Shown here: piece after piece, positions 1 to 51,090 of the stretch
Layout: every line of letters begins with the position of its first letter
How positions within the stretch are numbered: position 1 is the first letter of the stretch
Source: Bacteroidales bacterium
Lineage (GTDB): Bacteria; Bacteroidota; Bacteroidia; Bacteroidales; P3
NCBI GenBank assembly: GCA_017962545.1
Contig: JAGCVD010000025.1
Span: 1 to 51,090 of the forward strand
Direction: 5' to 3'
Length of the DNA: 51,090 nt
Notes under the pieces: generated by a model
Databases searched by the model: none
What the model was told of the DNA's origin: nothing
The model's input: only the letters and a program-made list of their open reading frames with translations
Made by a program: the position numbers and the translations under genes

Positions 1-3000
1 CGCAGAGGGCGCGCACGGTGACGCTGTAGGTTGTGGCGGCGTCGAGGCCGTCAACCACCTGGCTGGGAGTGCCACTGACGGTGTAGGTGTGCTCATAGAC
101 GGGCGAGTTGCAGAAGACCCTGAGTTCCCACTCGGTCTCGTTCTCACCGGCAGTCCAGGTGACGGTGGCGCCCGAGTAGGTCGGGTTGGTCACGGTCACG
201 CCGGTCGGCATGGCGCACGGGTGACGCAGCGTGGTGACGGGCACATAGGTCCAGTCACTGTTGGCGCCGCCACAGACACCGCGCACGGCGACGTAGTAGC
301 TGGTTGAACCAACCAGGCCGGTGAAGGTGTAGAAGGTGTCGGCAACGAGCGTGCCAGTAGCAGGAGCCACCCAAGCATCTTCGACGATGGCCACCTCGTA
401 GCCCGAGGAAGTGCCAATCCATTCGATGAAGATGGAGGTCTCGGCCGTGTCGACATTCATGACGACGGGAACCTCGCAGGGTGCTGCACCGCAACTGACG
501 AGCTTCATCGTGGGACGGTACTGATAGTAGGCCTTGGTGCCACTGTAGGTACTCGAGGTCGGGTCGGCATCGTAGGTGTCGCTGTACCACACAAGGGTCT
601 TGTAGCCTGTGCAGGCCGAAGAATTGAATGTATAGGCAGAGCCATTGTAGTCATTTGAGTTGTCATCGACAATAACCAGCAGGTTGCCGTAGCCATTCCA
701 TGTGTAGGTGGTGTCAAAAGCGAAATAATTCCATCCCTGCGAGCAGTTGAGGTTACCGCTGTAGACTTGGACAGCGATGGTGGTGTCGAGGAGAACCAAA
801 TCGGTGTTAGAGCTGAACACACTCTTGTCGGTCGGTTGCAGCCAGATGGTGACATTGGTCTTGTCCGTTGAAGCAGTGCTATAAGCATAGCTATAGGCGA
901 TGGCCGATATCTCACCGACGCCGACCAACTCGGCACTGTCGATAATGGTCTCGGAAAGGGTGTACTTATAGAAGTTATTGACCGGAGCATAGTAGGATGT
1001 ACTGGTAGCTGTACCAGTGAATGCAGCCGTGGCGCCATCGCAAATCTCGGTAGCCAGGACGGAAGTTTGGCTCCAGTTGCCGGTATCAGTGGCAGAGCAG
1101 ATAGGACGCACGGTAAAAGCATAGGAGGTCAGCGTGTCGAGACCCGTGATGGTGACGGGATGGTTGCTGACGGTCATGGTGGTAGTTGTGGTACTGCCAT
1201 TCACACCATAGCGCACCTGCCACTGCGATGCCGTAACCTGGTCGGTCCAGTCGATTGTGATGCTGGTGGTGCTAGCAGCTGTAGCGGTGATATCAAGCAC
1301 CGGCGGGCAGGTGGGCAAGTAGTCGACCACGACATTGTCGATGTAATGATAGCTGTAATAAGTGGTGGTAGAGGTTGTGTAGACATTGCGGAAGGCAATG
1401 ATGCGGCTGGTGCCAGTGTAAGTGCTGAAGTAGACGGTATGCTCCATATGCGTAGAGGTGGGGGTGTTGATAGTCTGCATCGGCACGAAGGTGTTGCCCT
1501 CCATGACACCGACCTCAAGGCCATAGCTAGCACTGGTGGTGTAGTCCCAGAAGGTGAGCTGCAGGCTGTCGAGCGGAGTATCCATCGGGGGCAACATGGT
1601 GTAGCTCTCGCCATAAAGGCGGAGGGTGTAGCTGCCGCTATGGGCATAGGTGCTGCTGTAGTACACCTGCGGCTGGTAGGAGGCAGCCTGATAGGTAGAG
1701 GTACCCGTCATGACGTAATCCCAGCAGCTGACATGCACGCCGGTGGCTGCAGTGGTACTGCTAGTGATGGAGTCGAAGTTCTCACTATAGGGCACAGAGA
1801 CCGCCACACATGGTGTGTGGTATGTCTCGGTATATCTCATAGAGGTGTCTCCAGCACCACAGATAGACCGAATCTGGATTGTGTAGTCGGTGTTCGCCGC
1901 GAGACCAGTAAAGGTATAGGCCGGAGAGTTGACTACGACAGAGGTGGTGCCCATAGAAACCGACCATTCATTCTCGCCACTACCGGGAGTCCAGGTGAGG
2001 CTGATGCTGTCAGCCGTGAGTGCCGCAGTGACATTCTGGGGCATAGCGCATGTGTTGCGCACAAGGGTGACGTTATCGATAGCACCCGGAGGTGTGGTAC
2101 CGCCACTGCCGTCGTTAACCCAAGCGAATACCAGTTTATAGGTGCCGGGGGTATTGATGTACATAACACCCGTACGGTTTTGCCATGTGGTCTGCATGTT
2201 GAGACCATAGGGCGTGGAGGTTCTGCCCGTGAGATCAATCCAAGGAGCAGGTGCTACCGTCTGGCCGAAGTTGTAGGCACTTGTGCCAAAGGGCAAATCT
2301 CCGGCCACAACAGTCTCCGAGGTGGGTCCGAAGAGTGCACGGATAAAGTCATAGTTACCCTCGCCATTGCACTTCCAGTCGAAGGAGTAGGCATACTCAC
2401 CGGTGTCGATGATATTGAAGTAGCGGACGGCATAGGAATAACTGATACTACTATTGGTATAATCATTAGAGGTACCATTGTTGGTGACGAAGAGTGTGCG
2501 GGTACTTCCGTTGGTGGTATCGCTACCCACCATCCAGTAGTTGGTCTGACCTTCGGTATAGAGGTCCCAGCCGTTGACGCCTGGAGCTTCGAAGTCGCAG
2601 GAGTAGGGCACCGTGGCCGGCGAGGCGGCGAGGGTGGTGAAGGAGATGTGACGGTCGGCAACGCTGGCGGCACCAACACACTCCGGATAGACATAGACAT
2701 GGTAGACCGTACCGGAGTCAAGGCCCGTGAGGACACAGAAGGTATCGGTGACATGGATGGCGGTCATGTGGCCGGTGCCGGGAGTGAAGGGAACAGAGTC
2801 GTACTCCACATACCAACTGGCGTTGCTGCTGTTGTCGGTCCATGCGATAGTGGCGCTGTCGAGCAGAACAACCGTGGCCATCAAATCCTCAACACGCGGA
2901 CAGGTAGGCAGCACGTCGAGGGTCACATCGTCGAGCATCAGGTAGATGGCTGTCGAGGTGCCGGGATGCTGGATAGCACTGAAAGCGATATGATTGCCAG

Positions 3001-6000
3001 TACCTGTATAGGTTGCCAAGGACACATCAAAATCCTCGTAGGTGGTTCCCGCGGGATACACCGTGTCAATCGCCACGAAGGTGGTAGCATCCGTCGGGTT
3101 GGTCATCACACCAACCACAAAGTCGCAGTTGTAGCTGGTGCTGTACTGCCGTGCCCAGAAGTTGACCTGCAGGGTGGTAATATCCAACGTGGAATCCACG
3201 GGGGGCATAATGGCGTAGCAATAGCCGCCGGAGGCAGCATAGAAGTAGAGGCCGTGAGTGTTGTTATGGCCATAGGAAGTAGTGGCATTGATGTAGGGAC
3301 GGTCGGCCGTGCTGCCCAGCTTGTACCAGCAAGTGGGGAAGGCGGTGGTCCCTGTGCCGTAGCTCTCGAAGTCCTCGGTGAAGGGCAGCGAGTCAATTGC
3401 ACCGCAGGAGGTGCGGAAGGTGTGCACGGACGACCAGACGCTGGTGTCGGCACCGCACAGACCGCGCACATAGACGTCGTAGGCGGTGTTGGGCGACAGA
3501 CCGGTGATGTCAAGGCTGTCGACACTGAATACAGGAGTTATGATGCCGGTGCCGAGAGCGAAGCCCATCGGGCCGTACTGCACCTCATAGTCAAAGGCGC
3601 TGGTGGTATCCCATGTGATGGTGGCGCTGTTCATAGTGATATTCTCGGCAGCGACATTGCCCACACGCGGACAGGCAGGCAACACATCGAGGGTCACGTC
3701 GTCGAGCATCAGGTAGATGGCTGTCGAGGTACCAGGATGCTGGACAGCCCTGAAGGCAATATATTTACCAGTACCTGTATAGTTTGCCAGTGACACGTCG
3801 AACGCCTCGTAGTCGGTTCCTGCGGGATGCACCGTGCCTAACGCCACGAAGGTGGCGACATCCGTCGGATCGGTCATCACGCCGACCTCAAAGTCGCAGT
3901 TGTAGCTGGTGCTGTACTGACGCGCCCAGAAGCTGACCTGCAGGGTGGTAAGATTCAACGTGGAATTCACGCGGGGCATAATGGCGTAGCAATAGCCTCC
4001 TGCGGCAGCGTAGAAGTAGAGGCCATGAGTGTTGTTGTGGCCGTAGGTAGTGGTGCCATGGATGTAAGGACGGTCGGCCGTGCTGCCCAGCTTGTACCAG
4101 CAAGAGGGGAAGACGGTGCTACCTGAGCCGTAACTCTCGAAGTCCTCGGAGAATGGCAGAGCACTGATGGAACCGCAAGGTGTGGTGTAGGAGGCCGTGC
4201 CTGCAATATTGGTGTCGGTGCAGTTGGCAGTGACGCGGAAGGTGTAGTGCGTGTTGGGCTGCAGGCTGCTCTCCAAGATGGTGTAGCTGGTGAGGGTGGT
4301 TCCGGTCAACAGGTTAGTCCAAACGCTGTCACCGTCGGCCTGATAGTCGACATCCCAAGAGGTTTCCATGTAGCCAGGGATCCAACTCAGTTCAAGGTTG
4401 CCGACAGTATCTTCCATAGCAATAACGGCAGGTGCAGCGCAGGAGGCCTGCGTCAAGCATTCGCCACCGCCGGTGACCAGCCTCATGTTGCTGCGCCAGA
4501 AAGAGCCTGTGGGTACGGCGGCATCCATCTCGGTAGGACCATAGGCTGTGCTGCCATATACACGGTGAGTCTTCGCATTGCCCGTGCCAGAGAAAAGCTG
4601 ATAGCGGAACGTGGCACTAGTGCCATCCGAAGAACCGCTGTTGTCGACAATAGCCACCACAAGGTTGCTGGTGCCATCATACTGGAAAACGCCTTGGTTG
4701 AACAGGAAGTAGTTCCATCCCGAGGCGGAGCAGTTGAGCGGTCCAACATAGACGAGTTGCAGCTGGCTGTAGGGGATGAACGGGTCGGCTGTTTCCATTG
4801 AGGCCTGCGTGGTGTTGGCCACATAGAGCGAGCATGTGGTGGCGTGGGTCATCGCGACGGAGCCCGAGTAGTCAAAGCCGATGCCGCTGATGGTGGCAGG
4901 ACCGTTGAAAGCCACCTCCGATGCCAGAATCAAGTGTTGACAGTAACTGTAGTCGTAGCTCTGGTTTAACGGCATCACGGCAGAAGTGCTGGTGCCCGGA
5001 GTTCCCACGACGAGGGTGTCGACAGGTCCTGCATTGGTGGTATCCCATTCGATGCAGGGCATCGCACGAGTGGCAAAGCTGAAGGTGAATGCGTTGCCTG
5101 CATCAACGTTGCAGATGGGACTGATGGACACCATGTAACTTGTGTCGGCATCGAGGCCTGTAAGAACCAAAGAGGTGGCGGTACTCGTGACGGTGGTTGC
5201 ACCGGCAAGGCTGTCAGAAGCATAGCCGTAGTGTATTTCAAATTCATCGGGAGTGATACCCAGGCCCATATCATAAGTCCAGTCGATACGAGCCGCCGAA
5301 GCTGTGGCGTTTACACTGTAAGAAACAATATCCGGGCAATTGGGAATATAGTCAACCTTAACATCATCAAGATAGTGGTAGCTGTAGTAAGTAGAGGAAC
5401 TGGAGGGATAGTAGTTGCGGAAAGCAATCACACGGCTGTTGCCGGTGTAGTTAGTGAAATAGATAGTGTATTCAACATGTGTTGAGGCGGGAGAATTGAT
5501 CACCTGAACGGGGACAAAGGTATTGCCCTCCATCACACCGACCTCAAGGGCGTAACTAGTGCTGGTGGTATAGTCCCAGAAGGAGAGGCGCAGGCTGTCC
5601 AGCGAGGTGGGCATCGGGGGTAGCATATGATAGCCGATACCATAGAGACGATAACTATATGCACCACTATGTGCATTGGAAGTGCTATAATATATTTGAG
5701 GAACATAGGAACCTGTCTGGTAAGTTGCAGTACCCGTTAAGATAGCATCCCAGCAGGGTACCTGTATGCCAGTGGCAGCAGTGGTGCTGGTAGTGTGGCC
5801 ATCGAAATTCTCAAAGTAAGGCAGGCTGTCAAGAGGCACACAAAGCGTACGGACTTCCGTGCTCGTGGCAAGGCTGGTGTCGTCGCCACCGCAGAGAGCA
5901 TACACATTGAAGGTGTACATTGTCTGGGGAGTGAGATTCATAGCGGTGTAGGCGCTATCATAGACGACATCAGTAACGGTGTCGGTCGCACTGCGCAATA

Positions 6001-6712
6001 CGACAAGCCACTGCGACTCGCTGCCACCGGGGTTCCATGTGAAATCAATCTGGTCGGACGCCGGCAGGGCGGTGAGGTTAACCGGTTGCGGACAGGTGAG
6101 TTCCGCAACAATCACATTGTCGATGGCTGCGGGAGGCTGGTTGTAGACCGAGCCGTCGTTGCGCCACGCAAAGACGAGGCGGTAGACGCCGGCAGAAGTA
6201 ACATTTATAGCTGCCGTTTGAGTAGTCCATGAAGTGCCATTCAGGTTCAACTTGTTGCCACCATCGACAGCGACAAATCCCGTGGGTACTGCCGTAGCTG
6301 TCCAGCTGGAGTAAGAGGTGGGCAACGCGGTACTGGCCGGAGCCACAGCCACACGCAGAAAGTCGTAGGTGCTCTCACCTGCACACTTCCAGTCGAACTG
6401 GAGGGCATACTGACCAGGGTTGGTCACTTCGAATGTCAGATAGGCATACGACACGCAGGCCGAACCGGAGTAGTTGTTGGCAGTGCCGTTGTTGTCACTG
6501 ACATAGAGAGCACTGTCGCCACCGTTGTTGGTGGCACCACCGATGTACCAACCATTAGGGCTAGCATTGGTGATTGACCAGTGCGCATTGTCTGCGGCAT
6601 CTTCGAAGGTGCATGTGAAGGGAAACGATGTTATCGTGTCTCCCTGTGCTTTCACTGCCCACGGCACCAACAGTGCCGCCAAGAGCACCAAAATAGATAA
6701 TTGTTTTTTCAT
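1..6712 (-). CDS. Giant secreted FN3/adhesin-module surface protein (3' end outside window)
   Basis: A single frame runs without a stop from ATG at 6712 to the window edge (2237 codons seen), so the C-terminus is missing. It begins with a Sec signal peptide (MKKQLSILVLLAALL...VKAQ). After that, FN3-like domains alternate with three kinds of beta-rich module. Type A (about residues 25-200 and 1355-1550) contains YALQFDWKC/YAYSFDWKC. Type J resembles choice-of-anchor or cleaved-adhesin domains and opens FENFD or FEDFESYG (about 295-457, 838-1013, 1098-1271, 1636-1801). Type B carries WNYFxF and NLLVIVDDN (about 548-758 and 1885-2075). FN3 linkers keep the pattern LxxxTxYxVxVRxxC. No catalytic domain is visible. 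Family knowledge suggests an outer-surface adhesin or scaffold, probably T9SS cargo, but the sorting domain that would prove it is not in view. It has its own promoter at 6800-6831. Confidence 0.9.
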   Translation of the reverse strand, partial: MKKQLSILVLLAALLVPWAVKAQGDTITSFPFTCTFEDAADNAHWSITNASPNGWYIGGATNNGGDSALYVSDNNGTANNYSGSACVSYAYLTFEVTNPGQYALQFDWKCAGESTYDFLRVAVAPASTALPTSYSSWTATAVPTGFVAVDGGNKLNLNGTSWTTQTAAINVTSAGVYRLVFAWRNDGSVYNQPPAAIDNVIVAELTCPQPVNLTALPASDQIDFTWNPGGSESQWLVVLRSATDTVTDVVYDSAYTAMNLTPQTMYTFNVYALCGGDDTSLATSTEVRTLCVPLDSLPYFENFDGHTTSTTAATGIQVPCWDAILTGTATYQTGSYVPQIYYSTSNAHSGAYSYRLYGIGYHMLPPMPTSLDSLRLSFWDYTTSTSYALEVGVMEGNTFVPVQVINSPASTHVEYTIYFTNYTGNSRVIAFRNYYPSSSSTYYSYHYLDDVKVDYIPNCPDIVSYSVNATASAARIDWTYDMGLGITPDEFEIHYGYASDSLAGATTVTSTATSLVLTGLDADTSYMVSISPICNVDAGNAFTFSFATRAMPCIEWDTTNAGPVDTLVVGTPGTSTSAVMPLNQSYDYSYCQHLILASEVAFNGPATISGIGFDYSGSVAMTHATTCSLYVANTTQASMETADPFIPYSQLQLVYVGPLNCSASGWNYFLFNQGVFQYDGTSNLVVAIVDNSGSSDGTSATFRYQLFSGTGNAKTHRVYGSTAYGPTEMDAAVPTGSFWRSNMRLVTGGGECLTQASCAAPAVIAMEDTVGNLELSWIPGYMETSWDVDYQADGDSVWTNLLTGTTLTSYTILESSLQPNTHYTFRVTANCTDTNIAGTASYTTPCGSISALPFSEDFESYGSGSTVFPSCWYKLGSTADRPYIHGTTTYGHNNTHGLYFYAAAGGYCYAIMPRVNSTLNLTTLQVSFWARQYSTSYNCDFEVGVMTDPTDVATFVALGTVHPAGTDYEAFDVSLANYTGTGKYIAFRAVQHPGTSTAIYLMLDDVTLDVLPACPRVGNVAAENITMNSATITWDTTSAFDYEVQYGPMGFALGTGIITPVFSVDSLDITGLSPNTAYDVYVRGLCGADTSVWSSVHTFRTSCGAIDSLPFTEDFESYGTGTTAFPTCWYKLGSTADRPYINATTSYGHNNTHGLYFYAASGGYCYAIMPPVDSTLDITTLQVNFWARQYSTSYNCDFVVGVMTNPTDATTFVAIDTVYPAGTTYEDFDVSLATYTGTGNHIAFSAIQHPGTSTAIYLMLDDVTLDVLPTCPRVEDLMATVVLLDSATIAWTDNSSNASWYVEYDSVPFTPGTGHMTAIHVTDTFCVLTGLDSGTVYHVYVYPECVGAASVADRHISFTTLAASPATVPYSCDFEAPGVNGWDLYTEGQTNYWMVGSDTTNGSTRTLFVTNNGTSNDYTNSSISYSYAVRYFNIIDTGEYAYSFDWKCNGEGNYDFIRALFGPTSETVVAGDLPFGTSAYNFGQTVAPAPWIDLTGRTSTPYGLNMQTTWQNRTGVMYINTPGTYKLVFAWVNDGSGGTTPPGAIDNVTLVRNTCAMPQNVTAALTADSISLTWTPGSGENEWSVSMGTTSVVVNSPAYTFTGLAANTDYTIQIRSICGAGDTSMRYTETYHTPCVAVSVPYSENFDSITSSTTAATGVHVSCWDYVMTGTSTYQAASYQPQVYYSSTYAHSGSYTLRLYGESYTMLPPMDTPLDSLQLTFWDYTTSASYGLEVGVMEGNTFVPMQTINTPTSTHMEHTVYFSTYTGTSRIIAFRNVYTTSTTTYYSYHYIDNVVVDYLPTCPPVLDITATAASTTSITIDWTDQVTASQWQVRYGVNGSTTTTTMTVSNHPVTITGLDTLTSYAFTVRPICSATDTGNWSQTSVLATEICDGATAAFTGTATSTSYYAPVNNFYKYTLSETIIDSAELVGVGEISAIAYSYAYSTASTDKTNVTIWLQPTDKSVFSSNTDLVLLDTTIAVQVYSGNLNCSQGWNYFAFDTTYTWNGYGNLLVIVDDNSNDYNGSAYTFNSSACTGYKTLVWYSDTYDADPTSSTYSGTKAYYQYRPTMKLVSCGAAPCEVPVVMNVDTAETSIFIEWIGTSSGYEVAIVEDAWVAPATGTLVADTFYTFTGLVGSTSYYVAVRGVCGGANSDWTYVPVTTLRHPCAMPTGVTVTNPTYSGATVTWTAGENETEWELRVFCNSPVYEHTYTVSGTPSQVVDGLDAATTYSVTVRALC
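2890..4190 (-). repeat. 771-bp in-frame direct duplication inside the giant surface gene
   Basis: The stretch around 2900-3420 recurs around 3670-4190 with strong nucleotide similarity. Anchor words such as cgagggtcac and ggtagatggctgtcgaggt recur exactly 771 bases apart (257 codons), so the reading frame is kept. Each copy encodes one J module plus the adjoining FN3 domain. Both copies contain YLMLDDVTLDVLP and CYAIMP. Confidence 0.85.
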
Positions 6713-6799
6713 AATAATACGTGTTATGTTAGTTAATATATTTATTATCAATCCAAAAAAACACATTCCGGCCCAATAGAGCCTCCCAAAACGTTACCG

Positions 6800-6831
6800 C
6801 AAAAGTAGGAAAAAGTATCGAAAAATGCAAA
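6800..6831 (-). promoter_or_regulatory. Bacteroidota-type promoter of the giant surface gene
   Basis: On the minus strand a -33 TTTG (6828-6831) lies 20 bases before a -7 TACTTTTG (6800-6807), matching the Bacteroidota TTTG / TAnnTTTG pattern. Transcription would start near 6793, giving a leader of about 80 nt before the ATG at 6712. Confidence 0.65.
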
Positions 6832-6904
6832 TCTTTTGCTTTTTTTAACATATACTACCCCCAGCAGCACATTCACATTAGACTAATATTCAAGCAAATA
6901 CCTT

Positions 6905-6963
6905 CTGTTCTTTTACTGTTCTTCACGAATTTGTATAGAACAGTAAAAGAACAGTAAAAGAAC
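6905..6963. repeat. 18-bp perfect inverted repeat with 11-bp tandem units
   Basis: CTGTTCTTTTACTGTTCT (6905-6922) is exactly complementary to 6937-6954, with a 14-base AT-rich loop. The right arm continues as a tandem repeat of agtaaaagaac (6942-6952 and 6953-6963). It lies upstream of the giant-gene promoter and downstream of the hydrolase gene. It could form a long RNA hairpin, or act as an operator or a small repeat element. This region and the hairpin at 6975-6994 are the only marked structures in the 316-base gap between the two genes, apart from the promoter. Confidence 0.8.
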
Positions 6964-6974
6964 AGCAATGGAAA

Positions 6975-6994
6975 ACCCTGAAAAGCAGCAGGGT
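6975..6994 (-). terminator. Possible terminator hairpin after the hydrolase gene
   Basis: On the minus strand ACCCTG (6989-6994), an 8-base loop and CAGGGT (6975-6980) are followed by TTTTCC. The stem is short and the T-run brief, so the call is weak. It lies 35 bases past the hydrolase stop. Confidence 0.4.
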
Positions 6995-7028
6995 GGAAAA
7001 ATACCCATCCAAAGGCTGGCGGCTGGCA

Positions 7029-7835
7029 TCAATAGCAGCCCTCGACGAAGTTGAGGAGGCGGGGTTTGAGGTATTCGCGCTCCTCGATGAAGGCCATGTG
7101 GGCCACGTCGGCCATCAACAGGCACTCGGTGCGGCGCGGCAGCAGTGTCTGTGTGACAGCCAACTCAATGGGTATGCGCGGGTCGTTCTTGCCGTAGACG
7201 AAATAGAAAGGCACGTCGAGCTGCTGCAACACGTCGAGGCGCGACGGACGCTGCGCCATGCCGCGCTGGGCGGCGATGATGGAGGCCGCGGTGGTCTCGA
7301 GACACTGGTCGCTGAGGTCCTTGATGTCCTGCGAGAGGGCGGCGCTGCGACTGTCGTCGAAGAGCGACGGCACAAAGCTGACGATGTAGGCGGCGCGGTT
7401 CTGCTGGACGGCCTCGCATACCTCCTCGCGACGCTGACGGTGCTCGGGGGTGTCGGCGAGGGCATGCGAGTTGATAAGACCCACGCCTTTGACGGTATAG
7501 GGGTAGCGGTCGGCATAAGCCAGAGCGACGTAGCCGCCCATGGAGTGGCCCACCATGACACACTGGTCGACACCGGCGGCGTTGAGGACCTCCTTGACGA
7601 TGCCCGCCATGAAGTCCATGGTGTGGACGTCGCAGAAGGTGTCGGTGAGGCCGTGACCGGGGAGGTCGATGGTGATGACACGCAGGCGGTGCATGTAGCT
7701 GAGAACATAGGAACTCCACACGTCGAGGTTCTGCAGGAAGCCATGCAGGAGCACGAGGGTTGGCGTGTTGTTGCGTCCTTCGTCGCGATAGTGCACGGTG
7801 CGGCCGTCGATGGTGATTGTGCGGTGTTGTTCCAT
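7029..7835 (-). CDS. Alpha/beta-fold hydrolase
   Basis: This 268-residue cytoplasmic protein has the full alpha/beta-hydrolase layout. An HGF oxyanion strand lies at about residues 31-33, the nucleophile elbow GHSMGG has Ser98, the acid is probably Asp218 in GKNDPRIP, and the catalytic histidine is probably His246 in DVAHMAF. A second conserved turn, DLPGHG, lies near 57-62. The length is typical for carboxylesterase, lactonase and MenH-like members, and the sequence does not settle the substrate. There is no signal peptide. A promoter-like -7 element at 7862-7869 suggests it is transcribed apart from the PorE-like gene upstream, from which it is separated by 96 bases. Confidence 0.9.
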   Translation of the reverse strand: MEQHRTITIDGRTVHYRDEGRNNTPTLVLLHGFLQNLDVWSSYVLSYMHRLRVITIDLPGHGLTDTFCDVHTMDFMAGIVKEVLNAAGVDQCVMVGHSMGGYVALAYADRYPYTVKGVGLINSHALADTPEHRQRREEVCEAVQQNRAAYIVSFVPSLFDDSRSAALSQDIKDLSDQCLETTAASIIAAQRGMAQRPSRLDVLQQLDVPFYFVYGKNDPRIPIELAVTQTLLPRRTECLLMADVAHMAFIEEREYLKPRLLNFVEGCY

Positions 7836-7861
7836 AGCGCTCAGGGTATTAGAAATCGGTG

Positions 7862-7869
7862 CAAAATTA
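7862..7869 (-). promoter_or_regulatory. -7 promoter element of the hydrolase gene
   Basis: TAATTTTG on the minus strand fits TAnnTTTG, 27 bases before the ATG. No TTTG is found at the usual -33 spacing, so the promoter may be weak or activator-dependent. Confidence 0.4.
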
Positions 7870-7931
7870 CAGATTTTTTTTCATATAGTACTTCCTCTGT
7901 GCAAAAAAAATACCCAACTCGTTGTTAATAA

Positions 7932-10523
7932 CTATTCTCGGAAGCGGATGCTGACGCCGGTCATCCCCTTTCGCGCATTACCATAGGGCGAGAGGAGGAT
8001 GCGGCTGGCGACGACGCCGCGTTGGCTGAGGAAGTCGCGCAACGCCTCGCAGCGCTGCAGCGCCAAGTCGTAGCAATGACGGGCATCGGGACCAGGCACG
8101 TCGACGAGCAGCTCGGCGACGGCGGCGGGATGAGCCACCAGGAAGCGCGCCAACTGCTCCATTTGCAACTGTGCCACAGGCAGCAGCACGGTGCCGTCGG
8201 CAGAGAAGGTCACCGTGGGCAACGGCAGGGCGCGGTCCATAGCGACGAGTTCCTCATAGGTGTAGGTCGGCAGACGGTAGTCGGTGTTCGGCGCGGAACG
8301 GCCGGTGGCGGAGGGCAGAAGGGTGGCGGTGACAAAACTGGTGCCGGCATCGGCCAGCAGCGCATAGCGGCCGTCACGACGCAGGTTGAGGGCAAGAGCA
8401 GCGTTGTCGCCCTGATAGTCAACAACCTGCGTGACGGTTTGTCGGTCGACGTCGGCGACATAGAGACGCACCAGGGCGTGGCTCACATCGCTGATGTCGA
8501 GGGAGTAGCTGGCGCCGGCATCCGTGGTATCGTGGCGGGTAGCCACGCTGAAGGTCTCCCACTGGCCCGAGGCATTGGAGGTAAAGACGAGGCGCCGCTC
8601 GTCGGCGCTGAGGCTAAGATCGGCCTCACGGAAGGGGCTGTTGACACCACGACCCAGGTTGCGAGGCTCGCCCCACGACGTCCAGTCGGAGAGGTCGCTG
8701 CGCTCGACGACATAGATGTCGCCGTAACCGAGGCCCGTATAGCCGTCGCTGACGAAATAAAGGGTCTTGAGGTTGCGGCTGATGACGGGATGGCGCTCAC
8801 AGTAGGGCGTGTTGACCTTAAGGCCCAGGTTAACAGGCGTGCCCCAACGACCTGCGTTGAAGGGTATGTACCACAGGTCGGTGGCCAAAGCTGTGTCGCC
8901 GTGGAAGTTGTCGCCTGAGGCCTGCAAGTTGAGGCCGCCCGGACGGTCGGAGGCCAGAAGGATGCCGCTGCCGTCGGGCAGCAGGCAGGCGTCGGTCTCG
9001 TAGTAGTCGGTATTGACGGGGAACGGCGGTATGTCGCTGACGCGCCATTCGTCGCCGTCACGCTCTTCTATCCAGATATCGCCTTCGTGGGTGGTCAGCC
9101 GCACGCTGCTCGCTGCATTCCGCTCGCCGCTCTCGGCCCGCCGCTCGCCGTACTCCGTCGGTGTGGCCACAAGGCGGCGCAGCGTATTGTACTGGCTTTG
9201 CCACTGGTTGTCGAAGCATATCTCGAACTGCTCGAGGCGGAAAAGGGCGTCGGCATAGCGGCGTGCCTGAAGGAGAGGCTGCAGCATGCGCTGCAGCGGC
9301 ACGATGGCGATGCCCTTGCCCATCATCAGGCGCACATAGGCGGCGTAGCGGTCGTAGTCCTTCTCGGTGTAGTCGCCCAGCAGCTCAGCGGCGTCGATGT
9401 CGGCGGCACGTTCGAGGTCATCCTCGAGGGCACGGGGAAAGGGGAAATCGGCGTTGGCGTCGGCGAAGCGGCGCAGCGGGGCGCCGTTGCCTTCGACAGA
9501 ATGCCACGAATAGTAGCGGCTATAGACCTCGCTGTAGTAGGCGTCGAGTTTGAAGTGGTCGACATAGTATTGGGCCGCCGCCGCATCATGGCGCGAATAG
9601 ATGAGGGCGCGGAGGCGTGCCAATGCACGGTCGGCGATGTCGAGGTCGGCATTGGAGTCGGCGAAATGGGCCAGCTCCATGGCGGTGTTGCGCTTGGCGA
9701 GGTCGGTCTCGAGGAGTTCCTCCATACGGTCGCGCGCCTGCTGGCTCTCGTCGCTGGCGGGATAGCGCGAGAGGTAGGCGTTGTAGGCGGCCATCGACCC
9801 TTCGCTGTCGGCGGCGCGGAAAGCCAGCAGGGCTTTGCGGCGGTCAGCTAAGCGGCGCACGGTAGCGCTCTGTGGATAGCGTGCCGCCACGCTGTCGATG
9901 GCGGCCTCGGAGGTGGCAGCAACGATATCGACGGCGACCAAGCGACCCAGCCGTTCCTCGAGTTGCTCGGCTTCGGCGGTACCCGGGTAGGTCAGCATGA
10001 AGCTGTAGCAATCCTCGGCGCTACCATAGTCGCGGAGACCGTTGAAGACGAGGGCGTAACGTTTCGTGCGCAGCAGACGCACAAGATCGGCATTGTCGGA
10101 GAAGTGTTCGAGGTAGTTGTCTATCTCGGTCATGGTAAGGTCGTCGCGCAGCCGCACCGTTGCAAAGGCGGCGGCATGGATGGCCTGCTTGAGGTCACGG
10201 ATGGTGGTGATGGTGACGTTGTTGCGCTGCAACTGCACGAGATCGCGCACACGGTCGTGCTCGAGAAGGTCGATGTGGCGCTGCTCGGTGAGACGGGCGT
10301 ACTCGATGGCCAGGGGCAGGTTGCGCATGGGGTTGGAGTTGTCGAAGTAGAAGAGCGCCAGGTTGTAGAGTGTCAGCTCGTCCTGTGGATTCTTGGCAAA
10401 GGCGCGGTGCAAGTCGGCGAAGCGGGCAGCATGGGCGCTGTCGGCCTCCTGGGCCTGCACACTTCCCATAGTTCCTATAGCGAATATAGCAACTATAGCT
10501 ACTATCAACCTCTTGCCCATCAT
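7932..10523 (-). CDS. PorE-like envelope protein: helical repeats, PD40 propeller, degenerate OmpA-like end
   Basis: This 863-residue exported protein has a signal peptide ending near AQA (residues 1-24). A long alpha-helical, TPR-like region follows to about 455. A beta-propeller of PD40 type spans about 470-690, with blade motifs such as LLPDGSGILLASDRPGG and LSADERRLVFTSN. The last 95 or so residues resemble an OmpA-type peptidoglycan-binding fold. The order TPR, propeller, OmpA matches T9SS component PorE, although PorE is shorter and here the OmpA core GHTD motif is not preserved. Peptidoglycan binding is therefore uncertain. The start overlaps the preceding stop as ATGA (10520-10523), implying translational coupling. 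A 21-bp repeat (9120-9149) encodes a GERRAESGER-type linker just before the propeller. Confidence 0.75.
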   Translation of the reverse strand: MMGKRLIVAIVAIFAIGTMGSVQAQEADSAHAARFADLHRAFAKNPQDELTLYNLALFYFDNSNPMRNLPLAIEYARLTEQRHIDLLEHDRVRDLVQLQRNNVTITTIRDLKQAIHAAAFATVRLRDDLTMTEIDNYLEHFSDNADLVRLLRTKRYALVFNGLRDYGSAEDCYSFMLTYPGTAEAEQLEERLGRLVAVDIVAATSEAAIDSVAARYPQSATVRRLADRRKALLAFRAADSEGSMAAYNAYLSRYPASDESQQARDRMEELLETDLAKRNTAMELAHFADSNADLDIADRALARLRALIYSRHDAAAAQYYVDHFKLDAYYSEVYSRYYSWHSVEGNGAPLRRFADANADFPFPRALEDDLERAADIDAAELLGDYTEKDYDRYAAYVRLMMGKGIAIVPLQRMLQPLLQARRYADALFRLEQFEICFDNQWQSQYNTLRRLVATPTEYGERRAESGERNAASSVRLTTHEGDIWIEERDGDEWRVSDIPPFPVNTDYYETDACLLPDGSGILLASDRPGGLNLQASGDNFHGDTALATDLWYIPFNAGRWGTPVNLGLKVNTPYCERHPVISRNLKTLYFVSDGYTGLGYGDIYVVERSDLSDWTSWGEPRNLGRGVNSPFREADLSLSADERRLVFTSNASGQWETFSVATRHDTTDAGASYSLDISDVSHALVRLYVADVDRQTVTQVVDYQGDNAALALNLRRDGRYALLADAGTSFVTATLLPSATGRSAPNTDYRLPTYTYEELVAMDRALPLPTVTFSADGTVLLPVAQLQMEQLARFLVAHPAAVAELLVDVPGPDARHCYDLALQRCEALRDFLSQRGVVASRILLSPYGNARKGMTGVSIRFRE
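9106..9150 (-). repeat. 21-bp period repeat inside the PorE-like gene
   Basis: GGCGAGCGG on the minus strand occurs at 9141-9149 and again 21 bases later at 9120-9128. The encoded linker YGERRAESGERNAASS is charged, low in complexity, and joins the helical and propeller parts. Confidence 0.6.
10467..10511 (-). repeat. 9-bp period repeat in the PorE-like signal peptide
   Basis: Nine-base units, read on the plus strand as catagttcc, tatagcgaa, tatagcaac, tatagctac and tatcaacct, follow each other in phase. They encode the hydrophobic core VAIVAIFAIG of the signal peptide. Confidence 0.6.
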
Positions 10524-11044
10524 TTTATCGAGGAAAGAATCTTCTTGAACTTGACTTCCATCTCCTCGTAGGTCTCACGCGTGGTCTCGAGGCGGAACTC
10601 GACGGCGGTGCGGCGCTCCTTGAAGTAAGTCATCAGGAAACGGTAGTCGCGCTTGTCGGAAGGCTTGGTGTAGATTCCCTCGTAACCGAGGCCGCCACGA
10701 GCCGGCAGTCCCTCGCCCTTGCTCCACTCGCGGAGCGACTGGTAGGGCTGGTCGACGTAGCGGTCGTAGACGAGCTCATAGAGGTCGCTGCCGTAGCCGT
10801 CCTTGACATAGATGCGGAGGAAAGGCAACACGGTGTCGCCGCTGTCGTCGAGGAGTACCTCGCCGACGTAGCAGTAGTAGTACACGTTGGCGCCGTCGTC
10901 GGTCTTGAAGGTACGCAGATAGCGCCACTCGTCGTTGTCGAGCTTGAAACTGACGCTGGTGCCAGGGATGTTGAGCTGCGCCATAGTGCTGCCTGTTGTC
11001 AGCAGCAGGACGGCAAGGAAAAGCCACCGTCTGAGTGTTTTCAT
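10520..11044 (-). CDS. Small secreted protein of unknown function
   Basis: I do not recognise the family. The product has 174 residues with a clear signal peptide (MKTLRRWLFLAVLLLTTGSTMAQ), so it is exported to the periplasm or beyond. The mature part is mixed beta and charged helix, with YYYCYVGEVLL in the middle and a helical end. The ATG at 11044 is preferred over a possible upstream extension to 11149: it starts exactly at the signal peptide and overlaps the preceding stop as ATGA (11041-11044). The next gene overlaps its stop in the same way, so the three genes are probably made together. A role supporting the PorE-like protein or surface glycosylation is inferred from position only. Confidence 0.75.
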   Translation of the reverse strand: MKTLRRWLFLAVLLLTTGSTMAQLNIPGTSVSFKLDNDEWRYLRTFKTDDGANVYYYCYVGEVLLDDSGDTVLPFLRIYVKDGYGSDLYELVYDRYVDQPYQSLREWSKGEGLPARGGLGYEGIYTKPSDKRDYRFLMTYFKERRTAVEFRLETTRETYEEMEVKFKKILSSIK

Positions 11045-12279
11045 ACGTCTATCCTTTCTTTGTAGAATTGCAACAAGCGGTCGGTCAGCCGCCGCACATC
11101 GTACTGCTCCGCCACGAGACGGGCGGCCTCCTCCCCTACCCGGCGACAATAGTCGGGGTCGTCGACGAGGCGTTTGATTTGACGGGCGAAGTCGTCGGGC
11201 GTGTTGGCGATGAGCAGGTTGACACCGTCGGTGTAGTCGATGCCACGGGCGCCGACAGTGGTAGTAACGACAGCCTTACCCATCGACATAGCCTCGATAA
11301 TTTTCACACGTATGCCGCTGCCGCTGAGGAGGGGCACCACGTTGATCTGCTTGCCGGCGATGAAACGGCTGGCGTCGTCGACCTCGCCGACGATGGTGAC
11401 GCCGTCGATGTGCGCCTGCATGAGCCGGGCGGGCATCTTGCGTCCCGCCAGGTAGAGGTGTGCCTGCGGCACCTCGCGGTGCACCACGGGCCACACGCTG
11501 TCGAGCAGCCAAGCGATACTCTCTTGGTTGGGCATCCAATCCATGGCGCCGAGGTGGTAAAGAGAATATTTCTCGGGAGCTCTGGGAGCATCCTGATACT
11601 CAAGAATATTGATTCCAAATGGAATGGTCGTGACAGGACGGCGGCAGCCGTTGTCACGGAAGTAGTCGGCATCACCCTGCGTGATACAGACAATGCCGTC
11701 ATAGTCCTGCAAGTGCTCCATCTCGTAGGCGCGGAGGGTTAGCGAGAGGTGGTTGAGATACCAGCGCTTGAAGTTGTTGCGCTTGCTCCCGAAATAACGC
11801 TTGCTCCCATCCGGCCGCGAACTCTGCGCCACACGCTTCCATATAAGGTGCTCCACATTGTGGGCGCGGAGAATGACCTTGGCCTGCGAGTATTTGCGGA
11901 TAAGTGGCACATAGGGGGTGAGGAAGATACTCTCGACATGCACGATGTCGAACTGTTCCTCTTGAAGGATGACTGCCAGCCGACGGGCGAAAGCCGTGCT
12001 GACATAGCGCTTGACATGATACGACTCGCCACAGAGCATGGCGAGGGCGGCGGGCAACACCTTGACGCCGAGGTCGATGTAGACGGCCTCGGGCGAAGTG
12101 GCACGACGGTAATCGGCGGGCAACTGCTCCAAGTCGGCGGGGTGCTTGTCGGTCTCGACCGTCAGCACCTTCACCTCACAGCCGGCACTCAACAGCCCTT
12201 GTGTGATGCTGTTCATGGCCATCGTGCCGCCGTCGACGGGCGGATAAGGAGGCTTGTTGCAGAGTTGGAGTACCTTCAT
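11041..12279 (-). CDS. Glycosyltransferase family 4
   Basis: This 412-residue protein has a GT-B fold. The N-terminal domain opens with MKVLQLCNKPPYPPVDGG, a nucleotide-sugar enzyme start with the usual glycine-rich loop. The C-terminal domain carries LSGSGIRVKIIEAMSMGKAVVTT, the EX7E-type donor-binding region of GT4 enzymes. It has no signal peptide and should act at the cytoplasmic face of the inner membrane, adding a sugar to a lipid-linked or protein glycan. Donor and acceptor cannot be read from the sequence. It is the first of three overlapped genes, followed by the secreted 174-residue protein and the PorE-like protein, a link between sugar transfer and envelope assembly. Confidence 0.9.
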   Translation of the reverse strand: MKVLQLCNKPPYPPVDGGTMAMNSITQGLLSAGCEVKVLTVETDKHPADLEQLPADYRRATSPEAVYIDLGVKVLPAALAMLCGESYHVKRYVSTAFARRLAVILQEEQFDIVHVESIFLTPYVPLIRKYSQAKVILRAHNVEHLIWKRVAQSSRPDGSKRYFGSKRNNFKRWYLNHLSLTLRAYEMEHLQDYDGIVCITQGDADYFRDNGCRRPVTTIPFGINILEYQDAPRAPEKYSLYHLGAMDWMPNQESIAWLLDSVWPVVHREVPQAHLYLAGRKMPARLMQAHIDGVTIVGEVDDASRFIAGKQINVVPLLSGSGIRVKIIEAMSMGKAVVTTTVGARGIDYTDGVNLLIANTPDDFARQIKRLVDDPDYCRRVGEEAARLVAEQYDVRRLTDRLLQFYKERIDV

Positions 12280-12322
12280 GCCGATAGTAACGCTGTTTCC
12301 CCGCTATTATTGTCCAGAGCGC

Positions 12323-13279
12323 CTATTCTTTGGGCAGCGCCTTGAAGCCGAAGCCAAGTATCTCGCTGCTCTCCATGATGTTGACAAAGGCATGGGGGTC
12401 GAGGCGGTGCAAGTTGCTCTTGAGCTTCACCATGTCGGCACGGTCGAGGGTGACATAAATCATCTTGCGCTCGTTGCCCTGATAGAGACCGGTGCCCACC
12501 AACAGAGTGCCGCCACGCTCCAGGTCGTTGAGGATGTAGCTGCGCACAGCCTCCAACTCGTCTGTAACAATGAACATAGTCTTGTAGCTCTTCATACCGT
12601 CGACGACAAGGTCGATAATCTTGCTCTCAATGAAGATGAGGATGATGGAGTAGATGGGCAGACGGAAGTCGCCGAGGACGAGGGTGGTCAACGAGATGCA
12701 GCTGTCGACGATGAGCACCAAGGTGCCGAGGCTGATCTTGGTGTACTTGTGGATAATCATGGAGATGATGTCCGAGCCGCCCGAGGTGGCGCCGGCACGG
12801 AAAATGACGCCGATGGCCACGCCGTAGATGAGACCCGCCACGACGGTGTTGAGGAACATATCGGGCATAAACCAGCGCTCCACGCCGTCCTGCATGTAGA
12901 AGAGGGCCGTGGTGTGCTCCCTGGCATCCAGGAAAGGACCGTCATGGATGACGGGTGCATAGCCCCACGTAGTCTCAAGGATGAAGGTGAAGACCGGTAT
13001 CAGGATGACCGAGATAATCGTCTTGAGGCCGAACTTGGGACCCAGGATGATGGTGCCAATGATGAGCAACGGGATATCCATGCAGACTCCCGCCAAGGAT
13101 ATCTTCCAACCCCACAAAGCGTTGAAGACGTTGGCGAGACCATAGACACCGCCTGGCGCCAAGTGGTAGGGATTGACAAACATCACGTCGCCTACGGCAA
13201 ATAAAGCACTGCCCAAGATGAGCAGCAGGTAGGACATTAACTCTTTTTTCCAGTCTTTTTTATTATTCACGTTATCCAT
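12323..13279 (-). CDS. YitT family membrane protein (DUF2179 C-terminal domain)
   Basis: This 318-residue inner-membrane protein has about five or six hydrophobic segments in residues 15-215, including GGVYGLANVFNALWGW and a glycine-rich FRAGATSGGSDIISMI loop. A soluble DUF2179-type domain of roughly 80 residues follows (KSYKTMFIVTDELEAVRSYILNDL onward). This is the usual YitT/YebE architecture and length. The function in the family is poorly defined; transport or sensing is only a guess. A hairpin and a -7 element lie directly upstream (13307-13340). It precedes the glycosyltransferase gene by 43 bases and may be cotranscribed with it. Confidence 0.9.
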   Translation of the reverse strand: MDNVNNKKDWKKELMSYLLLILGSALFAVGDVMFVNPYHLAPGGVYGLANVFNALWGWKISLAGVCMDIPLLIIGTIILGPKFGLKTIISVILIPVFTFILETTWGYAPVIHDGPFLDAREHTTALFYMQDGVERWFMPDMFLNTVVAGLIYGVAIGVIFRAGATSGGSDIISMIIHKYTKISLGTLVLIVDSCISLTTLVLGDFRLPIYSIILIFIESKIIDLVVDGMKSYKTMFIVTDELEAVRSYILNDLERGGTLLVGTGLYQGNERKMIYVTLDRADMVKLKSNLHRLDPHAFVNIMESSEILGFGFKALPKE

Positions 13280-13306
13280 AAGTAGTTAATTAATAACAAA
13301 CAAAAG

Positions 13307-13330
13307 GTCTCACCCCGAGAGGGATGAGAC
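13307..13330 (-). terminator. Hairpin terminator after tRNA-Gly, also the YitT leader
   Basis: A ten-pair stem with one mismatch (gtctcacccc / gggatgagac) is followed on the minus strand by CTTTTGTTTG. It sits 30 bases past the tRNA 3' end and 28 bases before the YitT start, so it can end tRNA transcription. A -7 element just upstream would place the hairpin at the 5' end of a YitT transcript. Confidence 0.55.
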
Positions 13331-13332
13331 TG

Positions 13333-13340
13333 CAAAGGTA
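13333..13340 (-). promoter_or_regulatory. -7 promoter element, probably for the YitT gene
   Basis: TACCTTTG on the minus strand fits TAnnTTTG exactly. A TTTG at 13364-13367 (inside the tRNA) is 23 bases away, longer than the usual 19-20. Confidence 0.4.
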
Positions 13341-13359
13341 CACATTTTTTTTGATTTGA

Positions 13360-13431
13360 GCGACAAACGGGGCTCGAACCCGCGACCTGCGGCTTGGGAA
13401 GCCGCCGCTCTACCAACTGAGCTATTGTCGC
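13360..13431 (-). tRNA. tRNA-Gly (anticodon CCC)
   Basis: The 72-base cloverleaf folds fully. The acceptor stem GCGACAA pairs with TTGTCGC, the D-arm is GCTCAGTTGGTAGAGC, and the anticodon stem GCGGC/GCCGC holds loop TTCCCAA with anticodon CCC. The T-arm contains GGTTCGAGCC. The 3' CCA is not encoded. Confidence 0.95.
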
Positions 13432-13522
13432 TTAGTGTGCGACCTACGTGGAGCAAACTATCCACACAATCGCAATGATGTTCCCTAAAACGGCACTTTG
13501 TTTTATTTATTGCATCCGACAA

Positions 13523-14218
13523 TTATTTTTTTGAGAGGATGCTGAGCAGGCGGAGGAAGAGGTTAATGACGTCGAGGTAGATGTCGAGGGCACAATCAAT
13601 GGCGTTGTCGAGCGTCTTGGGGTAGGCCTGCGACTTGGCCACATCGTAGCCGATATAGCCCGAGAAGAGCAGCACAAAGAGCCAGTCGAACAGCATGCCG
13701 CGATAGCCGAGCAGGAAGGTGGCCACTATCTCGGCGACAAGACCCACCAGCAGTGCCACCAGGAGTGTGCGGCCCAACCCAAGGAAGAACTCTGGTTTCA
13801 CTACAGCCACCATCGTCATGGTGAGGGTCACCATAGCGGTGAGGGCCATCGCCTTGACGACAATACCGGCCGGCAAGCCCGGCACTACCAATGCAAGCAG
13901 CAGGCCGATGGGCAGCACCAGCAGATTGTAGCCAATGAAACTGACCAATGGATTGCTGGACCCATTAGACAGAAAGATGCCGATGAAGGTGGGCACCACA
14001 TAGATGAGCAGCCACCCAAACCAGCCCACGCTGGCCGCCATCTGCTGCAACGGAGCAAAGAGGAAATAGACCATCACGGCGTTGACTATCAAGCCGTAGG
14101 CCAGCGCACCACACAGCACCAGATTGAATGAGCGGACCGACATGCGGTCCTCAAGGCCCGACTCAAGACGCAACTGCTTGCGGTTGCTAAAGGTTTCTAC
14201 CAATGATGTTTCAGCCAT
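13523..14218 (-). CDS. Bax inhibitor-1 / YccA family membrane protein
   Basis: This 231-residue inner-membrane protein has about seven hydrophobic segments and the family ending, in which a loop with FSGYIGYDVAKSQ precedes a last helix with NAIDCALDIYLDVINLFLRLLSIL. That ending matches the UPF0005/BI-1 signature. Bacterial members such as YccA interact with FtsH, or act as calcium leak channels (BsYetJ); which applies here cannot be told. ATG at 14218 is chosen because the only upstream in-frame alternative is a GTG at 14242. The start overlaps the end of purM by 8 bases, so the genes are cotranscribed. Confidence 0.9.
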   Translation of the reverse strand: MAETSLVETFSNRKQLRLESGLEDRMSVRSFNLVLCGALAYGLIVNAVMVYFLFAPLQQMAASVGWFGWLLIYVVPTFIGIFLSNGSSNPLVSFIGYNLLVLPIGLLLALVVPGLPAGIVVKAMALTAMVTLTMTMVAVVKPEFFLGLGRTLLVALLVGLVAEIVATFLLGYRGMLFDWLFVLLFSGYIGYDVAKSQAYPKTLDNAIDCALDIYLDVINLFLRLLSILSKK

Positions 14219-15383
14219 AATATTCGTATTTACCGTTTTCACTGATGACGGTCACCTGTGCCTTGTCGGCAGCCTCCACACGACCTATAATCTGTGCCTC
14301 TACATTGAAGGAGCGACTAATGTCGATGATGCCGCGAGCCGTCGCCTCGTCGGTGTAGAGCTCCATGCGGTGGCCCATGTTGAACACCTTGTACATCTCC
14401 TGCCAGTCGGTGTGGCTCTCCTCGTGAATCATCTTGAAGAGCGGCGGCACGGGGAAGAGATTATCCTTGACTACATGAAGTGGACGACCGCCGATGAAGT
14501 GGAGTATCTTGGTCTGTGCGCCACCGGAGCAGTGTACCATGCCATCAATCTTGGGGCGGTACTCGTCGAGCACACGGCGGATGATGGGGGCGTAGGTACG
14601 GGTAGGCGACAACACCATGTGGCCAGCGTCGACACCAGGCACCTCGGTGGTGTCGGTAAGCAGTTTGGAGCCGCAGAAGACCACCTCGTCGGGCAGATTC
14701 TTGTCGAAGCACATCGGATACTTCTCGGCATAGACATGCGAAAAGACATCGTGGCGCGCCGAGGTGAGACCGTTGCTACCCATGCCGCCGTTGTAGGCCG
14801 TCTCATAGGTGGCCTGACCATAGGAGGCAAGGCCCACGATGACATTGCCGGCCTTGATGTTGGCATTGTCGATAACATCGGCGCGGCGCATGCGGGCGGT
14901 AACGGTACTGTCGACGATGATGGTGCGCACAAGGTCGCCCACGTCGGCCGTCTCACCGCCGGTGAGGACGATGTCGATGCCCATGTCGCGCATCGTCTGG
15001 CAGAACTCCTCGGTGCCGTTGATGACGGCGGAGATGACTTCGCCAGGGACCAACTGCTTGTTGCGGCCGATGGTCGAGGAGAGCAGGATATGGTCGAGAG
15101 CGCCGACGCACAGCAGGTCGTCGGTGTTCATCACGATGGCGTCAATGGCGATGCCTTTCCACACGGAAAGGTCTCCCGTCTCTTTCCAATACATATATGC
15201 GAGGCTCGACTTGGTGCCTGCGCCGTCAGCATGCATGATGTTACAATAGGCCGGGTCGCCTCCTAGCAAGTCGGGGATAACCTTGCAAAAGGCCTGGGGG
15301 AAGAGACCTTTGTCGATATTCTTGATGGCGTTGTGGACGTCCTCTTTTGTTGCGGAGACACCGCGCTGATTGTATTTATCCAT
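14211..15383 (-). CDS. purM: Phosphoribosylformylglycinamidine cyclo-ligase (AIR synthase)
   Basis: This 390-residue ATP-dependent enzyme of purine synthesis converts FGAM to aminoimidazole ribotide in the cytoplasm. It shows the PurM/AIR-synthase layout: an N-terminal domain with HADGAGTKSSLAYMYW and AIDAIVMNTDDLLCVGA, then the glycine-rich LTGGETADVGDLV, and a C-terminal domain with GMVHCSGGAQTKILHF. It is longer than E. coli PurM, as is common for the Bacteroidota form. ATG at 15383 is used; an upstream TTG at 15389 is less likely. It follows the lipoprotein stop by six bases and overlaps the BI-1-like gene, so three genes likely share the promoter at 15875-15904. Confidence 0.9.
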   Translation of the reverse strand: MDKYNQRGVSATKEDVHNAIKNIDKGLFPQAFCKVIPDLLGGDPAYCNIMHADGAGTKSSLAYMYWKETGDLSVWKGIAIDAIVMNTDDLLCVGALDHILLSSTIGRNKQLVPGEVISAVINGTEEFCQTMRDMGIDIVLTGGETADVGDLVRTIIVDSTVTARMRRADVIDNANIKAGNVIVGLASYGQATYETAYNGGMGSNGLTSARHDVFSHVYAEKYPMCFDKNLPDEVVFCGSKLLTDTTEVPGVDAGHMVLSPTRTYAPIIRRVLDEYRPKIDGMVHCSGGAQTKILHFIGGRPLHVVKDNLFPVPPLFKMIHEESHTDWQEMYKVFNMGHRMELYTDEATARGIIDISRSFNVEAQIIGRVEAADKAQVTVISENGKYEYYG

Positions 15384-15389
15384 TGTCAA

Positions 15390-15818
15390 TTAAAGTTTCT
15401 TGTACTCAAAAGTATAGGTATATATGGTACGAGCACCGCTGGCGCTGTCCAGCTGGGTGTAATAGTTGCCATAGACCAGCCGCTCTTTGTCGAGCTCACT
15501 GATGGTGTAGTTCAACTGGATGGTGGTACTGTTGGTGGGCACCAGCAGCAACTCAGTCTCGTCCGAGAGGTACCAGTAGTAATGATATTTCTCATTGCCT
15601 TCCTTGATAAGACAGGAGCCATCCTCATCGAACCTAATATACCGCACATCGGTACTCGGCAGGTCGTTCACCACCGTTCCCTGGGTTGCCGAGGTCACGG
15701 TTTCGTAAGCCCTCTCCATTTTCCAGCTGCCCAGCAACAAATCGGCAGCGGTAGGGTCGCTGCAGGCCGTCAGCATCAAGGCAACCAAAAAGAGTGCAAA
15801 TCCAATTGCCTTCTTCAT
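15390..15818 (-). CDS. Small lipocalin-like lipoprotein
   Basis: The 142-residue product has a lipoprotein signal peptide with lipobox LTAC (Cys19), so it is anchored in the envelope. The mature part begins with a short linker and LLGSWKMERAY. Beta strands such as VRYIRFDEDGSCLI and YHYYWYLSD follow, a pattern common in Bacteroidota lipocalin-like proteins that start with a GxW motif. Ligand and role are unknown. The first gene of a probable three-gene transcript with purM and the BI-1-like gene, it has no clear functional link to them. Confidence 0.8.
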   Translation of the reverse strand: MKKAIGFALFLVALMLTACSDPTAADLLLGSWKMERAYETVTSATQGTVVNDLPSTDVRYIRFDEDGSCLIKEGNEKYHYYWYLSDETELLLVPTNSTTIQLNYTISELDKERLVYGNYYTQLDSASGARTIYTYTFEYKKL

Positions 15819-15874
15819 ACTATCAAACTATATAACAGCAACATACCAACATCCTTGCCGATACTTGCCATCTG

Positions 15875-15904
15875 CAAAGATACGACTTTTTTCAAAACCG
15901 CAAA
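15875..15904 (-). promoter_or_regulatory. Promoter of the lipoprotein-purM-BI-1 operon
   Basis: A -33 TTTG (15901-15904) is 18 bases from -7 TATCTTTG (15875-15882) on the minus strand. The expected start near 15868 leaves a leader of about 50 nt. Confidence 0.6.
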
Positions 15905-15915
15905 CAGAAATCCGC

Positions 15916-17517
15916 CTACCGCCGCTTCTGCATCTTGCGCCGTATGGCCTCACGCACCAAAACCTCCGGCGACAGCTTCTTGTCGTTGTCACCCCATATC
16001 TGTGCACGATAACAGCTAACACTGAGGTTGCGCGTGGTGGCGCTGTTCCAATTGGTGCAAGTCCCGTCGGAGACATACACGTCGGCCACACGGAACATCA
16101 CGGCATTCAAGGTGTAGGAAATCTCCATGTTGACAGTGTCGAACTGCAGGATATTCAACGTGCCGCTCTTCATACACCACAACTCACTGTTATTATACTC
16201 TGACGTAAAATTATAGTATATAACAGGATGATAATAATAATAGTCTTGATTATTATAGTGTGGATAACAATCCAAATAAGTGTAGGTACTGTCGTAGGAA
16301 GTATGTTGGTAGATATACAGGCTGGTGAGATTGTAGCTGTAGGAACTTACGGCAGGCGCCGGAGTGAAATGAAACGAGAGTGAAGGCATAGCTCTGTTGC
16401 CCGACGGCAACGTTCCGATAGTAATAAAATGTAGTGATTGACCATAATTCTCATCATAATGGTTCCAATACACAGAAGGATACGAGTCCGTCCAACTGAC
16501 GCTGCCGAAGGTGACACTGGTGCCGCTCGATGCCACCTCGAAGGTCCTCACCTCCCCGTAGCTGGTGCCGTTGGCGTTCTTGGCGTAGGCGCGATAAGAG
16601 TAGGTACCCTCCTCCAGATTGGTCAACGTGACGGAGATGCTGCAACTGGTGGTTCCTGCGGCACCCGTCTGGTTGACAACCATGCCGCTCGAGATTGTCG
16701 GCGTTCCCGTACCCTTCTTGTAGCATATGCCCGCCTGGGTCAGCGGTGCCGCACCGCTGGTGGGCACCTGGCCCGTGCACACCGCCGTCAACGACATCGG
16801 GTTCACCGTGGCCGTGCCCGTAGTCACAGTGGGCGTCGGCGCACGCATCGTGAAGGTGCGCGTGGCGCCATAGCTGGTGCCGTAGGCGTTGGTGGCATAG
16901 GCGCGGTAGGTGTATAGCTTGTCGTACTGCAACCCCGTGAGTTTCACCGAGAAACTGAACGCCGCGCTGCCATCGTAGCCTGTCGCCCCCACATGGCTGC
17001 CGCTCACGGTAGGGGTGCCGCTGCCCTGCACATAGCAGATGCCGCACTCCGTGACAGGGAGCTCGCCGGGGTTGGTGACATTGCCGTCGACCATCACCTG
17101 ATCGGCCCCCATGGTGTAGCCTTCCGTCGTCACCACAGGGGCATGGGCGTCGACCCGGAACGTCTGCACATCACCGTATGCGGTGCCGAGACGGTTGACC
17201 GCATAGGCGCGATAGCTGTAGTCGACATTGTGCCTCACCTCCTCGAGCACGGCGCGGAAAGAGCCTTTGCCGCCCGTCGGCACCGCAGCCCGCAGACACA
17301 TGTTGTCCATTGTAGGGGTCGCCGACCCACTGGTCACGTAGCAAATGCCACAGTCCGTCACATCGGTGTTGCCGTCGTCGACAATAACTCCCGTTAGCTT
17401 CACGCTCATACGGTCAACAGAAACCTCACTGTCGTGGGTCTCCACTTCAGGCACCGTCATCGTCTTGGTACAGCCGACAAGGCACAGCACCGCCAACAGA
17501 AGGAAACACTTTTTCAT
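15916..17517 (-). CDS. Surface lipoprotein with three FN3-like repeats
   Basis: The 533-residue product has a lipobox LVGC (Cys16). ATG at 17517 is chosen because it begins the signal peptide MKKCFLLLAVLCLVGC; an upstream extension to 17601 has no signal character. Three homologous repeats of about 100 residues follow (roughly 24-130, 131-230, 231-330). Each carries GICY, then YxYRAYAxNxxGTxYGxxxTF, an FN3/Ig-like pattern of Bacteroidota surface lipoproteins. The last 200 residues form a tyrosine-rich domain I do not recognise (YIYQHTSYDSTYTYLD), ending in a basic tail. Binding of glycan or protein on the cell surface is a reasonable guess. It appears monocistronic. Confidence 0.85.
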   Translation of the reverse strand: MKKCFLLLAVLCLVGCTKTMTVPEVETHDSEVSVDRMSVKLTGVIVDDGNTDVTDCGICYVTSGSATPTMDNMCLRAAVPTGGKGSFRAVLEEVRHNVDYSYRAYAVNRLGTAYGDVQTFRVDAHAPVVTTEGYTMGADQVMVDGNVTNPGELPVTECGICYVQGSGTPTVSGSHVGATGYDGSAAFSFSVKLTGLQYDKLYTYRAYATNAYGTSYGATRTFTMRAPTPTVTTGTATVNPMSLTAVCTGQVPTSGAAPLTQAGICYKKGTGTPTISSGMVVNQTGAAGTTSCSISVTLTNLEEGTYSYRAYAKNANGTSYGEVRTFEVASSGTSVTFGSVSWTDSYPSVYWNHYDENYGQSLHFITIGTLPSGNRAMPSLSFHFTPAPAVSSYSYNLTSLYIYQHTSYDSTYTYLDCYPHYNNQDYYYYHPVIYYNFTSEYNNSELWCMKSGTLNILQFDTVNMEISYTLNAVMFRVADVYVSDGTCTNWNSATTRNLSVSCYRAQIWGDNDKKLSPEVLVREAIRRKMQKRR

Positions 17518-17579
17518 AACAGCCAGAACATACTCATTATCAGTTAAGTAAAAATCATCATACATATATTTGCCATTTG

Positions 17580-17587
17580 CAAATATA
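17580..17587 (-). promoter_or_regulatory. -7 promoter element of the FN3 lipoprotein gene
   Basis: TATATTTG on the minus strand matches TAnnTTTG, with the start expected near 17573 and a leader of about 55 nt. No TTTG is found at the normal distance. Confidence 0.45.
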
Positions 17588-17652
17588 CACAAATTATTCA
17601 AACTACGAACTCCCGCGTAGAAATAGGCACCATTCTACATCCCTCTAGGTAC

Positions 17653-17674
17653 CATCCTCGCATCATCCTCGCAT
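17653..17674. repeat. Perfect 11-bp tandem repeat (two copies)
   Basis: catcctcgcat occurs twice in direct succession (17653-17663, 17664-17674) in the 265-base gap between pnp and the FN3 lipoprotein gene. Confidence 0.7.
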
Positions 17675-17726
17675 TTTAACATTTCAGATGCGGAAAAAAT
17701 GGCTATACTAAGCTTCTCGAAAACAT

Positions 17727-17760
17727 AAAATAAGCGAGACTGGCAAGCCTCGCTTATTTT
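17727..17760 (-). terminator. Intrinsic terminator of pnp
   Basis: A perfect 12-bp stem (aaaataagcgag / ctcgcttatttt) has a 10-base loop and ends in a T-run on either strand. It lies 22 bases past the pnp stop and may also work in the other direction. Confidence 0.85.
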
Positions 17761-17782
17761 GTATGTAAGTGTACGTTGGGCA

Positions 17783-20053
17783 TTAGCGACGACGGCCACC
17801 ACCGTTACCGGAGCTGCGGCGCTCACCACCGCGGTCGCCACCTTCGCGACGGCCATGACCACCACGGTCGCCGTCACGACGGCCACCGTTACCACCTTCG
17901 CGGCGGACGGGCTTCTCCTCCACATAACCTTCGGGCTTGGGGAGCAGGGCCTTGCGGCTGAGCTTAATCTTGCCATTCTTCTCGTCGAAGGCTATAACCT
18001 TCACCTGGAACTCGTCGCCCACATGGATGAGGCCTTCTAGTGTTTCGGGATGACCCCACTCGTACTCGCTGATGTGCATCAGGCCTTCCTTGCCGGGCAG
18101 GAACTCCATGAAGGCACCGAACTCAACAATCGAGACGACCTTGGCGTCGAAGATGTCGCCCACTTCGGGGACGGTGCAGATGTCCTTGATCCACTTGAGG
18201 GCGGCGGCAATGTCGTCCTTGTTCTGCGAAGCGACGTCGACGATGCCGAACTCGCCTTCCTCTTCGATATTGATGATGGTGTTGGTCTCGGCCTGAATCT
18301 TCTGGATGACCTCGCCACCCTTGCCGATGACGGCACCGATAAAATCTTTCGGAATCTTGATTTGCTCGATACGGGGCACAAAGTCCTTGTAGTCGGCACG
18401 GGGCTCGGGGATGGTCTCGAGAATCTTGTCAAGGATGTAGAGACGCCCCTGACGGGCCTGCTCAAGAGCCTTGGCCAACACGTCGTAGCTGAGACCGTCA
18501 ACCTTGATGTCCATCTGGCAGGCGGTGATACCGTCGCGGGTACCGCAGACTTTGAAGTCCATGTCGCCAAGGTGATCCTCATCGCCGAGGATGTCGCTCA
18601 GCACGGCCCACTTGTCACCCTTCGAGATGAGACCCATAGCGATACCTGCCACAGGCTTGCGCAGCTTCACGCCGGCATCCATCAACGCCATGCAGCCGGC
18701 GCAGACGGTGGCCATCGAAGAGGAACCGTTGGACTCAAGAATATCGGAAACCACACGGATGGTGTAGGGGCATTCTTCCTCGGTGGGGAGCACCTCCTTG
18801 AGTGCGCGCCAGGCCAAGTGGCCATGACCCACCTCGCGGCGGCTGGTGCTGCCACTGCGTTTCACCTCGCCAGTAGCGAAGCCGGGGAAGTTGTAGTGCA
18901 GTAGGAAGCGGCGCATGCCCTCGATAACGGCACCGTCGATTTTCTGCTCGTCGAGCTTGGTACCGAGGGTACAGGTGCTGAGGGACTGGGTCTCGCCGCG
19001 GGTGAAGATGGCGCTACCGTGAGCCGAAGGCAGATAGTCGGTCTCGCACCAGATGGGGCGAATCTCATCGAGCTGACGGCCGTCGAGACGGGTGCGCTCG
19101 TTGAGCACCATGTCGCGCATGGCCTCACGCTCGGTGTCATGATAGTAACGGTCAATCATGAACTTGATCTCGTCCGTGAGGGTCTCCTCAGTATAGTTGG
19201 CGTCGATAAATTCCTGCTTGATGGCGGCGAAGCCGTCCTCGCGCTGGTGTTTGTTGGCGATGCCCTGTTTGCTGAAGTCGTAGCACTTCTGGTAGACGGC
19301 GTCGCGAACACGCTGGCGCAGCTCCTCGTCGTTCACCTCGTGGCAGTACTCGCGCTTCTCGGTCTTGCCAGTCTCGACAGTGAGCTCGTTCAGCACGCGG
19401 CACTGAATCTTGATGGCCTCGTGGGCGGCCTTGAGAGCGCCGAGCATCACGTTCTCGCCGACCTCCTTCATCTCGCCTTCCACCATCATGATGTTGTCCT
19501 CGGTGGCGGCCACGATAAGGTCGAGGTCGGCACGCTCGATGTCGGCCATGGGGGTGTTGATGACGTACTGGCCGTCGAGGTAGCTCACGCGCACCTCGCT
19601 GACGGGGCCGTTGAAGGGGATGTCGCTCACAGCGAGAGCCGACGCGGCGGCCAGGGCTGCCAGCTGGTCGGGCATGGTGTCTTTATCGCCGCTGATGAGG
19701 GTGATGTTGACCTGCACCTCGGCGTGGAAGTTGTCGGGGAAAAGAGGACGAAGGGCACGGTCAACCAGTCGGGCGATGAGAATCTCATGCTCCGAAGGAC
19801 GGGCCTCACGTTTGAAGAAACCGCCAGGGAAGCGGCCCATGGCAGCGTATTTTTCCTGATAGTCAACGGTGAGAGGCATAAAGTCGACGTTCTCGCCCAC
19901 CTCTTTCTTAGAACAGACGGTGGCAAGGAGCATCGTGTCGTTCATGCGGACCACGGCAGCGCCGTCGGCCTGTTTGGCCAACTTGCCGGTCTCGATTTCG
20001 ATCATGCGGCCATCGCCGAGGTCGAAACGCTTAGTGATAATGTGTTCGTTCAT
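17783..20053 (-). CDS. pnp: Polyribonucleotide nucleotidyltransferase (PNPase)
   Basis: This 756-residue 3'-5' phosphorolytic exoribonuclease degrades RNA in the cytoplasm. Two RNase PH domains are present, the first with [20 protein letters not shown] and the second with THGSAIF-type and [12 protein letters not shown] motifs. An alpha-helical linker lies between them, then a KH domain ([15 protein letters not shown], about residue 570) and an S1 domain ([20 protein letters not shown], about residue 670). The last 40 or so residues form an unusual [11 protein letters not shown] tail, rich in Arg and Gly, a likely RNA-binding extension beyond the standard S1 end. It has its own promoter (20178-20208), a hairpin in the leader (20085-20109) and a terminator after the stop. 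Confidence 0.97.
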
Positions 20054-20084
20054 TTGTTTTTATTGTTTTCTATTACTTTACCGC

Positions 20085-20109
20085 AGCTTCGGGGACCATC
20101 CCCGAAGCT
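20085..20109 (-). promoter_or_regulatory. pnp: Strong hairpin in the pnp leader RNA
   Basis: A perfect 10-bp stem, AGCTTCGGGG with CCCCGAAGCT, has a 5-base loop. It lies between the pnp promoter and the ATG and has no T-run after it, which argues against a plain terminator. In E. coli a pnp leader stem is the target of RNase III and PNPase autocontrol; a similar role here is inference. Confidence 0.6.
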
Positions 20110-20177
20110 CATAAAAGTGTTAATTTCAAATATCTATCTCCTTCGACGGGCATCTAAAGACCGGCAAAAAGAAAGTG

Positions 20178-20208
20178 CAAAGTTACGAAATTTGAGCGAT
20201 ATAGCAAA
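20178..20208 (-). promoter_or_regulatory. pnp: Promoter of pnp
   Basis: A -33 TTTG (20205-20208) lies 19 bases from -7 TAACTTTG (20178-20185), an exact Bacteroidota match. Transcription would start near 20170, downstream of the rpsO terminator, giving pnp an independent message with a leader of about 115 nt. Confidence 0.75.
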
Positions 20209-20240
20209 CTTTTTTTGATATATCCGAATTAAAGATAAAG

Positions 20241-20271
20241 AAAAAAGGTCTCCCAGAGAACCCGGGAGACC
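20241..20271 (-). terminator. rpsO: Intrinsic terminator of rpsO
   Basis: GGTCTCCC (minus strand, from 20271) pairs with GGGAGACC (to 20247) across a 9-base loop and is followed by TTTTTT. It lies 29 bases past the rpsO stop. Confidence 0.9.
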
Positions 20272-20299
20272 CCAACCATAACCAAATAAATATGAAAAA

Positions 20300-20569
20300 C
20301 TATTTTCTGAGGTTGAGTTGTTTGATGATGGCACGGTAGCGTTCGATGTCCGTCTCTTTGAGGTAGTCGAGCATCTTGCGGCGCTTGCCAACCAAACCGA
20401 CCAGGGCGCGTTCACTCACCTGGTCCTTCTTATTCTGCTTCATCAACTCGGTGAGGTGCTGGATGCGATAGGTAAACAACGCAATCTGGCCTTCAGCACT
20501 GCCGGTATCTTTGGCAGATTTGCCATACTGGGCGAATATCTCTTCTTTCTTTTCTTTTGTCAGATACAT
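20300..20569 (-). CDS. rpsO: 30S ribosomal protein S15
   Basis: The 89-residue protein has the exact family length and the core TGSAEGQIALFTYRIQHLTELM, then the C-terminal KRRKMLDYLKETDIERYRAIIKQLNLRK. S15 binds 16S rRNA early in 30S assembly. The rpsO-pnp order is widely conserved, but here a terminator and a second promoter separate the two genes. It has its own promoter at 20619-20649. Confidence 0.98.
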   Translation of the reverse strand: MYLTKEKKEEIFAQYGKSAKDTGSAEGQIALFTYRIQHLTELMKQNKKDQVSERALVGLVGKRRKMLDYLKETDIERYRAIIKQLNLRK

Positions 20570-20618
20570 AACGTGTTACGTTTGTTTTTATCTCTTTTTC
20601 CGTTCTTGATTTCGGCTG

Positions 20619-20649
20619 CAAAAATACGACTATTTCTTAAACTGGCAAA
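20619..20649 (-). promoter_or_regulatory. rpsO: Promoter of rpsO
   Basis: A -33 TTTG (20646-20649) is 19 bases from -7 TATTTTTG (20619-20626) on the minus strand. The start is expected near 20612, giving a leader of about 40 nt. Confidence 0.7.
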
Positions 20650-20716
20650 ATATTTTTGCTATTTCGTTCAATTTTAACGTTTATTAAGAGAACTGACCAG
20701 ACATTTACACGATGTA

Positions 20717-21112
20717 TCACCACTCGATGGCCGCGGAAATCTCGGAAGCCAGGGCCTTCAACTCCTCGGGAGTCATTGCGACATGGTGCCCGAAGTTGAG
20801 GTCGCCGGGCTTGTTCAGGGGCATGAGATGGATGTGGACGTGGGGCACGTCAATACCTACCACCGCTTCGCCAACCTTGATACAAGGGCATACCTTCTTC
20901 AAGCCCTTGGCTACTTTTTTTGCGAACAGATGAAGCTCACAAAAAAGTTCGTCATCGAGGTCGAAGATATAATCGACCTCCTGTTTGGGGATACACAAGA
21001 CATGACCCTTAACAACAGGATTAATGTCAAGGAATGCAAAGCAGTGCTCCGTCTCGGCCACTTTGTAGCACGGTATCTCACCGGCGACAATCTTACTAAA
21101 AATACTTGCCAT
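20717..21112 (-). CDS. HIT family nucleotide-binding protein
   Basis: This 131-residue cytoplasmic protein carries the histidine triad HVHIHLM (His91, His93, His95) and the family N-terminus SIFSKIVAGEIPCYKV. The layout is that of the HINT/HinT branch, whose members hydrolyse nucleoside phosphoramidates and adenylates. It follows greA by two bases and is surely cotranscribed with it. No terminator is obvious after it; rpsO starts from its own promoter downstream. Confidence 0.95.
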   Translation of the reverse strand: MASIFSKIVAGEIPCYKVAETEHCFAFLDINPVVKGHVLCIPKQEVDYIFDLDDELFCELHLFAKKVAKGLKKVCPCIKVGEAVVGIDVPHVHIHLMPLNKPGDLNFGHHVAMTPEELKALASEISAAIEW

Positions 21113-21114
21113 AA

Positions 21115-21588
21115 CTATCGCTCTATTTTGGTGAGTTCAAATGTCATCTTGCCTGCGGGAACGTTAACCTCGACAAGGTCGCCGACCTTGTGCCCTAGGA
21201 ATGCCGAGGCGAAAGGCGAGGTAACGCTTATCTTGCCCTGCTTGAGGTTAGCCTCACTCTCAGGCACAATGGTGTATTTCTGAACCATCTTGTTCTTGGT
21301 GTTTCGGATGGTGATGATGGACAGCAACAGCACCTTCGAGGTGTCGATTTTGCTCTCGTCAAGCAGACGAGCGTTAGCCACAAGGTCCTGCAGTTTGCTG
21401 ATACGCGCTTCGAGATGGCCTTGTGCCTCCTTGGCGGCGTCGTACTCGGCATTCTCCGAAAGGTCACCCTTATCGCGCGCCTCAGCGATGGCCGCAGAAG
21501 CTGCAGGGCGCTCGACGACGATAAGGTGGTGAAGTTCATCCTTCAGTTTCTGAAGACCTTCTTCGCTGTAATACTTTATTTCTGCCAT
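21115..21588 (-). CDS. greA: Transcription elongation factor GreA
   Basis: The 157-residue protein has the family length. The N-terminal coiled coil runs through LQKLKDELHHLIVVERP, AEARDKGDLSENAEYDAAKEAQ and LEARISKLQ, including the acidic tip residues that work at the RNA polymerase active site. The C-terminal FKBP-like domain contains SPFASAFLGHKVGD. GreA rescues backtracked polymerase by stimulating transcript cleavage. The PorV-like gene upstream ends in a terminator only 33 bases before this start, so greA depends on a promoter I cannot identify or on readthrough. Confidence 0.97.
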   Translation of the reverse strand: MAEIKYYSEEGLQKLKDELHHLIVVERPAASAAIAEARDKGDLSENAEYDAAKEAQGHLEARISKLQDLVANARLLDESKIDTSKVLLLSIITIRNTKNKMVQKYTIVPESEANLKQGKISVTSPFASAFLGHKVGDLVEVNVPAGKMTFELTKIER

Positions 21589-21613
21589 GATATGTCTATT
21601 TATTCAAGCGTTT

Positions 21614-21649
21614 AAAAAGTGGGAAAGGCTTGTTGGAAAAGCCTTTCCC
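21614..21649 (-). terminator. Intrinsic terminator of the PorV-like gene / secDF locus
   Basis: An 11-bp perfect stem (gggaaaggctt / aagcctttccc, 21621-21649) with a 7-base loop is followed on the minus strand by ACTTTTT. It lies 26 bases past the stop of the PorV-like gene. Confidence 0.9.
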
Positions 21650-21674
21650 ATATTAGGATTATGTGCGATTGCTC

Positions 21675-22742
21675 TTAGAAACGCAGGCTGGCTCCGATGG
21701 AGTGGGTGCCACGCATAGGCGATGCCGACTGGAAAGAGTAGTCAATGGTGATACCCGTTTTACCGTCATCCTTGGCGAGAGGCACGTCGACCGACGCACC
21801 GGCGCAGATACCATTGTTAGCCGTGGCGGCATCTCCGCTCAAGAGACCGGGCTGCATAATATATCCACAACGCAGCTGGAACATCTTAAGCAGACTGTAC
21901 TCGACGCCAACGATATAGTTATCGCGCAAGAATGCATTGGAGGTGAAGGCTGCTGCCAGGGTTAGGCGCTGATCCCAGTTCTCAAAAAGGAAGTCGTAAG
22001 AGATACCAATGTTGAGGCAGGTGGGAAGCTCCATCTCGGCGGCACGCGTCTCAACGGTGAAATTGTTGCCAGCAGTGTTGACCATCTGCAGTGATAGGCC
22101 AGTACCGCCGAACTTCATCGAAGGACCCCAGTTCTTCAGAGAGATACCAAACTTGAGTTCATCATCCTCACCAGTGACATACTGGATACCAGCGTCGATA
22201 CCTAAGCCCGAGCCACTGACATTGTCGGTGCTCTCGGTGACAACCTTGAAGAGAATGGAACCATGAATGGTGTTGGTGAAACTATGGGCGTAAGCCACAT
22301 TAATGTTCATGTAGCTGGGCGAGAAGGTACCATTACCACCCTCAGGGCTGAGGTAGGTAGTGACATCGATATCACCAAAGCCCATGGACATAATGTAGAC
22401 ACCAGCTACACCGCGCTCGAAGATACGCACGGCAAGACCGAAGGTATTGATGGTGGCGCCGCTGGATAGTCCGCTCTTACCACCATACAGCATAGTGTTG
22501 GTATAGCCCACCTCGATACTCTCGACGAAAGCAAGACCGGCCACATTGGAGAACATGGAACTGAGGCCTCGCACATTGGCCACGTTAACGCCACCCCAAC
22601 CAGTGTTGCGTGCCCAGGGGTTGATGAGCAACTCAGAAGCACCGGCTGTGCCACGACGTTCGTCATTGCCGGCGTAAGCCGACTGTGACGTGAGGGCCGC
22701 GAGGACCACAACTACAGCAAATATTCTAAATATATTTTTCAT
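21675..22742 (-). CDS. PorV/PorQ family outer-membrane beta-barrel
   Basis: This 355-residue exported protein has a signal peptide ending near AYAG. The mature start resembles PorV/PorQ proteins: TAGASELLINPWARNTGWGGVNVANVRG, then SMFSNVAGLAF. Repeated amphipathic strands and a terminal Phe (GASLRF) indicate an outer-membrane barrel. In T9SS, PorV receives cargo from the SprA channel and carries it to the attachment complex, while PorQ partners PorZ. Its place directly after a large protein with a T9SS-like C-terminus suggests it is a cargo-specific partner, not necessarily the main PorV. Confidence 0.85.
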   Translation of the reverse strand: MKNIFRIFAVVVVLAALTSQSAYAGNDERRGTAGASELLINPWARNTGWGGVNVANVRGLSSMFSNVAGLAFVESIEVGYTNTMLYGGKSGLSSGATINTFGLAVRIFERGVAGVYIMSMGFGDIDVTTYLSPEGGNGTFSPSYMNINVAYAHSFTNTIHGSILFKVVTESTDNVSGSGLGIDAGIQYVTGEDDELKFGISLKNWGPSMKFGGTGLSLQMVNTAGNNFTVETRAAEMELPTCLNIGISYDFLFENWDQRLTLAAAFTSNAFLRDNYIVGVEYSLLKMFQLRCGYIMQPGLLSGDAATANNGICAGASVDVPLAKDDGKTGITIDYSFQSASPMRGTHSIGASLRF

Positions 22743-22778
22743 TTTCTGTAATGTTTTTGTCGTTAGGTGTTACATGTG

Positions 22779-25700
22779 TTAGAAACCGAAAGAGTTGAGG
22801 TCGACAGGACGCATCGTGCCGAACCATTTGACGACACGCTCGCCGATGCCAGGCACCGTGATATGGATAAGATACATACCGCCGGCAATGGGAATACCCG
22901 TCTGGTTGTGGAGATCCCAGTCGTAGGTAGTGCTGTTGACCGGCGTGGGACCGAGGGAACGAACCAGCGTACCATCAGAAGTGTAGATACGTATGTAGCA
23001 ACCTTCCTTCTTGCCATCCTTATTGACACCGGTGGGCAGGTTAATGAAGCGTACCTTGGTCTCCAGTTGGCTGGCTGTTTCATAGTTGGAGTAACTATAG
23101 TAGGGGTTGGGAACTACATTTATCAAACTCAGGATGGAATCGACATAACTCTGTCGAGCACCATTGGCGGTGGCCAGGTTCTCAAGAACGGCATCGGAGG
23201 GGTTGATGACGAACTGGTAAACCGGCATATTCTTGTTGATGGCGGTATTACCTGTACGCATGGCGTCGGTGCCATTGAAGCTCATATACTTGCTGTAAGG
23301 AGTACGGATGTCGATGTCAACAGTCACATCACAGGGGATATCCTTCGGATTGTCGAAAGCATAGCGCGGGTTGACCAAAGGTATGTTGACCCAAGCCGTG
23401 GAAGCATAGAGCATGGCGATAGAGTCGCGGACGGGCACATAGTTGTCGGCTCGGCTGACAAGACCCTTGTAGAGCAACTTGGTACCTGTGGTGGGATAGA
23501 GCTCCGAATTGAGCATGCGCTCAGCAGATTGCAGCATATTCATTGCCCAACGGCCGGCATCATAACTCGGAGTGACATAGGTAGTATATGCGCTTCTATT
23601 AATGCCATTATCGCGATCAAGCAAGTCATAGAATGTCTGACGCGTAGCGTTCATCACATAGATGTAGTGACGTCCACCGAGGACGTAGTTCTGCGTACCT
23701 TCCATTGTCGAGTTATCGGGGTTCCACATCATGTCACGGCCATTGTGCTGCACGTAACGCGAGTCTTCACCAAACATGATGTTCAAACGCTCACCGCTGA
23801 CAGTGTTGATGGCGTAACCTGGGAACCAACCCATACCGTTGGCCGAGATGTACTCGGGATCGTCAGTGCTACCGGCAGCATAGGTAATACCCTGTGCAGC
23901 GCATTCGGCAGCCGTCAGACCGTCTTTATTGACGGAAGCGTGGCGACGCACGGCGAAACGACGGGCATTGCCTTCGGAAAGAGTATAGTCATCGCACATC
24001 TCGACAACCGGGCAACGTGTCCACTTGCTTTGGTCAGCAGTGAGAACGATACGCACACTGGGCAACTTAGCAAGTTCATTGTAGTTGAGAGCCTTGTTGA
24101 AGATATTCGTCAACAACATGCGCTCAAGACGATAACGGCTGACACCAAGGCTGTCAAGCATATGGTCATCGTCGGTGATGAAAGAGGCGAAACTGAAGCC
24201 CGGATGGAACGGCATCGTAGAGACGACACCATAGGGAGCCCAAGTACCACCCACAACACTCTCATAGACCTGTGTCTTGTCAATACCCTCACTGGAGTCA
24301 ATGGATGAAGAGACCGTGGCGGAATAGACTTTCCATGCCTTGAAATAGTCTTCATCAAGGTAGGCCTCGTTGACACTGTACGGCGAAGACGAAGAGATAA
24401 AGTTCTCATAAGCATTGGCAGAGAACTGGCTACCAGAACGAATCCAGTTATAAATCAAGTAGGAATCGTTATCGGGCAAGCCATACAACCACTGCTTGTT
24501 CTCGTCAGCAAACTTCATGGACGAGCCCAACAGGGCACCCTCTTTGACAAATCCTTGATAGAATTTACCAGGATAATAGTTAGTCTTGTATGTACCATCT
24601 GTGTTTTTATAGCCAGAGACATCAATACTGGAAGCTGCCGCCTTGGGGTTAAGCAGAGAGACAGCAATACCGAGTTCAGGGAATATCTGCTCATTATAAC
24701 GCGAGATGGAGAAGTGTGACCACACGCGAGTGAATGTGTCATAAACAGGACCACCGTCAGCATTAACGATGCACCAGCGGGTGTTCTTGTTGACACCACC
24801 GCCTACCGTATCATTGTTGACATTGGTGATATTACCATCGGCGTCATAGATAGCGTTCCAGAAGAGGATGTTGAAGCGGCCTTCTTTCAACTTGAGCGGG
24901 TCGATGACGCGCACGTTGATAGGACCGTAGTTCTCTTCATACTGAGGATGAGCGATGATACAGGGGCTGGTCATATAGGAGCGGTCACCCTGACCACCGA
25001 TGCCTGTAGTAAAGTTGTTCACATAGGTGCCGGGGCCCTTGCCTTCAACACCAGGGGCACCCATCAACTCGGTGATGGACTGCTCGGTGAGACGCAGACC
25101 TGAAGTGGTACCATTACCAAATCCCTCGATACGAATAATGTTGGGGCTCATACCGAATTCAGCCTGGGCAACCTTACCACCGTCTTCAACGGCAGGATTG
25201 TGAGGAATGACCGTGATGGGGGTAATACTTCCACCACGCTCGTTCTTACGACCAGCAAGGTAAGGCTCTTTCTGACCATCGAGGAAAGCTGCCTCTGTCT
25301 GAGAATACTCTTTGAAGCGGTTTTGTGCATATGCGATGGCGATAAAGTAGTATTCCCTATTATTCACCAAACCGGTATTCTGACCAGTGGCAAAAGCATC
25401 GTTGGTAATGCGGAAGACATGCTGGATACCTTTGTTGGCACCCTCGACCATCACAGTACCTGTAAGCAGACCGGTCTGCGTGTTGGTGGTGAAATTAGTA
25501 AGTGTACCGATAGGCAGACTGGGGTTGGGGTTCCAGGTGGTGTCAATGTGATGAACCACAGTGTCACCAGCGCTGGTGATAGTCCAGACCGTATCTATCG
25601 ACAGGATGGTATCGTAGTAGTTCTCAATATCGCACTGGGCAACCAAACGAGCCTTCGAGGCATCGTTGATGTCGGCGATAGAAGTGTTGCCATCTTTCAA

Positions 25701-27851
25701 CTGATAAATCTGATAGCCTTCAAAGATGAAGCTACGGGCCACCGAGTCATAGAGATGAGTGTTACCACTGGCATCAGTGTAACTACGGACGATGGCGGGA
25801 TCAACTTCACGATACTTCTCATTATAGTTGTTGGATGTTCTGTCCTCATAGTTGAGATACAGAATAATCTCATTGCTCAACTCCTGGGCAGTCATGGTGG
25901 GAGCGTCGGGACCGTCAAGAACCTTGAAGCAGTTCTCAAAGAGAGCCTGGCACACGTCATCAATCTCACGCAGCAAGGATACCGAAGCCCACTGGCCGTC
26001 ACCACTGGAAGCCTGAGCGAAAGGAATACCCACGGTAATGTAATTCAAAGCACCAGGTTTCAAGGTGAAAGGACCTGCCGACTGCATGAAACGACGGTCA
26101 CCAGGACTGTTGCCGGCGGTAATCTCACGCCAATCATCAGGATTGACGGAAGGCATCTCACCATCGGTACCCCAATGCCACGGGTCGCTGTTATCCGGGA
26201 ACATGAAGTCGCAATCGAGATTGGCGGGGTCAATGCCCGTGGAGACAGCGTTTCCACCATACTTCATGCGCTGACCGTTCTTCCAGTAGCCACGGAGGTA
26301 GTTGTAATAGTCGTTAGCCTTTACGGGCTCACCGTAGATTGCATTGAGAGAGTTGTCGTAATACACGAAACGGCGCATACCGAAACGTTCGTCGTCGACA
26401 ATATTGTTACCAAAGTTCACACCATTGATGGCACAGTTGCCCACTGCATCGCCGGGGTGGAAATACCAACTGTCATAACCAGTTTCACTTGTAGCGAAGA
26501 AGAGGTCGGCATCGTCGGTGATGGAGATGGTGTCATACACCTGTCTTCCATAGGCATCAATAGAGTCGATAGAGGTGCCTTTCTTCTTCATCTTGTAGTT
26601 ACTCAGAAGGTTCTTCACCTGCAAGTTGGTATAACTGTCACTGAGAATCTTGGGAATATCAATCTTGGGATTATCCAAACCATCGGGGTCCATATACGGG
26701 CCTTGGAAGAAGTCGATACCGACTGCAGGAGGCATACCGGAATAACTACCCGAACCAGGAGTATCCTGAGACTTACCATTGTAGCAATAACCGAGACCAC
26801 GACGTACATCGCAACCCACAAAGTCGTCCCAAGCATAACCCAAATCCGGATCAACCCACTGGCTGAAGTAGGTCTCACGTAACTCATAGGTGGAACGGTT
26901 GATAATCTCGTAGGAGTAGAATGTCATGTTATTAATCTCGTCATTCGTGGAGAATGCGAAAGCCTGGGCACGAATCTCGAGACCGATGGACTCACCTTTC
27001 GACTCGGTATGTGTATTACCCTTGTCGTTGAAAACCCACCAGATAGTCTGGTCGCCTTTCAGAACTTGGTCCGAGAGAAGGCCGCCAGTGACGATACCGG
27101 CAACGTCTTCCTGCGTGGGAAGCACATGCTGGGTGTATTTGTCACCCCACTCTGCCTTCAATGTACGAGGGCAAAGTTCGTTATCAAAGTCATAGTAGGG
27201 ATAATCACCCTGTTCAGGCTCATAGACACCATTCTTGTTGGCATCATAGAAAGGTGCCAGGAAACTTGTCAGGTCATCGCCATCACCATGGGCGGGCCAA
27301 TCTCTGATGATGTCGGGAATATCACCAGCGCTATAACCATCAATGATTGTGGCGCCATTACTGTCATACTCAAAATGAGCCTTGTGAGCCAAAACCTCAG
27401 CCTTGGTGATAATCCAATGCTTGTCATACTGGTTACAAACAGGCAGGTCAACAGAAGCCGTGCCATTGATTTTCAGAGGACCAGTCCAATAATCGTCACC
27501 GTCGCTACCAAACTTAAGAGCGGCAAGACGGAGCTGATCATTGACGTCGGTACCGCCAATCCACAAGGCAGCACAGAACAGCGGGCAAGTGTTACTGTTC
27601 TTGGGCAGATGGTATTTAGCGACACTGCCGTCGTACCACATGTTACCATAGCCATTAATCAGAGCACGCACATTGTTAATGTTAAGCTCCGCAGTACTCT
27701 GCGCCCTCTTACAGACAGCAGCCTTAGACTGTATAGTAACCTTTTTCGCGTTGGTTTTCTTACACTCAATGCACTCACGTGCCGATACGGTAGTCGACAC
27801 TGTGGCTAGCAGCAAGGAAATCAATACCAATTTACTATATATACTTTTCAT
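22779..27851 (-). CDS. Giant surface protein with T9SS-like C-terminal domain
   Basis: This 1690-residue exported protein has a signal peptide ending near VSARE. An early cysteine-bearing segment (RECIECKKTNAKK) is followed by long beta-rich regions without a catalytic family I can name; ALWIGG, WADF-like aromatic clusters and many GxW turns occur. The last 110 residues begin INVVPNPYY and contain CYIRIYTSDGTLVRSL, YDWDLHNQTGIPIAGGMYLI and GERVVKWFG. This is the fold and order of a T9SS sorting domain, though it ends with MRPVDLNSFGF in place of a plain final strand. It should cross the outer membrane by T9SS. Lying between a TonB receptor and a PorV-like barrel, it is probably the surface-exposed partner of both. 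Confidence 0.8.
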   Translation of the reverse strand: MKSIYSKLVLISLLLATVSTTVSARECIECKKTNAKKVTIQSKAAVCKRAQSTAELNINNVRALINGYGNMWYDGSVAKYHLPKNSNTCPLFCAALWIGGTDVNDQLRLAALKFGSDGDDYWTGPLKINGTASVDLPVCNQYDKHWIITKAEVLAHKAHFEYDSNGATIIDGYSAGDIPDIIRDWPAHGDGDDLTSFLAPFYDANKNGVYEPEQGDYPYYDFDNELCPRTLKAEWGDKYTQHVLPTQEDVAGIVTGGLLSDQVLKGDQTIWWVFNDKGNTHTESKGESIGLEIRAQAFAFSTNDEINNMTFYSYEIINRSTYELRETYFSQWVDPDLGYAWDDFVGCDVRRGLGYCYNGKSQDTPGSGSYSGMPPAVGIDFFQGPYMDPDGLDNPKIDIPKILSDSYTNLQVKNLLSNYKMKKKGTSIDSIDAYGRQVYDTISITDDADLFFATSETGYDSWYFHPGDAVGNCAINGVNFGNNIVDDERFGMRRFVYYDNSLNAIYGEPVKANDYYNYLRGYWKNGQRMKYGGNAVSTGIDPANLDCDFMFPDNSDPWHWGTDGEMPSVNPDDWREITAGNSPGDRRFMQSAGPFTLKPGALNYITVGIPFAQASSGDGQWASVSLLREIDDVCQALFENCFKVLDGPDAPTMTAQELSNEIILYLNYEDRTSNNYNEKYREVDPAIVRSYTDASGNTHLYDSVARSFIFEGYQIYQLKDGNTSIADINDASKARLVAQCDIENYYDTILSIDTVWTITSAGDTVVHHIDTTWNPNPSLPIGTLTNFTTNTQTGLLTGTVMVEGANKGIQHVFRITNDAFATGQNTGLVNNREYYFIAIAYAQNRFKEYSQTEAAFLDGQKEPYLAGRKNERGGSITPITVIPHNPAVEDGGKVAQAEFGMSPNIIRIEGFGNGTTSGLRLTEQSITELMGAPGVEGKGPGTYVNNFTTGIGGQGDRSYMTSPCIIAHPQYEENYGPINVRVIDPLKLKEGRFNILFWNAIYDADGNITNVNNDTVGGGVNKNTRWCIVNADGGPVYDTFTRVWSHFSISRYNEQIFPELGIAVSLLNPKAAASSIDVSGYKNTDGTYKTNYYPGKFYQGFVKEGALLGSSMKFADENKQWLYGLPDNDSYLIYNWIRSGSQFSANAYENFISSSSPYSVNEAYLDEDYFKAWKVYSATVSSSIDSSEGIDKTQVYESVVGGTWAPYGVVSTMPFHPGFSFASFITDDDHMLDSLGVSRYRLERMLLTNIFNKALNYNELAKLPSVRIVLTADQSKWTRCPVVEMCDDYTLSEGNARRFAVRRHASVNKDGLTAAECAAQGITYAAGSTDDPEYISANGMGWFPGYAINTVSGERLNIMFGEDSRYVQHNGRDMMWNPDNSTMEGTQNYVLGGRHYIYVMNATRQTFYDLLDRDNGINRSAYTTYVTPSYDAGRWAMNMLQSAERMLNSELYPTTGTKLLYKGLVSRADNYVPVRDSIAMLYASTAWVNIPLVNPRYAFDNPKDIPCDVTVDIDIRTPYSKYMSFNGTDAMRTGNTAINKNMPVYQFVINPSDAVLENLATANGARQSYVDSILSLINVVPNPYYSYSNYETASQLETKVRFINLPTGVNKDGKKEGCYIRIYTSDGTLVRSLGPTPVNSTTYDWDLHNQTGIPIAGGMYLIHITVPGIGERVVKWFGTMRPVDLNSFGF

Positions 27852-27877
27852 CTTGATTAATTTTTTCGCTGTTAGAT

Positions 27878-30800
27878 TTAGAACATATAGGTTAAGCCCA
27901 CTTTGATGGTACGGGGGCTACAGTAGTGCCATGTACCGTTACGGAGAATGATAGTGTAGATATCACGGAAAGCCTGCGGGTCGAGGTAGGCATTGATAAC
28001 CTGCTGCGACTCGGGATCGGTGAGGTAGCCGTTATCCTCGGGGTTACCCGTCACAGGGAAGACGCCAACGATGTTGCGGATATCAAAGAGGTTGTTCACC
28101 GTCACAGCAGCACGCAACTGCGTCGGACGTTTGCCAACATTGAAGCTCCACACCTTATCAGCAATAATATTAAAGTAGAAGCCCCAAGGCATACGAGCGC
28201 CACGATATCCACCAACGATAGTGGCCTGCGAGTTCGAGAACTGCTTGGTGTAGGGACGACCAGACTGGGCAACAGCGAGGAAGTTGATACCGAAGTTCTC
28301 GAGGAGCTTCACTTCTTTCTTACGCTTCTCTCCAGTCTCTTTGTCCGTGACAACACGAGTAATGACAGGACCGTTGTACTTGCTGCCGCTGCTGTAACGG
28401 AAGTCGACATTGGCCTTGAACTCGTGACGACGGTCATCGCTAATCGGGTTGAGCATCTTCAGGGTGGTGTAACCTTCCTTGATGAGCTCGGTCATCGTAG
28501 TCGACGACAGACCTGTACCCTCAGCATACTGCAACGTATAGTTGGCGTTGACGCGGATGTTCTTGGTCTGACGGAGGTCGTAAGCCAACGTGACACCCTT
28601 GATGGTACGGAAGTCCTTGTTGTCATAGCTGTAGTAATTGGGGTTAGGGTCAGCACCGGCGTACTGGACCAACTGGATAAGGTCGCGAGTCTCTTTGTAG
28701 TAAGCCGAGGCACTGATGGCGGACGACTGATTAAGAGCCTGCTGGAAACCAAGTTCGTAGTTGGTGATACGCTCAGGTTTCAAATTGGGGTTGGTAATGG
28801 AGGAAATCTGAGTCATATAGAGGTAGCTCAGATAACTGGCCTCCCAGCCCGACGAGGGACGACGGGCGATAATGTCATAACTGGCCTTGAACTGCGACTT
28901 CTCACCAATGGGGAAGGAGAAGGCGATACGAGGCATGGCAACAATCTGAGGAGTGTAACGTTCAAAGGCTGAAGAATACACCGTGTTGTTCTTCATAGCA
29001 GCTTGACCGCCACCGTCTCCACCAGTGCGATAAGGAGTCGGCTTACCCGTAGTACCGCTGACCTCATTGGGCGAAGAAACCTCCGCACCCATGGCATTAT
29101 ACCACTTGCCTTCGGGGTCACGATAACCAACAATGATAGGCATTGTCGTGTTGCTCTCATCGGGAACGTAGTTGACATAAGGCACCCAATCGTCTCCAGC
29201 GTTGTCAAGATAGGAATCACCACCGCTGATGAGGCTACGGTTGGCACGAATGTCGGCCACAGTGTAGGACTGATACAGCAGATAGGGATCCGAGAGGACG
29301 TACTGGTTACCGTCGAAATAGTCGACACGAACACCCACATTGAATATTAAGTCTTGGAAATAGAACTTATCCTGAATATAACCAGCCACATAAATGGGCG
29401 AGAAAGCAGGCAGCAAGCGATCCTCGGAATTGAAGAAACGGTCGAGGGTCCAGTTTGCTCCGTTGTATTTCTTACCAGTGTGGTCATAGCCGATATAACC
29501 GACCTTCGAGTTACCACTGTTGAAGAGCTCGTCAGCGGAGAACATGTTGATACCACCGGCATTCACATAGTCCTCAGGGGAATAGCGGTCAATATCAATC
29601 CACGTATAGTCATCAATCGGGCTACCGTCAGTGTTGGTGTAACCATTGCTAATCAGATACTGACGGAAAGCAGCATCGAAAGGCGACTGCTGATCTTGGT
29701 CAAGCAGACGAGGATAGTTCACATAGAGCTGCGAACCACGCTGCTCATAAATAGGATTGTCTAAGTCCATCTGCGAGATATGACGGTTGGCATTCTGACG
29801 CATAATTGTCCACAATTCGTAGGCATTCAAAGAATAGGACGACTGCCACATCTGGTCATACTGCACACCGACCTCAATTTCATGACCTTTCACATCAGCC
29901 GATGCCTTGGCCTGCAAATAGAGGTAGTCGTTCTGACTCTTCGAATAACTGGCACTCTGCACACCGACATTCGAGATAAGACTATAAATGCTTGAGGGGG
30001 AATCACCATTGTAAAGACCCTTGTAGGCCAAAATATAGTCACGAGTGGTCAAGTACGGTTGAATATCACGGAACTCCTCGCTGCCGAACAACTGCTCATT
30101 GTAGTTGGCAAGCAGCGGATTGTAAGTAGTATAGCCGTTCTCCGGGTCATAGGGCGACACATAAGTCACTTGGTCTCTCCAGTTGTTCTGTACATAAGCC
30201 CATTGATTAATACCATTATAATCTATCTGACGCAATTCATACGTGGGGACCTTTTCGGTGACAAACTTACCAATATAACCGTATTTGAAAATATCATCAA
30301 TGCTACTGCCAAAGTTCTCATTATACGATCTCGATGTATAACGGTTGACCATACCAGTAATATTGTACATCACATTTTTGATGGGGGAAGAAGCCTTGGC
30401 CTCATCCTCATTGGATACTTCGGCATCAGGGAAACGCTGGGTGAAGTCCACGGTAAGAACCATGTTCATGCCCTCGCCCACCATCGAGCCGGAGAGAGAC
30501 ATCGCCAAAGGCGACACCGAAGCCGACGGAGAATGGCTGGCACTAAACTCACCCGTCAGAGTCAAGGTAGCATAGTCCGAGAAACGGAAGTCGAGAGCAC
30601 CCTCCATACCAATGCTATAATACTGCAGGTTGGGTACACGCGAAGCATCGCCGCCGAAGTTCTTCTTTCCAAGACGCGTGAACTCATAGAAACTCTCCTT
30701 GCGAAGCAGTGTTTCTCCAGAATAGTTTACACCTCCCGTGAGAGGATCATATGTCAATGGGTTCTGCTCAATTTGTCTCACGAGGTCGTCATCGACAATC

Positions 30801-31690
30801 TGATAGCGATAGCCCTTCACACGATAGAACGGAGAATTCTCATACGACCCCTGTCCGTTGAAACGGAAACCTATCAGCGTACGCTCGACAGTAGAGCCAT
30901 CGGCCTGCTTAAAGTTTTTCTTATAGACAGGACCCGTCAGGTACACCATCAGCGTGTGAATGTAGCGATAGTCAAGATAGGTCTCCCAGCGTGCCACACC
31001 TTGGAACTGGCTCGTTGGCGGTTTCAGCGTGATAATCTGCGAACCACCGATAGCCTCACCGATGCTGGCCGGAGTACCACCCAAGATAACCTGAATCTCA
31101 GCGATAGCCTCCTTAGGAGCGGAAATACCCGTACGCTTACGGACATTACCCTGCATGGTAACCATGCCGCTCTCACCACGAGCCGTACCGGTACCACCAT
31201 CACTATAACCGACACCGCCGACCGATGCCACAATACTCTCTACTGAAGTACCAGGCATGCGCGCAATATCGTCGCTCGACAGTCGAGCACCTTGCTCGGC
31301 AGAGCCGATTTCAATGACAGGCACCTTGTCGGCCACAATGTCAACCACCTCAAGAGTGGTGGCAGTGGGATTAAGTGCGACATCAACCACCGTGAAACCC
31401 GAAGCCTTCACGTTGATACCCGTCTGCACATAGCGGTTGTAACCCACTGAGGAGACCTCAATGTCGTACTTACCAACAGCGAGGGGCTTGATGGTGAAGA
31501 TACCGTCAAAGTCCGTCTGACCGCCGTGTACCTGTTTACCGTCTTGCTTGACGACAATGTTGACAAAAGGCATAGGTTCCTTCGTCTTGGCATCGGTAAT
31601 GGTGCCCTTCAGCGTGCCTTGCGCCAATGCTGCCATTTCCGCCATCAGCAAGAGTCCGAATGTCAATAGTACTTTTCTAAACATTCTCAT
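27878..31690 (-). CDS. TonB-dependent receptor with N-terminal CarboxypepD-like domain
   Basis: This 1270-residue outer-membrane protein has a signal peptide (ending AALAQG). A carboxypeptidase-regulatory beta-sandwich follows (about 24-110: GTLKGTITDAKTKEPMPFVN, TDFDGIFTIKPLAVGKYDIEVSSVGY), then a plug domain to about 230 and a large barrel ending in Phe (VGLTYMF). Family members use TonB energy to import ligands; in this subgroup the substrate is unknown. The gene lies 26 bases before the giant CTD protein and 43 bases after secDF. Unlike SusC it has no SusD neighbour; the giant protein takes that position. Confidence 0.9.
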   Translation of the reverse strand: MRMFRKVLLTFGLLLMAEMAALAQGTLKGTITDAKTKEPMPFVNIVVKQDGKQVHGGQTDFDGIFTIKPLAVGKYDIEVSSVGYNRYVQTGINVKASGFTVVDVALNPTATTLEVVDIVADKVPVIEIGSAEQGARLSSDDIARMPGTSVESIVASVGGVGYSDGGTGTARGESGMVTMQGNVRKRTGISAPKEAIAEIQVILGGTPASIGEAIGGSQIITLKPPTSQFQGVARWETYLDYRYIHTLMVYLTGPVYKKNFKQADGSTVERTLIGFRFNGQGSYENSPFYRVKGYRYQIVDDDLVRQIEQNPLTYDPLTGGVNYSGETLLRKESFYEFTRLGKKNFGGDASRVPNLQYYSIGMEGALDFRFSDYATLTLTGEFSASHSPSASVSPLAMSLSGSMVGEGMNMVLTVDFTQRFPDAEVSNEDEAKASSPIKNVMYNITGMVNRYTSRSYNENFGSSIDDIFKYGYIGKFVTEKVPTYELRQIDYNGINQWAYVQNNWRDQVTYVSPYDPENGYTTYNPLLANYNEQLFGSEEFRDIQPYLTTRDYILAYKGLYNGDSPSSIYSLISNVGVQSASYSKSQNDYLYLQAKASADVKGHEIEVGVQYDQMWQSSYSLNAYELWTIMRQNANRHISQMDLDNPIYEQRGSQLYVNYPRLLDQDQQSPFDAAFRQYLISNGYTNTDGSPIDDYTWIDIDRYSPEDYVNAGGINMFSADELFNSGNSKVGYIGYDHTGKKYNGANWTLDRFFNSEDRLLPAFSPIYVAGYIQDKFYFQDLIFNVGVRVDYFDGNQYVLSDPYLLYQSYTVADIRANRSLISGGDSYLDNAGDDWVPYVNYVPDESNTTMPIIVGYRDPEGKWYNAMGAEVSSPNEVSGTTGKPTPYRTGGDGGGQAAMKNNTVYSSAFERYTPQIVAMPRIAFSFPIGEKSQFKASYDIIARRPSSGWEASYLSYLYMTQISSITNPNLKPERITNYELGFQQALNQSSAISASAYYKETRDLIQLVQYAGADPNPNYYSYDNKDFRTIKGVTLAYDLRQTKNIRVNANYTLQYAEGTGLSSTTMTELIKEGYTTLKMLNPISDDRRHEFKANVDFRYSSGSKYNGPVITRVVTDKETGEKRKKEVKLLENFGINFLAVAQSGRPYTKQFSNSQATIVGGYRGARMPWGFYFNIIADKVWSFNVGKRPTQLRAAVTVNNLFDIRNIVGVFPVTGNPEDNGYLTDPESQQVINAYLDPQAFRDIYTIILRNGTWHYCSPRTIKVGLTYMF

Positions 31691-31733
31691 TGCGTTTACA
31701 TGTATAGTTATTATTTATTTTATTTGTCACCAA

Positions 31734-34700
31734 TTATTGGGCCAATGCCTTGGCCTTCTTCTGCTTGCCGGAAATTTCGTACACCACCGAGCAGGCTATG
31801 CACAGCGACGAGAACACACCGACCAGAACACCAACCAATAAGGCAAAGATGAAGCCGCGAATCACCTCGCCACCAAAGATAAACATCATCAGCAAGGTGA
31901 CAAAAGTGGTACCCGATGTATTAACAGTACGTGCCAACGTGGAGTTGATGGCATCGTTCATATGCGTAACGAGGTCACGTTTGGGATAAAGTTTGCGGTA
32001 TTCACGCACACGGTCGAAGATAACCACCGTAGCATTAATGGAATAACCTATCACCGTCAACACGGCCGAAATGAAATACTGGTCAACCTCAAGGTTGAAG
32101 GGCAACAAACCATAGAGGAGAGAGAATATACCGATAACCAACAGGGTATCATGCGTCAAAGCAGCCACACTACCTATACCGAAGCGCCAGCTACGGAAAC
32201 GCAAACCAATGTAAACAAACATCACGAGCAGGCCACCGATAACCGCCCAGATGGAATGCACCAAGTTGTCATGGGCAATAGTACCGCCTACCTGATCAGC
32301 CTGGATGATACCCACAGGATTGGTCTCGGTCGACTTGAACTCTTCCACAGTCACAGGATTGGCAAAGTACTTGCTCGTTCCTGCATAAAGTTTCTCCACA
32401 ATTTCATTCTTCACAGCATCACCGTCTTCCGCAATCTTATACTTGGTCGTAACCTTCAACTGGTTGCTCGGGCCGTAAGTCTTCACCTCAGGAGCCTCTT
32501 CAAACTGCTTGGCCAAGTCGGCACGCACGTCAACGGCATTGACGGGCTGATCGAAACGCACCACATAAGTACGGCCACCCGTGAAGTCAATACCGAAACT
32601 CAAACCACGGAAACTGAAACTGGCGATGCATATCACAATAGCGACACCTGCAATGATATAGAACAGGCGACGTTTACCTATGAAGTCAACATGAGCATTG
32701 CGAAGGAAGTTCTCCGAGAAAGGGAAGGAGAAGTTAATCTTGCGCTTATGCTGCAGGTTGCTGTCGATAATCAGACGGGTGATAAAGATGGACGTGAACA
32801 AGGATGTGACAATACCGATGCAGAGTGTGACTGCAAAACCCTGGACGGCACCCGAGCCGAACATGATAAGCACCAGACCCAGCAGGAACGTCGTCACCTG
32901 TCCGTCAATAATAGCTGAATAAGCGTTCTTGAAGCCGTTCTCAACTGCGTTGGCCATACTGGCACCCGAACGAAGTTCCTCTTTGATACGCTCATATATA
33001 ATCACATTGCCATCCACTGCCATTGCCATGGTTAAGACGATACCAGCCATACCAGGCAACGTCAGCACTGCTCCGATGGAGGCCAATATTCCAATTAAAA
33101 GGAATACATTAGTAATAAGGGCCGCCACCGACACCCAGCCGGCACGGTTATAGAAGAGGACCATGTAGATGAGCACCACGATGAATGCCAGCACCATGGA
33201 AAGCAGACCATTGCGGATAGACTCCTGACCAAGTGAGGGGCCAACGACCGCTTCCTGCACAATCACAGCAGGGGCAGGCAGTTTACCACTCTTGAGGATG
33301 TTGGCCAAGTCCTTAGCCTCTTCAAGGGTAAAGTCACCAGTGATAGAAGAACGGCCTCCAGCAATCTCTCCATTGACACGAGGTGCAGAATACACCTGGT
33401 CATCGAGGACAATGGCGATACAATTGCCCACATTCTCTCCCGTTATGCGCTTCCACTCACGGGCGCCCTCGCTATTCATGGTCATCGAAATCTCGTTGCC
33501 GCCAACGGTCGAGAAATCCTGTCGGGCATCACTGATGCAACCACCGTCAAGCAGTGCCGAACCGTCACGAGTGGTAATCTTGATGGCATAAAGCACATAC
33601 ACGTCGGCACCGAAGTGCTCATCGGCCTTGGCCGACCACAAGAACTTCACCGTACGGGGATCATAGACTTTCTTCTCGGCAGCCTTGTCAAGCATCGCGC
33701 TGATATCTGCACGGTCTTTGCTGGCGGCAAGACCCACGATAGGACCTTGCAACGGCTGCATATTCTGATCAACATAGAGTTGCAATTTCGCCATCAACGG
33801 ATTGCTCTTGGCAAAAGCCTCGCGATCAGCGGCCTGAGAAGCTGTGGAAGCATTGTCGGCAGCAAGCTGCTCGAGCATGGCTTCTGCACTATCTTTTACG
33901 ACCTCCTCTTCTTCGGCAACAGCGGTGGTATCGGCTTCACCATTGACATTGATGGAAGCGAGGTAAGTATTAGCAGCATCCAGGAAACGGATAGCCTCGG
34001 TATTGTCATACGTCTGCCAAAACTCCAACTGAGCAGTACCTTGCAGAAGTTTGCGCACACGCTCGGGTTCCTTCACTCCAGGAAGCTCAACCAAAATGCG
34101 CTCCGAAGCAGAGAGCTTCTGAATGGTGGGCTGAGCTACACCGAACTTGTCGATACGCTGACTCAGAATTTGGTAAGTACGGTCATAGGCACCGGCGGCT
34201 TCTTCCTTAACGACCTTGATAACATCGTCATTCTTGTCACCCAACTTAATCTTGTCGCGGAGCTGCCCACTGAAATAGGATGCCAACGACACGTTGGGGT
34301 CTAGTTTCGTAATCTCATCGTAGAAAAGGGAAACAAAGTCACGGTTGGTGCTCTTCTTCTGAGATGCCAATGCATTATCAATAGCTTGGTTGAAAAGAGG
34401 GTCCTCGGTATGGTCGGCGAGAGCACGAACCACATCAACAGTCGAAACCTCAAGCATCACATTCATACCACCCTTAAGGTCGAGGCCGAGGTTAATCTCA
34501 CGGCTCTGGCACTGGCGATAGGTGTAACCCAAATAGACCTTCTCTGAGGCCATGGAGTCTAAATAGCGAGCTTCACGGGCATTGCGGAGGGAGTCCACAA
34601 GAATTTGCGCATCCACATCGTTATCGGTTCTTTCAGCCACAAAACGCTGCGTTTGCTCGTTCTTGATGTAGTTTTCAGCGGTTTTTTTAGCCTTGCTTTC

Positions 34701-34793
34701 AATGCTGCTGGTCACAAAAGTAAACGACAATTGAAACAAACAAACCAATGCGAAAGCCCATGCCAAAAATCTGATAAGTCCTTTATTCTGCAT
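31734..34793 (-). CDS. secDF: Fused protein translocase subunit SecDF
   Basis: This 1019-residue inner-membrane protein fuses SecD and SecF, which use the proton gradient to pull preproteins out of SecYEG. The SecD part shows GLDLKGGMNVMLEV (about residue 100), a large periplasmic P1 region and the helix pair with GMAGIVLTMAMAVDGNVIIYERI. The SecF part shows GIDFTGGRTYVVRF (about residue 740) and SINATVVIFDRVRE. One fused chain of this length is normal for Bacteroidota. It starts at its own promoter (34841-34871), and with no terminator after it the receptor gene 43 bases on is probably cotranscribed. Confidence 0.97.
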   Translation of the reverse strand: MQNKGLIRFLAWAFALVCLFQLSFTFVTSSIESKAKKTAENYIKNEQTQRFVAERTDNDVDAQILVDSLRNAREARYLDSMASEKVYLGYTYRQCQSREINLGLDLKGGMNVMLEVSTVDVVRALADHTEDPLFNQAIDNALASQKKSTNRDFVSLFYDEITKLDPNVSLASYFSGQLRDKIKLGDKNDDVIKVVKEEAAGAYDRTYQILSQRIDKFGVAQPTIQKLSASERILVELPGVKEPERVRKLLQGTAQLEFWQTYDNTEAIRFLDAANTYLASINVNGEADTTAVAEEEEVVKDSAEAMLEQLAADNASTASQAADREAFAKSNPLMAKLQLYVDQNMQPLQGPIVGLAASKDRADISAMLDKAAEKKVYDPRTVKFLWSAKADEHFGADVYVLYAIKITTRDGSALLDGGCISDARQDFSTVGGNEISMTMNSEGAREWKRITGENVGNCIAIVLDDQVYSAPRVNGEIAGGRSSITGDFTLEEAKDLANILKSGKLPAPAVIVQEAVVGPSLGQESIRNGLLSMVLAFIVVLIYMVLFYNRAGWVSVAALITNVFLLIGILASIGAVLTLPGMAGIVLTMAMAVDGNVIIYERIKEELRSGASMANAVENGFKNAYSAIIDGQVTTFLLGLVLIMFGSGAVQGFAVTLCIGIVTSLFTSIFITRLIIDSNLQHKRKINFSFPFSENFLRNAHVDFIGKRRLFYIIAGVAIVICIASFSFRGLSFGIDFTGGRTYVVRFDQPVNAVDVRADLAKQFEEAPEVKTYGPSNQLKVTTKYKIAEDGDAVKNEIVEKLYAGTSKYFANPVTVEEFKSTETNPVGIIQADQVGGTIAHDNLVHSIWAVIGGLLVMFVYIGLRFRSWRFGIGSVAALTHDTLLVIGIFSLLYGLLPFNLEVDQYFISAVLTVIGYSINATVVIFDRVREYRKLYPKRDLVTHMNDAINSTLARTVNTSGTTFVTLLMMFIFGGEVIRGFIFALLVGVLVGVFSSLCIACSVVYEISGKQKKAKALAQ

Positions 34794-34840
34794 AGTTTAG
34801 ATATAAATTTATTATTTTTATTTAATTCTCTTTGAATGTG

Positions 34841-34871
34841 CAAAAGTAACAAAAAATATTGACATAGCAAA
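34841..34871 (-). promoter_or_regulatory. secDF: Promoter of secDF
   Basis: A -33 TTTG (34868-34871) lies 19 bases from -7 TACTTTTG (34841-34848) on the minus strand, an exact match. The start is expected near 34834, divergent from the radC promoter. Confidence 0.75.
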
Positions 34872-34891
34872 TAAAATTAAAAAAAAAGATG

Positions 34892-34899
34892 TACCTTTG
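34892..34899 (+). promoter_or_regulatory. radC: -7 promoter element of radC
   Basis: TACCTTTG matches TAnnTTTG. The start would fall near 34906, which rules out translation from the upstream ATG at 34889 and supports ATG 34928. The -33 position is A-rich without TTTG. Confidence 0.55.
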
Positions 34900-34927
34900 C
34901 AGCAAAATTCAAGATATACAGAAAGAT

Positions 34928-35641
34928 ATGGAAAACAAAAAATGCCTCACGGTAAAAGAGTGGGCCAACGACGACAAACCCCGTGAAAAAATGCTGCTTT
35001 ACGGGAAAAAAGGACTTTCCAACACAGAACTCATAGCCATCCTTCTACGTAGTGGCCTCCCCGGCAAAACAGCCGTCGATGTGGCCAAAGAAATACTTAG
35101 TACCGCCGACAACAAACTAACGACACTCTCTCAATTGGACTACAGCCACTTGGCACACATCAAAGGTCTTGGCACCGCCAAAGTCACAACACTCATGGCG
35201 GCACTGGAACTCGGCTGGCGGATGCAGGGCGAAATCAGCGACTCTAACGAACTGATTCTAAACGACAGTACATCGATTTTCAACTATATGGCTCCCTTGA
35301 TGGTCGACCTTGACCACGAGGAGTTTTGGGTCGTATATATGTCCATTCGCAACAAAGTAATTACACGCCAGCGTATTGCCGTAGGTGGACAGACAGAAAC
35401 ACCTGTAGACATACGCATTATTTTCCGCAAAGCACTAGAAAACAAAGCCGTGCACATTGCCCTTCTACACAACCATCCCTCTGGAGGCCTGCACCCAAGC
35501 AGCATCGACTGCAAATTGACAAAGCAATTGGTAGAAGCAGGCAATCTACTTCAAATAAAAGTTACAGAGCACATTATCATTGCCCTCGGCGCCACTGGCA
35601 AAGCCGATTATTATAGTTTTCACGACAATGGACTGCTTTAA
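34928..35641 (+). CDS. radC: RadC family JAB/MPN-domain protein
   Basis: The 237-residue protein has an N-terminal helix-hairpin-helix region (LSNTELIAILLRSG, IKGLGTAKVTTLMAALELG) and a C-terminal JAB domain. The metal motif is HNHPSG (residues 181-186) with Asp194 in SSID, so the zinc-ligand set looks complete. RadC was named for DNA repair, but its biochemical role is unsettled. ATG at 34928 gives the usual family start; an earlier ATG at 34889 lies upstream of the expected RNA start. Its TAA overlaps the TAA of the convergent folB gene by three bases. Confidence 0.93.
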   Translation: MENKKCLTVKEWANDDKPREKMLLYGKKGLSNTELIAILLRSGLPGKTAVDVAKEILSTADNKLTTLSQLDYSHLAHIKGLGTAKVTTLMAALELGWRMQGEISDSNELILNDSTSIFNYMAPLMVDLDHEEFWVVYMSIRNKVITRQRIAVGGQTETPVDIRIIFRKALENKAVHIALLHNHPSGGLHPSSIDCKLTKQLVEAGNLLQIKVTEHIIIALGATGKADYYSFHDNGLL

Positions 35642-35991
35642 AGCACGGTTACCTCGACACTCACCGAGTCCATATGACCTCCTAGTGGAGGATTGAGCTT
35701 ACTAACCCGAACCACAACATTCTTGGTATCAGGAAACTGAGTCCTAACCACCTCCCCCACCCTGCGGGCCACATGCTCTAACAAGTGAGAGGGACTATCC
35801 ATCTCCCGTTTCACCACCTGATACACCTCAAGATAATCGACAGTATCTTCTATATTGTCAGATATTTCCGCTCTACTCGTATCAACTTCCATGCGAAGGT
35901 CGACCTGAAAGTGAGTACCGATGACCCGCTCCTGTTCAAAACAGCCATGATGGGCATAAAACCGCATGCCATTAATAGAAATAACTGACAT
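35638..35991 (-). CDS. folB: Dihydroneopterin aldolase
   Basis: This 117-residue cytoplasmic enzyme of folate synthesis cleaves dihydroneopterin to hydroxymethyl-dihydropterin and glycolaldehyde. Family signs are the start ISINGMRFYAHHGCFEQERVIG, NIEDTVDYLEVY in the middle, HLLEHVARRVGE, and the conserved lysine strand VRVSKLNPPLGG. The length is typical. It follows pheS by 12 bases and likely shares its transcript. Confidence 0.95.
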   Translation of the reverse strand: MSVISINGMRFYAHHGCFEQERVIGTHFQVDLRMEVDTSRAEISDNIEDTVDYLEVYQVVKREMDSPSHLLEHVARRVGEVVRTQFPDTKNVVVRVSKLNPPLGGHMDSVSVEVTVL

Positions 35992-36003
35992 GTTACAAGG
36001 TTG

Positions 36004-37044
36004 TTAAATGATATTATCAAACTGATGCAGGAAGCGAAGGTCATTCTCAAAGTAGAGACGAAGGTCGCGGATTTGATATTTGAGCATCGCCATACGCTCC
36101 ACACCCATACCAAGAGCGAAACCTGTATACTCCTTGCTGTCAATGCCGCAGGCATCGAGCACGTTGGGATCCACCATACCACAGCCTAGTATCTCTAGCC
36201 AGCCTGTGCCCTTGCAAATATTACAACCCTTGCCACCACAAATGTTACACGAGATATCCATCTCGGCACTCGGCTCGGTGAATGGGAAATAACTGGGTCT
36301 CAGTCGTATTTGTGTATCGGGGCCAAACATTTCCTTGGCGAAGTAAAGCAGTGTCTGCTTCAAGTCAGCAAAGGTGACTTTCTTATCAACATAGAGAGCC
36401 TCTACCTGATGGAATATACAATGCGCACGGGCACTAATGGCCTCATTCCTAAACACTCGACCTGGAGCGATGATACGTATCGGGGGCTTATGCGTCTCCA
36501 TCACACGCACTTGCACCGACGAGGTATGCGTGCGCAATGCTACATCCTGCTTACCCTCCTCTTTCTCAACAAAGAAGGTATCCTGCATGTCACGAGCAGG
36601 ATGGTCGGGCGGGAAGTTCAGCGCCGAGAAAAGATGCCAATCGTCCTCTATCTCCACTGACTCCTCTACAGTAAAACCTATGCGAGCAAAGATTTCGGCA
36701 ATCTCATTCATCGTCACCGAAAGTACATGGCGGCTGCCATGCTGCACAAAGTCGGCAGGCATGGTAAGATCATGGGTATCATTTAGTTCCGGGGCTTGCT
36801 CGACATAATTCTTCCACTCTTCCACTTTGGCCTGCGCCGCATTCTTCAACTGGTTGAGGGCGATACCTATCTCTTTCTTTTGGTCTCCAGGCAATGCTTT
36901 GAACTGCTCAAAAAGCTCGTTCATAATACCTTTGCGGCCAAGGAAACGCACACGGAACTGCTCCACCTCGGCAGCTTTATCCTTAAAGTCTTCGATACGG
37001 GCATTCCGTATCTCCTCAATGTACTGCGAAATAAGATTCTTCAT
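36004..37044 (-). CDS. pheS: Phenylalanine-tRNA ligase alpha subunit
   Basis: This 346-residue class II aminoacyl-tRNA synthetase subunit, with PheT elsewhere, charges tRNA-Phe. An N-terminal helical arm (residues 1-90) is followed by the catalytic core: FFVEKEEGKQDVALRTHTSSVQVRVM (motif 1-2 region), GRVFRNEAISARAHCIFHQVE (motif 2) and GLGMGVERMAML..IRDLR (motif 3). A four-cysteine cluster, CNICGGKGCNICKGTG, sits before motif 3. It precedes folB and follows the cyclophilin gene by 15 bases, making a likely three-gene operon. Confidence 0.97.
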   Translation of the reverse strand: MKNLISQYIEEIRNARIEDFKDKAAEVEQFRVRFLGRKGIMNELFEQFKALPGDQKKEIGIALNQLKNAAQAKVEEWKNYVEQAPELNDTHDLTMPADFVQHGSRHVLSVTMNEIAEIFARIGFTVEESVEIEDDWHLFSALNFPPDHPARDMQDTFFVEKEEGKQDVALRTHTSSVQVRVMETHKPPIRIIAPGRVFRNEAISARAHCIFHQVEALYVDKKVTFADLKQTLLYFAKEMFGPDTQIRLRPSYFPFTEPSAEMDISCNICGGKGCNICKGTGWLEILGCGMVDPNVLDACGIDSKEYTGFALGMGVERMAMLKYQIRDLRLYFENDLRFLHQFDNII

Positions 37045-37059
37045 CTGTCTTTATGTAGT

Positions 37060-37743
37060 TTATTTGATCACTTTGACGCTGAGTATTCTTACATCTTCCA
37101 CCGGACGGTCGGCCATACCAGTCTTTACGGCAGCAATCTTATCCACAACATCCATACCTTCAACCAATTGTCCAAAGACAGTATAGTCGCCGTCAAGGTG
37201 AGGCGTACCACCTACCGTGGTATATACTTTACGTTGTTCTTCTGTGAATGTTTTACCATAACGCTGCGCCATCATATCCAAGGTTCTGACATCCCACACT
37301 TGTCCTTGAACTATGTAAAACTGGGAAGCCGACGATTCTTTCCTTGGATTCACATTATCTCCCTGGCGGGCAGCACACAAGGCGCCTTTTTGATGGAAGT
37401 GATTCTTCTTAAACTCCGCAGGTACTGTGTAACCTAACGTACCGTCTCCAAGCATCTGGCCTGGACGCGCATGACGCGATTGTGGGTCGCCACCTTGTAT
37501 CATAAAGTTCTTAATGACCCTATGGAACAATAAGCTGTCATATGTATGTTCATTGACCAATTTCAGGAAATTGTCACGGTGCTGAGGGGTGTCGTTGAAC
37601 AGCACGAAGACCATACGACCCTCTGTAGTGACCATTTCTACACGAACCTCTTTATCCTTGTTTTTACTCTGTGCCACAACCGATTGTGGTATTCCCAAAC
37701 TTAACGCCAGTAAAAAAAACGCGGCAAAAGTGATTTTTTTCAT
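37060..37743 (-). CDS. Exported cyclophilin-type peptidyl-prolyl isomerase
   Basis: The 227-residue protein has a signal peptide (MKKITFAAFFLLALSLG...VVAQ) and one cyclophilin domain. The active-site set is present: FHRVIKNFMIQGGDP with Arg75, then GALCAARQGD..NPRKESSASQFYIV. It speeds proline isomerisation during protein folding in the periplasm. The N-terminus up to about residue 33 is a lysine-rich spacer. It lies 15 bases before pheS. Confidence 0.95.
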   Translation of the reverse strand: MKKITFAAFFLLALSLGIPQSVVAQSKNKDKEVRVEMVTTEGRMVFVLFNDTPQHRDNFLKLVNEHTYDSLLFHRVIKNFMIQGGDPQSRHARPGQMLGDGTLGYTVPAEFKKNHFHQKGALCAARQGDNVNPRKESSASQFYIVQGQVWDVRTLDMMAQRYGKTFTEEQRKVYTTVGGTPHLDGDYTVFGQLVEGMDVVDKIAAVKTGMADRPVEDVRILSVKVIK

Positions 37744-37764
37744 TATTTATTAGAATATTTTTAC

Positions 37765-37786
37765 TAATTTTGCAACTGCAAAAGTA
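37765..37786. promoter_or_regulatory. Divergent -7 elements for the cyclophilin and the lipoprotein genes
   Basis: TAATTTTG on plus (37765-37772) faces the lipoprotein at 37828, and TACTTTTG on minus (37779-37786) faces the cyclophilin start at 37743. Both fit TAnnTTTG; clear -33 TTTG partners are lacking. Confidence 0.4.
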
Positions 37787-37827
37787 AGAAGAAAATTAGA
37801 CATAATAAGACAAAAAAACACACTTTT

Positions 37828-38208
37828 ATGAAGAAAAAAATCAACCGTCTGTGCCTACTGCTGTTTATCAGTCTCTTACCCACGGTATTATTCATCTCTT
37901 GCGACAAAGATACCAATTGCTATTTGGACGTTATCGTAATTGACGAGGCTACCAAAAACCCTCTTTCGGGCGTGACTGTTGAACTATACCAAAACAATTG
38001 CGACGAAAACGAATATAACTACCGTCGAGGCGTCACCGACGCCAAAGGAAACTTTTCCACTTTCTTTGAGGCTCCTGGCATCTTCTCCATCAAAGCCACC
38101 CTCAACCTCGAGGAGGGCGGCTATCGCCAAGGTAATGGCACGGTGCGTACCGTTGAAGGAGAAACCAAGACCGCCACAGTCGTACTCAGCAGTCACGTAG
38201 ACTATTAA
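37828..38208 (+). CDS. Small lipoprotein with carboxypeptidase-regulatory-like fold
   Basis: The 126-residue product has a lipobox ending ISC (Cys25) followed by DKDTN, a charged run near the acylated cysteine of the kind linked to surface export in this phylum. The rest is one beta-sandwich (VIVIDEATKNPLSGVTVELYQ, RGVTDAKGNFSTFFEAPGIFSIKATLN), as in CarboxypepD-regulatory-like domains. The ligand is unknown. The DUF4301 gene begins 12 bases after its stop and is probably cotranscribed. Confidence 0.8.
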   Translation: MKKKINRLCLLLFISLLPTVLFISCDKDTNCYLDVIVIDEATKNPLSGVTVELYQNNCDENEYNYRRGVTDAKGNFSTFFEAPGIFSIKATLNLEEGGYRQGNGTVRTVEGETKTATVVLSSHVDY

Positions 38209-38220
38209 TACCCATACAAC

Positions 38221-39747
38221 ATGGTATTTAACCCCACACAAGAAGACCTAGTTCAACTTAACGGACTAGGTCTTACTGTTGAAAAAGTACAGGAACAGAT
38301 AGACCACTTCAAAGAAGGTTTCCCAAAAACTCGCCTCGAAGCCGCCGCCACTCCTGCCAACGGCGGCATTCGCGTGCTCGACGACAAGGAGATAACACAC
38401 TACGAACAACTCTACCGTAGCCTCGGCAAGGACATCAAAATTCTCAAATTTGTCCCCGCCTCCGGCGCCGCCACACGCATGTTCAAAGACCTTTACGCCT
38501 TCACAGCCACCTACTTTGGTGTCAGCAACAATTTCGCAAACGAATTTCCCGACGTAAAGGTGTTCCTCGAGAACATACACTCTTTCGCCTTCTTCAGCGA
38601 TCTCAAGGCCTGCATGAAAAACGCCGACCTTGACATCGAAGACTACCTGCACCGCGGCGACTACTCTACTGTCATCAACTTCCTGCTCAAAGAACAATAC
38701 CTTGGCTACGGGAACCTGCCCAAAGCCCTGCTCAAATTCCATCGATATGGCGAGATGCAACGCACTCCGCTTGAGGAACATATCGCCGAAGGCGCTCTCT
38801 ACGCCCGTTGCTCTGACAGCACCGTCAACCTTCACTTCACCATCTCTCCAGAACACCGCAACGGCTTCCGCCGTAAACTCGCCGAAGTGAAACAATACTA
38901 CGAAAACAAATTCGGCATAAAACTCAAAGTAACGCTCTCGGAACAAAAGCATTACACCGACATCATCGCCGTTGACGAGCAGAACAACCCCCTGCGCGAC
39001 GAGGAGGGACGTCTCATCTTCCGCCCCGGCGGACACGGAGCTCTCATCGAGAACCTCAACGAACAGCACGCCGACCTTATCTTCATCAAGAATATCGACA
39101 ACGTGGTGCCCGACTGGATGAAGCATTCCACCGTCACTTACAAACAGGTCCTCGCCGGTATGCTCCTCGACCTCCGCACCAAGACTTTCGATATGCTGCG
39201 TACCCTCGACGGCAACCCCGACGATAATACGCTCCATAAGATAGCTCGCTTCGCCGAAGAAGAGCTAAACATCATGGTACCACCAACTTGTAATGCTAAA
39301 GACTTTCACGATTTGCTCAATCGGCCCATGCGTATCTGCGGCATGGTGAAAAACCTCGGCGAACCTGGTGGTGGCCCATTCTATACAATTGATTCCATGG
39401 GTCGTAGAAGTCTCCAAATAGTCGAGTCGGCCCAGGTAAACCACAACGATCTTCAGCAAGAAGCCATCTTCCAGGCTTCGACCCACTTCAACCCTGTCGA
39501 CCTCGTCTGCAGCGCCAAAGACTACCGCGGCCATTATTTCGACCTGCGCCGTTACGTCGACCCCATGACGGGCTTCATCAGCAAAAAAAGTAAAGGATCC
39601 CAAACGCTCAAATCCCAGGAACTGCCCGGCCTCTGGAATGGCGCTATGGCAAACTGGATTACTCTTTTTGTCGAAGTCCCCATCACCACCTTCAATCCCG
39701 TCAAGACGGTCAACGACCTCCTACGAAAAGAACATCGCGAAAGTTAA
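38221..39747 (+). CDS. DUF4301 family protein
   Basis: This 508-residue cytoplasmic protein belongs to a family found mainly in Bacteroidota and of unknown function. Residues 76-89, KFVPASGAATRMFK, resemble the nucleotide-binding start of sugar-nucleotidyltransferases. Other conserved stretches are RPGGHGALIENLN (about 268), DLIFIKNIDNVVPDWMK and MVKNLGEPGGGPFYTID, which recall UDP-sugar pyrophosphorylases. Transfer of a nucleotide to a sugar phosphate is therefore a fair but unproven guess. Its stop lies three bases from the stop of the convergent membrane gene. Confidence 0.85.
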   Translation: MVFNPTQEDLVQLNGLGLTVEKVQEQIDHFKEGFPKTRLEAAATPANGGIRVLDDKEITHYEQLYRSLGKDIKILKFVPASGAATRMFKDLYAFTATYFGVSNNFANEFPDVKVFLENIHSFAFFSDLKACMKNADLDIEDYLHRGDYSTVINFLLKEQYLGYGNLPKALLKFHRYGEMQRTPLEEHIAEGALYARCSDSTVNLHFTISPEHRNGFRRKLAEVKQYYENKFGIKLKVTLSEQKHYTDIIAVDEQNNPLRDEEGRLIFRPGGHGALIENLNEQHADLIFIKNIDNVVPDWMKHSTVTYKQVLAGMLLDLRTKTFDMLRTLDGNPDDNTLHKIARFAEEELNIMVPPTCNAKDFHDLLNRPMRICGMVKNLGEPGGGPFYTIDSMGRRSLQIVESAQVNHNDLQQEAIFQASTHFNPVDLVCSAKDYRGHYFDLRRYVDPMTGFISKKSKGSQTLKSQELPGLWNGAMANWITLFVEVPITTFNPVKTVNDLLRKEHRES

Positions 39748-39750
39748 CAT

Positions 39751-41124
39751 TTACAGTAAACAACACGGCTGAGCGGGCAGACGGAAATAACGTGGGTCAA
39801 GGGTTGAGTAATTCCACAAGCGGTTCCACGGAACAGCCAAGTAGGCGTCGGTGACGCCATAATCTGGATTGCCCTCGTCAAAAGCATCCTCCTCAAGGTA
39901 AAGGGTAACGGTGCCGTCAGGACCATCCAACGAACTGAGTATCAATGTTTCAAATGCCGTAGCCCAAGACTGCACAGGCCATTGGTATGCCTGTTGCGGA
40001 GCGACAAGTTTGCGACAGCCTTCGCGGCGTCCGCGTTCCACAATCTCCTGCAACCCGTCGAGACGGGCCCTGTAATGCTTTGAACTGTCGACAATCTTCC
40101 CGCAACTAGCCAGCAACAGGACAGCAAATGCTACTAACACAACCCGTTGAACACGTCGTGCCACCACTGGGAGTATCTCGCACACGACAGGAACCCCGGC
40201 GAAGAAGACAAGCGGCAGCCAAGCCCGCTCGATGGCAATGTTGCCAGCCTCGTCACGATAGACAATCACCGTCATGGCGATAAAGGCGAGATTAAACAGA
40301 ATTCCGTAGGATAATCTCATCCACTGACGATGACTCAGATGTACGCCCAACGCCACCACGTAGAGCGCCAGCGTGACAAACCATAGGAATGGCCTCACCA
40401 CAAGTCCACGCACAACATTTAACGACGTGATATGCCCAACGCTGTAACGTACGTCGACCATCGTTGGAATAAATGAAGCATCATGTCCGGAAATCATCGT
40501 CGAACGGACGATGACAGCAACCACGAGCATACCCGTCCCCACCCAAAACGGCACGGTGAGACGCATCCTGTTGTCAACCAGATGATAACCCAGTAGAAAC
40601 ACCACAAAGAACATGCCAATGGGGTGTATAAAGATGCAGGCCAACACCGCAAGTGCCACACCAAGGATGTGAAGCCATGAACGTGATGGATGTCGGAGAA
40701 GAGCCAGCAAAAGGGTGGCGTATATCATCAGCGAGAAGGTCTCGCTGATGGCATGGAAGAAGGTGTGACGGATGCAGAGCATCGGAAGCAACAGCAACAG
40801 CGCCAACGGGACATCCTTCACACGATAGGCGAGCAAAAGGAAAGCTACGTAGCCAAGCAACGGCGCCGCCACAGAGTAAAGAACGACAAGCAGCGGCAAA
40901 GGTAAGCCTAATTTGATACCGATGAGTGGCAGCAACTGGGTGACAGCCATAGTGTAGCGGTGGTCGTATATGACGAAGGTGCCTCGCTGTATCATCTCAA
41001 ACAACTGGGCTGCCGAGTCAATAAAAAGCACCCTCTCCTGTGCCAACACCACACTCAACGCTATGAGTATGAGGAATCCAAGATGTCCGAAAAGCCTACC
41101 TATTTCCGTTCCTTGCTGCTTCAT
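39751..41124 (-). CDS. Multi-spanning membrane protein, possibly GT-C type
   Basis: I do not recognise the exact family. The 457 residues contain about ten hydrophobic segments. An early loop, FIDSAAQLFEMIQRG, and an acidic residue after the first helix recall GT-C glycosyltransferases, which use lipid-linked sugars at the periplasmic side. A soluble tail of about 110 residues follows the last helix (SSKHYRARLDGLQEIVERGRREG). It overlaps the previous gene by 29 bases and is the last gene of a five-gene set beginning with an M16 protease. Confidence 0.6.
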   Translation of the reverse strand: MKQQGTEIGRLFGHLGFLILIALSVVLAQERVLFIDSAAQLFEMIQRGTFVIYDHRYTMAVTQLLPLIGIKLGLPLPLLVVLYSVAAPLLGYVAFLLLAYRVKDVPLALLLLLPMLCIRHTFFHAISETFSLMIYATLLLALLRHPSRSWLHILGVALAVLACIFIHPIGMFFVVFLLGYHLVDNRMRLTVPFWVGTGMLVVAVIVRSTMISGHDASFIPTMVDVRYSVGHITSLNVVRGLVVRPFLWFVTLALYVVALGVHLSHRQWMRLSYGILFNLAFIAMTVIVYRDEAGNIAIERAWLPLVFFAGVPVVCEILPVVARRVQRVVLVAFAVLLLASCGKIVDSSKHYRARLDGLQEIVERGRREGCRKLVAPQQAYQWPVQSWATAFETLILSSLDGPDGTVTLYLEEDAFDEGNPDYGVTDAYLAVPWNRLWNYSTLDPRYFRLPAQPCCLL

Positions 41125-42481
41125 AATCAGGTTCTTCTAAGAGTGACGCAAATGTTCCCGAGGGGTGGGTACGGAAGAAAGAGTCGAAATAGGCCGCCCT
41201 CGTCATCGAATCCCAATGGATGGAGCCATAGATATAACGGACGTTATGGAATGCCGACAACCCTGCCGTCGCCACCAAAAGAACAAGTAACACCCAGCGC
41301 AACAACACTTTACGCGAAGCCACCCATTCTATCCAGGCCGCCAAGGGAATAGCCAGCACAGCATAACTCTCGATGAGGGCACGCAAACCACAGCTGCCGC
41401 CGTACCACCAGCACCACCACGAGAAGACCACATAGAGATTCAGCACGAAGAAGACGACGATACCCCAGAAATGGGCTCTGTGACGGCGCCACAGCGGCAC
41501 AAGACCCGTCAACGCGAAAATCATCACAGGAGTGTATACCAACCAGCCCTTACGGAAACCGAAGAGACCTTCCACCAGCTTGGGGTTGCCAAAGAAGAAG
41601 CGCTCGCTACTGCCGTAAGAATAGTAGAACAGATGCCCTGTAACAGCATGCCAATAAACCATTTGCGGCACCCAGACAAGGATTATGGCAACGGCCAACA
41701 AGAGTATCTTCCACCAAGAGGCCGTCATCAGACGCCATTTCTCCAGAAAAGAGTCTTTCGAGTGAACTCCATAAAGCAGGAAATAGATGACCACCAGCGC
41801 ATTGGTAGGACGCACAAGGCTGATCAACCCCAACGTCAATCCAATCCCCACAGAGCATCCCCATGAGGGAGCTGTATTCCCTACCACGGAGACACGTCCA
41901 TGCCACAACTCGGTGAGTAGCGCAAACAACGCGAACAGGAAGAAGCTGAAAGCATGCGACATAGGAGCCTCATAGAGGCTATACCAGTAGAGGTTGGTGC
42001 AGAGCGCCACAATCATCAACGTGACGGCAGTAATCCATTCGGGGAAATGACGCAACAACAACCTGCGTAACAACAAAAGTCCCAGAACAGTATAGCAAAG
42101 ACCAGCCAATATCAAGGCAAAGGCATAAGGCACCGAGAATCCATCAGCCGGATAGCCCAACAGGGGCGCCGTCACATGTGCCGCAAGGAAGAATGGGCAG
42201 TACATGATACTCAAGCCCATGGAAGTCTTGATTACCTTGCTGCCATCGGCCAACGTCTCAGGCCAGTAGGTGCCTATATGCTCATGTTCGGTAAACGACA
42301 GCGTGAGGTCGTGCTCAATAAAGGCAGCAGGCAGATAGGAGTAGTACGAGACCACATCCCAGGCGATAACCCGCTCGGGGGTGCTGTAACGATGATTGTT
42401 GAACATGCGCAACAGCAGAAAGGCGGCTATCAAAATGACAACCACACAGCTAAGGCTGACTGTTCTGCTTTTCATTCTCAT
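41096..42481 (-). CDS. Multi-spanning membrane protein resembling GT-C glycosyltransferases
   Basis: The 461-residue protein has about eleven hydrophobic segments. The first loop contains WDVVSYYSYLPAAFIEHDL, and a long loop (FTEHEHIGTYWPETLADGSKV) follows, an order seen in membrane mannosyl- and arabinosyl-type transferases. Acceptor and sugar are unknown. Its start overlaps the GT2 stop as ATGA (42478-42481). A supply of lipid-linked sugar by the adjacent GT2 fits this kind of protein. Confidence 0.7.
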   Translation of the reverse strand: MRMKSRTVSLSCVVVILIAAFLLLRMFNNHRYSTPERVIAWDVVSYYSYLPAAFIEHDLTLSFTEHEHIGTYWPETLADGSKVIKTSMGLSIMYCPFFLAAHVTAPLLGYPADGFSVPYAFALILAGLCYTVLGLLLLRRLLLRHFPEWITAVTLMIVALCTNLYWYSLYEAPMSHAFSFFLFALFALLTELWHGRVSVVGNTAPSWGCSVGIGLTLGLISLVRPTNALVVIYFLLYGVHSKDSFLEKWRLMTASWWKILLLAVAIILVWVPQMVYWHAVTGHLFYYSYGSSERFFFGNPKLVEGLFGFRKGWLVYTPVMIFALTGLVPLWRRHRAHFWGIVVFFVLNLYVVFSWWCWWYGGSCGLRALIESYAVLAIPLAAWIEWVASRKVLLRWVLLVLLVATAGLSAFHNVRYIYGSIHWDSMTRAAYFDSFFRTHPSGTFASLLEEPDYEAARNGNR

Positions 42482-43422
42482 CGTTTGTCGAAGGGATTGG
42501 GGGCCGAGATATCATACTGCGCCGCCGCCAGAAGCATCTGGAAACCAAGGACGAAGGTAAGCACCGCCACCATAATGGTACCCGTGGGCGACGGACAGCT
42601 GAGCGAAGCGTAGTGTATCCAGTTGGCCAAACCGAAGACAAGGCCGAAGAGGAACGACGGCAGGCCCACAAGGATGTAGAGCGAACAGATATTGAAATCG
42701 TAGACGAAATAGCTCAGGTGGAGACGGCGCAGCCAGGCGGCAACAAGACGCGGCGGGAAAGAGAACAACGTCTTGCCGATGCTGAGGTTGGAATGCTCGT
42801 CGGCATAAATGGCCGGCATCGACACTTCCCTGATGCGGGCGCCGACATAGTGCATCTCGATGAGCATGGAACTCTCGAAGAAGTAACGGTCGGCCAGACG
42901 GTCGAGGTCCATCCGGCGGAGCGTCTCGGTACGGATGGCAAAGAATCCGTTGACGGGGTCGCTGACGTTCCAATAGCCCGAAGCAGCTTTCACCATGAAG
43001 CCCACCCCCATATTGCCGATGCGGCGGATGGCAGGCATGCGGCGCAACATACGACGGTCGAAGAGACGGTTGCCCTTGGCAAAGTCGCCCTCCTGCAGCG
43101 CCTCCACCAACGAGGCGATATAGGTGGCGTCCATCTGTCCGTCACCGTCAATCTTCACCACCACGTCGACATTCATCTCCATAGCCTTGCGGAAAGCCGT
43201 CTTCATGGCACCGCCAACACCTTTGTTCTCTGCATGGTGGATTGCCACCACCCTACCGCCGTCGGCCAAGCGGTCCACAAGTGCGGGAGTGCCGTCGGTC
43301 GAGCAGTCGTCGACCAGCATAAGGGTGTCCACAAACTCCGGAACGCCTGCTACCACCCGCTCGAGGTGCTCCTCGACATGATAACAGGGAATGGCGACAG
43401 CTATTTTCTGATTATTCAGCAT
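42478..43422 (-). CDS. Glycosyltransferase family 2, polyprenol-phosphate-sugar synthase type
   Basis: The 314-residue protein has a GT-A domain and C-terminal membrane helices. Donor-binding motifs are IPCYHVEEHL (11-20), DDCSTDGT (38-45) and DGDGQMD (92-98, DXD region), then GFFAIRTETLRRM. Two to three helices lie after about residue 225. Relatives such as DPM1 and GtrB make polyprenol-phosphate sugars for GT-C enzymes, which fits the three GT-C-like neighbours. ATG at 43422 is used; a TTG at 43434 would overlap the preceding gene. Confidence 0.9.
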   Translation of the reverse strand: MLNNQKIAVAIPCYHVEEHLERVVAGVPEFVDTLMLVDDCSTDGTPALVDRLADGGRVVAIHHAENKGVGGAMKTAFRKAMEMNVDVVVKIDGDGQMDATYIASLVEALQEGDFAKGNRLFDRRMLRRMPAIRRIGNMGVGFMVKAASGYWNVSDPVNGFFAIRTETLRRMDLDRLADRYFFESSMLIEMHYVGARIREVSMPAIYADEHSNLSIGKTLFSFPPRLVAAWLRRLHLSYFVYDFNICSLYILVGLPSFLFGLVFGLANWIHYASLSCPSPTGTIMVAVLTFVLGFQMLLAAAQYDISAPNPFDKR

Positions 43423-43430
43423 GAATGGTA

Positions 43431-45011
43431 TCAATTGGCGAAGAAGTCGTCGACGGAATGATGCAACGTGCTGTCTGACAGCAGACAGAGCGACAAGGTG
43501 TCGTTGCCGGCAATACGCTGCAACCGATTGAGGACATCGGCAGCCTCTTCGTAGTTATTACGGTACGATTGGTCTTCGATTATAATGTATTCAAACGGGA
43601 ACTGGAGGGCAGGCTCCATAATGTCGCGATTGGGCCACATGACGGCGTAACCCGCTCGGTTCATCATACAGAAAGGAGTGTTCTGCGGGTAGGCCAGCAA
43701 CGCTAGAAGGCGTGTGTCGGGACCTAGGCCCGCCGACTGCAGGAGGCGGTTGGCACTCTTGTACGCTATGGCGGTGTCGAGGGCATCGAGGCCTTCGTTG
43801 CGGCGCAAACGCTGGGTGTCAACACAGCGCACCGTCATCAACACCGTCAATGACACCACGGCTGCCGTGGATGCCAACCGGAGCGGAAGCTTGCGGGGAT
43901 TGGGCAACTCGCGCAACAAGAGAGCCACAAGCATCAGCAGCGGCAGGAAGAAGCTGTCGAGGAAGTAGTAGTCGTGGTCCTTGTACTGTCGCAGCATGGC
44001 AATGCCGAAAAGGAGTTCGCCAAACAGCCAGATGGCCAGCAGCCACCACGACGAGAGCCCTCTCGAACTGACGGAACGACGCACCCGCAGCACTTTGCAC
44101 ACCACTACGGCGACCACCACGGCGGCGATTACCCAGTAGTCCATCCGCAGGAAATATTGGTAGCGCCAGGTCTCACGGGCTTTGAGCAACACCGCATGGG
44201 CCTGCTCCAGGTCGGAGGCCGGCAAAAGGGACGAGAGGAACAACGAGCCGTATTCGTTGCGCAAATGTATATTCCACAGGTAGTATGCAACGAAGACAGC
44301 GGCTCCTGCAAGGAACGGGGGCAAAGCCTGCCGCCAGACGGCCTCGTGACGTAGCAGCCGCAGGAAATGGAACGCCGCCACAGCCACCCACAGCACAGCC
44401 AGCGAGGTGCGCTGCATCATGGCCAAGGTAAGCAGCGCCACGCTGACAGAAAGCCACTTGGCGCTATACTTCCGCACATGCAGCATATAGGCCGCCAGGC
44501 CAGCTATGGCACACGACAAAGCCGGAACCGTGGGGATGAACGACGCGCTGTAATAGGCAAACGACGGAGAGGTGGCGCAGATGACGGCCACCAGCAACGC
44601 CTTGAGGCTCGACCTCGTCAACAGGAAGACACAGAGGTACAGGCACCACAGCCCCAGGATGCTGACAAAGAGCGTCCACCCTCGGAAGAGCCAAGGTTGC
44701 GTGCTGCCAGTAATCCGCATCAGCAGGCTGGCGCACCAATGATGCAACGGCAGGTCGCAGGCCGTGACGAGCGACTGCGGCATCTCGGGGTCTTTCTGTT
44801 GCTTGTTGTAGATAAGTGTCTGTGGATGAAACAAGTCACCACCATTATGCAAGAAACCCAAGGCCAACGAATAATTGTCGGCCTGGGTCCATGCATGGAT
44901 ATAGGCTGGTGGCTCGTTCAGATGCCTGACATTGATTACGATGGCGATGCACGCCAGGACAACCAATGCCGGCAAGTGGAGGAGCAGCTTTCTAGTAGCC
45001 GAAGATCTCAT
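43431..45011 (-). CDS. Membrane protein resembling GT39/GT-C glycosyltransferases
   Basis: The 526-residue protein has about eleven hydrophobic segments. The first periplasmic loop contains YIHAWTQADNYSLALGFLHNGGDLFHP, with an acidic residue and aromatic cluster typical of the PMT-like fold. The last 110 residues form a soluble domain (DTAIAYKSANRLLQSAGL and onward). It probably transfers sugar from a lipid carrier at the periplasmic side. It overlaps the M16 gene by 20 bases and lies 8 bases before the GT2 gene. Confidence 0.75.
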   Translation of the reverse strand: MRSSATRKLLLHLPALVVLACIAIVINVRHLNEPPAYIHAWTQADNYSLALGFLHNGGDLFHPQTLIYNKQQKDPEMPQSLVTACDLPLHHWCASLLMRITGSTQPWLFRGWTLFVSILGLWCLYLCVFLLTRSSLKALLVAVICATSPSFAYYSASFIPTVPALSCAIAGLAAYMLHVRKYSAKWLSVSVALLTLAMMQRTSLAVLWVAVAAFHFLRLLRHEAVWRQALPPFLAGAAVFVAYYLWNIHLRNEYGSLFLSSLLPASDLEQAHAVLLKARETWRYQYFLRMDYWVIAAVVVAVVVCKVLRVRRSVSSRGLSSWWLLAIWLFGELLFGIAMLRQYKDHDYYFLDSFFLPLLMLVALLLRELPNPRKLPLRLASTAAVVSLTVLMTVRCVDTQRLRRNEGLDALDTAIAYKSANRLLQSAGLGPDTRLLALLAYPQNTPFCMMNRAGYAVMWPNRDIMEPALQFPFEYIIIEDQSYRNNYEEAADVLNRLQRIAGNDTLSLCLLSDSTLHHSVDDFFAN

Positions 45012-47895
45012 CCAACGTCAGCTTCTTCACTGTGCCGAATTTGGCCAGTTTGTTGAAGTCTATCTCGCTCTCCTTGCCAAGGATGAGGTAGAACTTCTTC
45101 TGGCCTTTGATGTACTGTTTCTGGAAGTTCACCAGGTCGCTCATCGTCATCTTCTGGTAGGCCTGGAAGTTCTGCTTGGTGAGGGGCTCTTTCCAACCCA
45201 TGCGCTCGCAGTTCAGGTAGCTCGAGATGATGCCGAACTTAGTGGTGCGGGCGGTGCGGCTGCCGGCCAGCAGGGCATCCTGCGCCAGCTTGAAGTTAGC
45301 CTCGGCCTGCGGCATGTCGTTGAAGAGTTCCTCATAGGCGCCGAGGGCGTCGAAGAGCTTGTCGTTCTGGGTGATGACGTTAGCCTGGTTCATAAAGTAT
45401 CCATCCTTGCGGCCGCTGTTGGTGTAGTAACTGCTAGCGCTGTAAGCAAGGCTGCGCTTCTCACGCATCTCCTGGAAGACAATGGCATTCATCGAGCCAC
45501 CGAAATACTCGTTAAAGAGATTGACGCTGGGCACCAAGGTGCTGTTGTACTGCGCTCCGCGGAAGTACTCGGTCATGTAGGTGTTCTTGGCGTTGTAGTC
45601 GACGAAGAGCACCTGGTTCTCGTTGGTGGCCTGGGGATGGTACACCTTGTTGGCGGGCACCTCCTTGGTGGGCTTCACGGTGTGTATCTTGTTGACGGCG
45701 GCGGTGGCCTCCTTGAGGGTCAACGGGCCGTAGTAGAGCACGCGGTGCTTGTACTGGAATAGGCTGTGCAGGGCGTCGGTGAGCTGCTGGGCAGTGTAGG
45801 CGCGCAGCTGGGCATCGCTCTGTGTGGTGGCTTTGATATACTCCTCGCCGTAGACACCATACGTGCCGAGGGCGCGGAAGGCGGCACGCTGGTTGGTCTT
45901 GTTGTCAGCGCGACTCTTGATGGCACGCTCCACAAGCATCTGCAACGCCTCCTCGTTGGGTATTGCACCAGCCATAATCTCCTCCACGAGCTTCATGGCC
46001 GGCTCCATGTTCTCGGCCAGGCCGCTGACGCTGACGGTGACCGTCTCGCCACCCACTCTGATGCCCCACGAGCAAGCCAGCTTGTAGAACTCCTCCTGCA
46101 GTTGCTCGGCAGTGTGTTTGTCGGTGTTGAGGTAATCCACCAGGTCGGCGGCGAGGTCGATGGTCTTGTCGGCGCGGCTGCCGAACTCGAAGCGGTACTG
46201 CAGGTTGAAGGTGCCGTTCTCTTTATTCTTCACATAGAGCACCTCGCTGCCGTTGGCGGTCTTACCCTTCTGAAGGTCTTTCTTAAAGTTGACATAGACA
46301 GGCTGGATGGGCTTGGCTTTGGCGGCGTCGGCTTTCACCTGAGCCAGGAAAGCGCTCTCGTTGTCGCGGCTCACGCTGATGGGGGTGATGGCGGGCTTGA
46401 CCACTTTGGTAACGGGGTCGGGGGCATCCTGATGCTTGTAGACGATGACGTAGTTGTTGTCCTTGCAGATGCGGTTGGCAAAGTCGACGATGTCTTTCTT
46501 CGTGATCTTGGCCAGATCGTTGATTTCGTTGCACACCTGATCCCAGGTCTGGTGCTGCACAAAGGCGTAGGCCATCTGACGTGCGCGGCTGTCGTTGCCC
46601 TCGGCATCCTCCATGATTTCGAGCTTCAGCTGGTTGATGCTGGCCTCGATAAGGCTCTCGTCGAATTGACCCGCTTTCACGAGTTCAATCTGTTCGAGCA
46701 GCAGGTCGCGCACCTGGCCGAGGCTCTGTCCCTGGGTGGGACGGCCATGGAGCGTGAAGGCGGCGTAGTCATTGAGGGTGTAGTTACCGGCATAGGCACC
46801 AAGGCAAAGCTGCTTCTGGTTGAGGTTGAGGTCGATGAGGCCGCATCTGCCGTTGTAGAGCACAATCTTCATAGCCCTGGCCATCAGGGCGTCGCGGCTG
46901 CCGTTACCCTCTTCGATGCGGAAAGCGATGGTGAGGCTCTCGGGGTCCTGACCGTTGACGAGGCGGATGATGGGGCTGGTGATGGGTGCTTCCTTCACCT
47001 TGTGGAACTCGGGAACGGTGCCGGGTACCCAGCTGCCAAAGTACTTGTCAATAATCTTGATGGCCTCGTCGGGGTTGAAGTCGCCGGCCATCGCGATGCA
47101 CATGTTGTTGGGCACATAATAGGTGTGGTGGAAGCGGTAGATGTTGGTCATCGAGGGGTTCTTCAGATGCTCGATGGTGCCGAGGGTGGTTTGGGTGCCG
47201 TAGGGGTGGTGCGGGAAGAGGCCGCGCATCATCTCCTCGTTCACACGGCGGTTGTCTTGCGCCAGGCTGATGTTCTTCTCCTCATAGACGGCCTCCAACT
47301 CGGTGTGGAACAGACGCAGTACCAAGTTGGGGAAACGGTCGGCCTCCACCTTGGCCCAGGTCTCCAGCATGTTGGCCGGGATATTCTCGACATACATGGT
47401 GTAGTCGTTGCTGGTGAAGGCGTTGGTGCCCTCGCTGCCGATGGCCGTCATCGACTTGTCGTACTCGTTGGCGATGGCGATGGTCGAGGCTACGTAGCTG
47501 ATCGAGTCAATCTGGTGGTAGATGGCGGCACGGGCGGCCTCGTTGGTCGTCTTGCGGTACACCTCGTAGAGGTCCTCGATCTTCTGCAGCTCCACCTTCT
47601 CGCGCTCCCAGTCGGTGGTGCCCAGCTGGTGGCTGCCCTTGAAGAGCATGTGCTCCAGGTAGTGTGCCAAGCCGGTGGTCTCCGATGGGTCGTTCTTCGA
47701 ACCCGCGCGTACGGCGATGTAGGTCTGGATGCGCGGCGCGTCCTTGTAGACGCTCATAAACACCTTCAGGCCGTTCTGCAGCGTGTATTCGCGCACGCCC
47801 AGCGGGTCGTTGTCGTAGGTCTTGTAGGTGTACTGCTGGGCGCTGGCCATCAGCACAGCCGCCACAAAGCAAAGGGTCAAAAAGATTCTTTTCAT
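44992..47895 (-). CDS. M16 family zinc metallopeptidase
   Basis: The 967-residue exported protease has a signal peptide (MKRIFLTLCFVAAVLMASAQ) and two M16 halves. The inverted zinc motif HYLEH (His78, Glu81, His82) is intact, and the third ligand is in ELEAVYEEKN (about 199-208). The second half has no zinc motif, as usual, but keeps EYFGGSMNAIVFQEMREKRSLAY, a substrate-binding feature. M16 clamshell enzymes cut short peptides; this one should act in the periplasm. It is the first gene of the set with three GT-C-like proteins and a GT2. The role of a protease there is unexplained; removal of peptides from secretion or pilin processing is a guess. Confidence 0.93.
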   Translation of the reverse strand: MKRIFLTLCFVAAVLMASAQQYTYKTYDNDPLGVREYTLQNGLKVFMSVYKDAPRIQTYIAVRAGSKNDPSETTGLAHYLEHMLFKGSHQLGTTDWEREKVELQKIEDLYEVYRKTTNEAARAAIYHQIDSISYVASTIAIANEYDKSMTAIGSEGTNAFTSNDYTMYVENIPANMLETWAKVEADRFPNLVLRLFHTELEAVYEEKNISLAQDNRRVNEEMMRGLFPHHPYGTQTTLGTIEHLKNPSMTNIYRFHHTYYVPNNMCIAMAGDFNPDEAIKIIDKYFGSWVPGTVPEFHKVKEAPITSPIIRLVNGQDPESLTIAFRIEEGNGSRDALMARAMKIVLYNGRCGLIDLNLNQKQLCLGAYAGNYTLNDYAAFTLHGRPTQGQSLGQVRDLLLEQIELVKAGQFDESLIEASINQLKLEIMEDAEGNDSRARQMAYAFVQHQTWDQVCNEINDLAKITKKDIVDFANRICKDNNYVIVYKHQDAPDPVTKVVKPAITPISVSRDNESAFLAQVKADAAKAKPIQPVYVNFKKDLQKGKTANGSEVLYVKNKENGTFNLQYRFEFGSRADKTIDLAADLVDYLNTDKHTAEQLQEEFYKLACSWGIRVGGETVTVSVSGLAENMEPAMKLVEEIMAGAIPNEEALQMLVERAIKSRADNKTNQRAAFRALGTYGVYGEEYIKATTQSDAQLRAYTAQQLTDALHSLFQYKHRVLYYGPLTLKEATAAVNKIHTVKPTKEVPANKVYHPQATNENQVLFVDYNAKNTYMTEYFRGAQYNSTLVPSVNLFNEYFGGSMNAIVFQEMREKRSLAYSASSYYTNSGRKDGYFMNQANVITQNDKLFDALGAYEELFNDMPQAEANFKLAQDALLAGSRTARTTKFGIISSYLNCERMGWKEPLTKQNFQAYQKMTMSDLVNFQKQYIKGQKKFYLILGKESEIDFNKLAKFGTVKKLTLDEIFGY

Positions 47896-47933
47896 CGTTT
47901 ATATCATTTAAATTTATTCATCGAAACAAAATG

Positions 47934-47941
47934 CAAAGATA
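47934..47941 (-). promoter_or_regulatory. -7 promoter element of the M16 / glycan operon
   Basis: TATCTTTG on minus matches TAnnTTTG; the start near 47927 would give a leader of about 30 nt. No TTTG is found at the normal -33 distance. Confidence 0.45.
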
Positions 47942-47981
47942 CGACAAAAAATCAAATATTCGTCCTTATCATCGCTCCTTT

Positions 47982-48620
47982 TCAAAAAATACAACTTTCA
48001 TTTTCTTTTTCTGGATGCTGTACTGACAGGGACAAGCCCGGCTGCGAGAGGTAGAACATGTAGAGAATGACCGGCTTCGTGCCGCGGTTCTCGCCGTGAT
48101 GGATGGTGCCCACCATCTCCACGACGGCCTCGCCCTCATGCACCACCTTCTCTGTGCCGTCCTCGCTGACGACGGTCAGCTCGCCCTGTACCAATATGCC
48201 GAAGTTCATCACTGGGTGGTGGTGCCACCCCAGCTTCTGCCCGGCGGGTATTTCATATTTCATCCCCACTATCTCGGGCCGTCCCTGCAGGTATTCGGGC
48301 AGCTCCACGCCGTCCCAACTCTCGCTGCTGCGTATCAGTTCTGTGGTCTTCACCTGCTGCTCGGGTTTGTCTTGAGGGGCGTCGGACAGCAAATCGCAAA
48401 GCTTGTCATCCCTGAGGACCTTGGGGGCTGCTTTGCCAGCCAGCACCAGGATTTTTTCCCCCTTACGGTAGATATGCAGCTGCCTAGAACGCACCACGGC
48501 CGTCAACTCCGGGTCCTCCTGCATCGCCAGCCAGAGGCGGTGGTACTCCCCGTCCTCCTCAAACAGCTTCCTCCGCAGGTGCGAGCACATATTTGTTGTG
48601 TCGATTCCAAGTTCAATCAT
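47982..48620 (-). CDS. Cupin-domain protein with an unrecognised N-terminal domain
   Basis: The 212-residue cytoplasmic protein ends in a single cupin domain (about 118-195). The metal-binding set is WHHHPVMNFGILVQGE (His133-135) and later HH at 174-175, with the glutamate of QGE. The N-terminal 95 or so residues (LHIYRKGEKILVLAGKAAPKVL) form a separate part I cannot name. Cupins may bind small ligands or catalyse oxygen-dependent reactions; no more can be said. It follows the RhuM-Fic gene by 13 bases, which suggests cotranscription. Confidence 0.8.
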   Translation of the reverse strand: MIELGIDTTNMCSHLRRKLFEEDGEYHRLWLAMQEDPELTAVVRSRQLHIYRKGEKILVLAGKAAPKVLRDDKLCDLLSDAPQDKPEQQVKTTELIRSSESWDGVELPEYLQGRPEIVGMKYEIPAGQKLGWHHHPVMNFGILVQGELTVVSEDGTEKVVHEGEAVVEMVGTIHHGENRGTKPVILYMFYLSQPGLSLSVQHPEKENESCIF

Positions 48621-48633
48621 AGGTCATCCTCCG

Positions 48634-49626
48634 CTAATTCTGCTGGTTAATCAAGCTGACCACCACCTTCACCATCACGTCTTTTTCCTCAGGGCGGCTC
48701 TCGGCGATCATCAGCGTGAGGGCCACGAGGGTGTTGTCGGCCAGGCGTTTGCTGCCGTCAGCACGGTACAGGACACCGTTGTTGTTCAAAAACCAGAGGA
48801 ACAGTGTGGCGGCGATACGCTTATTGCCGTCGCTGAACGAGTGGTTTTTCGTCACCAGATAGAGCAACATGGCAGCCTTCTCCTCCACACTGGGATAGAG
48901 TTCCTCGCCCCCGAAAGTCTGGTAAATCTGTCCGATGCTGCTCTTGAACGAGTCATCTTTCTCGTTACCAAAGAGGGTGCTGCCACCAAACCGCTCGCGC
49001 AAGCCGTTGATGGCCTCTGTCGCGTTGTCATAGGTGGCGTGGAAAGGTTCCTCCTTGGTGGTCTTTTCTATCGTTAGCCGCTGATAGTCGTAGTTGTCCA
49101 GGGTGTCGAGGGCGTAGGTGTAGTCGGTCACCACCTCGAAGAGGGCGTTGGTTTCGTCGTTCGACAGCAGTGGCTGGCTCTGGATCGTGCGACCGAGCAT
49201 GCCCACCAGCTGCCTCAGCTCGCCAATCTGCTCCTTGCGAAGCCGCTCGTTGACGGCATAGCCCTTGGTGAGGTAATCCTTCAAGATGCGATTGGCCCAC
49301 TTTCTGAACTGTACACCGCGATTGCTCTTCACTCTGTATCCGACAGAAGTCACCATTTCCAGATTGAAATATTCCTTGTCGTGTGTCTGAGTTTTCCCTT
49401 CAATGGCACCATGTTGAGTGGTATTCGCAAATTTTGCGACTACCACTTCGCCAGCCAGTTCTTCCTTTAGGGCGTTGTTGATATGTTTGCTGATGGTCTT
49501 ATAGTCGCGACCAAACAATGTAGCCAACTGTTCACGTGTGAGCCAAATCATATCCCCATCCAGCTTCACATCCAGCTGAACAGCATTGCGCTCGTCTTTG
49601 TATATGACAATCTTGTTTTCTTCCAT
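48634..49626 (-). CDS. RhuM-Fic fusion protein
   Basis: The 330-residue protein joins a RhuM-type N-terminal domain (about 1-160: LTREQLATLFGRDYKTISKHI, a helix-turn-helix-like part, then YRVKSNRGVQFRKWANRIL) to a C-terminal Fic/Doc domain. The active motif is HSFSDGNKR (262-270); the lysine in NKR is as in Doc kinases in place of the second glycine of AMPylating Fic enzymes. Target and outcome (phosphorylation or AMPylation) are therefore open. No antitoxin-like partner lies beside it; the cupin gene is 13 bases downstream. Relatives occur in defence and mobile islands of Bacteroidota. Confidence 0.9.
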   Translation of the reverse strand: MEENKIVIYKDERNAVQLDVKLDGDMIWLTREQLATLFGRDYKTISKHINNALKEELAGEVVVAKFANTTQHGAIEGKTQTHDKEYFNLEMVTSVGYRVKSNRGVQFRKWANRILKDYLTKGYAVNERLRKEQIGELRQLVGMLGRTIQSQPLLSNDETNALFEVVTDYTYALDTLDNYDYQRLTIEKTTKEEPFHATYDNATEAINGLRERFGGSTLFGNEKDDSFKSSIGQIYQTFGGEELYPSVEEKAAMLLYLVTKNHSFSDGNKRIAATLFLWFLNNNGVLYRADGSKRLADNTLVALTLMIAESRPEEKDVMVKVVVSLINQQN

Positions 49627-49647
49627 AACTATATCTCCAATTCAATA

Positions 49648-49683
49648 TTCCATCTTCCTTCTTCCATCTTCCATCCTACATCT
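49648..49683. repeat. Short pyrimidine repeat (ttccatc / cttcc type)
   Basis: This stretch is made of variations of ttccatctt and cttcc, such as ccatcttccttcttccatc, just upstream of the RhuM-Fic start. It carries no coding signal; repeat slippage is likely. Confidence 0.5.
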
Positions 49684-49736
49684 TATTAGTATCCAAAAAC
49701 CGAAAATGTGTCACCTGATATTCCCTTACTATTGGC

Positions 49737-49758
49737 GGGGGACAGGTGCCTGTCCCCC
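49737..49758. repeat. REP-like GC-rich palindrome
   Basis: GGGGGACAGG (49737-49746) is followed after TG by its exact complement CCTGTCCCCC (49749-49758), and then GTGTCCCC. Hairpins of this kind resemble REP elements moved by TnpA-REP transposases. It lies in the 159-base gap between the PhzF-like gene and RhuM-Fic. A T-run is absent, so it is not a typical terminator. Confidence 0.6.
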
Positions 49759-49785
49759 GTGTCCCCGTTATCATAAGTATTCGTT

Positions 49786-50658
49786 TCATAATTGATATGT
49801 TTTAATGTTTCCTTCTGCAACAACTGTGGCGGTGCCGCCCACATAGAGGGTGCCATCCTCGGCAATGCGGGTAGACACCACCGAGGGACGTCCCATAGTT
49901 TCTCCCTGTAGAAAGTTGAAGTCGCCCATTGCGGGAATCACGCCGAGGGTTGACAGATAATGTGTCAGGGCTGCATTGGCTGTGCCGGTGGCCGATTCCT
50001 CCGGTATGCCATACAAGGGGGCGAAGTCGCGCACATGGGCTGTGATTGTTTGATTGCCTGATTGCCCGATTGCTTGAGTAGGGAGGGCAAAACAATGGAA
50101 ACTGACGGCCTTGTGCTTCTCCGTCAGCGCAGCGACAGCCTCCATATCGGGATGCAAAGCATTGAGTGCTACAACATCTTGAATGGGTATCATGATATCC
50201 TCCAAACCGGTGTAGGCCACTTGAACGGGCAACGAGGGGATGTAGCCATTGATGCCGAGCGCTTTGTAGATTGGAGCAATGTCGGCAATAGTCTTCACAA
50301 TGCGAGGCGCCGACATCTGCATCAGCACCTTCTCGCCCACCTCAATACAGAGGTCTCCCGCCAAAGTTCGACACCGGCATTCACCTTCCGCTATCCCAAG
50401 ACTGTGTAACAACGAGAATGTGGCGATGGTAGCGTGGCCGCACAGCTCCACCTCAGCCTTCGGCGTGAAGTAGCGCAGATGGTATTCTGTTGGCGATAGT
50501 TGGCGTACAAACGCCGTCTCCGAGTAGCGTAACTCCGCTGCCACCTGCGTCATCAAGCTTTCGCTGGGGAAAGGAACTCCGCCCAGCAGGACAACTCCCG
50601 CTGGATTGCCGCCGAACGGTCGGTCGGTGAAGGCATCAACAATATAGTAGCGCATCAT
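49786..50658 (-). CDS. PhzF family isomerase-like protein
   Basis: The 290-residue protein starts MMRYYIVDAFTDRPFGGNPAGVVLL. The catalytic glutamate of PhzF is matched by Glu47 in YSETAF. The C-terminal half carries RDFAPLYGIPEESATGTANAAL, a family signature. Members such as PhzF and YddE catalyse isomerisation of small acids; the substrate here is unknown, and no phenazine genes lie nearby. ATG at 50658 overlaps the stop of the upstream DUF5714 gene as ATGA. An 8-bp repeat (50044-50075) encodes QAIGQSGNQTI in a loop before the signature. Confidence 0.88.
   Translation of the reverse strand: MMRYYIVDAFTDRPFGGNPAGVVLLGGVPFPSESLMTQVAAELRYSETAFVRQLSPTEYHLRYFTPKAEVELCGHATIATFSLLHSLGIAEGECRCRTLAGDLCIEVGEKVLMQMSAPRIVKTIADIAPIYKALGINGYIPSLPVQVAYTGLEDIMIPIQDVVALNALHPDMEAVAALTEKHKAVSFHCFALPTQAIGQSGNQTITAHVRDFAPLYGIPEESATGTANAALTHYLSTLGVIPAMGDFNFLQGETMGRPSVVSTRIAEDGTLYVGGTATVVAEGNIKTYQL
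50044..50075. repeat. 8-bp tandem repeat inside the PhzF-like gene
   Basis: Four units in phase: gattgttt, gattgcct, gattgccc, gattgctt. On the coding strand they encode QAIGQSGNQTI in a loop, so total length keeps the frame although one unit is not a multiple of three. Confidence 0.75.
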
Positions 50659-51090
50659 GGCTTGGGAGAGAAGGGGCATTTCTTGCCGATGCACTGCTCG
50701 TTGATCTGGCTACGGGAGCAGCGCACCTCTGGTTTTTCCATCTCAACGCCGAGGTGTTCCTTCACGAAGTCGATGGCTGTGAGCACCGAGAGGTAGGAGT
50801 CGCGCTTGCAGCAGCGGGGGCCGCCGTTCTCGGCCACCTGCTCCAGGGCACGGGCGGTGCAGAGGTTGCAGAGGCGCCAGGTGTCGGTGGAGAAGGGAGT
50901 GTTTCGGGTGATAATCGACATGAATATGCCGGTGCTGATGCTCGCGCCGCAGGCACCCATATAGCCGCAGGCGCCGCCGGGCACCTGCTCGCCGCGTTTC
51001 CTCACCTCGGCGAGGGCCTCCTCCATGTCCAGTTTGGCGCTGTCAGGCAGGCTGTTGTTGTAGGCCGTCAGCAGTGCGGCACCCACCAGC
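50655..51090 (-). CDS. DUF5714 domain protein (5' end outside window)
   Basis: The frame is open to the window edge, so the N-terminus is missing; about 145 residues are seen. The sequence carries CGYMGACGASISTGIF, CNLCTA and CCKRD, then CSRSQINEQCIGKKCPF, a cysteine-rich set consistent with DUF5714 and possible metal binding. Some relatives are joined to radical-SAM or methyltransferase domains, but none is visible here. Its stop overlaps the PhzF-like start, so the two genes are cotranscribed. Confidence 0.75.
   Translation of the reverse strand, partial: LVGAALLTAYNNSLPDSAKLDMEEALAEVRKRGEQVPGGACGYMGACGASISTGIFMSIITRNTPFSTDTWRLCNLCTARALEQVAENGGPRCCKRDSYLSVLTAIDFVKEHLGVEMEKPEVRCSRSQINEQCIGKKCPFSPKP

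Follow-up and report, generated by a model that had tools for sequence, protein, structure and literature searches.

A conserved gene trio for a TonB-dependent receptor, a giant T9SS-type surface protein and a PorV/PorQ-family barrel: a possible uptake complex

Several described systems are close to the locus analyzed here. In PorZ-PorQ, a T9SS-exported surface protein is held through its uncleaved Ig-like CTD by a barrel of the PorV/PorQ family. SusCD combines a large TonB-dependent receptor (TBDR), with a CarboxypepD-like N-terminal extension, and a co-encoded surface partner. Type B CTD cargo depends on a FadL-type barrel for both export and anchoring. Such cargo and PorP/SprF are co-encoded pairs, as described in passages of PMC12618676 and PMC9143113; the word "TonB" is absent from the main texts of both papers. 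According to passages of PMC12578637 and PMC12611786, in the Bacteroidota BAM with BamG and BamH a FadL-type barrel holds a large surface protein beside another outer-membrane barrel. The trio itself was not found in the open-licence PMC literature, a weak negative result, with most subscription papers and bioRxiv as such lying outside that search.

Organization of the locus

The window (the whole analyzed stretch of DNA, 51,090 nt) contains a unit of four ORFs, all located on the minus strand and separated by gaps of 43, 26 and 36 nt; the first-pass annotation had given the first two gaps correctly and the last one as 35 nt. The features are:

34841..34870, minus strand: promoter TTG-N19-TACTTTTG, Bacteroidota-type (motif scan with shuffle control)
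31734..34793, minus strand: secDF (1019 aa), a lineage-specific neighbour outside the conserved trio
27878..31690, minus strand: TonB-dependent receptor-like protein (1270 aa) with a signal peptide (by eye), CarboxypepD_reg N-terminal extension, plug-like region and TBDR barrel
22779..27851, minus strand: giant T9SS-type surface protein (1690 aa) with a signal peptide (by eye), N-terminal beta-supersandwich, further beta-rich part and PorZ/PorU-like CTD
25920..27716, minus strand: part of the giant gene for the N-terminal beta-supersandwich (approximately residues 46-644)
22782..23129, minus strand: part of the giant gene for the CTD (approximately residues 1575-1690), with the W-13-GxY insertion and the conserved extension MRPVDLNSFGF
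21675..22742, minus strand: PorV/PorQ-family outer-membrane barrel (355 aa), proposed to shuttle and anchor the giant as its dedicated partner
21620..21650, minus strand: terminator-like intrinsic hairpin with a T-run, closing the unit
20717..21588, minus strand: greA (157 aa) and a HIT-family gene (131 aa), downstream neighbours outside the system

The TTG-N19-TANNTTTG promoter, which we take to be of the Bacteroidota -33/-7 type, lies 47 nt upstream of the secDF start codon. Upstream of secDF the motif was revealed in 57 of the 67 loci tested; shuffled sequences gave an expectation of 1.5 (the 67 secDF loci used in the motif, terminator and gap scans include some contigs twice). A sigma-70 scan, which models another promoter type, gave 31 promoter-like sites against 17.2 expected. 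The terminator has a 12-pair stem followed by a T-run and is the longest among 13 terminator-like sites in the region 21000-36000, their number being at chance level (12.1 expected). The promoter at the start of the unit and the terminator-like hairpin at its end, as originally proposed, were recovered. The greA and HIT-family neighbours mark a vertically kept locus, and a GreA motif was present somewhere in all 80 named loci (the best 80 of 566).

The identity of SecDF is clear (NF009585, 1275 bits, cut-off 1037). It had been assigned to the system, but the flanks fetched around the trio in other families and classes revealed no secDF, and in 55 of the 59 named loci with secDF the trio follows it after 380-630 nt, often with a small ORF between them. 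As for a possible separate promoter of the trio, 10 of 67 long-gap loci had the motif in the secDF-receptor gap (0.9 expected); four of 67 had terminator-like hairpins in the first 200 nt of this gap (0.4 expected). Among 53 loci without secDF, three had the motif at most 200 nt upstream of the receptor (0.7 expected). SecDF is a neighbour and not a component, and it adjoins the trio in this lineage only. The dedicated surface complex suggested earlier would retain the receptor, the giant and the barrel, and lose SecDF.

Structure of the three products

The window receptor matched PF14905 (OMP_b-brl_3; 49.2 bits, cut-off 27) and PF13620 (CarboxypepD_reg; 59.1 bits, cut-off 32.3), and gave no match at E<=1 to Plug (PF07715) or SusC/RagA (TIGR04056). 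The receptors of two relatives were near the Plug threshold (18.5 and 22.1 bits vs 23.9).

The barrel was described in the first-pass annotation as PorV/PorQ-like, and it does pass the family model NF033709 (125.4 bits, cut-off 90), but it falls short of both equivalogs, PorV and PorQ (NF033710 and NF033711; 46.4 bits vs 250 and 49.2 bits vs 220). It had no match to PorP/SprF (TIGR03519) at E<=1. A canonical PorV is encoded elsewhere in the same genome. The idea that the giant has its own PorV-family partner stands; the recycling carrier PorV gives way as a model to PorZ-PorQ, the closest analogue, with its retained CTD. By this analogy, the barrel probably anchors the giant.

The window giant had no Pfam match at E<=1, and the only NCBIfam matches at this level were two sub-threshold FlgD matches over its C-terminus; a sequence search of residues 25-900 against the PDB gave no match under E 0.7. 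The predicted structure of its N-domain is a beta-supersandwich as in carbohydrate-active enzymes, a fold which by itself shows no function. In a viral structure library the N-domain had one match with E<0.001, to an Fn3-named phage protein with a low TM-score; the others were weak. A SusD-like fold was considered and rejected: the N-domain matches supersandwich enzymes, the 50 matches listed include no SusD (in itself a non-excluding result), and a profile search of the giant gave no SusD match at E<=1. The N-terminal part is the better-conserved half of the giant (mean column identity of 54% vs 40%), which speaks against a variable adhesin, one of the options raised at first. Most giants outside the window's order have a length of 1000-1400 aa only.

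The predicted CTD is Ig-like and matches the CTDs of PorZ, PorU, RemA, NucA and RgpB. It is nearest to those of PorZ and PorU, which stay uncut, and its nearest solved CTD structure is that of PorZ. The predicted fold bears out the T9SS-type end recognized in the first reading, though TIGR04183 and PF18962 gave no match to the window giant at E<=1; on the giants of three relatives TIGR04183 scored 17.1-19.7 bits (cut-off 23). The PorZ equivalog NF052228 matched two of the four giants tested, both from relatives and over the CTD only (35 and 36.9 bits vs 260), with no match for the window giant or that of locus L046.

The W-13-GxY spacing, indicating an extra hairpin after the fifth strand and a longer CTD, was found in 118 of 119 giants, the remaining one being a pattern artefact; the hairpin was judged here by sequence spacing and not by the strands of a solved structure. 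The genome's own PorU has the same spacing (by eye). According to PMC11285876 (section 8), RgpB was still cleaved after a PorZ-like hairpin had been placed in it; the hairpin thus marks CTDs that stay uncleaved but is not the cause. A CTD model (A1C) matched the genome's own PorU, and no paralogue's ordinary type A CTD at E 0.01. The giant is best read as T9SS cargo with a CTD of the PorZ/PorU kind; by analogy with these proteins, the CTD may be retained uncleaved on the surface.

Distribution of the trio

The conserved unit consists of the TonB-dependent receptor, the giant and the PorV/PorQ-family barrel. The first-pass annotation had suggested looking for it in other genomes and considered that relatives might scatter the genes; instead, the trio is kept together far beyond this genome, and its adjacency was seen in each set of loci analyzed. 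It was found in 78 of 80 named loci (the best 80 of 566), the other two being cut by contig edges, and in 34 of 40 loci belonging to other families and classes; the phylum loci were chosen from the strongest giant matches, with at most two candidates scored per genome. The arrangement is broken in three loci (L177, L191 and L203).

Twelve complete or near-complete genomes, picked as carriers and each in one or two contigs, were used for counting (CTD matches of at least 50 bits, 82 in number, nearly all barrel matches, and receptor matches starting at the N-terminus, among the matches listed). The trio surrounds 45 of 48 strong CTD matches, the barrel being linked to the giant in 46 of 48, and up to 11 trio sets occur in one of these genomes. 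Of the 34 CTD matches scoring 50-85 bits, only 18 have both partners, and still weaker matches shade gradually into numerous other T9SS proteins. As a contrast for trio adjacency, N-domain paralogues lacking the special CTD were used: the presence of the partner barrel tracks the CTD type. In 9 of the 12 genomes a CTD protein precedes a receptor-barrel pair; its identification as PorZ was rejected, as two such proteins tested in L208 had no PorZ-model match at E 0.001.

Among 296 genomes, sprA was present in all 142 carriers, and none of the 68 sprA-negative genomes was a carrier, a comparison that ignores kinship (16 of the 20 negatives listed belong to one family). As noted originally, no SusD-like gene was found within the window's unit; the genus has almost no SusD (PF07980), and some genomes carry both the trio and SusD. 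RNA elements ahead of the trio (riboswitches or other families) were considered as a clue to the substrate and rejected, as only three tRNAs reached the gathering threshold in 20 sources.

Possible function and comparison with known systems

In our estimate the chances are about even that the trio is an outer-membrane module in which a T9SS-delivered giant, seated by its CTD on its own barrel beside the receptor, forms one TonB-driven uptake complex. The giant would be exported by Sec and then by T9SS via its Ig-like CTD. The barrel would collect it at the SprA channel and anchor it as PorQ does PorZ, with the CTD remaining uncut and bound. The anchored giant would lie over or beside the co-encoded receptor, and its supersandwich and further beta-rich parts may form a ligand-binding cover. 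The products would form a physical complex importing a ligand, with the giant as a "lid", and would do the job of SusCD with a surface partner delivered via T9SS and not as a lipoprotein.

A surface scaffold would be a different and rather doubtful solution: here the giant would be anchored on its barrel through the retained CTD, and the TBDR-like protein would serve as a second membrane anchor or as a plugged barrel within a complex of structural or envelope-building role, e.g., for surface glycan attachment (cf. PorZ). Both PorZ and PorU, the CTD kin of the giant, belong to the T9SS attachment machinery; the full-length giant, well conserved, located near greA and found as a single copy in genomes of the genus, looks housekeeping; substrate-specific neighbours were not found among the few annotated, and the window receptor has no Plug match. 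The multiple copies that genomes of other classes carry, almost all with a receptor of their own, are nevertheless better explained by substrate-specific units, and two relatives' receptors come near the Plug threshold.

It is improbable that the giant and barrel are only a co-transcribed cargo-shuttle pair, the barrel serving secretion or anchoring, beside an independent TBDR. Co-encoded type B cargo and PorP/SprF offer a precedent (passages of PMC12618676 and PMC9143113), and the barrel-giant linkage is as tight as that including the receptor, but a receptor lying there by chance could hardly have persisted in 45 of 48 copies and in different classes of the phylum. Much the least probable is a secreted enzyme or adhesin exported as ordinary type A cargo, cleaved and then released or LPS-anchored, the PorZ/PorU likeness being superficial; the specificity of the A1C model and the way in which the presence of the partner barrel tracks CTD type argue against it.

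The uptake complex leads to a broader and tentative proposal, which is possible though we would not expect it on balance: a third outer-membrane uptake architecture, in which each receptor has a T9SS-delivered carbohydrate-binding partner permanently seated on its own PorV/PorQ-family barrel via an uncleaved PorZ-type CTD. It would be common and multi-copy outside Bacteroidia, perhaps ancestral there, and single-copy near greA in SusD-poor Bacteroidales. If true, T9SS, so far a route for enzymes and adhesins, would also build permanent receptor complexes, the abundance of PorV-family barrels would be partly explained, and lineages without SusD would have a candidate nutrient gate. Found together across much of the phylum, the three genes may encode a surface machine not yet described, possibly serving uptake, and the many natural giant-barrel pairs open a way to test which CTDs escape cleavage.

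Like SusCD, the trio includes a large TBDR with an N-terminal extension and a co-encoded surface partner; however, this partner is neither SusD-like nor a lipoprotein: it is of the T9SS type and has a barrel of its own, and the window receptor does not match the SusC/RagA model. As in type B systems, the cargo is encoded with its own FadL-type barrel, but the window barrel lacks a TIGR03519 match and the giant CTD is different. The Bacteroidota BAM shares a FadL-type barrel and a large surface protein next to a second outer-membrane barrel, but it is built on BamA and its surface parts are lipoproteins, not T9SS cargo. The PorZ-PorQ pair is similar in its barrel-held surface protein, CTD retention being assumed for the trio by analogy. 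PorZ has propellers in place of the supersandwich N-domain of the giant (1000-1700 aa), and the window barrel fails the PorQ model. The trio also differs from this pair in being nearly always near a receptor and in having many copies per genome in other classes.

Organization of the four-gene unit

The giant surface protein is encoded on the minus strand, together with its receptor and barrel genes and with secDF.

Features of the unit in the window
34793–31734, minus strand: ORF, secDF
31690–27878, minus strand: ORF, TonB-dependent receptor-like gene, 1270 aa
27851–22779, minus strand: ORF, giant, 1690 aa
22742–21675, minus strand: ORF, barrel, 355 aa
21650–21620, minus strand: terminator-like sequence, 12-pair hairpin with a T-run at the end of the unit

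The successive intergenic distances are 43, 26 and 36 nt, and a promoter-like motif (TTG-N19-TACTTTTG) lies 47 nt upstream of secDF; in this window the sequence suggests a single operon of four genes. The source genome is a 1.95 Mb draft in 42 contigs, 81% complete. At window positions 22782–22814, the last strand of the T9SS sorting domain (CTD) of the giant is followed by a short MRPVDLNSF-like extension, which recurs in the giant tails listed, except those of the related loci L205 and L206.

Distribution of the trio and of secDF

The receptor, giant and barrel genes (the trio) were adjacent and on the same strand in all 19 mapped loci of relatives (13 from the same genus, six from other families; one receptor is cut by a contig end). 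In other families and classes the complete trio was revealed in 34 of 40 loci, chosen among the strongest giant matches. Thus, the recurrence outside this genome that the first-pass annotation had raised as a possibility was borne out. The six remaining loci comprise three cut by contig ends (L169, L178, L180) and three exceptions (L177, L191, L203).

The distribution of secDF was narrower: it was found upstream of the trio in 13/13 same-genus loci and in 0/6 loci from other families, only three of which had at least 3.8 kb of upstream sequence. The 80 named loci (the best 80 of the 566 matching the giant) come mostly from Bacteroidales that have not been cultured, and many of the record titles mention rumen or gut samples. 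The barrel was present in all 80, the receptor in 78 (the other two start at a contig edge) and secDF in 59; at least 6 kb upstream of the giant was available in 16 of the 21 loci lacking secDF. A GreA motif was present in all 80, and in the window greA lies downstream of the trio, which indicates that the place of the trio in this order is old and vertically kept.

The gap between secDF and the receptor is below 60 nt only in the window and in four of the 59 secDF-bearing loci (plus one duplicate fetch), and about 380–630 nt in the rest. The long gap is frequently occupied by an ORF that carries no annotation (e.g., L034:4803-5244). This ORF is about 121 aa long, seems to span the membrane once, has an FDLRQAVIY-like C-terminal end and was found by a simple motif in 51 of 67 long-gap loci, duplicates included. 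It is absent from window positions 31691–31733, where, as in the nearest relatives, the gap is too short.

Across 12 carrier genomes from other classes, each consisting of one or two contigs, a PorV-family barrel was located within 500 nt downstream of 46 of the 48 CTD matches of at least 85 bits, and both this barrel and an upstream receptor (within 8.5 kb) accompanied 45 of them. Of the three misses, two correspond to the L203 tandem giants, which have receptor and barrel alongside on the opposite strand; in the third, the receptor is 10.8 kb off, behind a tandem set. Both partners were found for 18 of 34 matches of 50–85 bits, and matches below 50 bits shade into many other proteins. With matches from 50 bits up included, one genome (G219) contains 11 sets.

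Several related arrangements were also observed. A GWxTD-domain protein lies directly 3' of the trio barrel in two other-class loci (L174:12717-14252; L192:13399-14829). A second recurrent set, at L208 (1918-11553), is composed of T9SS-type proteins, a ~510-aa unknown protein, a TonB-dependent receptor (Plug above cut-off, SusC/RagA match partial) and then a PorV-family barrel; annotated only in L208 and partly in L211, it occurs in eight more of the 12 carrier genomes, judged by match spacing. Paralogues combining a giant-type N-terminal domain with an ordinary type A CTD (L053-L058; L177:1070-7152; L191:5946-16558) have neither partner barrel nor receptor adjoining and are in tandem in L177 and L191.

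Link to the T9SS

Among 296 genomes, in each of which no more than two candidates were scored, the giant model found 142 carriers at E 1e-10, and the channel gene sprA (PF14349) was detected in 228. All 142 giant carriers contain sprA, and the giant is missing from each of the 68 genomes that lack sprA; these are raw counts ignoring kinship, and a single family accounts for 16 of the 20 sprA-negative genomes listed. The presence of sprA is insufficient for carrying the giant, which was found in 8 of 69 sprA-positive genomes of the window's class versus 134 of 159 in other classes. The source genome itself contains sprA and a canonical PorU-PorV pair (L052), and the trio barrel is therefore an additional member of the family. 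The T9SS route for the giant is well supported, as is the kinship of its CTD with uncleaved CTDs.

Proposed working and known systems

The giant would be exported by Sec and then SprA; its CTD would be received at the channel by the trio barrel and kept there, seating the giant in the membrane next to its receptor. This seating is proposed by analogy to PorZ-PorQ. We further infer a receptor-giant-barrel complex in which the receptor, with its SusC-like N-terminal extension, would import the ligand of the giant. A structural or envelope-assembly role of the trio remains a serious rival to import, since the window's receptor has no Plug match.

The receptor profile matches 12 places in the source genome; among the eight listed, only the trio receptor is matched over its full length, and the others cover the N-terminal extension and plug region. 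A ~1900-aa open frame of this genome (G000:C33:6671-6838) and ~2000-aa frames in several relatives match at most the first 200 positions of the profile.

PF07980, the sole SusD model searched, had no match in the source genome; of 59 genomes from the genus, three had one. This scarcity recalls, by description only, the rumen family 'Ca. MH11', one member of which is described as having no SusCD loci and exporting its cellulases by the T9SS (PMC5831590).

Our searches of an open-licence PMC library gave no description of a unit that combines a receptor, a PorZ-type giant and a PorV/PorQ barrel of its own and that recurs both between genomes and in several copies in one. Its elements have known counterparts: pairing of cargo and barrel has been described for type B CTDs (PMC12618676, PMC9143113), as have surface proteins held by FadL-type barrels in BAM (PMC12578637, PMC12611786).
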